39,247 nt of DNA from Candidatus Babelota bacterium (lineage in GTDB: Bacteria > Babelota > Babeliae > Babelales > JAHIUU01): NCBI GenBank assembly GCA_018817025.1, contig JAHIUU010000003.1:80854-120100 (forward strand), written 5' to 3'. The position numbers and the translations under genes were made by a program. Below, one piece after another: positions 1-39,247 of this stretch. Within the stretch, counting starts at the first letter, position 1. Each line of letters opens with the position of its first letter. Under the pieces are notes generated by a model. The model was not told where the DNA came from. It did not search any database and saw nothing but the letters and a program-made list of their open reading frames with translations.

Positions 1-266
1 AAAAGATCGTGAGCTCGTCCCGCTCCTTTTATTTTCCCAATAAAAGGCTTTGTTTTTTTGCTGCAGGCAACCCAAAATTTGTACCAGCTATTTTTGTATT
101 TAGGAATTTCGTAGACGAGAGGGTTGTTTGAGCTTTTATGGCCAACAGCCAAGTGTGATGCGTGTTTGTTTTGATTGTAAGTTTGGAATAGATTCCAGGC
201 TATTTTCGCGGCGCCGCCGCCGACATCGAGTGTATTTACTTGTAAAATATTTAGCTTATTCGCCAT
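1..266 (-). CDS. Glycosyltransferase (GT4-like), N-terminal part only
   Basis: This reading frame starts at an ATG at 266-264 and stays open to the window edge, giving about 88 residues (start MANKLNILQVNTLDVGGGAA). The short beta strand followed by a Gly-Gly-Gly-Ala-Ala loop and an amphipathic helix (residues 6-25) is the typical N-terminus of GT-B fold glycosyltransferases of family GT4, which transfer a sugar from a nucleotide donor to a lipid-linked or growing glycan in the cytoplasm. The start codon lies inside the last codons of the deacetylase gene (11-base overlap), so the two are probably translationally coupled. The catalytic C-terminal half is outside the window, so donor and acceptor cannot be judged. 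Family assignment is by N-terminal motif only. Confidence 0.72.
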   Translation of the reverse strand, partial: MANKLNILQVNTLDVGGGAAKIAWNLFQTYNQNKHASHLAVGHKSSNNPLVYEIPKYKNSWYKFWVACSKKTKPFIGKIKGAGRAHDL

Positions 267-1293
267 TGAACCATTTCTCTACTTGTTTATAAAATGTTTT
301 TCCGTCCCAGTTCCGTACGAGATAGCGTGGAAGCAAAAAAGGATCTGTTCGTTTTGTAACGAGATTTGGGTAGTTTGCCGTTGCAAGAGCATAACCAGTT
401 TTCTTGACCATCGAGGGTAGTTTGGTGCCAATATCGTTGTGGGTTCCAAACGGATAGGAAAAACTATTTACCGGTTTTTTTATAATATTCTCAAGATATT
501 TTTTGCTCTGGGTTATCTCGTAAGATTGTTTTTCTTGTGTTTGTGCGGCGAGATTTGAGTGTGTGACGGTGTGGGATCCGATCTCTATGAACGGTGACCT
601 ACTAAGCTTTATTAGCTCTTCGTGACTTGCTACGTGATAGTTATGGCGGGCTTTGTTTTGTACACGTGCCCACGAAGCGAGTTTTTGTAAGATTATTTCT
701 TTTTTTTCAAAAGAGAGCGGCTTTAGAAGCGTGTGAAGATCAAGATATAGTCTATGGCTGTCGTTTTTTGGTTTTTGGAGGACGTCCCATTTTTGCAAAT
801 GTTGGTTGTGCTTTTTCTGATTAGTAAGGAGCCAGGTGTATTCTTTTTTGTTTATAGAGAGCGATAATTTTTCTGGTAAGGCCGGAGCAAGCAAGATTAT
901 CCGTTCGAGCTCATCCCACCAGAACTCTTTCTTTTTATTGACGTAATGTGTTGAAACAAAAATGGTTGCTGGTATTCGATATTTTTCGAGTAGCGGCTTT
1001 GCATATAAAAGATTGTCGACATAGCCGTCATCGAACGTGATAACAATAGATTTATTGGGTACTTTATTTACTTTTGTTGCTTTCCCTAGGGCTTGTAATG
1101 AGATGGGGTTGTAGTGTTGAGAGATAATTTTTAGATGTTCTTCGAAGTTTCGTGGGGAGGTGCACAGTAGCTGAGGGTCTGTCTTGGGGGCGAAAATTCT
1201 GTGATATGCCAGAATAATAGCCTCATTTTGTGGGAATCTCGCTCTTGCAGCCAGAAAAAGATTCTTAATTTTGTGTGCTCCGGGAATATTCAC
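256..1293 (-). CDS. Polysaccharide deacetylase (NodB-like, CE4)
   Basis: This 345-residue protein has the three NodB-domain motifs in order: TFDDG (86-90), SHTVTH (240-245) and SYPFG (279-283). The Asp pair and the two His residues should form the metal site and catalytic base for removing N-acetyl groups from a sugar chain. About 100 residues separate the first and second motifs, including WWDE at 126-129; such an insert is common in deacetylases of polysaccharide clusters. I see no signal peptide. The start is GTG at 1293 with AAGGG seven bases upstream; that ribosome site lies inside a small hairpin (1300-1320). Its neighbours are a methyltransferase 47 bases upstream and a glycosyltransferase overlapping its end. 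It probably deacetylates an amino sugar of the glycan or a precursor. The substrate is unknown. Confidence 0.88.
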   Translation of the reverse strand: MNIPGAHKIKNLFLAARARFPQNEAIILAYHRIFAPKTDPQLLCTSPRNFEEHLKIISQHYNPISLQALGKATKVNKVPNKSIVITFDDGYVDNLLYAKPLLEKYRIPATIFVSTHYVNKKKEFWWDELERIILLAPALPEKLSLSINKKEYTWLLTNQKKHNQHLQKWDVLQKPKNDSHRLYLDLHTLLKPLSFEKKEIILQKLASWARVQNKARHNYHVASHEELIKLSRSPFIEIGSHTVTHSNLAAQTQEKQSYEITQSKKYLENIIKKPVNSFSYPFGTHNDIGTKLPSMVKKTGYALATANYPNLVTKRTDPFLLPRYLVRNWDGKTFYKQVEKWFNGE

Positions 1294-1299
1294 TTCGTT

Positions 1300-1320
1300 G
1301 CCCTTATGGTTATAACGGGC
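1300..1320 (-). promoter_or_regulatory. Hairpin enclosing the deacetylase ribosome binding site
   Basis: On the minus strand GCCC-G-TTAT, loop AACC, then ATAA-GGGC form an 8-pair stem with one bulged G. The right arm contains the AAGGG Shine-Dalgarno-like sequence of the deacetylase gene, seven bases before its GTG. No T-run follows, so it does not look like a terminator. It could mask the ribosome site. This is based on sequence pairing only. Confidence 0.35.
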
Positions 1321-1340
1321 TTGTTTTTTTTGTGCCGCGT

Positions 1341-2204
1341 TTAATCATCGAAGGATTCTTTTTTTAAAAAAAAAATATTTTCATCAGAAAAGCAAATTTT
1401 TAGGAAACTTGAAATTTTTTTGTAAAAAGTCCAGGACGATGTTGGGGTAAATGTTTCATTTGGGGAGAAAACACATTGTTGATGATTTAGTTTGGTGTGG
1501 GAGGGTATGAACTCCCATTTCTTGAGGAACCATTTAAAAGTAAGTTTCCTTATTATGGCTCCGGCAAAGTAGACTGTTCTTCTTAATGTTCGTTTTAACG
1601 AGGTTGTTATTTCTCGAATGAATCTAAACTTCATACTTGGCAGTGGGAAGCCTTCATAATGAATGAGTTTCAGGTTGTTTCTTTTAAATAACTTAAAGAA
1701 TTTAGATGGGAAGGGTGCTCGGTCTATCGGTTGGGAGCTGGTATGGACCTTTAGGATCTGCAACAGTCTCCATTGCCAGCAGTCGGAAGATATTATTGCC
1801 GATCCTCCTGGCTTAAGGATTCTGTGTACTTCTTTTACGAATTGATTAGGATCTAGAACGTGTTCTATTACGGCTAGTGAAATAACAATATCGAATGTAT
1901 TGTTTTCGAATGGTAGAGTTTTGTTTTGAGGAGATACAAATTTTAGGGAAGTATGCGACGGAACTTTATTTCGAGCTCGCTTTAGACGCTCATGTGAAAC
2001 TTCGATTCCGGTTAAATTTGTAAACCCAAGTGAGTGCAATAGTGATAGACCGGTTCCTTCTCCGCAGCCGAGATCTAAGAGAGTGCTTTTTTTGCTTTTG
2101 TTTTTTAGATAACGCAATGCTTTTGAGTATCGAATTGGTCTCATTGGATCATCATCGATGAATTGCGCGGCTATGTCCCATTTAATTGTTAGTTGTTCTT
2201 TCAT
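1341..2204 (-). CDS. Class I SAM-dependent methyltransferase
   Basis: This 287-residue protein carries the SAM-binding motif I LLDLGCGEGTG at about 42-52, an acidic residue at the end of strand 2 (TGIEVSHERL), and the motif DIVISLAVIEHV followed by HRILKPGG. Together these are the Methyltransf_11 pattern found in small-molecule and glycan methyltransferases. The last ~120 residues are basic and Phe/Trp-rich without a recognisable domain. The ATG at 2204 has AAGGA nine bases upstream and lies 11 bases after the stop of the preceding gene. From context it probably methylates a sugar of the surface glycan, perhaps a terminal residue. The substrate cannot be read from the sequence. Confidence 0.8.
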   Translation of the reverse strand: MKEQLTIKWDIAAQFIDDDPMRPIRYSKALRYLKNKSKKSTLLDLGCGEGTGLSLLHSLGFTNLTGIEVSHERLKRARNKVPSHTSLKFVSPQNKTLPFENNTFDIVISLAVIEHVLDPNQFVKEVHRILKPGGSAIISSDCWQWRLLQILKVHTSSQPIDRAPFPSKFFKLFKRNNLKLIHYEGFPLPSMKFRFIREITTSLKRTLRRTVYFAGAIIRKLTFKWFLKKWEFIPSHTKLNHQQCVFSPNETFTPTSSWTFYKKISSFLKICFSDENIFFLKKESFDD

Positions 2205-2215
2205 GATTTAGTTCC

Positions 2216-3028
2216 TTACAGTATGTCGACCAACTGTTTTTGTGGAAACTCTTGTAACCATGAATCTTGCGAAAGATTAATGATTTTTATATTGTTTTTA
2301 TCCGCTATTTTTTTATAAAACCTGTACTGAGTAAAAACTCTTTTGTAGCACTCTAAGGTTTCTAGAATGCTTTCCCAATCGTCACTTTTGGTTTCAAACT
2401 TGCGAATATCTTTCTCTGCCGGATAAAAATTTGTTACCGGTTTTCCATAGTCTCGTAATACGGTGTGATCGCAACCTAGTAAGTAAATTTCGTTATATCC
2501 CATATAAATTAAAACAGGCAAAATCATAAGAGGGCCTGTTTGAGGGGTCATAATTGATTTTCTAAGATTGATTTTGTTTTCATCGCAACAGCTGGGGCCA
2601 AGATATAAATAAAAAACCTCTCTTTTCGGAAATAAATTGAATTTTTTCACAATGTCGTGTGTAGTGTGTCCTAAACATATTTTTGTTGTATGTGGTAGTG
2701 TATTATCTGCTAATTTAAGCCATTCGACGTAACTGTCTAATGTGACTGGCTTGTGATATGGAGCGAAGAAGTGAATTTTTGGGTTAATTTTTTTTATATC
2801 ATTGTGCAGAAAGAAGTTGCTTACGCTAAAGCAGTTTTCATTTTTTAAAAGACGAAGGTTTTCTTGTTTTAAGCTTGGTCCAGTTGCAAATAAAAAAGCT
2901 CTTTTTCCATGGCCAACGCCTTTAAGAGATCGATTGTTTTGTACCAGGTTTTTCCAGTCTATTTCATGTTTGTTTTGGTTTGTTTGTTTGAGTGCTAATA
3001 ATCGTTGGAAGAATGTGCTTAAATTCAT
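2216..3028 (-). CDS. GT42/DUF115-like protein, putative nonulosonate (sialic acid) transferase
   Basis: This is about 270 residues from ATG 3028, which has GGAGT nine bases upstream; the longer start at 3088 lacks a ribosome site and would overlap the upstream gene by 125 bases instead of 65. Visible landmarks, in order: FATGPSLK (47-54), SVSNFF (68-73), then TGPLMILPVLIYMGYNEIYLLGCDHT (164-189, quoted here as separate blocks TGPL, GYNEIYLLGCD) and a late NIKIINL strand. The same order (GNGPSLK, CNQF, TSGVYM, GYKEIYLSGID, late hydrophobic strand) is remembered from Campylobacter CstI/CstII sialyltransferases (GT42); related patterns occur in DUF115/MAF proteins. The position directly after neuB, neuA and another candidate sialyltransferase supports a CMP-nonulosonate donor. 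The catalytic His of CstII is not obvious. The function is inferred. Confidence 0.5.
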   Translation of the reverse strand: MNLSTFFQRLLALKQTNQNKHEIDWKNLVQNNRSLKGVGHGKRAFLFATGPSLKQENLRLLKNENCFSVSNFFLHNDIKKINPKIHFFAPYHKPVTLDSYVEWLKLADNTLPHTTKICLGHTTHDIVKKFNLFPKREVFYLYLGPSCCDENKINLRKSIMTPQTGPLMILPVLIYMGYNEIYLLGCDHTVLRDYGKPVTNFYPAEKDIRKFETKSDDWESILETLECYKRVFTQYRFYKKIADKNNIKIINLSQDSWLQEFPQKQLVDIL

Positions 3029-4262
3029 TTTGTAATACTCCGTGAAATGTTTTTTCCAGCCATGAATGATCAGGAAAAGTGGCATCAAATGTTTGTGTTG
3101 TATAGTTGATAAACCATGGATGGTAGCTGTAAGTTTTTATATTAGGATAAAGTTTTTTGCTATAAAAAAGGCCGCTTGAATAATCGCCTATAAGAACGAC
3201 TGGTTTGATTGTATCGAGATAGAATTCTGTGGGAAGGTTTTCCTTAGAAAGATCGGATAAAAAAAGTAAATAATATTCTTTTTTAAGTTGTGAGAAATTG
3301 TTAAAACCTTCTTTGTTGAATTCTTCATGGAAAAGTCTGCTTTTAAAGATAAGAGTTTTGATTTGATTTTGCCTGAATATCTTTGAGTAGCTGTTTATTA
3401 GGTGTTTTTCAAATGCTTGAAAGAATAATAGATGATCATTTGGGTTTTTTGCCCATGGCTTAATGTTATGAAGTAAGATAACGGCAGAAGCTCCTGAAAT
3501 GTTTTTTTGTAAAAGAGAAAGATTAAACTGTTTATTTACGATAGAAAGCGCTTTGTGAATAAAGCTTAATTTTATAGATTTTATAGAGTTTTCGTATGCG
3601 GGAGTTGTTTTCTTTCGTTCTTCACCAAGAAGAGAAATGTAAGAATCGAATTCATAATTTAGATAGGAGAAATTAAAGTATGCTAGGTGGTTGTAGATCC
3701 ACCAGTATATTTTACGGTTTGTTTTCTTGGGGAGGGAGAGGTTTTTTGGGAAAAGGGGTTCGGGAGTGTTTATGCATGTATCTGATAAGCCGTGCTCAAA
3801 TTTTGAGAACTCTGCACGGGGGCAAAGGTAGCGAAAGAAAGAACCAAAACCGCTTGTTCCTCTCCAAACTTGTTGAATATTTTGCATCGAAATATTTTTT
3901 GTTTTAAGAGCGGTTTTTATTTTATGAAGATAAAGCTTTTTCAGCTTTCTTTCTTGGTTGAGTTTGTAAAAAGAAAAGGGAGTAAGACTAAAGCGGTCGA
4001 TATAATAGCCTGGCTCGGAGCAGGAGATCCATTTTGTTTGGATAGGAGACATGATTCGCTTGCAGTTGTTTTCATAAATTGTTTTTTTACTATCTATTTT
4101 CTTAGAATATGAATCGTCATAATCGATTGTGCAGTAGAAAGATACTATTTCATAGTTGTCGTCTTTGTCGAGGTTGTTTTGTTTCAACCATCCAAGCATG
4201 AAAAGAGCTGTTATTGGGTTGTCAATGAGAAGTATTATAATTTTTTTCTTTTTCTCAAACAT
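2964..4262 (-). CDS. Putative polysialyltransferase-like / GT52-like glycosyltransferase
   Basis: The protein has 432 residues. I recognise no signature with certainty. The features that suggest a bacterial sialyl- or polysialyltransferase are an early Rossmann-like strand (KIIILLIDNPITALFMLGW, 7-25), FEHGLSD at 155-161 resembling the acidic-x-Gly motif of GT38/GT52 enzymes, and near the C-terminus a GDYSSG segment (about 359-364) resembling the Ser/Thr pair motif that binds the CMP phosphate. The usual His-Pro motif is not clear; a YHP occurs near 380. Its ATG overlaps the neuA stop (ATGTTTGA), so it is coupled to CMP-sugar synthesis, which is the best reason for the call. It is soluble, with no clear membrane segment. 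Alternatives include another GT-B transferase such as a glycerophosphotransferase-like family. Confidence 0.45.
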   Translation of the reverse strand: MFEKKKKIIILLIDNPITALFMLGWLKQNNLDKDDNYEIVSFYCTIDYDDSYSKKIDSKKTIYENNCKRIMSPIQTKWISCSEPGYYIDRFSLTPFSFYKLNQERKLKKLYLHKIKTALKTKNISMQNIQQVWRGTSGFGSFFRYLCPRAEFSKFEHGLSDTCINTPEPLFPKNLSLPKKTNRKIYWWIYNHLAYFNFSYLNYEFDSYISLLGEERKKTTPAYENSIKSIKLSFIHKALSIVNKQFNLSLLQKNISGASAVILLHNIKPWAKNPNDHLLFFQAFEKHLINSYSKIFRQNQIKTLIFKSRLFHEEFNKEGFNNFSQLKKEYYLLFLSDLSKENLPTEFYLDTIKPVVLIGDYSSGLFYSKKLYPNIKTYSYHPWFINYTTQTFDATFPDHSWLEKTFHGVLQNEFKHILPTIISTQTNKPKQT

Positions 4263-4932
4263 ATCTGCTCTTTTTTTTTAATAAATTTTCGACGACCGTC
4301 CAATCTGCTGGTTCGTCAATTTCAAAGTATGTTTCTTCTGACATCTCATAAAGCCCAACCCTCCCAGAGATGCGACATTTTGAAGAGATAATAGTCTGTC
4401 TGGATGATAGATAAAACGCACCGTTTTCTACGAAAAAACCATCAAATTCTTGTCTTCGAGGCCTGTTCGCAGGCTCATAGTTTTTAGGTTTTCCTATCCC
4501 GCTTGATTCTTCCCAAATAAAGCGCTTTTGTTTTACCACAGATAGCAGAGAATCGAAGTCGTTCTTTTGATATTTTTTCCAAGCGTTTGACAGATCGTTT
4601 TCGGTAAGAAGTGGGGAGGTTGCCTGGATAAAAAAAACATGCTCGAATTGATAGTTATCACAAAATTCAAGAAGAGCTGATTCAGATGAAGCTGTATCAG
4701 TCGCTGTTTTCAAAGAACGTGAAATAATAGAGACTTTTTTATTGTTTATTTTTTCAACGCAGGACTTTATTTTTTTACAATCAGTGGAAACGTAAACATG
4801 GTTTATGCAGGAAGTTTTTAGTGCCGCCTCAATGGCCCAAAATATTAGAGGTTTACCTGCTAGCAGCTTTATATTTTTTAGAGGAATAGACTTACTTCCC
4901 CCTCGTGCAGGAATAAAAGCAACGAGGTTCAT
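4255..4932 (-). CDS. neuA: CMP-N-acylneuraminate (nonulosonate) cytidylyltransferase
   Basis: This enzyme activates a nonulosonic acid with CTP to give the CMP-sugar donor. The N-terminus shows the CTP-binding loop IPARGGSK (7-14), then the KNIKLLAGKPLIFWAI segment, VYVSTD, the SES region and FIQATSPLLTENDL, all typical of the acylneuraminate cytidylyltransferase family; its ~225 residues match the single-domain type. I chose ATG 4932 because its ATGA overlaps the neuB stop and the protein then begins directly at the first strand; ATG 4947 would add five residues (MDQSF) and is possible. The following gene overlaps its stop by eight bases. The exact nonulosonate (Neu5Ac, legionaminate, pseudaminate) cannot be told; no Leg or Pse pathway genes are visible. 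Confidence 0.9.
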   Translation of the reverse strand: MNLVAFIPARGGSKSIPLKNIKLLAGKPLIFWAIEAALKTSCINHVYVSTDCKKIKSCVEKINNKKVSIISRSLKTATDTASSESALLEFCDNYQFEHVFFIQATSPLLTENDLSNAWKKYQKNDFDSLLSVVKQKRFIWEESSGIGKPKNYEPANRPRRQEFDGFFVENGAFYLSSRQTIISSKCRISGRVGLYEMSEETYFEIDEPADWTVVENLLKKKSRYV

Positions 4933-5813
4933 AAATGATTGGTCCATTTCAGTTTTTTGCGTTGTGGTTGTTCGATTTCAAGAAGGTCTGTTTTTTTGTA
5001 CTGGAGAGACTGTTTAACGTTACGAATGTTTCTAACCAATTTTCTTACTCCGTCAGGTTCCAGGGATGCTGCATGATCGGTTCCCTTCCAGGTTCTGTCG
5101 AGGGTAAAATGTCGTTCAATCCATTCTGCTCCGAGGGCCATTGCCGCGATATCTGCTGCAATACCGAGGTGGTGTCCGGAAAAGCCGATAGCTTTGACTT
5201 TTGAGTCGTAAAGCTTTTTTAAGCGCGTTATCTCTAAAAGGCAAATATCGTTAAAGTCTACTGGATATCCAGAAGTACAAGCATAAAGAACTAGGTCTTT
5301 GTTTCGGTTTCTTTTTTCGAAAAACTCAACGATCGTTTCTATTTCATCTTTGCTGGTCATACCGGTTGAAAGATGTATTTCTCCACTATAGTTATTTGTC
5401 AGATAATCAAGCATGTTCCAGTGCATATTTGAAGCGGAAGGAATTTTTATCATTTGTGGGTTGACTGAGGTGATCTCTTTTGCTGAGGTCATGTCCCAAA
5501 CAGAGGTGCTATACATAATGCCAAACTCTTTACACCAGCTATTTAATTGATGGTGTTGATCTATGTCGAACTCAAGAAATTCTCTGTGAGCGCCGTAGGT
5601 TTTTCCATAAGAATTATAGGGGTTGGGGTGGGGCGCATTGTATTGTTCTGTGGGCAAGAGTTCTTTAGGGGTTCTTTTTTGGAATTTGATAACGTCTGCT
5701 TTGCAAAAGGCTGCTGCTGTGATGATCATTTCTTTTGCGATATTCATATCTCCTTTGTGATTACAGCCTACTTCTGCAATGACACGGGGTGCCTGGTTTT
5801 TTGAAGAGATCAT
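4929..5813 (-). CDS. neuB: N-acetylneuraminate (nonulosonate) synthase, short form without SAF domain
   Basis: This enzyme condenses a six-carbon N-acyl sugar (ManNAc or a relative) with phosphoenolpyruvate to make a nine-carbon sialic-acid-type sugar. The TIM-barrel landmarks are clear: IAEVGCNHKGD (12-22), VIKFQ (41-45), YSTSVWD, KIPSASN, STGM, the CTSGYP region, GFSGHHLG and ERHFTLDR. At 294 residues it is about 50 shorter than usual: it stops just after the barrel and lacks the C-terminal SAF (antifreeze-like) domain that normally closes the active site of the partner subunit. The stop is a clean TGA overlapping neuA (ATGA), so this is not an obvious frameshift. ATG 5813 itself overlaps the fcl stop (ATGA) and has AGGA upstream. 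Confidence 0.9.
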   Translation of the reverse strand: MISSKNQAPRVIAEVGCNHKGDMNIAKEMIITAAAFCKADVIKFQKRTPKELLPTEQYNAPHPNPYNSYGKTYGAHREFLEFDIDQHHQLNSWCKEFGIMYSTSVWDMTSAKEITSVNPQMIKIPSASNMHWNMLDYLTNNYSGEIHLSTGMTSKDEIETIVEFFEKRNRNKDLVLYACTSGYPVDFNDICLLEITRLKKLYDSKVKAIGFSGHHLGIAADIAAMALGAEWIERHFTLDRTWKGTDHAASLEPDGVRKLVRNIRNVKQSLQYKKTDLLEIEQPQRKKLKWTNHL

Positions 5814-6916
5814 AGAGAGCGTCCTTTTTGTTTAAAAAGTATTGACGGTTTCTTTGATGGTTGGCTTTGTTGGGATAGGTACCATTCGTAGAGCTTTTTT
5901 ATCCCAAGTTTAAGCTCTATAGAGTGGTTCCATTGTAATTTTTTGAGTCGGTCGACATTCAAAAGTTTTCTCGGGGTTCCGTCTGGTTTGCTTGAATCAT
6001 AGGTGGTTGCGCCGGTAAATATGACTGTCGCCTGTATGAGTTGCGCCAAATTTTTGATTGTAATATCTTGGCCTGTGCCTATGTTAACGAATGGTCCAAT
6101 GTCTTTATGATTATAATTTTGCATAAGAAAGACGGTTGCTTGTGCAAGGTCGTCGACATATAAAAACTCACGATATGGCGCTCCTGTTCCCCATAACATT
6201 ACGTGATTTTTTGTAATGCCATATGACTCTAAAATGTGTGCGATTTCACTTGATGATTTTGGAACAAGATATTTTCCACCAATCTTATACGCATCAAAAT
6301 CTTTTTTGATAGCCTCAAAATCTTCTTGCCCAAGTAGTTTTGCTAAATGAAACTTTCGAATCAGTGTTGGTAGTACATGGGCCGTTTCGAGGTCAAAATT
6401 ATCATTAGGGCCGTATAGGTTGGTTGGCATGACGGAAATAAAATTTGTATTGTATTGTTCGTTATAATACTGGCATAACTTGATCGCTACAATTTTTGCA
6501 ATAGCATACGGTTCATTCGTTGGCTCGAGCTCTCCAGTTAGAAGATACTCTTCTTTTAGTGGCTGGGGCGCGAGTTTGGGATAAATACAAGAAGATCCAA
6601 GATTGAGAAGCTTTTTTACTTTATATTTATACGATGCGTGAATAACGTTTGTTGCGATTGCGAGATTGTCGTAAATAAACTCTGCTTTGTAGGTGTTATT
6701 TGCATAAATCCCACCTACCTTTGCGGCAGCAAGAAAGACATAGTCTGGCTGCTCTTTGGCGAAGAAAGCGTTTACATCACTTTGATTTCGTAAGTCTAGC
6801 TCAAAAAAAGTGCGTGTTATTATATTGCTATAGCCTGATTTAGTTAATTGTCTGATAAGAGCCGATCCGACGAGTCCGTTATGTCCTGCGACGTAGATTT
6901 TTGAGTTTGATCTCAT
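5810..6916 (-). CDS. fcl: GDP-L-fucose synthase
   Basis: This enzyme epimerises and reduces GDP-4-keto-6-deoxy-D-mannose to GDP-L-fucose with NADPH. It has the Rossmann motif GHNGLVG (11-17), the SSCIYP segment (108-113) with Ser109 and catalytic Cys110, and the YAIAK pair Tyr137/Lys141, all diagnostic for the family, as is AAAKVGGI near 63-70. At 368 residues it exceeds the usual ~320, through an insert of about 37 residues near 196-235 (between RKFHLAKL and MLWGTGAPYREF) and a longer tail. Inserts here occur in other homologs. The ATG at 6916 has GGAG about nine bases upstream. It completes the pathway begun by manC and gmd in this window. Confidence 0.95.
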   Translation of the reverse strand: MRSNSKIYVAGHNGLVGSALIRQLTKSGYSNIITRTFFELDLRNQSDVNAFFAKEQPDYVFLAAAKVGGIYANNTYKAEFIYDNLAIATNVIHASYKYKVKKLLNLGSSCIYPKLAPQPLKEEYLLTGELEPTNEPYAIAKIVAIKLCQYYNEQYNTNFISVMPTNLYGPNDNFDLETAHVLPTLIRKFHLAKLLGQEDFEAIKKDFDAYKIGGKYLVPKSSSEIAHILESYGITKNHVMLWGTGAPYREFLYVDDLAQATVFLMQNYNHKDIGPFVNIGTGQDITIKNLAQLIQATVIFTGATTYDSSKPDGTPRKLLNVDRLKKLQWNHSIELKLGIKKLYEWYLSQQSQPSKKPSILFKQKGRSL

Positions 6917-6956
6917 TAGACTCTCTCCACATTATTGTTTGGTACGTAGATAATTG

Positions 6957-8144
6957 TTATATAATTTTTTCTGCTTTGCAAGATTGTGGGTGCAAAAATT
7001 GTTGTAAGTTTTCGGTAAGTTTTTCGGTGAAATTTTGGCGGGAGTAAAGCATAATTGCTTGTTTTTGGCACTCGATAATTTGTTTTGTGAGCAGTTTGGT
7101 ATCCATTGAGTGTATTTTAAAAATGGCATCGGTAATTTCTTGGTGAGAGCAGGTGTCAAGGTAGATGCCGGCCCCCTCAGGAAGTGTTACCCCAGTATCT
7201 CTACTGACAATAGGAAAGAGTCCTGCCTGTAAGCAGGTCGCGCATGCGGGAGAGGTTCCCTCGCTGCAGGACGGAGCAATAAAACAAAAAGTATCTTTCA
7301 ATATATTAATAAACGAGTTGCTGCTTGGTGCCAGGGAGCCGTGCAAGCGAATATTTTGACTGTTATTTATTTTTTTGCCGTATGCATTAAAAAAGTCTTT
7401 TTCGTACTGAATATTTCCTACAATATTTAAAATCAAATTCTTATGTTGTGCGAAAATATCTATCAAAAGATCAAGGCCCTTGTGAATGGCTCCGCTACCG
7501 AAGAACCACAAGAACTCACGCTTTTTTGGGACATAGTTTTCTTTTTTCTTATACGAGAGTCTGGAGGCGGTTACTGGTATAAGAAAAATTTTGTTGTGGT
7601 ATTGCGATGGATATGTTCTAAGTGTGTGTGCGTTGCCGAGAAGGGTGCAGAAATCAGCTAATTTGAGTGAGCGTTCGGCTAGTTCAACGTTAGGAACGAG
7701 TCTTTTGGGTGTATATAGTTTTTTAGTTCTCTGCTCAAAGTTTCGTATTCGATTTATTTCAGCTTGATTTTGATAGCGAGGGTGGCTTCCGGTGAGATGA
7801 AGGATTTTTACTGTGTTTTGATCAATAAAAGGGGCTATTCGTTGTAGGTTTGTGTAAATGTCAAATACGACGTTATATTTGATTTGAGGCAAAAACCAAT
7901 TGTTTGAGTAGTCTATCGTGTCAACAATATAGCCCAGCTTATTAAACACTTTTACAATTTCTTTGCTCTCCCAACAGTGTGTGTGTCCGTCAAAGAAAGA
8001 GGAAGAGTCTTTCTTAAGAATCGATGCTGCAATATAACTAACAAGTGTTCGACCACGAATGGTTTTATGGTGTGGGGTAGTTGTGATGGGAATAGGCAGT
8101 TGGCGAAAGATGCGTCGCTTGATTTTTCTTAAGATGGTTTTCAT
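6957..8144 (-). CDS. Glycosyltransferase, GT4-like
   Basis: This 395-residue protein has the C-terminal half of a GT-B enzyme: a central WFFGSGAIHKGLDLLID segment, IVGN, and the donor-site region APSCSEGTSPACATCLQAGLFPIVS, in which the Glu of SEG takes the place of the usual EGFG/E motif. The N-terminal ~45 residues are very basic and hydrophilic, followed by a less conserved acceptor-side domain. It starts one base after the flippase stop (ATG 8144) and is followed 40 bases later by fcl. Sitting between the flippase and fucose synthase, it could be a fucosyl- or mannosyltransferase, but this is context only. Confidence 0.72.
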   Translation of the reverse strand: MKTILRKIKRRIFRQLPIPITTTPHHKTIRGRTLVSYIAASILKKDSSSFFDGHTHCWESKEIVKVFNKLGYIVDTIDYSNNWFLPQIKYNVVFDIYTNLQRIAPFIDQNTVKILHLTGSHPRYQNQAEINRIRNFEQRTKKLYTPKRLVPNVELAERSLKLADFCTLLGNAHTLRTYPSQYHNKIFLIPVTASRLSYKKKENYVPKKREFLWFFGSGAIHKGLDLLIDIFAQHKNLILNIVGNIQYEKDFFNAYGKKINNSQNIRLHGSLAPSSNSFINILKDTFCFIAPSCSEGTSPACATCLQAGLFPIVSRDTGVTLPEGAGIYLDTCSHQEITDAIFKIHSMDTKLLTKQIIECQKQAIMLYSRQNFTEKLTENLQQFLHPQSCKAEKII

Positions 8145-8145
8145 G

Positions 8146-9948
8146 TCAAGGCCGTGTTGCTAGGTTTTGTGTGTTGGGTATAGCAGGTGCTTGTGATATT
8201 GATAGAAATTGCTGGTACAGGTCTTTTTTGTCGACCAATTCAATGTTTTGATTTTCTATTTTATACACCTTTTCGCATTGCAGAACGGTGCTTAATCGAT
8301 GAGCGATGACGATCAACGTTTTATCTTTATCAAGACTATAAATTTCGTTCATGATATTTATTTCGGTTGCGTTGTCTAGCGCAGATGTTGCCTCGTCAAG
8401 AACTAGTATCTCTGGGTCGGAATAAAGTGCCCGAGCGATGGCTATCCGTTGCATTTGCCCTCCGCTCAGCAGAACTCCGCCTTCGCCAACTTTTGTTTCA
8501 AGACCATCTTTTTCCATGAGAAAGTTGTAGATGTTGGCTTTTTGAAGCGACGAGATAATTTTTTTCTCGTCATATTTGCGTCCCAAAACAATATTTTCTG
8601 CAACGGTTCCATCGCATAAATAAATTTGTTGCGGAATATAGCCAATTTTTTTCCTCCAGGAGCGGACATTTTCGGCTGAGAGTTGTTGACGACCGTCAAT
8701 GTTAATACTTCCTTTTTCTGGAAGATAAAATCCCATAAGTATGTCAGCAAGAGTGCTTTTGCCAGCACCGCTTTCTCCGATAAATGCGATTCGGCTTTTT
8801 TTGCTGATCCTGAACGAGATGTTAGAAAGAACGGGTTTCGTTGGTTGGTAAGCGAAGCTCAACCCTTTGACATGGATTGCGGTGTCAAATGTTATGGATT
8901 CATTTCCAAGGGTTTCGGTTTGATAGATAAGATTTTTTGATAGGTCCAGCGTTCCTGTTGCAAATATGATTTGATTGTAAGCATCCATAATTTTTGTAAT
9001 TGAGGGCATGAAGCGATAAAAGGCAAGGGTGTACATTGCAAGAACAGGAATTATATGTTTAAAGGTTGCCGCTTGAGAAACAACATACATTACTGCTCCA
9101 ACAAGAAGACCAAGCGCAATTGTTTCTAAGAATAATCGAGGTGATTGGCTTAGTATGTTTCTAATGACATTGACTCGGATGAGGCTTTTGTTTTCTTTAG
9201 CGAATCGAGAGAGGATATATTTTTCATGTCCAAAAAGTTTTACGAGTTTAAAGTTTCGATATGATTCATTGAAAATTGTGCCAATATTTCTGCCATGAAA
9301 TGCTGATAAACGTCCGTATTCCGACATTTTTCTCGAAAGAGCCTTGAGGAAAATAATTGTTTTTATAGAGAGTAAAAATGTAAGAACAGCAGTCATCTTC
9401 CAGCTTATAAAGACTAGAGCCATGTAGATGAGGGAAAAGGTAATAAGCTCGGAAAAAATAATGATACAACTGGATATTATTGCGAAAAGATTTGTTGCAT
9501 CAGTAAAGACAAGCTTGCTTATAGTTGCTGGGTTTTGATTGGTGTATTCTTTATAACTAAAATGTAGATAGTTTTGCAAAAATTGAAATGTGAGCGCATG
9601 CCTTCTGTTTTCCATGAATTTTTGCATGAAATAGGTATTAGAAAAGATAACGACACAACGGAACAGATAGAAAACAAGAAGACAAGCTCCTACTGCAAAA
9701 ATTGCTTGCGAATGTTGAAGAGGACCGGTGAGTCGAAACAGATATTGCAAATATTTATCGGTTCCGACCCCTCCGGAATTTGTTATCATGGATATAAATA
9801 ACATGGTTAATGAAAGATTGGTGAGCTCGACGAAAGAGACACCTATTGTTGCGATGATAATGAGCCCAAGGGCAATTTTGTCTCTTCTTGATAAGAGAAC
9901 GCGAAGTTTTTGAATGAACGTTATGGCTGAGAATTTTTTTTGGGACAT
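8146..9948 (-). CDS. ABC exporter, PglK/MsbA-type lipid-linked glycan flippase
   Basis: This is a 600-residue half-transporter with one membrane domain (about 1-350, six predicted helices) fused to one ATPase domain. The ATPase motifs are Walker [10 protein letters not shown] (391-399), signature LSGGQ (494-498), Walker B ILVLDE (514-519) and the switch His (IAHR, about 550). The membrane domain resembles PglK, the Campylobacter flippase for undecaprenyl-linked oligosaccharide, including the [14 protein letters not shown] segment in the first half. Its likely role is to move the assembled lipid-linked glycan from the inner to the outer face of the cytoplasmic membrane. It overlaps the end of gmd by 28 bases and has no strong ribosome site, which suggests coupling. 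MsbA-like lipid A export is the alternative; the glycan context favours PglK. Confidence 0.85.
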
Positions 9949-11045
9949 TTTTTTTCAGTACGTAAGTTTATGTTTTTATATGGTTGCCTGTTGCTGCTAG
10001 TCTTTATTTTTTCTATGAGTTCCATATCTTTTTGCACCATTATCCTGACCAATTCTTTGAGTGGTGTTTTTGCCTGCCAGCCCAGTTTTTTATTGGCTTT
10101 AGATGGGTCTCCGATGAGTAAGTCGACCTCTGTTGGCCTGAAGTACTTGGGATCAACAGCGACAAGTTCAGTGCCTGTTTTTTTATCAAAACCATTTTCG
10201 TGAACCCCTGTACCTCGCCACTCAATTTCTATATCTACCTCTTTAAACGCGAGCTCAACGAACTGTCTTACTGAGTAGGTTTTTCCCGTAGCGATAACAA
10301 GATCTAATGGTTTATCCTGTTGAAGCATGAGCCACATCGCTTCGACATATTCTTTTGCGTAGCCCCAGTCCCGTTTTGCATCTAAATTTCCAAGAAAAAG
10401 TTTTTTTTGCAGACCATGCTTGATTGCAGCTGCAGCACGAGTTATTTTGCGTGTCACGAACGTTTCCCCTCGACGTGGGGATTCATGGTTGAATAGAATC
10501 CCATTGCAGGCAAATAAGTTATATGCCTCTCGATAGTTTATGGTCATCCAGTAAGCGTATAGCTTTGCCGCTGCATAGGGGGATCGAGGATAGAAAGGGG
10601 TTGTTTCAGATTGGGGGACTTCCTGTACCTTGCCGTACAGTTCGCTTGTTGATGCTTGATAGAATTTTGTTTTTTTTGTTAGTCCTAGAATTCTGATTGC
10701 CTCTAAGATTCGTAGCGTGCCTAGGGCGTCAGAATTTGCCGTATATTCAGGAGTTTCAAACGATACTTGGACATGACTTTGGGCTGCGAGATTATAGATT
10801 TCATCGGGCTGAATTTCTTGGATGATTCTTATGAGATTTGTGGCGTCTGTAAGGTCGCCATAGTGCAGGAGAAAGTTTCGTTGGATAGTTTTGTGCTTGT
10901 CTTGATAGATGTGGTCGATTCTGCTGGTGTTAAAACTTGAGGAGCGTCGCTTGATGCCGTGGACTTGATAGCCCTTTTCTAGAAGAAGTTCCGCTAGGTA
11001 TGAACCATCTTGACCGGTTATTCCGGTGATGAGAGCCTTTTTCAT
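9921..11045 (-). CDS. gmd: GDP-mannose 4,6-dehydratase
   Basis: This enzyme converts GDP-D-mannose to GDP-4-keto-6-deoxy-D-mannose, the precursor of GDP-L-fucose. Its 374 residues show the NAD motif GITGQDG (8-14), the family block [33 protein letters not shown], the STSELYG segment and the YAAAK catalytic pair, then [16 protein letters not shown] and the [14 protein letters not shown] region. These identify Gmd rather than the related dTDP-glucose or CDP-glucose dehydratases. The ATG at 11045 has a strong AAAGGAG four bases upstream and is preceded by one of the longer gaps in the locus (70 bases) with a promoter-like sequence. The product is used by fcl at 5810-6916, three genes downstream. 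Confidence 0.97.
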
Positions 11046-11058
11046 AGAGCTCCTTTAA

Positions 11059-11089
11059 AGTATATTACTACTCTAGCTATCTATAACAA
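11059..11089 (-). promoter_or_regulatory. Candidate promoter upstream of gmd
   Basis: In the 70-base gap before gmd, the minus strand has TATACT (11064-11059), a five-of-six match to the -10 box, only 13 bases before the start codon. A TTGTTA (11089-11084) lies 19 bases further up, a longer spacer than ideal. An overlapping TAATAT would give a 16-base spacer. A second transcript covering gmd and the fucose, flippase and sialate genes is plausible. This was judged by eye only. Confidence 0.35.
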
Positions 11090-11115
11090 ACATGGTATAG
11101 ATCAGAGAGAAAAAA

Positions 11116-12627
11116 TCAATTTTCTTTTGTTGCTATTCTATCCACCAATAATGGTAATTTTGTTCCAAAATAATGATTAAAAATAATTCGAAAGCTGTTT
11201 ACTGGGGTAATTGAGGGATAAAGCTTTTTATTTCCTCCTTGTGGGAGATGATACGAGTTTAAAATTTGGTACTTGCTCCAGTTGCTTTTGCCGTAGGTAT
11301 AATCGTATCCATGGTCTCCCTGAAGTATGATGATAGGTGGTGTTTTGCTATTTTTTAAAATGATGTCGATCGATTTAATAATTTCTCTATTAACATATTT
11401 TGTTGACTCTACATGGCCATAGAGTGCACTTTCTAGCTCAGGTTTGGAGTTGTCCGGAGAGAATGGGGAACCGTCTTCGGTAAAAACGTGTGGAGGGTGT
11501 GGAATCATAAAATGTGCATAGACAAATTTTTGAGATTGTAGCTTTGTTGATTCGTTAAGCATATTTAATTTTAGCTTGATTGTTTGTCTGAGGGATTCTT
11601 TATAAAAACTTATAAATTGATAGAGTGGCGTCCATGCTTGGAGAAAATATCGCCCAATGCTGTAATAATCGAAACAAAATAGATTCAGCTCATGTTTAAG
11701 TTCCTGCCATAGGGATCGGTTGCATTTTAAGTTGTTTTTACATTGTTCCAGTGAATTTCTATAAAGGTCTAAGTATTTATAACCTAATTTTTTTAGGAAA
11801 AAAGATACGTTATTATTTTTCCACATATGTTCAAATGGGGTTGGTTGTATATGTTTTGGAAGATAGTTCATGTTTAAAATAGAAGATAATGATTGGAGCG
11901 TGGCTCCGTAATTACTATGAGTTTTTACTGGGATATGAAATCCCCTGCTTTTGAGTTGATCTAGAAATGGAGTGTTATCAAAACCACACATTTTTGAATA
12001 ATATTCTTGGGAGTTGTAGCAATCTAAAATAATAAAGTATATGTCTGGGAAGTTTTTATTCTTTGTTGTTTGTGGTAGTTGCTTGAGAACGGTATCTCTA
12101 AATGTTTGGTTGAGATTGTTGTATTGCTCAACTGTCGAGTTGCTCTTTTGAACAGTTTGTGTCCTTTTAGCAAGTGATATGGCGAAGAAAAGAAGCAGTG
12201 GAAAGATAAAAAGTTTCAGAAAAAAATCACTTTTCAGTTTTGTTGCATATCGATGAACAAGAAACAGTGTAACGAGAACTAAGATTAGAAGCATAGATTT
12301 TATTCTTAAAATTCTGATTCCCGCGATTGTAAAGTCGAAATAATATTTTGATATAGGAACGAGTAGGTTGTGAATAATTGGGACCGAAGCATAAAACAGA
12401 AATATTAGGATGTTTGTGACAAGAGCCCCTTTGAAGAGGCTTCTATAGAACAAAGAAGAAAGTAAAAACAAGATTGCGGCTGCTGCTGTCGTAATCGTTA
12501 ATGCAAAAAAAAGGTGGCTTTTGCTTATTCCGTCTGGGTTCAAGACAAACATATGTATGATTGGGGAGGCCGCGATTAGTACCGGTTGCAGCAACCACGT
12601 AAACTTAAATGTACTATGTTCTTCCAA
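11116..12627 (-). CDS. Membrane sulfatase/alkaline-phosphatase-fold enzyme
   Basis: This 503-residue protein has about five membrane helices in the first 155 residues and a large outside domain. The domain begins with PDIYFIILDCYNS (first metal Asp, 202), then THSNYGATLQSLSSILNM with a likely Thr nucleophile near 243, a YAHFMIPHPPHVF segment and GDHGYDY near 435. This is the metal-site order of the sulfatase/phosphatase superfamily, as in lipoteichoic acid synthase and phosphoethanolamine transferases. The sulfatase CxPSR modification motif is absent, so a phospho-group transferase is at least as likely as a sulfatase. The start is TTG 12627 with GGGAG five bases upstream, 12 bases after the preceding stop. 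It belongs with the next two upstream genes as a tight trio. Confidence 0.7.
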   Translation of the reverse strand: MEEHSTFKFTWLLQPVLIAASPIIHMFVLNPDGISKSHLFFALTITTAAAAILFLLSSLFYRSLFKGALVTNILIFLFYASVPIIHNLLVPISKYYFDFTIAGIRILRIKSMLLILVLVTLFLVHRYATKLKSDFFLKLFIFPLLLFFAISLAKRTQTVQKSNSTVEQYNNLNQTFRDTVLKQLPQTTKNKNFPDIYFIILDCYNSQEYYSKMCGFDNTPFLDQLKSRGFHIPVKTHSNYGATLQSLSSILNMNYLPKHIQPTPFEHMWKNNNVSFFLKKLGYKYLDLYRNSLEQCKNNLKCNRSLWQELKHELNLFCFDYYSIGRYFLQAWTPLYQFISFYKESLRQTIKLKLNMLNESTKLQSQKFVYAHFMIPHPPHVFTEDGSPFSPDNSKPELESALYGHVESTKYVNREIIKSIDIILKNSKTPPIIILQGDHGYDYTYGKSNWSKYQILNSYHLPQGGNKKLYPSITPVNSFRIIFNHYFGTKLPLLVDRIATKEN

Positions 12628-12639
12628 AATCGCTCCCGA

Positions 12640-14025
12640 TTATTTATAGTTTTTCATGAGATAAAGAATTCGCTGAGAATCTTGTATATTCTCTTTTTTT
12701 TGTATCTTAAAACAATTCGAAAAAGCTTTTTCGAATTGTTTTTCGTCATACTTCGTAAAGATGTCTTCTCTAGTTGCCAGTAGCTTTTGTACTTTTTTGT
12801 CTGTTTTCGGGACAAACTCGATTATAAGCGAGCGACCAAGTTCGCTAAAAAGATATGCTATTTTGTCGAACGGAACGTTGTTTGAGATAGCAATATGGTG
12901 TATCAGCGCAAGCCCCATGACAAGGTCAACTGGACCTCGTTGTATGAGAGATAATCTTTCGCTATGATGCCACCCAATCCCAGGGCTAGGGTTAGTTAGA
13001 TCGAGAAGAAGAGGTAGCATATTTGTTTCGTTGTTTTTTTTGACCTTGAGATAGTTCTTCTCAATGCTTGCTGGGTCTATGTCAAACGTTACAACAGACA
13101 TGTTTTTTTTCATAGCTGTTCTACTAAATGTGCCGTCGTTACCCCCGAGGTCCCAGACGGTTTTAGGATTACTTTGATCAAGAAAATCAGCGATAATCTT
13201 TTGTTTATGTACGAACGCTTTTTGCGTATAACTGTCGTCCTGGTAATATTCAGCCCACTCTGTTCCCGCTGGAAGCCAGTGTAATTTTTTAATTCCCGTT
13301 TCAAGATGGTCTATAAGACCATAGAGTGCGGTTTTTGTAAATCTCTTTGATGATTGTTTTGTTGTGGTATGTTCGTGTTTTTTTTGAGCGTTTGCGTGCA
13401 TATGAACATGTAATTTAAAGAGGGGTTTGAACTGTGTTTTGAACGGGAGCAGCTTTGAGGCTAGATGCAGTGGAATCCCATCAATATAGACCCTGAACAG
13501 TTTATTCAGATCGACGTCTGTGCAAGCCATAAGTGCTAGCGGTGCTAAAAAGTGCTGGCAGAATTGTTTGTAGGCTACCCATGGTTTGCCCTCTTCGTAT
13601 ATCTCAAAAGAAAGCGTATCAATAAAAGTTGGGCGTCCATTTTTGAATTGAACGTTATATGCGCTTGCGTCTTTGAGTTGCATGCCGTGCTCAATAGCTA
13701 TTTTTTGAATTGAAAGTGTTAGTAAGGCGGCATCTTTGAGTTGGCTAAACGACCACTCGTATGGATATGAAATAAACGGGATAAGTTCTGGCTGAATGGT
13801 TTTGTACGTGTTTTTTGTTTGGAAAGCCATCGAATTGGAGAGCTCTTGGTGGGCAATCAATAATTTTTCGTTTGTTAGTTTTTTGTATAGACCAGAAGAC
13901 AGAAGATAGTCAAAATGTTTTTGATAAGACCTGTTAACGGTTCGGTAAAGAAGCTTGTTTTGCCAAAAGAGAGTTCCGCTTGGATCTCGAAATGAGCATG
14001 CGACATGGTTGATCGCTTGATTCAT
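12640..14025 (-). CDS. Kinase-like domain fused to SAM methyltransferase (NoeA-like)
   Basis: This 461-residue protein has two parts. The C-terminal half has methyltransferase motif I VWDLGGNDGTF (290-300), an acidic strand-2 end (FDIDPAS) and a later LVMGLALIHHI. The N-terminal half holds LKDASAYNVQF (117-127), where D119-x4-N124 has the spacing of a protein-kinase catalytic loop, followed by PTFIDTLSFE with D136 at the position of a metal-binding Asp. I recall this architecture in proteins annotated as NoeA or nodulation-related methyltransferases; their reaction is not established to my knowledge. A His/Lys-rich stretch (about 208-225) links the halves. The ATG has GGGG upstream and follows the small membrane protein by eight bases. 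It may modify the glycan or its lipid carrier; no substrate can be named. Confidence 0.7.
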   Translation of the reverse strand: MNQAINHVACSFRDPSGTLFWQNKLLYRTVNRSYQKHFDYLLSSGLYKKLTNEKLLIAHQELSNSMAFQTKNTYKTIQPELIPFISYPYEWSFSQLKDAALLTLSIQKIAIEHGMQLKDASAYNVQFKNGRPTFIDTLSFEIYEEGKPWVAYKQFCQHFLAPLALMACTDVDLNKLFRVYIDGIPLHLASKLLPFKTQFKPLFKLHVHMHANAQKKHEHTTTKQSSKRFTKTALYGLIDHLETGIKKLHWLPAGTEWAEYYQDDSYTQKAFVHKQKIIADFLDQSNPKTVWDLGGNDGTFSRTAMKKNMSVVTFDIDPASIEKNYLKVKKNNETNMLPLLLDLTNPSPGIGWHHSERLSLIQRGPVDLVMGLALIHHIAISNNVPFDKIAYLFSELGRSLIIEFVPKTDKKVQKLLATREDIFTKYDEKQFEKAFSNCFKIQKKENIQDSQRILYLMKNYK

Positions 14026-14033
14026 GCGGACCC

Positions 14034-14234
14034 CTATTGTTTTTTACGAGAACAGTGGGATTTTACGAAGCAGCTTATATTCTTCCAGTATGTTTTAACG
14101 GTATAAAGCCCCGCAAGGCCACCAGCGATAAGAATTTGTAAAAGATAGCTGCCGGTTCCTGGATCGATATAGCCGTAGAGCGGCCGAACAAAAAGTGTTA
14201 AAGATAACAGTAGCAATAAAGACCTGAAAACCAT
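14034..14234 (-). CDS. Small membrane protein with YIDPGTGSYLLQ motif
   Basis: This 66-residue protein starts with a signal-peptide-like hydrophobic segment (about 2-19, likely cleaved near GYID), then YIDPGTGSYLLQ (22-33), a Gly/Ala-rich membrane helix (33-48) and a basic, Cys-containing tail. The D-P-G-T-G-S block is a conserved feature I recall from unnamed small proteins in exopolysaccharide and nodulation-type clusters; no function is known to me. AAGGGAG lies eight bases before the ATG, a good ribosome site that supports it as a real gene despite its size. It is followed eight bases later by the NoeA-like gene and then the sulfatase-fold gene, and may be a partner subunit for one of them. 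Confidence 0.75.
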   Translation of the reverse strand: MVFRSLLLLLSLTLFVRPLYGYIDPGTGSYLLQILIAGGLAGLYTVKTYWKNISCFVKSHCSRKKQ

Positions 14235-14294
14235 TGCTTCATCTCCCTTTGGTTTTTTGGAACATGTTATTTGCTGTATTAGCCCTCGTCTTTT

Positions 14295-15341
14295 TCACAA
14301 GAGTTTATCAATCTTCTCTGCTTTCAGTACTGGTAAAATCTCTTTTACTCGTTCAATCTCACTTCGCTTAGAAACGACAATAACGTCACCATCTTCGATG
14401 ACGCACAGATTATCTACCCCAATAAATGAGATCAGTTTTTTATTTGTTTTAGCGATATTATTCTTGCCGTCAATATTAATAATTTTCTCTTTTTTGCGAC
14501 AGCAGTGTTGCTGTTGAATATGCAAAAACAGGTCAAGATTCCCAACATCGTTCCATTCGAAATCGCAGGGTATGATCGAGACGTTTTCGCTTTTTTCCAT
14601 TATTGCAAAATCTATAGAGATTGATGGGACGTGTTCGTATCCTGTTTTTGTCTTTACATAGTTAGATACACGTGAAAAGATCTCCTGGTCGTGTTTGTGA
14701 TATTCTTCAATAAAGTTTTTTGCTTTTCCGGCGAACATGCCGAGATTCCAAAACATGTCACCTCGTCTGATGTATTCTAACGCTTTTTCTCGTGTTGGTT
14801 TTTCGTGAAAGTTTGCAACTTTATATGGGATACCGGCCTTAACTTGGGTGCTTGTTGCGGCCTGAATATATCCATAGCCTATCGCTGGAAAGGTTGGCAT
14901 TAGGCCAAGTGTGACAATCTTATTGGTTATTGTTGCGTAATTGATCGCTTTCTCAAGGTAAGAGCAGAACTTTTCCGTTTCTGGAATAAAGTGGTCTGCA
15001 GGAAGAAAGACGACAACTGAGTTAGGATTCATTTTTTTGATTTCAAAGCAACTGTATAAAATAGCGGGTCCGGTGTTTCTTCCTGTTGGTTCGGTGAGTG
15101 TTATCCCGACTTTTTCACGAATAACTTGCGGTATAAGCGAGTGTTGCTCTTGGGTTGTAATAATCCCGATATTTTTCTTATCTCTCGCTATTGGCGTAAT
15201 ACGGTCTATTGTTTGCTCGAGAAGCGATTTGTTGTCAAGAAATGGTAGCAGTTGTTTGGGACGATCTTTACGACTTAATGGCCAGAGGCGAGTGCCGCTG
15301 CCGCCGCACAAGATGACAAAATAGACGTTATTTGCTTTCAT
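14295..15341 (-). CDS. manC: Mannose-1-phosphate guanylyltransferase
   Basis: This enzyme makes GDP-mannose from mannose-1-phosphate and GTP. The nucleotide loop [12 protein letters not shown] (13-24) with KQLLPF after it is diagnostic, and FLPADHFI, the GYGYIQA segment, FHEKP and the [18 protein letters not shown] blocks follow in the family order. At 348 residues it is the single-domain form, without the C-terminal cupin isomerase domain of the bifunctional enzymes. It overlaps the upstream FAD enzyme by 14 bases and is followed by a 60-base gap. It feeds gmd and fcl. No phosphomannomutase or mannose-6-phosphate isomerase is present in the window, so mannose-1-phosphate must come from genes elsewhere. 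Confidence 0.95.
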
Positions 15342-16788
15342 GATACTCTTTTTCGGTGTTAATATTCCAAACGCTTTCTTTATCGATAGTATTATTCGCT
15401 ATATTTTCGACAGCTTTTATTGCTGACAGCATGGAGTGGTCTTGGTTGTTATAGTGATGCATGCCGTTACGACCGATAAAATATATGTTTTTATAGCTGT
15501 TTAAATAATTTTTGAGCGTATTAAACTGATTGTACGTTCCAAAATAAGCTGGATATGCTTTTTCTTGTTTAATTACGGTTGCGTCAAGAACATTATCTGC
15601 ATCGATAATGTCAATTTGAGCGAGCTCTTTTTTTGCGAGATCGATTAGTTCTTTCTCTGTCATACTCCAGAGCTTGTCTCCCTCAGTACAAAAATACTCA
15701 AGACCGACCCATGTTTTTGTTTTGTCAGCGGCCATATATGGGCTCCAGTTATTAAAAACTTGCAGTCGACCGACGAGTACATCAGGTTCTTGGATGTAGA
15801 TCCAATGGTCTTTAATTTGGCTTCCGTCAGGTTCTTTGATCTTTAATTTGTCGAGCAGTAAGCCTACTGTAATAAAATCTCGATACACCAGTCCGTCACT
15901 GATAGCTTGGATCTCTTTTGGTATCGGTTCGTCAAGCGCTTGAACGAGTTCTCTGATCGGCATAGACGAAAAAACATAATCGCCTGAAATCGTTTTGATT
16001 TCGTGAGTTTTGTTGTCGATTATTTCAACGCTTATTATTTTATCTGTTTTGACGTTAAGCGATGTTAGCGTGTGCTCCATAATAATCTGGCCGCCCATTT
16101 GGTTGATTTTTTCGGCGACCGTTTCCCATATCTGACCAGGGCCGTGCTTCGGGTATAAAAATTGGGCTATAAGTGTTGTTTCGACGTTTTTCTGCTCTAT
16201 ATTTTTTTTTGACGTAAACATATTTTTAACTATATGCAAAAGGGCTTTCGTGATAGAAAGCCCTTTAATTCGTTGAGCGCCCCATGCAGCGCTGATTTGA
16301 TCACATGGGATGCCCCACACTTTTTCGGTATATGACTCAAAAAATGTTTTATACAGCTCTCGCCCAAATCTGTTAATCAAAAAATCTTCGAGATTACTTT
16401 CTTTTTTGATGGGGAGCAGTATTTGTTTTATGTAGCTGAGCCCAATTTTTATGGTCTTAAAAAGTCCTAGGCCCCTGATTGTTTGAAGAGAGAGCGAAAC
16501 TGGGTAGTCAAAGAAAGTCCTATTGAAATAGATCCGTGATTTTCTGTTTCTGATGAGCATGTTGTCGTCGATTTCTTGCCACCATTTCATAACTCGATCA
16601 GATTTGGAAAAAAATCTATGCCCGCCAATATCGATTCGATTGCCTTTATAATTAACCGTTTTTGAGATGCCACCGATATGTACTGATTTTTCGATAACAA
16701 TTGGTTTGATATTTGTTTTTTTCAAGAGCTCGTAGGCGGCCGTTAGTCCTGCTGGGCCGGCGCCGATAATAATTGCGGTTTTTTGCAT
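15328..16788 (-). CDS. NAD(P)/FAD-dependent oxidoreductase (UDP-galactopyranose mutase-like)
   Basis: This 486-residue flavoprotein has the dinucleotide motif GAGPAGL (8-14), an acidic end to the second strand (VIEKS) and the block [14 protein letters not shown] typical of the protoporphyrinogen-oxidase/UDP-galactopyranose-mutase-like group often found in glycan loci. A second FAD-contact region near the C-terminus reads [21 protein letters not shown]. The reaction of this subgroup is not firmly known to me; a ring-contracting mutase or a sugar or polyprenol oxidoreductase is possible. Its start overlaps the upstream glycosyltransferase by 46 bases and its end overlaps manC by 14 bases. No membrane segments are seen. 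Confidence 0.75.
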
Positions 16789-17822
16789 GAGATTTTTCCC
16801 GACAGACTTTTCATTACTTTTTCTACAAAGTCTATAGTATTTTCAGTCTTAAATAAAATTGTTTCTTGTGGTCTTATACAGACGTCGCTGGCTATTGCCG
16901 GAACACCAAGAGTTATAGCTTCTTGAACGCTGATGCCGAAAGAATCGCTTCGTGTTGGTCTGACAAAAATGTCAGATTGCTTGATGAGCGGCCAGAACTC
17001 AGAACTGCTTGCAATAAAGTAAAAATTGGTTTCGAGATCAAGTTCTTTAATAATCTTTTTTATTTGCTCAAAATATTTTTTTTGTTCGTTCGTTTCGATT
17101 TTGCAGATTCCAAAGATTATTCCAATTGACGAGTAGATTTTTTTTAGTTCTTTGATTAACTCGATACACGCGTCAAATCCGTACAAGTCTTTATTGTCGA
17201 CAAGAATCGGCGCGAATGCGTTGGCGGAAATTAGTGGTGTATGTGTTTTGATAAACGTATCTGTTTTTGTGGGGTATTCTCTCAAGATAGTTTTTTCTTC
17301 GTCAAGATTAGGTGGCAAAAATGGCGATTCAATAGAATAATTTTTTATTTTTTCAATCTTATTATCGAGATAGCACTGGTCGGTCGTGTTTCCAATCACA
17401 ACACACGCATCAATTTTTTTTATTAAGAAATTAAAAATAAATTTTTTTAGATTTTTAAACTTATACAAAACTCGACAGTCGTGATCGATAGTTATGAGCT
17501 TATAGCGCAAAAAGTATCGCAGTAAAACAGTTATCGCTAATTTTTGAATAGACTCTGTGGGCTCGTGATAACACACGATATTGGGCTTTGTATTAAAAAG
17601 TTTTTTTATAAAATTTACGAGTGATAAAAGCTTATTTGAATATTTTTTTGCTGTGTTATACACACGAGTATTATTGTTTTGCATTCGCAGTTTATGGGCA
17701 ACTCTTTTAATGTGAACAGCAACACCACCTAGGGGCGGTGGGCAAGGCCCAATAACCAATACTTTTTTATTGTAAATATAGTCTGAGTATTTATGGTGTA
17801 GATCGTGGCTCATATCGTACAC
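16743..17822 (-). CDS. Glycosyltransferase family 4
   Basis: This 359-residue GT-B enzyme has the N-terminal loop [14 protein letters not shown] (25-38), common in GT4 proteins, and near the C-terminus [29 protein letters not shown], in which the S-F-G and later Glu form the donor-phosphate and ribose site. It therefore transfers a sugar from a nucleotide donor on the cytoplasmic side; donor and acceptor are unknown. The start is uncertain: GTG 17822 and ATG 17813 are both possible, neither with a good ribosome site, and both overlap the preceding gene by 23-32 bases. The C-terminus overlaps the FAD enzyme by 46 bases, so its last ~15 residues may be unconstrained. Confidence 0.8.
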
Positions 17823-18747
17823 TTTTGGTTTTTTGATAGAAGGTATAAAGTGTTTTTTCTAGGCCAGATTTGAGCGTGTGTGCTGGCGCCCAGCCCAGAA
17901 TATCTTTTGCTTGTTGGATATTTGCCTGCCAGTTTCCTAGTTCCCATGGTCTTGGTTGTGACTTGTTCCAGCGAATGTCCAGTTTTGTTTTGACGATTTT
18001 CTCGAATGTTTCGACAACCTGCTGGGTTGTATGCTGCGTACCTGTGCCAATATTAAAAATCGTCTCTTGATGAGGTCTTTTTTCTGCTATTGCTAGATAG
18101 CCGGAAGCTATATCTTTTACATAAATAAAATCACGAATGTTATTAGGTGAAGAGAGTGATATTGGCTTGTTTTTCAGATATCCATTGATAATTGTTGGAA
18201 TAAGCCTATGCGAAGGCTCAAAGTTGCCGTAGGCACAGAATGGCCTGGCAATATAGATTGGCAGCTTATGGAGTTTTGCTTCTTTTTGGCAGTATAGGGT
18301 TGTCGCAGCTTTTGAAATACTGTAATCGTCTTGAGGTTCAAGCATAAGGCTCTCTTTGAGTAACTCCTGTTTGTTGCCATACTCCGAGGCTGTCCCCGTG
18401 GCAATAAAGCAGTCAAAGCCAACGTTCTTGCAGGCTTCGAGCAGATTGACGGTTCCAAAAAAATTAACGTCAAAAAGTTTTTTTATTCCATCGTTAGCCG
18501 GCTTGACTCCTAGGGCGGCCAAGTGAAATATAACATCTGGTTTAATCGCACAAACTATCTGCGTAACTTTTTGTTGATCTGTAATGTTACATTCGATAAT
18601 GCCAATCTGGTCCCGTACACTTTCTAAGCGCCATAGATCTGGTTCTGGTTCGGTTAGCACAAGAACCTTTTTGTTTTTTTCTAACAAAACTCGTACAAGA
18701 TTAGCGCCTATAAACCCGTTACCACCGGTAATAAGATATTTTTTCAT
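17791..18747 (-). CDS. NAD-dependent sugar epimerase/reductase, possibly CDP-4-keto-sugar reductase
   Basis: About 318 residues from ATG 18747, which overlaps the preceding stop as ATGA; a longer frame start at 18816 runs back through a palindromic repeat and is not credible. It is an extended short-chain dehydrogenase: GGNGFIG (8-14), FHLAALG, TGTASEYG (117-124) and the catalytic pair in YSISK (Tyr142/Lys146). The later RPFCAYGNFEPSHRL and RDFIYVKDIASGYLAI segments fit sugar-nucleotide enzymes. With rfbF and rfbG just upstream, it may reduce or epimerise CDP-4-keto-6-deoxyglucose, in the manner of RfbJ-type enzymes. That substrate is inferred from position; a UDP- or GDP-sugar is possible. 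Confidence 0.72.
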   Translation of the reverse strand: MKKYLITGGNGFIGANLVRVLLEKNKKVLVLTEPEPDLWRLESVRDQIGIIECNITDQQKVTQIVCAIKPDVIFHLAALGVKPANDGIKKLFDVNFFGTVNLLEACKNVGFDCFIATGTASEYGNKQELLKESLMLEPQDDYSISKAATTLYCQKEAKLHKLPIYIARPFCAYGNFEPSHRLIPTIINGYLKNKPISLSSPNNIRDFIYVKDIASGYLAIAEKRPHQETIFNIGTGTQHTTQQVVETFEKIVKTKLDIRWNKSQPRPWELGNWQANIQQAKDILGWAPAHTLKSGLEKTLYTFYQKTKSVRYEPRSTP

Positions 18748-19775
18748 GATATATCTTTCGTTCGAATTCCTCGACCCCTCGATACATCCCCCTTCGCATA
18801 AAGCTTCGGGGGACACTCGGGGCGAACGGTGTTGGTGGGCTCTGTTTCTTTTTGTTGGAGTACCTCTGAAATAATATAGGGTGGGCGCCCCTTAATTTCC
18901 TGAAACATTCGTATCAAGTATTCACCAATAATACTCAGTGATAAAAGTTGTATTGTGCCAAAGACAAACATGACCATAAGTAGCGTTGGAAAGCCTCGTG
19001 GCATATTGGTATTAAAATAGAAATAGAGATAAATGCCAGCTGCTATGATTGTTAGAAGTGTCGCAATAATCGTTAGCTTAGAAATAAATTCGAGTGGTTT
19101 ATACGAGAAGTTAATAATCGCTTTTTTGAACCACGAAAAATTATCAAAGAATTTTATGCTGGTCTGCCCATGTAGACGGGCATCTCGAACGTATTCGACG
19201 CCCGTCTGCTTAAATCCTGCCCATGCTCGTAGGCCACGAATATAAATATCTTTTTCGGGCAATTTTTTGATAACATTAACAACTTTTCTGTCGAGCAAGC
19301 TAAAATCACCGGCGTCTACAGGTATTTTGAGATACGAGAACCATTTAAAGATCATATAAAAAAGTTTATAAAAGATTTTTCGAACAGGGGTTCCCCGTCT
19401 CTTCTTTCTGACTGCATAGACGACATCAAATCCGTCTTTCCATTTTTTTATTAATTTTGGTATAAGTTCAGGAGGATCTTGTAAGTCTCCCTCAATCAAA
19501 ATAACTGCGTCGCCGGTAGCATGCTGTAGCCCGGCAAAAAAGCTTGTTTGCGAGGTGCCAAAATTTCTCGACATAAACAGAGCTTTTACTCCAGGGTCAG
19601 CTGATACCAACTGTTCATAGACAGTTCTTGAGTTATCGATGCTTGCGTTGTCGACAAAGAGTAGCTCGTATGGGTAAGATGTCTGGTCGAACGCTTTTGT
19701 TACTCGTGTGTATAGTTCTGGAATGTTTTGTGCCTCGTTGTAACAGGCGATCACGATAGATATTTTTTGTACCAT
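18744..19775 (-). CDS. GT2 polyprenyl-phosphate-sugar synthase-like glycosyltransferase (GtrB/ArnC type)
   Basis: This 343-residue protein has the GT2 fold: SIVIACYNE (6-14), LFVDNASIDNS, FMSRNFG, then EGDLQDPPE with the metal-binding acidic residues. Two membrane helices near the C-terminus (about 230-255 and 268-290) and the IGEYLIRMFQEIKGRP segment match the DPM1/GtrB/ArnC group, which loads sugars onto undecaprenyl phosphate for use outside the membrane. Residues 315-343 are a Pro/Arg/Gly-rich tail encoded by a palindromic repeat (18759-18828), absent from the usual family length. The ATG overlaps the rfbG stop by 25 bases. The likely users of its product are the GT-C proteins at 22200-26809. 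Confidence 0.85.
   Translation of the reverse strand: MVQKISIVIACYNEAQNIPELYTRVTKAFDQTSYPYELLFVDNASIDNSRTVYEQLVSADPGVKALFMSRNFGTSQTSFFAGLQHATGDAVILIEGDLQDPPELIPKLIKKWKDGFDVVYAVRKKRRGTPVRKIFYKLFYMIFKWFSYLKIPVDAGDFSLLDRKVVNVIKKLPEKDIYIRGLRAWAGFKQTGVEYVRDARLHGQTSIKFFDNFSWFKKAIINFSYKPLEFISKLTIIATLLTIIAAGIYLYFYFNTNMPRGFPTLLMVMFVFGTIQLLSLSIIGEYLIRMFQEIKGRPPYIISEVLQQKETEPTNTVRPECPPKLYAKGDVSRGRGIRTKDIS
18759..18828 (-). repeat. Interspersed palindromic element, copy A
   Basis: This 70-base element is bounded by CGTTCG (18759-18764) and CGAACG (18823-18828). An inner TCCCCC/GGGGGA pair and a CCCC/GGGG pair allow a long imperfect hairpin. It shares CGTTCGAAT-x-CCTCGA, CCTCGATACA and CACTCGGG-x-CGAACGG with copy B at 33020-33087, in the same orientation. 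It lies inside the 3' end of the GT2 gene, encodes its last ~25 residues, and ends 12 bases before the ATG of the next gene. Confidence 0.75.
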
Positions 19776-20704
19776 TCTATTGTCTCTCTTAACCCCTCTT
19801 GTACCCCATATTTTGCCTTCCAGCCCAACAGTTTTTGTGCTTTAGCAGAACAAAGGTGCTGTTCGGGAATCTCGTTACTTGCTTGATTTTGAATGACTGG
19901 CTCGAGATGGTTTGCTCCCATGAGGGTTAGTATTTCATTAACTATTTCGATAACGTTGTACGGTTGGTCGGTACTAAAATTAAAACATTCGCCAACTATC
20001 GATTGATTGTCCATCTGTTCAGCGAGAGTAAGATACGCGTCAGCGACGTCTTTGACATAGATGTAGTCGCGAACAAATAAGCCATTTGATCTAATAATAG
20101 GTTGTTTATTTTGTAAGACGGAACGAATTGTTTCAGGAATAATTCTATTAAAATGCAGGTCCCCTCCACCAAAAAAATTACCACAGCGGGTGACACAAAC
20201 AGGAAATTTGTAGGTGTGAAAGTAAGATTGGGCGATTAAATCAGTACAGCTTTTTGAGACGTCGTATGGGTGTTGTCCTTGGAGGGGTGATTCTTCAGTG
20301 TATGGTAGTGTTTTTTGTGCACCGTACGCTTTGTCACTTGAGGCAACGATAACTCGTTTGACCCATGGTGCCTGCCGGCATGCTTCAAGTAGGTTCCAGG
20401 TTCCTTCGATGTTTGACTTAAATGTTGATATTGGCGACCTGTTAGCGATTTTTACAATAGCCTGAGCACCAAGATGAAATACCGTATCGATTTCAAATTC
20501 GTTTATTATTCTTTGTATTAAGTTAAAATCAAGAAGGTCGCCACTCGAGATCGTTACGTTTTGATCAAGATTATCGGTAAAAAATAAGGAGTCAGGAGTT
20601 TGGTCTCGTATTAGAACGTGAACACGAGCTTGTTTTTTCAGGAGGTCCTTAATGAGCCAGGGGCCGAGCAGGCCTGTGGCGCCGGTCACAAAAATGTTTT
20701 TCAT
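19751..20704 (-). CDS. rfbG: CDP-glucose 4,6-dehydratase-like sugar dehydratase
   Basis: About 317 residues from ATG 20704, which has GAGGAG eleven bases upstream; a longer frame to 20812 is only read-through of the rfbF 3' end. It has GATGLLG (8-14), FHLGAQAIV, the catalytic ASSDKAYG (121-128) with its S-D-K triad and the YDVSK pair Tyr147/Lys151. S-D-K instead of T-D-E is the mark of CDP-glucose 4,6-dehydratases, and TRCGNFFGGGDL is likewise typical. It would convert CDP-glucose made by the neighbouring rfbF to CDP-4-keto-6-deoxyglucose. It is a little shorter than the well-known enzymes (~357). RfbH, which would make a 3,6-dideoxy sugar, is not in the window. Confidence 0.85.
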   Translation of the reverse strand: MKNIFVTGATGLLGPWLIKDLLKKQARVHVLIRDQTPDSLFFTDNLDQNVTISSGDLLDFNLIQRIINEFEIDTVFHLGAQAIVKIANRSPISTFKSNIEGTWNLLEACRQAPWVKRVIVASSDKAYGAQKTLPYTEESPLQGQHPYDVSKSCTDLIAQSYFHTYKFPVCVTRCGNFFGGGDLHFNRIIPETIRSVLQNKQPIIRSNGLFVRDYIYVKDVADAYLTLAEQMDNQSIVGECFNFSTDQPYNVIEIVNEILTLMGANHLEPVIQNQASNEIPEQHLCSAKAQKLLGWKAKYGVQEGLRETIEWYKKYLS

Positions 20705-21503
20705 AGATTTTTTTCTCCTCTTGCCAGACCTTCCATGGGGCATCTTGTTTCCAGAGAGCCTCGAGTTTTTCGTGCTCTCTTTGTGTATCCATACACTGCC
20801 AAAAACCATCATGTTTGTAAATCATGAGCTGGTCATCTTTGGCTACTTCGCAGAGTGGGGCTTGTTCAAGAACGAGAGAGGGATTTGGTGAGAGGTATTT
20901 AAAAAACTCTTTTTCGAAAACGAAAAAACCGCCGTTAATCCAACCGTTCTGGTTGGTTTGTTTTTCAAGAAAAGAGGTCACTTGGTTTTTTTGTATTTCG
21001 AGGTTGCCAAAGCGAGATGGCGGGTTGACGCCGGTCAGAGTTGCGATTTTTCCGTGTGATTTATGAAACTGTATCAACTGCTCTATGTTGACGCTAGAAA
21101 GACCATCGCCATAGGTCAACAGGAACCGGTCAGTGTCGATATATCGAGCGACTCTGGCGACCCGGCCTCCAGTCATACAGTGTAGTCCTGTATCGACAAG
21201 TGTGATTTCCCAGTCGTCGTTATTTTTTTCATGTTCAGTAATCTTTCCTGTTTTGGTTTGTATCGTGACATCTATTCCTTCGAGACGATAGTTCAAAAAA
21301 TAATTTTTGATCAATTCACTTTTGTAGCCCAAACAGACAATAAACCGATGAAACCCATAATGAGCGTACAGCTTCATGATGTGCCATAAGATCGGCTTGC
21401 CGCCGATAGGAACCATTGGCTTAGGACGAAATTCGGTTTCTTCACGTAATCTTGTTCCTAGGCCACCGGCAAGAATAACGACAGGATAATTATATTTTTT
21501 CAC
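20649..21503 (-). CDS. rfbF: Glucose-1-phosphate cytidylyltransferase
   Basis: This enzyme forms CDP-glucose from glucose-1-phosphate and CTP. The N-terminus has the nucleotidyltransferase loop LAGGLGTRL (11-19) followed by REETEFRPKPMV and IGGKPILWHIMK, a block that distinguishes RfbF from dTDP- or UDP-glucose enzymes. YGDGLSSVN, NGGFFVFE and FWQCMDTQRE also fit. It is 284 residues long, some 25 more than usual; the surplus C-terminus is basic and lies in the 56-base overlap with rfbG. The start is GTG 21503 with GAGGA five bases upstream, overlapping the methyltransferase stop by 14 bases. Confidence 0.95.
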   Translation of the reverse strand: MKKYNYPVVILAGGLGTRLREETEFRPKPMVPIGGKPILWHIMKLYAHYGFHRFIVCLGYKSELIKNYFLNYRLEGIDVTIQTKTGKITEHEKNNDDWEITLVDTGLHCMTGGRVARVARYIDTDRFLLTYGDGLSSVNIEQLIQFHKSHGKIATLTGVNPPSRFGNLEIQKNQVTSFLEKQTNQNGWINGGFFVFEKEFFKYLSPNPSLVLEQAPLCEVAKDDQLMIYKHDGFWQCMDTQREHEKLEALWKQDAPWKVWQEEKKIYEKHFCDRRHRPARPLAH

Positions 21504-22194
21504 GAGGGTCCTCTTTTTTAACTATAGACGCGTATAAGGCCCCTAGGGGGAGCCAGGTGAGATATTTTTCAAGAGCTCGCAATTTTTTTAAAAAAGCAGG
21601 AAAAAAACAGTAATAGATGGTTTTTGTCTCTCCTGCTTGAGACAAAAGTTTTTTTGCACTTCGTGTAGAAATCATGGTTGCATTTTTGTCTATAGGGCAG
21701 CGCCTAAATGTTATTTGTGTCAGTGGATTGTATGGGTTGAGCTCGAATAAGACGAAGCGCCCACCTGGCCTGAGTACACGCATAATTTGCGAATAAAAAC
21801 ATTCGTGCTCCTGTTGGTCAATATGATGAAAAACCCCTGCGGCATAGACCAGATCAAACGTATTTGTTTGATAATCTATTTTATTTTCTTTTAATTGAGA
21901 GAACGTAATTTTGGGATATTGTTTGGTTGCTCGCTCGATACTTAAATGCGATGGGTCAGTACCAAAGATTTTTGCTTTAACGAACTGTTTTTGTACGTAG
22001 CTTGTCATGGCACCGTCGCCACAACCAAAGTCTAAAATCGAAATATTTTTATTGTGTAAGCTTGGAAACCAAGAGTAAAGTTTTTGAGCCTTGTATTGAG
22101 CGAAGAAGTCGCTCGTTTCTCCCGAGATAGAAAGCGTTTTATTGAGGTTTTTACGATAATTTTTTATATATTGGTCGAATTCGTTTTTGTTCAT
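21490..22194 (-). CDS. Class I SAM-dependent methyltransferase
   Basis: This 234-residue single-domain methyltransferase has motif I SILDFGCGDGAM (52-63), an acidic strand-2 end in FGTDPSHLSIERA, then FDLVYAAGVFHHI and MRVLRPGGRFVLFELNP, the usual Methyltransf_11 order. ATG 22194 follows the preceding stop by five bases, and the 3' end overlaps rfbF by 14. It sits at the head of the CDP-sugar genes, so C- or O-methylation of that deoxy sugar is possible, but position is the only evidence. It is unlike the other two methyltransferases of the locus in domain layout. Confidence 0.8.
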   Translation of the reverse strand: MNKNEFDQYIKNYRKNLNKTLSISGETSDFFAQYKAQKLYSWFPSLHNKNISILDFGCGDGAMTSYVQKQFVKAKIFGTDPSHLSIERATKQYPKITFSQLKENKIDYQTNTFDLVYAAGVFHHIDQQEHECFYSQIMRVLRPGGRFVLFELNPYNPLTQITFRRCPIDKNATMISTRSAKKLLSQAGETKTIYYCFFPAFLKKLRALEKYLTWLPLGALYASIVKKEDPREKI

Positions 22195-22199
22195 AGAAT

Positions 22200-24065
22200 T
22201 TATTTTATGTGTGAAGAGTCAAGCACTTTATATTTCTGGTTAATCGGGTCAAAAGCGACAATAAAAGTATTTGGAATGATCCATTTCTTGTCAAAAACAA
22301 ACGAGACATCGGTAACATATTTTTTATTGACACTTTCATGAATAAAAAACTTGCCCATCGAGAACTCATGCCATTGGTTTTCTTCAAAAAAGTCTGGTGC
22401 GAGTACATACGCCCGTTCTTCTTCTGACCACACTATAGGTTGATATGAATGAAACGACCAGCCGAAGTTTTTTTTATCTTGAGAAGTAAAGCGATATCCC
22501 GTCGGTATTGGATTGATCGTGTAGCTGTAACCAGAAATCTTGCAGCCATATTGGGGACCGGCGATTTTTGAGATAACGATATGGGCAGCTCTGAGCTCAA
22601 AGTTATTTGAGGCGACTTGGAGCAGTTGTTCTAGATCTGCTTCATCGAGCGTGCTTATGAAAATAAAGTGACTTTTCTTTGGGAACTTATTTTCTTTAAA
22701 AAAATCGATGTAGCACTTTTGTACTTTATGGGGGGAGGGATTTTTTATCCGTTGTATTATATTAAATCGAAACCCGTGAATTAGTGAGAGTATCGATAGT
22801 ATAAAAAAAACGTATACGATCGATTTTGTGAAAAACGTTTTCGTCTTTTCTTTTGCGATAAAGTATACCCCCAATAGTATGACAAAAATCAAATATGGAT
22901 AGGTAGTGTTCATGTATCTTGGGGCGGGGTATACCAAAATGCATGGCCATATGAAAAGGGGGAGTCCTGTTGCGAAAAAGAGGGCAAGCGTTTTGTGCTT
23001 GCGATATGCGATGATGAGAAGTGCCAGCAAGACTACGATCACAAATATAAGTATGATTTTTTCTTGTATGTTAAGAATTGTTTGTGCCCATTCAAAAAAC
23101 TTACTTTGCAAAACAGATAGCTTGTTGCAAGATTCTTGCATGATAGGATCTATTGCTTGTTTAGCAGCTTTGGTTGCATGTGTGGCGATCGTGCTTGTAC
23201 CATGGGGTTGTACAGGTGCTGTTTGGGATGTTGCGCTTACAGAAAAAAGCTTTGTCAAAAATGGAAATCGTATAAGTATGTTTCGTGCGGTTCGGAGCAA
23301 GCTCGCAAAGCCAAACACATACAAACGCATACCAATATAGATTGTTGTCGCAAGAAAAAATATCCAGGTTTTTGATAAAGCTTTGAGTATTCTAGAAATA
23401 AAAGAGTTTGTTTTATTTGTGGATAAAAGAAATATCCCTAAAAAAGCCCATGGAGCAAGAAATATATGCGTTTCTCGCGAGAGCAGCGAGAAGAGAAACG
23501 ACAGCCCAGAGAGATAGAATAGAGGCTGAGAGTGAAACGAGACTTTTCTCTTAAGAATGGGCAGGTAGAGTAGAATTGCGATAATAAGGAAGAAAAGAGT
23601 AAGAGAGTGCTGTAAGGTGCATATCCAGGTTAGCCAGGTTGTGCTTGGGTAAAATGCGAAAAGAAGTGCGCCAATGGCCGAGAATGAGAGCGGAAGCCAG
23701 TTGCAAAAAAGTATGAAAAGCAGGAGTGCGTTAGCTGCGTGAAAGAATGCTTGTAATAGGTGGAATGCAAAAATGTTTGTGCCAAATAGGTGATGCGTTA
23801 TAGAGAAGAAGACCTGTTCCATTGGTCGCAAGAAGCCTGAAAGAACATTTGGCGTTGGCAGGTTGTAGTTATACGTGCTTGCGTAGTTACGCATATCTTC
23901 AGAGAAAACTCGACAGAAACTGGACAGATCGATTATGAGCCCGTTTAGGATGACGCCAAGGTCATCGACATACCAGCCATGTCCCATGATTGCGAGTGTG
24001 AATGATATGAATACAAAAGTAAAAATAGCAGTGCCTAAAAGAATTTTTTTATCCTTGTTTTTCAC
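22200..24065 (-). CDS. Polytopic membrane protein, GT-C/PMT-like
   Basis: About 621 residues from GTG 24065, which has AAAGGA seven bases upstream; the longer ATG start at 24113 lies inside the upstream gene and lacks a ribosome site. About 11-12 membrane helices fill the first ~430 residues. A VDD pair in the first outer loop (GWYVDDLGVI) sits where GT-C glycosyltransferases keep their catalytic acid. The last ~190 residues form a soluble outside domain ending at TAA 22200 without a recognised motif (blocks such as ISTLDEADLEQLLQ, YTINPIPTGYRF). It is probably a periplasmic-face sugar transferase using a polyprenyl-phosphate donor, or an unknown glycan-processing membrane protein. It follows two other GT-C-like genes. 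Confidence 0.6.
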   Translation of the reverse strand: MKNKDKKILLGTAIFTFVFISFTLAIMGHGWYVDDLGVILNGLIIDLSSFCRVFSEDMRNYASTYNYNLPTPNVLSGFLRPMEQVFFSITHHLFGTNIFAFHLLQAFFHAANALLLFILFCNWLPLSFSAIGALLFAFYPSTTWLTWICTLQHSLTLFFLIIAILLYLPILKRKVSFHSQPLFYLSGLSFLFSLLSRETHIFLAPWAFLGIFLLSTNKTNSFISRILKALSKTWIFFLATTIYIGMRLYVFGFASLLRTARNILIRFPFLTKLFSVSATSQTAPVQPHGTSTIATHATKAAKQAIDPIMQESCNKLSVLQSKFFEWAQTILNIQEKIILIFVIVVLLALLIIAYRKHKTLALFFATGLPLFIWPCILVYPAPRYMNTTYPYLIFVILLGVYFIAKEKTKTFFTKSIVYVFFILSILSLIHGFRFNIIQRIKNPSPHKVQKCYIDFFKENKFPKKSHFIFISTLDEADLEQLLQVASNNFELRAAHIVISKIAGPQYGCKISGYSYTINPIPTGYRFTSQDKKNFGWSFHSYQPIVWSEEERAYVLAPDFFEENQWHEFSMGKFFIHESVNKKYVTDVSFVFDKKWIIPNTFIVAFDPINQKYKVLDSSHIK

Positions 24066-25422
24066 GACAGGTTCCTTTGTGAAGAAACAGTACCGATATT
24101 CCAAGACTAGCAAGTGTTATAAGTAAAAATTCAAACATAGTTCGATAGCGTGCGCAGCCATCAAAGCCGGTAACCAGAGAGAAATAAAAAATATAAGATG
24201 TAAAGAAAGAGAGAAGAAACCATTTTTCTTTAATAAGAAGCCAAAGTAATGCAAATAAGACAAGTATATATCTTAGTATGTTCCAGATAGTTTCAAGAAA
24301 ACTTGTCGCTTTAATTATAGTGCTATCGGTTCCCTGGGTAATATAGTGATATATTTTATTAGGGAAAGAGCCCTTGTTATAAAAGAATGAGACGTCGCCA
24401 CCCTTTGTTTTGTTTTCAACTAACACTTTGAGGTTGGTTGAATAAAGCCCTGCGTACGTTTTTATCATTTCTCGAATCCAGGTTTTTATGAATAGAGACG
24501 GATTTTCTCGTGCGCTTTTCCAAAATGCTTGCCCAAGCCTGTCCCAGCTCTCTGATTGCAGCGGGTTGCCTGTTATCATAGAGGTACGGCTCTGTTTTTC
24601 TTGCGAAAAAATTTTGTTTCTGTGGGAAGTGGTTTCAGGAGTTTGTTGATCAGTTGCAACTTTGCTCCAAAACCACACATAAAGGTTGTAGTTGCCAAGC
24701 GCCCCAAAGTTAGCGATCCCGTAAGTAAGATAGTTATAGAGCTGGTAGCTCTTGACTGGGACAAAGAAACAGCTTGTGAAAAGCGCGAGAAAAAACGCTT
24801 TTTTTATAGCAGAAAACCGTTTTAGAGTGAAAACAAATGGGATAAGTATGAGTAGTAATGGGAGAAAGTAATAGAGTGCTGCCGGCTTGATTAGGCTTGA
24901 GCTTCCCAGCGCCAGGCCGGCCAGGCCTAATGAATATTTTTTTTTTGTTTTTATAAAGTATGAAAAACGTTCGAAAAAGAGCATGAGAAAGAACGCGAGA
25001 AGAGCTTCTGCCAGGATAAATTGTGCAAATGTGATATAACCTATATTCAAACAAAAAAATGCGTGCGCTATAAGTGCTGTCGTGTTACCAAACAGGTGTC
25101 TTGTTGCAAAAAAGAGTATAAGCGCAGAGAGAAGTGTTAGAAGAATTTGAGCCCATATTAAAAAAATGTCCTGCGTTCCAAACGTTTTGTAGATTATTCC
25201 CATGAATAAGGGATAGCCGAGGGGCTGTTGAACAAGTGGTGGCGTTTTTGTATGTACAGGAGCTAAAGAACCGGTTTTATAAAACAATAGAGCTTTTTCT
25301 TCGTAGCCACCGGAATCGAGATCTCGATGTGGCTTTTCTGTAGAAACATTAAGGTATAGTGCTAATGATATAAGAAGAAAGATGCTTGAAAAAAACGTAA
25401 TAATAAAAACTTTTTTATTCAC
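24049..25422 (-). CDS. GT39/ArnT-like membrane glycosyltransferase
   Basis: About 457 residues from GTG 25422, four bases after the upstream stop; an ATG at 25488 would add 22 polar residues encoded within the neighbour, so I prefer the GTG, though neither has a clear ribosome site. After a first membrane helix comes HRDLDSGGYEEKALLFY, the acidic first outer loop typical of PMT_2/ArnT-family GT-C enzymes, then PPLVQQPLGYPLFMGIIY and about ten further helices. A periplasmic loop rich in polar residues lies between about 260 and 370. Such enzymes move a sugar from undecaprenyl phosphate onto lipid A, glycan or protein outside the membrane. The acceptor is unknown. It overlaps the next gene by 17 bases. 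Confidence 0.7.
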   Translation of the reverse strand: MNKKVFIITFFSSIFLLISLALYLNVSTEKPHRDLDSGGYEEKALLFYKTGSLAPVHTKTPPLVQQPLGYPLFMGIIYKTFGTQDIFLIWAQILLTLLSALILFFATRHLFGNTTALIAHAFFCLNIGYITFAQFILAEALLAFFLMLFFERFSYFIKTKKKYSLGLAGLALGSSSLIKPAALYYFLPLLLILIPFVFTLKRFSAIKKAFFLALFTSCFFVPVKSYQLYNYLTYGIANFGALGNYNLYVWFWSKVATDQQTPETTSHRNKIFSQEKQSRTSMITGNPLQSESWDRLGQAFWKSARENPSLFIKTWIREMIKTYAGLYSTNLKVLVENKTKGGDVSFFYNKGSFPNKIYHYITQGTDSTIIKATSFLETIWNILRYILVLFALLWLLIKEKWFLLSFFTSYIFYFSLVTGFDGCARYRTMFEFLLITLASLGISVLFLHKGTCREKQG

Positions 25423-25426
25423 AATT

Positions 25427-26809
25427 TTATTTTCTAATAAGTATGTCGTTATATTGATCTGATTTTTTGTAATATTTTTCGATAACATGGTTTTTATTTT
25501 TATCGATGCATTGGGCTGGTATTTTAGTAATGCTCAAAATGCCAATCACTTTTGGGCGTTTTTCTTCGATTTTTTCATAAACATTGTAGTTGTACGGTTT
25601 TATTTTTTGAAAGCTTGGGATAGAAAATAGGATTCCGATCCAAAGAAAGTCGATATCTTTTCTAAACAGGTTGAATCCCTCAAAGCCTATTTCACTGTCG
25701 AGGACATAATCGTTTTTATCTGTTATCGACAGGATATAATTGATCTTTTCGATTTGTTCTGATACGGGCGAAAGCATAACTCTGCGAATATAGTTGGTAA
25801 AAGTTGGTGGTATCGAGACGAGTAGTATCATTGGAATGAGCCAGTTTTTATGTTGTTTTGTAATGTGATACAAACCATACGCTGCGATGATTGTCGCAAA
25901 GGGAAGCGCTGGGACAAGATACTGTGGGTAGGAGTAGGGGACAAGATAAAATACTCCTGTTAGAACAGACGTAAGAAAAAGAATAGACCAGAGTTTTGGT
26001 TTTTTTATTGAGAAATATAAGCCCATAAAAAACATGAACCACCAGGGAATATTCGTTAGAAATGCAAATTGTATAGTCGGAAAAGCTGGTGCCCAACCAA
26101 CCATATGCTTGTTAAAGAGCCAGGCGCAATTGATGTAGTCGATCAGTGAGTTGGTGTAGAGCAGATACGTAAGATAACAGCTTGGCAAGATGAGAAATGT
26201 AGCACCGTAAACGAGAATTTCTCGAAAAACGATCTTTTTCTGCCACCGCTGATAGAGGATGACAAGCCCAAAGAAAAAAATAAGAAAAATGGCTTTCTGA
26301 AGAAATAAAAAAGAGGCGCTAAGTAGGATGGTGCTTAAGATGAGAGCAAGCGGTTTTTTTGATTCGAGATAGACAAACCAAACGGCGACCGCAAGCATGC
26401 TGCACAGTATCATGGGGGTATCAGGACGAATATCAATTATTTTTGTAGCGATTATTGGCAGGCTATAAAGCATGATTGTGCTTAGGAGCCCAACGGTTTT
26501 ATTGGTGATTGTTTTGGCGAGCAGATATGTTGCATACCCAATTCCCAACGTCATAAGAAACATCATAATTCTCATGACATAAATAATACGGGTCGTTTCG
26601 CCAAAGAGTTTTATTACCGGTGCCAGTAGATAGTACAAAAATGGATTATGGTTTTGAAAGAAGTCTTTGTAGATTTGTCCGTCGAACAGTATTTTCCAGG
26701 CGGTGTGTATAGCTTCGAGTTCGTCGTTATCAAGGCGTCTAAAGAGCGCATAAAAGAAAAGCACAACAATGAGTATTCCAAGAGAAAAATATAATCCTGT
26801 TTTTTTCAC
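25427..26809 (-). CDS. GT39-type membrane glycosyltransferase
   Basis: This 460-residue protein has a first helix (4-23), then RRLDNDELEAIHTAW with the acidic residues expected in the first outer loop of a GT-C enzyme, followed by FFQNHNPFLYYLLAP, a block often seen in GT39 proteins. About ten more hydrophobic helices and a C-terminal soluble tail of ~110 residues (from about 350) complete it. It starts at GTG 26809, sharing one base with the asparagine synthase stop (TAGTG), so translation probably depends on re-initiation. It probably uses a polyprenyl-phosphate sugar made by the GT2 at 28657-29610. The acceptor is unknown. Confidence 0.75.
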   Translation of the reverse strand: MKKTGLYFSLGILIVVLFFYALFRRLDNDELEAIHTAWKILFDGQIYKDFFQNHNPFLYYLLAPVIKLFGETTRIIYVMRIMMFLMTLGIGYATYLLAKTITNKTVGLLSTIMLYSLPIIATKIIDIRPDTPMILCSMLAVAVWFVYLESKKPLALILSTILLSASFLFLQKAIFLIFFFGLVILYQRWQKKIVFREILVYGATFLILPSCYLTYLLYTNSLIDYINCAWLFNKHMVGWAPAFPTIQFAFLTNIPWWFMFFMGLYFSIKKPKLWSILFLTSVLTGVFYLVPYSYPQYLVPALPFATIIAAYGLYHITKQHKNWLIPMILLVSIPPTFTNYIRRVMLSPVSEQIEKINYILSITDKNDYVLDSEIGFEGFNLFRKDIDFLWIGILFSIPSFQKIKPYNYNVYEKIEEKRPKVIGILSITKIPAQCIDKNKNHVIEKYYKKSDQYNDILIRK

Positions 26810-28650
26810 TATAAAGTCATGCTTTCGTAATTTTTAAGAACCCATTGTTGTACAGCATTTTTATACGAGTCTTGCTTTAACCAACGAACGATTGGTGCTG
26901 CAAAACCAACTTTCTTTCTGTAAATGATTTCGTGAGGTATTATACCCTCACATGCTTTTTTCAAAATATATTTTGTTGTGTTGTTTTTGAATTTGAGATG
27001 ATCAGGAATATTAAGCGCAAATTCAACCAGCTTGTGGTCTAAAAATGGAACACGAGATTCGACGCTTGCTGCCATTGCCATCTTATCTGCTCTCATAAGC
27101 AATAATTCCGGCAGTCGCTGCTTAAGTTCGAGATAAGTTATCTGTTTGATAAAGCTTGGACAACGATCAAGAGCTTTAAGCTTTTTGGTGTGATAGTCGA
27201 CGATAGTGTGGCTGTCTGGTATCTGTTGTAAGCCTGAGTATATTTTTTTTACAATCATGTCATGCGGGTCATGTTGGTTGAGGGCGAAATTTTTAAGTTT
27301 TTCTTGTTCGTGAAATGCGATCGCGCCACCCCAGAAGAGATGTCTATCATGTGACCAGTTGTGCAAGATGTCTACAAGATGGGTCTTTTTTGAAAGAAAC
27401 TTTTTTGCTGCTTTATAGGTAAGATCTTTCGAAATAACAGGCATGTAGGTTGTTGGTCGCCAGAATCGATTGTAGATTTTATGGTATTGTGCATAAAGAT
27501 TGTAGCCAAAGAACAGTTCGTCCGAACCCTCGCCAACCTGCACGACTGTAACACCATTATCTTTTGCCAGTTTTGCAACGTGATAGAACGGTATGCAAAC
27601 GCAATCAGCTAATGGCTCATCGAGGTGGTAGACCATCTTATCGTAAAACTCGAACGCCTCTTTTTCAGAGATGATTATCTCGTGATGATCAGTATCAAAT
27701 TTTTTTGCAACCAGGCGTGCCCACTCAAGCTCGTTGCTCTCCGGTCCGTCAGAAAAGGCGACCGTAAACGTTTTGACCTTGCCGATTTCTTGTGCCATGA
27801 GCGCGACGTTGAGACTCGAGTCGATGCCGCCTGACAAGAAAGCTCCAAATGGGACGTCAGAAATCATTCGCTTTTTTGTTGATTCTTTTAGAAGTCTTCG
27901 AATGTTTTCGATGCAAAAGTTTTCGTTATCAAACTGCTTTTTTTCTTGTCGAGATAATTGAGTGATTGGGGTGTACCATTCATGAAATGAAAGAGATTTT
28001 TTGGCGTCGACTTTCGCATAAAATCCAGCTGGGAGCTTATAAACTTCTTTGAAAATTGTGTATGGGGCAGGGGTGACCATAAAGGTCAGGTAGTGGTGGT
28101 AGGCGATTTCTGATACCGTTTTTTTTATCCAGGGCACCTGCCAGAGCGCTTTAATTTCAGAGGCAAAGCTGAGATAGCCGGCCTGTGTTGAAAAGTAGAG
28201 CGGTTTGATACCTATCCGGTCACGAACCAGAAAAAGTTCTTGTTTTTTTGTGTCGAACAATGAAAACGCGAACATGCCTTCGAGTTTTTTAATAAAATTT
28301 ATGCCCCACTCTTCGTAGCCGTGAATTAACGTTTCAGTATCTGTTCGAGATTTGAATGTGTGACCAAGAGTTTTAAGTTGCTGGCGAAGAGCCTGATAGT
28401 TGTAGATTTCTCCGTTAAAACAGACAATGACAGTTTCTTCTGTATTGGTCATGGGCTGCTTGCCGGCAAGAGAAAGGTCGAGAATGCTTAATCGTCTATG
28501 GGCAAAGCCAACTTGATATTTGTCTGATTTCCAGATTCCAGAGCCATCAGGGCCACGATGAGTAAGTGACTTTTGCATTCGATTCAAAAGGATTCTGTCT
28601 ATTGTGGTCTGTTTATTTGTTAGGTTTTGATAGCCGGCGATGCCACACAT
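26809..28650 (-). CDS. asnB: Asparagine synthase (glutamine-hydrolysing)-family amidotransferase
   Basis: This 613-residue protein is complete in both domains. The N-terminal glutaminase domain starts with MCGIAGY, so Cys2 becomes the nucleophile after Met removal, and has HRGPDGSG (31-38), HRRLSILD and FNGEIYNY. The synthetase domain has the ATP loop SGGIDSS (273-279), and later GEGSDELFFGY and MRADKMAMAASVESRVPFLD. Members of this family in glycan loci may amidate uronic acids rather than aspartate; here UDP-ManNAcA made by wecB/wecC is a candidate acid for such amidation, which is inference. True asparagine synthesis remains possible. ATG 28650 is six bases after the GT2 stop. Confidence 0.9.
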   Translation of the reverse strand: MCGIAGYQNLTNKQTTIDRILLNRMQKSLTHRGPDGSGIWKSDKYQVGFAHRRLSILDLSLAGKQPMTNTEETVIVCFNGEIYNYQALRQQLKTLGHTFKSRTDTETLIHGYEEWGINFIKKLEGMFAFSLFDTKKQELFLVRDRIGIKPLYFSTQAGYLSFASEIKALWQVPWIKKTVSEIAYHHYLTFMVTPAPYTIFKEVYKLPAGFYAKVDAKKSLSFHEWYTPITQLSRQEKKQFDNENFCIENIRRLLKESTKKRMISDVPFGAFLSGGIDSSLNVALMAQEIGKVKTFTVAFSDGPESNELEWARLVAKKFDTDHHEIIISEKEAFEFYDKMVYHLDEPLADCVCIPFYHVAKLAKDNGVTVVQVGEGSDELFFGYNLYAQYHKIYNRFWRPTTYMPVISKDLTYKAAKKFLSKKTHLVDILHNWSHDRHLFWGGAIAFHEQEKLKNFALNQHDPHDMIVKKIYSGLQQIPDSHTIVDYHTKKLKALDRCPSFIKQITYLELKQRLPELLLMRADKMAMAASVESRVPFLDHKLVEFALNIPDHLKFKNNTTKYILKKACEGIIPHEIIYRKKVGFAAPIVRWLKQDSYKNAVQQWVLKNYESMTL

Positions 28651-28656
28651 AATATC

Positions 28657-29610
28657 TCAAATATCTTTTTTTAGGCCAAAATTAACTAACGTATCGATAA
28701 CATATCGGGGGCGTTGCTTTACCTCCTCGAAGATTTTGCCAATGTACAAACCTATAATTCCCAAGAAAAATAGTGTTGTTGAAAAAAGAAACAACTGACT
28801 AATGAGAAGTGATGTCCAGCCGGTCATAATGACCCAGCCGTTAAGCTTCATAATAAGAGCGACAATCACCCCAACAACACAAGCTAATATAGTAAAAAGC
28901 GAGATGAAAATAATAAAGTAGATTGGAATAGTCGAGAACGAGATAATATTATCAAGCGCGAAAGCGAGAAGTCTTGAATAGTTATATTTTGTTTTTCCAG
29001 CGGCCCGTTTTTGCCTAACGAATGGAACCGCTTTTTTGGGTAGACCAGACCAGTAAATCATACCTCTAACAAACATGGAGCGTTCAGGCAGTTTTTTAAA
29101 TGCTTCTAGAGCTCTATGGCTTAACAAACAGCAATCGCCAATGTCTTTTGGCATGTCTAACTTAGTAAGCCAGCGAAATATTGGATAAAAAATTTTTGAT
29201 GTTAGTTTTTTAAAAACCGTTTCGTTTAAGCGTTTGGTTCGTTGAGCGTAGATGATGTCATACCCGTTGTGAAACTCTTTTTCAAATTGTAGCAACAGTT
29301 CCGGAGGGTCTTGTAGATCAGCGTCAAAAATCGTTATAGCGTCCCCTCGAGCATGATGTAGTCCGGCAGCGGTAGCAGCCTCATGGCCAAAGTTCCGGGT
29401 AAAAGAGATTATTTTCATATGAGAATCGTGAGAAAGCTTCTTTAGATTTGAGAGTGTGTCGTCTGTGCTTCCGTCATTAATGGCGATTATCTCGTAATCA
29501 GAGAAGTGTTGTAGTTTGGTTGCTACAGTCGTTACCTGTGTATAGAGCTTTTCGATGTTTTCTTCTTCGTTGTACATAGGTATTACGATTGAAAGCAAAC
29601 GTTTTTTCAC
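28657..29610 (-). CDS. GT2 polyprenyl-phosphate-sugar synthase-like glycosyltransferase
   Basis: This 317-residue GT2 protein shows SIVIPMYNEEENI (7-19), IAINDGSTDDT, FTRNFGHEAAT, FDADLQDPPELL with the metal-binding D-x-D-like acids, and two C-terminal membrane helices (about 230-258 and 265-290) before GKIFEEVKQRP. This is the DPM1/GtrB group, loading a sugar on undecaprenyl phosphate. It resembles the second GT2 (18744-19775) in architecture but differs in the nucleotide-side residues. The start is GTG 29610, overlapping the preceding stop as GTGA. It is placed just before asnB and three GT-C-like genes, the expected users of a lipid-phosphate sugar. Confidence 0.85.
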   Translation of the reverse strand: MKKRLLSIVIPMYNEEENIEKLYTQVTTVATKLQHFSDYEIIAINDGSTDDTLSNLKKLSHDSHMKIISFTRNFGHEAATAAGLHHARGDAITIFDADLQDPPELLLQFEKEFHNGYDIIYAQRTKRLNETVFKKLTSKIFYPIFRWLTKLDMPKDIGDCCLLSHRALEAFKKLPERSMFVRGMIYWSGLPKKAVPFVRQKRAAGKTKYNYSRLLAFALDNIISFSTIPIYFIIFISLFTILACVVGVIVALIMKLNGWVIMTGWTSLLISQLFLFSTTLFFLGIIGLYIGKIFEEVKQRPRYVIDTLVNFGLKKDI

Positions 29611-31751
29611 AACGCTAACTCTCTAACGCGCAAGCTAAGTCTTGTTGCCTGTAGAATTCGTTCATGGGACAGGGGTGTAGCGCTTCCTGTTTGTGCGGCC
29701 CTTACGAATCGCTCAAGTAGCTCTTTGTGCCCCTTATCTGGATAGTTGGTTGTTTCGTTAAATGTTCTGGGCAATCCATAGCCGGTTAATTTTTTGTAGT
29801 CGTCCAAGACGATCGATTTGCCGTCAAAAAACAGCTCCATTCTTTCTTTTTCTAGCTTTTCGTTGCCCATGGCGGTGTAAAGAAGCGTGCAAACAGAACC
29901 ATCGTCAAAAGAAATTTGTGCAGAAAAGTTATCGCTCTGACAGAGGTCTTCTCTGGTGGTATTGATGGATTGTACAGAAACATTTGTTGCTTTCGCTCCT
30001 GTCAGGAACCCGAACAGTTCAAAGATATGACATGCTTCTCCAACAATTCTGCCCCCATGCTTTTCTGATTGGATCCAATGATCTTTTGGTATAAAACCGG
30101 CGTTCACTCGATAGTGTATGATGAGTGGCGTTGTACGGTTTTTGATTGTTTTTTTTATTTTCAAAATAAATGGTGCAAACGAGCGGTTGAAGTCGACACA
30201 ATAAAGACCGTTTTTATTTGTGTTCAAAAATGTTTCAAGTTGTTTATATTGTTCGTCATTAACTGCTGCTGGTTTTTCAACGAAAACTGCTTTTCCTGCC
30301 CGTAAGCAAGCAATTGCTTGTTGGGCATGAAGCGCGTGGGGTGTTGCGATAACAACCGTGTTGATTTTGTCGTCTTGTAAAATTTCTTGATAGTTGTTGT
30401 GATAGATTGCTGCGTTATACTGCTTTGCGATATTAATAGCGTTGCTTGGATTGGTGTCGATAATTGCGTTAATACTTGCCCCCTTAATTTTTGAAACAAT
30501 AGGGAGTAGTTTTACCTTGGCAAAGCCGCCGACTCCAACAAAACCAATAGTTATTTTATCAGGTACTGCATATGCGATAGGTTGGTCTCCTGGATCCAGG
30601 ACAATGTCTGTTTTTGGTGGCTCAGGATCAAATATTTTTTCCTCGTAGGCCAAGACAAGCCCGAGTGATTTTTTTTCAATGAGCTTGCTGTACGCTTCGC
30701 TTGCGTTGTTGAACAAGAACTCCTGCGAAATAAGAGGATCGACTTGAATTTTTTTTGCTTGTACTAGATCGGCAAAAAGCTTCATATTACGATTTTCGGT
30801 CCACCTAACGTAATCATATGGATAGTCGGTGCCGTCCTGTTCATATCGAGTATCATATCGTCCTGGGCCATAGGAGCAAGAGATAAGGAAGTCGATCTCT
30901 TTTTCGTAAAAAGGGCTTCTCTTAAAATCAAGCTTTACATCGCCAACTAAAACCACTTTGCCCTTGCGTCGAGTGACCTCCATTGCCTGCTGAATAATTT
31001 CTCCCGATTGTGATGCTGCTGTTATGATGGTTGCGTCAACGCCTCGATGCTCAGTATGGAACGGGATTTCTTTTGCAAGATTAGTCGAAAGAGAGTTATA
31101 CAAATGATCACAACCAAACTTTTGGGCCAAAAATAGTTTTGAATCATCAATGTCGACCCCGTACACGGTACAGCCAGACAACTTTGCCAATTGTACGGTC
31201 AGTTGGCCGATCAACCCTAACCCAATGACACAGACACGTTCGCCAAGCGCAAGATTTGCCCGTCTGACACCCTGAAGAGCAATGGCGCCGATCGTTGTCA
31301 GACTTGCCTGCTTTAACGATTTATTGCTTGTCAGTTTGATCGCGAGGTGTTGTGGAACCGCAACATATTCTGCGTGATTAGCGACGCCTGCCCCCGCGCA
31401 AGCAACAAAGTCGCCGACTTGAAACGTGCTGATATTTTTTCCAATGGCAACCACTTGGCCCGAGCACGAGTATCCGAGGTCTATAACTTTGTTGAGAGAC
31501 CCTTTGACGAGCGCCATCGTTCCCATGATGCCATTGTCTCGGACCGCTCCCATTACTTTCGTGATTTTTTCATTTGTGTTAGAAAGACATTTTTTAAGAA
31601 GAGATTTTTTTGATTCGCAGACGGTTGCACCTTCGGTGCCCGTACTGATAAAAGAGTAAGAGACTTTTACAAGAATGGTGTTTGGATTAACCGGAGGGGT
31701 TGGAACTGGAAGTGGTTTTACTTTCCCTTTTTCCAAGAAAAGTTGCTTCAT
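29607..31751 (-). CDS. Two-domain oxidoreductase: MDR alcohol dehydrogenase fused to Gfo/Idh/MocA
   Basis: This 714-residue fusion. Residues 1-~370 form a medium-chain dehydrogenase with a Rossmann motif GLGLIGQL (177-184) and a following acidic strand end (GVDID). The usual GHE zinc-ligand motif is replaced by LGYSCSGQV, so catalytic zinc is doubtful. After a short linker, residues ~395-714 form a Gfo/Idh/MocA oxidoreductase with GFVGVGGFAK, a VIATPHALHA segment, the VFVEKPA motif and GRIVGEACHIFEL. This fusion is recurrent in polysaccharide clusters under the name bi-domain-containing oxidoreductase; its reaction is not known to me. It probably oxidises or rearranges a sugar nucleotide. The start overlaps wecC by 65 bases. 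Confidence 0.85.
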   Translation of the reverse strand: MKQLFLEKGKVKPLPVPTPPVNPNTILVKVSYSFISTGTEGATVCESKKSLLKKCLSNTNEKITKVMGAVRDNGIMGTMALVKGSLNKVIDLGYSCSGQVVAIGKNISTFQVGDFVACAGAGVANHAEYVAVPQHLAIKLTSNKSLKQASLTTIGAIALQGVRRANLALGERVCVIGLGLIGQLTVQLAKLSGCTVYGVDIDDSKLFLAQKFGCDHLYNSLSTNLAKEIPFHTEHRGVDATIITAASQSGEIIQQAMEVTRRKGKVVLVGDVKLDFKRSPFYEKEIDFLISCSYGPGRYDTRYEQDGTDYPYDYVRWTENRNMKLFADLVQAKKIQVDPLISQEFLFNNASEAYSKLIEKKSLGLVLAYEEKIFDPEPPKTDIVLDPGDQPIAYAVPDKITIGFVGVGGFAKVKLLPIVSKIKGASINAIIDTNPSNAINIAKQYNAAIYHNNYQEILQDDKINTVVIATPHALHAQQAIACLRAGKAVFVEKPAAVNDEQYKQLETFLNTNKNGLYCVDFNRSFAPFILKIKKTIKNRTTPLIIHYRVNAGFIPKDHWIQSEKHGGRIVGEACHIFELFGFLTGAKATNVSVQSINTTREDLCQSDNFSAQISFDDGSVCTLLYTAMGNEKLEKERMELFFDGKSIVLDDYKKLTGYGLPRTFNETTNYPDKGHKELLERFVRAAQTGSATPLSHERILQATRLSLRVRELAL

Positions 31752-33009
31752 AATTGGGCCCTATTTTTTTTGAAAACAAGCCGCATGGATCAACAACTAT
31801 TTTATCGACAATATTTTTTTGATCAATTGTTTTAAAGCAGGAATGTTTGACAAGAGACACGATTATGTCGGCCTGGTCAAGTGCTTTGATCATGTCAGGT
31901 TCTATGCGGGAAAGAGACCCAAGTTTTTCGGCTGGAATGTGAGGTTCATAAAGACAAAGATTTAACATGTTATCTTTATCTCTTAGATCTTTTGCTATTT
32001 TTAGCGCAGGCGATTCACGCAGGTCGTCTATGTCCGGCTTGAACGTGAGGCCTAGAACAAGCACGTTTGGCTTATGCGTATGCTTTTTATGAAACAAGAT
32101 TGCTTGCTCGAGCACCTGCTGGACAACCAGATCAGGTTTTGTATCGTTTATTGATCGAGCTGCTTGTAGCAATTGTGTATTCTGTGGAAACTGTTCAATT
32201 AAAAACCATGGGTCGACGGCGATGCAGTGTCCCCCAACGCCACATCCTGGTTGCAAAATATTCACCCTAGGATGCTTGTTGGCTAACTCGATAACTTCAA
32301 ATGGATTGATAGATACTTGGTTGCACATGCCGGCAATTTGGTTGGCAAGAGCGATCTGAATATCACGTGAGCTGTTTTCGACCAGTTTAACCATCTCGGC
32401 TATTTTGTCGCCTGTCGCGTAGCAGGTTCCTTGAACAAACTGTTTATAAAAATCTTGAGCAAGCTCTGCTGATCGATCGCATATGCCACCAATAATTCGA
32501 TCGTTCTGAACAAGCTCGAGAATAATTTTTCCTGGGAGCACTCGTTCTGGGCAATAGGCAATGTAAAAATCTTTGCCTGCAATCAGGCCTGATTCTTGCT
32601 CAAGAAGAGTTTTTAACGTTTGTGTTGTTCCTGCGGGAACAGTAGATTCTAGGATCACAAGATTTTGATATGTAATCTTTTTTGCAATGGATCGTCCAGC
32701 CGTCCATACGTAGCTCAAATCTGCTTGCTTGTTTTCTTTAAATGGTGTTGGAACGGCGATCACAAAACAGTCTGCAGGTGCTAGCTCGCGTGATGCACGA
32801 AAGTTGCCTTGTGCAAGCACTTCTGTTAATAATTCCTGTAGGCCTGGTTCGACGATTGGGCAAGTTCCAGCCATAATTTTTTTTATTTTATCTTCATCAA
32901 CATCAAAGCCGGCAACGTTACGTTTGTTTTTGGTGTCGTGATACTTTGCTGTGATTAGTGCGGTTGGCAGGCCTATGTATCCCAGACCCACGACCGATAT
33001 TTTTTTCAT
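31687..33009 (-). CDS. wecC: UDP-N-acetyl-D-mannosamine dehydrogenase
   Basis: This enzyme oxidises UDP-ManNAc twice with NAD to UDP-ManNAc-uronic acid. It has about 440 residues from ATG 33009, which has GAGGG five bases upstream; a longer frame to 33108 reads through a palindromic repeat. It has GLGYIGLPTA (8-17), the acidic GFDVDEDKI, VPTPF, ESTVPAGTT, CPERVLPG, KLVENSSRD and GCGVGGHCIAVDPWFL with catalytic Cys262. The VGGHCIAVDPWFL ending and the R-V-L-P-G form point to WecC rather than UDP-glucose dehydrogenase. It follows wecB by seven bases, the same gene pair as in enterobacterial common antigen synthesis. The C-terminal ~20 residues overlap the next gene. Confidence 0.93.
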   Translation of the reverse strand: MKKISVVGLGYIGLPTALITAKYHDTKNKRNVAGFDVDEDKIKKIMAGTCPIVEPGLQELLTEVLAQGNFRASRELAPADCFVIAVPTPFKENKQADLSYVWTAGRSIAKKITYQNLVILESTVPAGTTQTLKTLLEQESGLIAGKDFYIAYCPERVLPGKIILELVQNDRIIGGICDRSAELAQDFYKQFVQGTCYATGDKIAEMVKLVENSSRDIQIALANQIAGMCNQVSINPFEVIELANKHPRVNILQPGCGVGGHCIAVDPWFLIEQFPQNTQLLQAARSINDTKPDLVVQQVLEQAILFHKKHTHKPNVLVLGLTFKPDIDDLRESPALKIAKDLRDKDNMLNLCLYEPHIPAEKLGSLSRIEPDMIKALDQADIIVSLVKHSCFKTIDQKNIVDKIVVDPCGLFSKKIGPNYEATFLGKRESKTTSSSNPSG

Positions 33010-33016
33010 GTAACCC

Positions 33017-34234
33017 TCACCCGTTCGAATCCCTCGATACACTTTTCTCATCCTGGCGGATTTCGAAAACCACTCGGGACGAACGGGGTTTTCGAGAGAT
33101 TTGTTCAAAAGAGAACGTATTTTTTAGAATCGATACGATTCGTTTACATGCGTTTCCATCCCCGTAAATTGACGATGCTTTCACGCTTTTGTCTGTCATC
33201 AAGTAAATCTTTTCCATTTCTTCTAGAATACGTTTTTGGTTGGTTCCTACGAGGATCTCAGATCCTTCCCAGACGCCTTCCCATCGTTCGGTTATGTCGC
33301 GAAGGACCAAGATTCGTTTTCCTAGGCTGACTGCTTCTTCCTGAATACCTCCAGAGTCAGTGGCAATCCAATCTGACTGTGTGAGCAAATATACGAGGTC
33401 TTTGTACAAAAGTGGTTCTAGGAGAAAGATATTTTTTTCCTCGCACAGGCCTGCTTGCTCAACAGCTGTTTTTACATTTGGGTTTGGGTGTACGGGAAAG
33501 AATATAGCGACATCTTCGTGCTTCTGAACAAACTGTTTTATGCTAGTAAATATTCGTAAAAGTCCTCCATTAAATGACTCTCGCCTATGTGCTGTAAGCA
33601 AGACAATTTTTTGTCTATTTTTTTTACATGAGTTAATTTTGTTTTTAATTTTTTTATCGATTTCGATTTGTTTTGTTTCTATTTTTTCTTTTACCATATG
33701 AAGCGCGTCGACAATAGTGTTACCGGTGCAGAAAACCTGCGTTCGATCAACGCCTTCTGACAGAAGATTAGCAGTTGAAAATGCGGTTGGTGCAAAATGA
33801 TACGTTGCTATTTGTCCAACCACTTTACGATTCATTTCCTCAGGAAATGGCGCATACATGTTGCCTGTTCGTAAGCCTGCTTCAATATGTCCGATTGGTA
33901 TTTGGAGATAGAATGCTGAAAGGGCCGATGCCATGGTGGTTGTTGTGTCACCATGGACCAGTACGAGCGAAGGGTTGGTTTGCAGGTAGACCTGTTTGGT
34001 TTTTTCCAAAATCACTTGGGTTAAATAAAAAAGATCCTGATTTTTTTTCATGACATGAAGATTAAAGTCAGGCGTTACGTTGAAAATTTCACAAACTTGT
34101 TCAAGAAGTGCTGCGTGTTGAAATGTTGCGCATAAAAGAGCGGGGAGCTTTGCTTTAAGTAAAGCAAGATATAAAGGGATAAGTTTTATCGCTTCGGCAC
34201 GGGTTCCTATGACAAGAACAATTGGTTTTCTCAT
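33017..34234 (-). CDS. wecB: UDP-N-acetylglucosamine 2-epimerase (non-hydrolysing)
   Basis: This enzyme interconverts UDP-GlcNAc and UDP-ManNAc. Its 405 residues have GTRAEAIKLIP (10-20), VHGDTTTT (93-100), GHIEAGLRTG (115-124), PEEMNR (131-136), LTAHRRES, DSGGIQEEA and RDITERWEG. The usual form of the last block is RD-T-TERPEG, so Thr and Pro are replaced by Ile and Trp. Residues ~380-405 are a basic tail encoded by palindromic element B and exceed the normal family length. ATG 34234 has no Shine-Dalgarno before it; the six bases upstream on the minus strand are ACCTCC. The wecC gene follows seven bases later. A NeuC-type hydrolysing role supplying ManNAc to neuB is conceivable but less likely given wecC. 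Confidence 0.92.
   Translation of the reverse strand: MRKPIVLVIGTRAEAIKLIPLYLALLKAKLPALLCATFQHAALLEQVCEIFNVTPDFNLHVMKKNQDLFYLTQVILEKTKQVYLQTNPSLVLVHGDTTTTMASALSAFYLQIPIGHIEAGLRTGNMYAPFPEEMNRKVVGQIATYHFAPTAFSTANLLSEGVDRTQVFCTGNTIVDALHMVKEKIETKQIEIDKKIKNKINSCKKNRQKIVLLTAHRRESFNGGLLRIFTSIKQFVQKHEDVAIFFPVHPNPNVKTAVEQAGLCEEKNIFLLEPLLYKDLVYLLTQSDWIATDSGGIQEEAVSLGKRILVLRDITERWEGVWEGSEILVGTNQKRILEEMEKIYLMTDKSVKASSIYGDGNACKRIVSILKNTFSFEQISRKPRSSRVVFEIRQDEKSVSRDSNG
33020..33087 (-). repeat. Interspersed palindromic element, copy B
   Basis: This 68-base element has perfect 8-base outer arms CCCGTTCG (33020-33027) and CGAACGGG (33080-33087), then after a two-base bulge TCCC/GGGA, and inner TTTTC/GAAAA and ATCC/GGAT pairs. 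The whole folds as one long hairpin. It shares end sequences and orientation with copy A (18759-18828). It is read through by wecB, whose stop TGA lies directly after it, and it ends 11 bases before the wecC ATG. Confidence 0.8.
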
Positions 34235-34240
34235 GGAGGT

Positions 34241-34269
34241 AGTGTATCGCAGTTACGTTTGGAAATAAA
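34241..34269 (-). promoter_or_regulatory. Weak candidate promoter before wecB
   Basis: The 58-base gap before wecB holds TACACT (34246-34241) and, 17 bases further up, TTTATT (34269-34264). Only six bases separate the -10-like box from the ATG, so transcription would start at or next to the start codon and give a leaderless message, consistent with the missing ribosome site. The matches to consensus are weak. Confidence 0.2.
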
Positions 34270-34292
34270 ATTTTTTCGAACTGCCTACGGCT

Positions 34293-37200
34293 CTATTTCG
34301 TGAACGCCAACTTGACGAGCGCCCCTGCAATTTGACCAACGCTGTTGGCAGGGTTATTTAGGTTGAACTGGAATGAAGCGGTTTTCGTGGTGCCGAGCGT
34401 TGTAACGGTTAGAGTGATTTTCGGTAGGATTCCTTTCTTTAAAAAGTCTCGCAAGCTTCCATAGATAGTTGCTTTTTTGATATCGAGAAGTTTTTCAATG
34501 TTGAGAGCTCCTTCAGCAATGTTTTTTGCCGCTTCACTCAGACCAATGGCGGTTTGTTTTGCTCCTTCGAGAATACCGTTGGCGATATTTCGTGAGGAGA
34601 TCAATGTTGTTCTCGCGATTGATAGGCCCGAGATTTCGGTTCCCCATTTGGTTATTTCAGTATGTTCTTTGAGATTTTTAGGATCGAGCTCGCAGGTTCC
34701 CTTTGCAATTTCGAGTGCTGCCAGTGCCGTGTGGAGTCCTATTTCGGTGGTGATGATCATACCTGCTTCGATGCTTGCGATTGCAGCCTGAGCGATTTTT
34801 AGACCACCTATGCAGCCCCAGTAGAGAGGCATACTCCACCACTTATATAAGTCCTTGCATTTTTTCTCAGTTTCGAACACTTTTCTACGTGCGTTGGCCA
34901 GCTTTTCTTTTTCTATTTTTACTTTTTCTCGCTCTTTATTAACGTTTGCTTGGGCGTCACGAAGCTTTTGTTGGTTGTTCCATATTCGCTGTTTCATTGT
35001 TTTTTGCAGTGACCTAATTTTGTTTTGGCGCCACTTGATATGGTTTTCGGTTTTTGAGATTTCGCCATTGATTTTATTGACCTCTTTTTTTGCCTCGTCT
35101 ATTCCTTTGGAGACTCCTTTTTGAAAGTTTTTTACGTCCCTTCTCATTTGCTTTTTAATTTCCAAGTAAAAATCGCTTTGAAGTTCTCCTTCGGCGATGA
35201 AATCGAACGTTTGCTTGGTTGTTCCGGTTGATACAACATGGAAGTATGATTGAAAGAGGTTTGCAAATTTTCCAGAGGTTTCAAATGAAAAGCTTGTCGA
35301 AGTGATGTCGATCGATGTTCTGCTTTTTATGCCAAAAAAATCGACGATACCATCGAGATAGAATTTTGGTGTTTTGCTAATTTCTAGATAGACGACCGGC
35401 CCATCGTCTGCGGTTCCCATTTTTTTATCGAGACCGGTGCCGCTTACTTTGAGTGGGCCGATGTTCATTTTGGGTGCAGTTGCTTGTGCCCGAAACCCAT
35501 TATTATCGATTTGTGCTTTGAGATGAACGGGGATTTTGACGAGAGGGAGTATTGTGGTTCCCTCGAGTGAGAACCCCGGGGGGTACTTGTATCCTTCGAA
35601 TACTACTTCTTTCCCTGCGATGCCGATGTTGATATCACGAAATTCTAGTAACGGTGAGAAAACTTCAAGTGCTTTGGCTGGGATCGGTCGTTTTTTGATT
35701 GCGCCTTCGATAATATCGTTTGTGGTTTCGAGACAGCCCTCGAGCGAGAGCTCATTGAGATGGAAGAGTAAGACGTTGTCTTTGTCCTCTTTGCCGAGGT
35801 AACCGTATAGTCTCGCATATTGTCTGCCCAGTTTTATTTTTCCATTGAGTTCAAATGCTTTATAGCCCTCGAGTGTTTTTGCGTAAATTGTGGCATCAAA
35901 CGCGTTGAGAATTTTTGCATCGAGGTTGAATGTAAAGCCATCTTTACCGATATCAAGAAAGATTCCTGCGCCTGTAGAGCCAAATAGATCAATCGAACCT
36001 GAAAGGGTGAGCGACTGTTGGGTTTGGGTTAAAATTAGGTTCGCATAGGGGCCGTCGTCTTCGGTGTTAAATAGCTTGTCTGGGCCTGAACCGGTTACGA
36101 GAAGTGGTCCGAACTTCCATTTTTTCATTGATGCTTCAGCGATGAGGCCTTTTTCTCTGCTCAGGCTGACAAGAGCTGTTCCATATAAATTTATTTCGGG
36201 GATTTCTATTTTGCCTTTATAGCCGATGCCGTTTTCTTCGAAGGCTCGGGCGATTTCTTTAAAGTAGTCTGGAAGGGCGTAGTTGAGATTAAATTTGAGA
36301 TTTTTGAAGCCAATGTCGGGAAGGGTATTAAGAATTTTGTTGAGCTCCTCGGATTCTTCTTTTGTGAGGTTTTTTCGCAGTTCTTCTTCTTTGATTTCGA
36401 GACCCTCTCGTAAAGGTGCTTTGACTCGCTTTTTTCGTATGGCTTCAAAGATTTCTTTGGCAAATGTTTCAGTGGCTGTCAAAGACATTTTACCAATCGA
36501 CTCTTCGGGCTCTTTTTCTGTTTCAACAGGTTCTTCTTTTTTCTCTTCGATTACTTCTTTTGTTTTTGCTTCCGGTCTTTTTTCGCTAACAGGTTCTTCT
36601 TCTGGTTCTTCCTCCTCATCAATAAGTTCTTCTGGCTCATTTTCTTCTTCAGGATCATCAGGATTGTCATCGTCAGTTTCGAGTACGATGGGCTCGTTTG
36701 GTTGGTCTACTTGAGCAATCAGTTTTAGGGGCGTTGGGGTTGTAAGATATTTTTTTGATAGAGCGAGTGTGTTGAAGCGTTGGGATTCAAGTATTTTTTG
36801 TCGATAGTTTTGATGGTTATAGAGAGCTAGCTTGGGTGGGCTTATCTTAGCGGCTTTTTTCTCTGCTTTGATTCGTGCTTCTTTAATTTTTTCTTGTTCT
36901 GCTTTTCTCTGCTTTGCTTCAGCCTCGAGACGAGCGATTTTTCGGATGTCTTCCCTAATTCCTGCGCCTAGAAGTATTGCTGCTTCGACTGAATCTCTTA
37001 TGGTGAAGCGGTTTAGAAAGAATTTTAGCTGTGCTAGTTTTGTATCGATGCGTCCTGAGATTGTTGCTTTTTGTCTTCCGAATATTATTTTTCCGTCGAG
37101 GGTAAGGGCTAGTTTTTCAAAGTCGAGCCCACCCTCGGAGTGGATGTGGAGTTCCGAGTCGAAAACATTGAAGAGTTTTAATTTTGTGTCGATATCAACG

Positions 37201-39247
37201 CCTGTTAAATCGATGGAGACTTCGACGTTTCCTCGAGATTCAAAGAAGTCGACAAGTCCCGAAAGGTACAATTCTTGGTTCCTTGGAGTGAGCGCGAGTC
37301 TTGCGATTGGTCCGTCATCTTTTGTTCCGTACTCTCTATCTTCGCCTGCACCGCTAATTTTGAGCGGTCCAACGTTAAAGGCAGGCATTTTTGCGAACAT
37401 GAGGACGCCCATGTCGAGTCCTGGTGTCATGTTAACACGAAAGTCTGCTTCCGCGTATCGGTCGAGGATTTCAACTCTTCCCTTAAAACGAATCCCCATT
37501 GGATATCTTTTGTATATGGGGCCAACACGAATTAATCCCCCAAATGGAGCAAAGTTAAGCTCGACGTCATGTATGCCAACATTGGGAAGAGTTTTAAGCT
37601 CGATAGGAGCACCGAGATTTTTAGGAATTGATGCGATGTCTCGCAATGTTAGGTGATTGATTGATGAGAAAAAGACAATATTTCTTGGGTTAGCAAGATC
37701 AACAAGTGTTGTTAATTCTGCGCGAACATGGTTTTTTGGATCTTTCTGGTCGCCAAGAATCGTTATGCCGGTAAAGCCCATTTTTTGCGGCATGATGACC
37801 GTGACGGGATCTGGACGAGCAGAGAATTCAAGTCCAACGTCTTCTATAACAATTCCCCTTAGGCCGAAAGGGTCGACCCAGCGTCCTTTCATGCCGCCCT
37901 GAATGCCAAACACCCCGAGCGGGTTAATGGTAAATGCTCCGCTAAAGATAAGTGGTAAGTCGTTGATTCTTGGGATGACTTCAACGGTAGATTGGAAAGC
38001 GATTTGAGGTGGCGTGCCCATAAGTATGAGCTGAAGGTTTTTCAGAACTATTTTTGGAATATCAAATGGAGTTTGGTAGAGCTTTTTGCTCATTAACGTT
38101 ATGTCGATAGGTATTGATGCGAGAAATGAGGTTAGCGTAGGGGTGGAGATTTTACCTACGAATTGAGCTGGTTTTGGTTGGACTTTGACAGCTTCAAATA
38201 CTTTATCGAGCCCGGGAATTTTTTGTGGGAAAATTGTTGCGGAAAAGGTTATTCCTGGAACAATATTGGTTTTCAAGTTTGGTTCGTAGTAGTTGTAGGT
38301 TGATGCGACGAGCTTTATATCGTCCAAGACTTCTGTTACTGGAGCAAGCACCGGAGATATTTTTGTTAGATCTAAATCTTTTAATGCTGGGACGGCATAC
38401 AGAGAGAGTTTTTTGGCGCCAGCGATTTCTAATTTGACGTTGCATGGAATATCTAATATTGTTGCGGTTCCACCGAAGTAAATTCTTTTTACTTTTCCAA
38501 GTGTTATTCCGATAAATGGGTCTGAAATCGTTACATCTTGTAAGCCGACGACATTACTGTTTTTAAAAGGTCGGAATGGCTTTTTTGATACGAGTTCGCC
38601 TCGAAAATCAAACATGTATTCTTTTTTACCTGTTGTTTGATCGATATATCGAGAGCCACGAAGGTAGGCGACAACATCTTTCCCAAGGACATTGGCGCTT
38701 CCTTTAATGAAAAATGTTCCATCGGTTGAGAAGACAACGGTTGGATCTTTTATCAAGACGTCGGCAAACCGTAGTGTTTTTTTTATTTGTGCCTCAAAGA
38801 CGATGTTTCCTCGAGGACGTGGGCGACGCTTTCCTAGCCCAAGACCTGTTTTTGTCTGTGCAGGGGTTGTTATTCCTGACATGTCCATCTTTCCCATGCC
38901 AGTAGTGCCCATATCCCCTGATCGCACCCATTTTCCAGTTATAGCAACATCGACTTTTCCTATGCCGAGAGGAAGGTTGAGGGTTGCGTTTCCGGAGAGA
39001 CTGAATGGTGAGCCATAGGCCGCTGTTCCCACGCTTGTATCGTCAACAAACTCTTCTTCTTTTTCTTCTTCTTCTTCTTCTTTTTCTTCTTCTTCTTCGG
39101 GTTCGTTTTCAGTATCTACGGCTTCTTCTTTTTCTTCAGGTTCTTCTTCTAGCTCAGGTTCTTTTGGTTCGACTTCTGGTTTTATCCTGAGGCCTTTTGG
39201 CGGTTCAGGTGTTTTGGGCTCTTCTTTTTCTTCAGGTTCTTCTTCTA
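34293..39247 (-). CDS. Giant modular beta-rich protein with DDGP repeats, 5' end beyond the window
   Basis: I do not recognise this gene. The frame is open through the right edge (first full codon 39245), giving at least 1650 residues; a GTG at 39032 is not a credible start because coding-type sequence continues upstream. The order is: Glu/Pro/Lys-rich segment (visible 1-~65); beta-rich sequence with several similar ~200-residue modules; a coil-forming KAEQEKIKEARIKAE stretch (~37000-36850) and acidic linker (~36700-36500); two more modules; a charged coiled coil (~35150-34860); Ala/Ile-rich helices with several Cys (~34850-34500); and a final beta segment. Three modules carry an identical-length motif ending TxDDGP. 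No enzyme motif is seen. Repeated beta modules suggest a surface, periplasmic or lipid-transfer-like scaffold; that is inference. It ends 58 bases before wecB. Confidence 0.8.
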   Translation of the reverse strand, partial: EEEPEEKEEPKTPEPPKGLRIKPEVEPKEPELEEEPEEKEEAVDTENEPEEEEEKEEEEEEKEEEFVDDTSVGTAAYGSPFSLSGNATLNLPLGIGKVDVAITGKWVRSGDMGTTGMGKMDMSGITTPAQTKTGLGLGKRRPRPRGNIVFEAQIKKTLRFADVLIKDPTVVFSTDGTFFIKGSANVLGKDVVAYLRGSRYIDQTTGKKEYMFDFRGELVSKKPFRPFKNSNVVGLQDVTISDPFIGITLGKVKRIYFGGTATILDIPCNVKLEIAGAKKLSLYAVPALKDLDLTKISPVLAPVTEVLDDIKLVASTYNYYEPNLKTNIVPGITFSATIFPQKIPGLDKVFEAVKVQPKPAQFVGKISTPTLTSFLASIPIDITLMSKKLYQTPFDIPKIVLKNLQLILMGTPPQIAFQSTVEVIPRINDLPLIFSGAFTINPLGVFGIQGGMKGRWVDPFGLRGIVIEDVGLEFSARPDPVTVIMPQKMGFTGITILGDQKDPKNHVRAELTTLVDLANPRNIVFFSSINHLTLRDIASIPKNLGAPIELKTLPNVGIHDVELNFAPFGGLIRVGPIYKRYPMGIRFKGRVEILDRYAEADFRVNMTPGLDMGVLMFAKMPAFNVGPLKISGAGEDREYGTKDDGPIARLALTPRNQELYLSGLVDFFESRGNVEVSIDLTGVDIDTKLKLFNVFDSELHIHSEGGLDFEKLALTLDGKIIFGRQKATISGRIDTKLAQLKFFLNRFTIRDSVEAAILLGAGIREDIRKIARLEAEAKQRKAEQEKIKEARIKAEKKAAKISPPKLALYNHQNYRQKILESQRFNTLALSKKYLTTPTPLKLIAQVDQPNEPIVLETDDDNPDDPEEENEPEELIDEEEEPEEEPVSEKRPEAKTKEVIEEKKEEPVETEKEPEESIGKMSLTATETFAKEIFEAIRKKRVKAPLREGLEIKEEELRKNLTKEESEELNKILNTLPDIGFKNLKFNLNYALPDYFKEIARAFEENGIGYKGKIEIPEINLYGTALVSLSREKGLIAEASMKKWKFGPLLVTGSGPDKLFNTEDDGPYANLILTQTQQSLTLSGSIDLFGSTGAGIFLDIGKDGFTFNLDAKILNAFDATIYAKTLEGYKAFELNGKIKLGRQYARLYGYLGKEDKDNVLLFHLNELSLEGCLETTNDIIEGAIKKRPIPAKALEVFSPLLEFRDINIGIAGKEVVFEGYKYPPGFSLEGTTILPLVKIPVHLKAQIDNNGFRAQATAPKMNIGPLKVSGTGLDKKMGTADDGPVVYLEISKTPKFYLDGIVDFFGIKSRTSIDITSTSFSFETSGKFANLFQSYFHVVSTGTTKQTFDFIAEGELQSDFYLEIKKQMRRDVKNFQKGVSKGIDEAKKEVNKINGEISKTENHIKWRQNKIRSLQKTMKQRIWNNQQKLRDAQANVNKEREKVKIEKEKLANARRKVFETEKKCKDLYKWWSMPLYWGCIGGLKIAQAAIASIEAGMIITTEIGLHTALAALEIAKGTCELDPKNLKEHTEITKWGTEISGLSIARTTLISSRNIANGILEGAKQTAIGLSEAAKNIAEGALNIEKLLDIKKATIYGSLRDFLKKGILPKITLTVTTLGTTKTASFQFNLNNPANSVGQIAGALVKLAFTK
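35397..35459 (-). repeat. 21-residue GPL...DDGP motif, third copy
   Basis: This encodes GPLKVSG-TGLDKKMG-TADDGP. It has the same length and spacing as the copies at 36048-36110 and 37308-37370: GPL-x-(I/V)-(S/T)-G-x-G-x-D-x4-T-x-DDGP. The fixed Asp spacing could bind calcium. It is 651 bases after the second copy in gene order. Confidence 0.8.
36048..36110 (-). repeat. 21-residue GPL...DDGP motif, second copy
   Basis: This encodes GPLLVTG-SGPDKLFN-TEDDGP. It lies at the centre of a module that begins near a LNTLPDIGFKNL segment and ends near the LDGNKI-like strand before 35700. It follows the acidic linker that separates it from the first copy. Confidence 0.8.
36500..36700 (-). repeat. Acidic low-complexity linker in the giant protein
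   Basis: About 65 codons here are mostly Glu, Asp, Pro and Lys, with runs such as EEEEPEEEP and KTKEVIEEKKEEP. On the plus strand it shows as CTT/TTC-rich DNA. It probably forms a flexible, negatively charged spacer between the first and second DDGP modules and resembles the segment at the right window edge. Confidence 0.75.
37308..37370 (-). repeat. 21-residue GPL...DDGP motif, first copy
   Basis: This encodes GPLKISG-AGEDREYG-TKDDGP, about residue 625-645 of the visible protein. After it comes a conserved LxLT...LxLSGxxDFF block that recurs after the other copies. Confidence 0.8.
39051..39098 (-). repeat. CTT/TTC microsatellite coding a poly-Glu run
   Basis: Near-perfect CTT repeats on the plus strand encode about 16 almost uninterrupted Glu and Lys codons (GAA, AAA) of the giant protein. 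Triplet period keeps the frame open, so length changes in multiples of three would be tolerated. Confidence 0.85.
39125..39151 (-). repeat. 27-base direct repeat, inner copy
   Basis: This is identical over 27 bases to 39221-39247, exactly 96 bases (32 codons) away and in the same frame. It encodes EEEPEEKEE. The outer copy meets the window edge, so the true repeat may be longer or present in more copies. Confidence 0.85.
39221..39247 (-). repeat. 27-base direct repeat, outer copy at window edge
   Basis: This is the second copy of the 27-base repeat, cut by the end of the window. In-frame spacing of 32 codons suggests a tandem Pro/Glu-rich protein repeat that extends beyond the right edge. 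Confidence 0.8.

Follow-up and report, generated by a model that had tools for sequence, protein, structure and literature searches.

An undescribed family of large exported proteins in Dependentiae, predicted to be beta-rich and resembling ApoB100 in kind

ApoB100 and the other large lipid transfer proteins are very long secreted proteins with an extended amphipathic beta sheet and interspersed helices. The TamB/AsmA proteins and VPS13-type bridges are modular and all-beta, have a length that scales with the number of units, and belong to an exported or envelope context. Both descriptions recall the predicted architecture of a giant protein from Dependentiae (candidate division TM6), widespread parasites of protists that live inside single-celled hosts and whose exported proteins are mostly unexplained. 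Unlike the ApoB100 group, this protein is bacterial, shows no recognisable vitellogenin-type domain and no vitellogenin or ApoB homology in Pfam, NCBIfam or PDB sequences, and gives low TM-scores. From the same phylum, Babela massiliensis has large secreted proteins with a Cys-rich domain and a beta-barrel domain (PMC4378268). The giant protein is likewise large, apparently secreted and beta-rich, but has no Cys-rich N-terminal domain, a distinction drawn from their published description (PMC4378268).

The gene lies at the end of the stretch of Dependentiae DNA analysed here (the window: 39,247 nucleotides, C18:80854-120100 of the assembly), where window and contig end together (Table 1). The first 41 residues of its open frame are 100% identical to the end of contig C16 from the same genome, and the ends of C16 and C18 have an exact 121-base suffix-prefix overlap inside the 96-base tandem repeat. 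Assemblies often break at such repeats, and we infer that C16 joins C18 and that the gene truly begins beyond the window, on C16. The frame there opens with MRVDRRLLSLCIVSFIFFVSVSTPLYFQS, judged from its sequence to be a signal peptide, and runs on into the acidic tandem repeat. Based on this signal peptide and the contig overlap, the giant protein is predicted to be exported; by a crude rule, 31 of the 46 relatives with an intact start also have an N-terminal signal-peptide-like stretch. The same strand of C16 carries, immediately upstream, a 99-residue frame and the genes of an exported protein of 359 residues and of an Omp85/POTRA protein.

Table 1. Coordinates of the giant gene, its parts and the genes upstream of it. 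Positions are those of the window unless a contig is named; residue numbers refer to P0002.
Feature	Position	Strand	Remarks
Giant open frame P0001	34293-39245	-	1650 codons inside the window; N-terminus cut off by contig end
Glu/Pro-rich acidic region with 32-residue (96-base) tandem repeat	39033-39245	-	runs on into contig C16
N-terminal beta region, 1-470	37623-39032	-	family-conserved; units multiplied in some relatives
Module 1, 475-685	36978-37610	-	self-search and module profile
DDGP motif 1	37308-37370	-	GPLKISGAGEDREYGTKDDGP; regex match
Linker between modules 1 and 2, helical and acidic	36348-36977	-	acidic run 36594-36674
Module 2, 898-1105	35718-36341	-	module profile
DDGP motif 2	36048-36110	-	GPLLVTGSGPDKLFNTEDDGP; regex match
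Module 3, 1120-1318	35079-35675	-	module profile
DDGP motif 3	35397-35459	-	GPLKVSGTGLDKKMGTADDGP; regex match
Long helical/coiled-coil region, 1287-1515	34488-35174	-	structure model
C-terminal domain, strand-helix-hairpin-helix, 1516-1579	34296-34487	-	model and family comparison
Omp85/POTRA gene	G000:C16, L005:12259-14934	same as giant gene
359-residue exported protein	G000:C16, L005:15005-16084	same as giant gene
99-residue frame	G000:C16, L002:1037-1336	same as giant gene	same leader as giant gene

The first-pass annotation had described at least three modules sharing a 21-residue motif of invariant length, each followed by a strand set of the form LxL..LxLxGxxDFF(G). The motif GPL..[ST]G.G.D....T.DDGP has exactly three regex matches in the giant frame, all ungapped, and a six-frame scan found neither DDGP nor G.D....T.DDG elsewhere in the window. 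Module 1 as a query matches module 2 at 9.5e-22 and module 3 at 8.2e-18; all three are matched, at 1e-50 to 3e-61, by a module profile to which the window modules themselves contributed. On these comparisons the three modules of about 200 residues are true repeats, three and no more, and the constant motif length holds within the window but varies across the family. The strand sets (LALTPRNQELYLSGLVDFF, LILTQTQQSLTLSGSIDLFG and LEISKTPKFYLDGIVDFFG) are present after all three motifs, with DLFG in place of DFFG in the second. The N-terminal 470 or so residues are beta-rich and distinct from the DDGP module, and the first 30 or so residues of the coiled-coil region are also covered by the tail of the profile match to module 3.

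No relationship of the giant protein was found in Pfam, NCBIfam or PDB sequences, in agreement with the earlier view that it falls in no recognisable family. Matches to laminin, SMC and similar proteins were coiled-coil artefacts well below the cut-off. A phage origin was rejected, with no match in the phage collection, no viral contig carrying the motif pattern and no BFVD match at E <= 1e-3. Within Dependentiae, the window protein alone as a query matched 15 of 49 genomes (its own included). Of 101 genomes, 38 matched the module profile and 37 a long profile that covers the N-terminal half together with the module. By these sequence matches the protein belongs to an undescribed family of large exported proteins that spans Dependentiae, patchily distributed over about ten families of the phylum, with homology across about 600 residues and E-values down to 1e-153. 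Divergence is strong, the relatives being 16-28% identical to the window protein. The family appears to be new, and is undescribed in Pfam, NCBIfam, PDB sequences and the phage collection, but of a broadly known kind, that of giant exported beta-rich proteins.

Comparison within the family separates fixed from variable parts. Going by the module profile, nearly all relatives have one module, and the three in the window protein are exceptional. About half of the modules in the alignment keep the DDGP loop; since many relatives replace it with other loops, it is a variable hairpin rather than part of the core, dispensable in many members and not the defining element of the family. The parts that sequence comparison marks as fixed are the long beta region, the coiled coil and the conserved C-terminal domain. 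Repeated long-profile matches within L039, L042 and L096 indicate multiplication of the N-terminal beta unit, and a 4775-residue open frame (G005:C12, about 53968-67860) holds many copies of it. In one member (L115:1547-4204, + strand) the mature N-terminus, NFYDVLGVDQNAS, resembles by reading the start of a J-domain.

An initial protein scan of the genome-contig collection gave no match. The back-translated pattern D-G-x-Y-G-T-x-D-D-G-P, run on 84,980 species genomes, gave nine stretches, of which six belong to the family by profile (three in TM6 MAG GW2011_GWF2_32_72 and one each in TM6 UASB340, TM6 RIFCSPHIGHO2_12_FULL_36_22 and SI074_bin86) and three are unrelated; this single motif pattern found no family member beyond Dependentiae. 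Proteins from Lentzea and Saprospiraceae carry the same 11-residue signature but do not match the module profile, and the sharing is likely to be convergent.

The C-terminal domain, of about 65 residues, is well conserved in relatives (G.L..L..GKLP...I.....G......FDF.NP). In ten cases (L027, L032 twice, L033, L038, L092, L105, L108 twice, L118) it is encoded on its own, by a gene that lies next downstream in the same orientation, and most of these genes have a leader too. Because the two parts are fused in some genomes and adjacent genes in others, it seems likely that they act together, and this arrangement of the genes suggests a two-part machine. Two possible links to apolipoproteins were discarded: an ApoLp-III match of one partner gene was not significant (E 0.11), and an apolipoprotein-like periodicity in the C-terminal helix lay at the edge of chance.

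To model the fold, we ran AlphaFold on residues 2-720 with an alignment of 46 window and relative sequences. The first half was modelled with confidence as all-beta (pLDDT 82.9, pTM 0.67), with over 30 strands but only a few helices, which bears out the repeated beta architecture read earlier from the sequence; DDGP motif 1 forms a loop, ordered in the model (pLDDT about 90), that connects two short strands. The model of residues 881-1579 is weaker (pLDDT 67.1, pTM 0.44), with beta modules, a helical region of more than 200 residues and then a small strand/helix domain. Polar/apolar alternation along the strands scores 3.08 against 1.68 +/- 0.22 in within-strand shuffles, 0 of 500 of which reach 3.08. 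The fold is therefore predicted to be all-beta with alternating polar and apolar strands, a pattern that by itself is also compatible with soluble beta sandwiches.

Using the first-half model, Foldseek gave no match in the PDB at E <= 1e-3; ApoB100 (9coo) ranked third with the highest probability (0.94, E 5.8e-3). For the second half, ApoB100 (9ea7) ranked first (probability 0.99, E 1.4e-4) and was the sole match at E <= 1e-3, a match that also covers the helical part and comes from the weak model (pLDDT 67). Outer-membrane barrels and MORN proteins were also among the Foldseek matches. As the TM-scores of the ApoB100 matches are low throughout (0.13-0.21 on the query), we take the likeness as a resemblance in kind and not as shown homology; it may reflect no more than a "long beta meander" in both. 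The first-pass guess of a lipid-transfer scaffold thus gains weak structural support from ApoB100 and none from sequence.

The genomic context was also considered. In the window, the giant gene is followed on its 3' side by WecB-type epimerase, UDP-sugar dehydrogenase and glycosyltransferase genes, with asparagine synthase-type and mannosyltransferase-type genes in the same locus and NeuB and an ABC transporter further on. An envelope or host-contact role had been proposed from this glycan locus, an argument that is not supported, as relatives adjoin an M16 peptidase and other unrelated genes. A 714-residue frame in the window (29607-31751, - strand) joins two enzyme halves, one a zinc-type alcohol dehydrogenase and the other a GFO/IDH/MocA oxidoreductase. 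Lipid auxotrophy was set aside as an explanation because the window's genome encodes FabF and LpxC, and FabF does not track the family (present in 7 of 38 carriers and 11 of 63 others). A ketoacyl-synthase match occurs in only 18 of the 101 Dependentiae genomes, the window's genome among them. Chromulinavorax, a relative in culture, gives no evidence of lipid synthesis (PMC6561590).

The explanation that we place first, though tentatively, is an exported, extendable amphipathic beta-sheet protein that probably binds lipid or membranes. The beta region would form a long amphipathic sheet, longer or shorter according to how many units it has, and its apolar face would bind lipid or rest on a membrane in the periplasm, on the outer surface or in a host compartment, a role analogous to that of the ApoB100 belt. 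The coiled coil and C-terminal domain may dock onto or cap this sheet, and the Asp-rich loops may make hairpins more rigid, perhaps by binding calcium. Overall, the protein of this intracellular bacterium would carry, bridge or coat lipid at the cell envelope. That obligate intracellular Dependentiae have developed ApoB-like amphipathic beta belts of their own, adjustable in length and with a C-terminal partner that can be detached, moving or packaging lipid between bacterial and host membranes, is a bolder proposal that we consider unlikely. The work defines one large exported Dependentiae family, with its fixed parts, variable parts and split partner gene. If the lipid reading is true, the family would give bacteria a parallel to ApoB-type lipid carriage and would bear on the membrane supply of those members of the phylum without fatty-acid synthesis genes.

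A serious rival, which we rank almost as likely, is a surface scaffold or adhesin, an extended beta stack that touches host molecules, either from the outer membrane or after secretion into the host. Its Asp loops would gain rigidity by binding calcium, and the acidic repeat would serve as a flexible stalk. The signal peptide and acidic Glu/Pro stalk fit this proposal, and the variable length and unit number and the patchy, diverged distribution are as expected for host contact. The large secretomes of Dependentiae are in keeping with it (PMC6561590, PMC4378268). Contrary to it, no adhesin, RTX or autotransporter domain was found in Pfam or NCBIfam, nor a cadherin or SdrD-B repeat domain, and no outer-membrane anchor motif was recognised; the conserved C-terminal domain and its partner-gene form suggest a machine over a display stalk. 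It is improbable that the protein is an ordinary lineage-specific secreted orphan, a generic envelope structure with no special role. The lack of a known function and the patchy distribution would suit an orphan, but homology of such length across about ten families shows long-term selection.

Ranked behind the orphan, and also improbable, is a periplasm-spanning, TamB/AsmA-like lipid bridge paired with the Omp85 encoded upstream on C16. This is a second Omp85/POTRA gene, on the same strand, and it had prompted the idea of a TamA/TamB operon. Among well-assembled genomes the family is also commoner where TamB is missing, being present in 8 of 11 genomes without detectable TamB (G002, G014, G024, G029, G051, G054, G058 and G090) against 19 of 57 with it (Fisher p = 0.02, uncorrected for ancestry). 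Both the bridge and the operon are weakened by a separate canonical TamB gene elsewhere in the window's genome, by the absence of a TamB domain from the giant protein with a null profile-profile comparison (probability under 1%), and by Omp85 adjacency, of which the listed coordinates of relatives give no sign of conservation. VPS13, ATG2 and TamB are all absent from the Foldseek top 50, a third of genomes have the family while nearly all have two Omp85 genes, and where TamB has its inner-membrane anchor the giant protein has a signal peptide of cleavable type. Least probable of all, and very unlikely, is that the protein forms one very large beta barrel in the outer membrane, or several barrels. 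SlpA, LptD and TonB-dependent receptors are among the Foldseek matches, and strands of about 10 residues alternate between polar and apolar. The TM-scores of the Foldseek matches are only 0.07-0.23 on the query, however, with no barrel match above 0.23 for the first half; the protein ends in a helix without a terminal barrel signal, and helices and the highly charged linker break up the strands.

Some further features of contig C16 deserve mention. The first 140 bases of the 99-residue frame match the start of the giant gene at 133 positions, and its end (HNAQIKVGTQI) resembles that of the 359-residue protein; these mixed likenesses may be signs of local recombination. The contig also encodes two signal-peptide proteins with RING-like Cys/His patterns at the end (L004:13205-15238 and L005:7215-7919, both on the - strand) and a run of small secreted coiled-coil proteins, which together look like a host-directed cluster.
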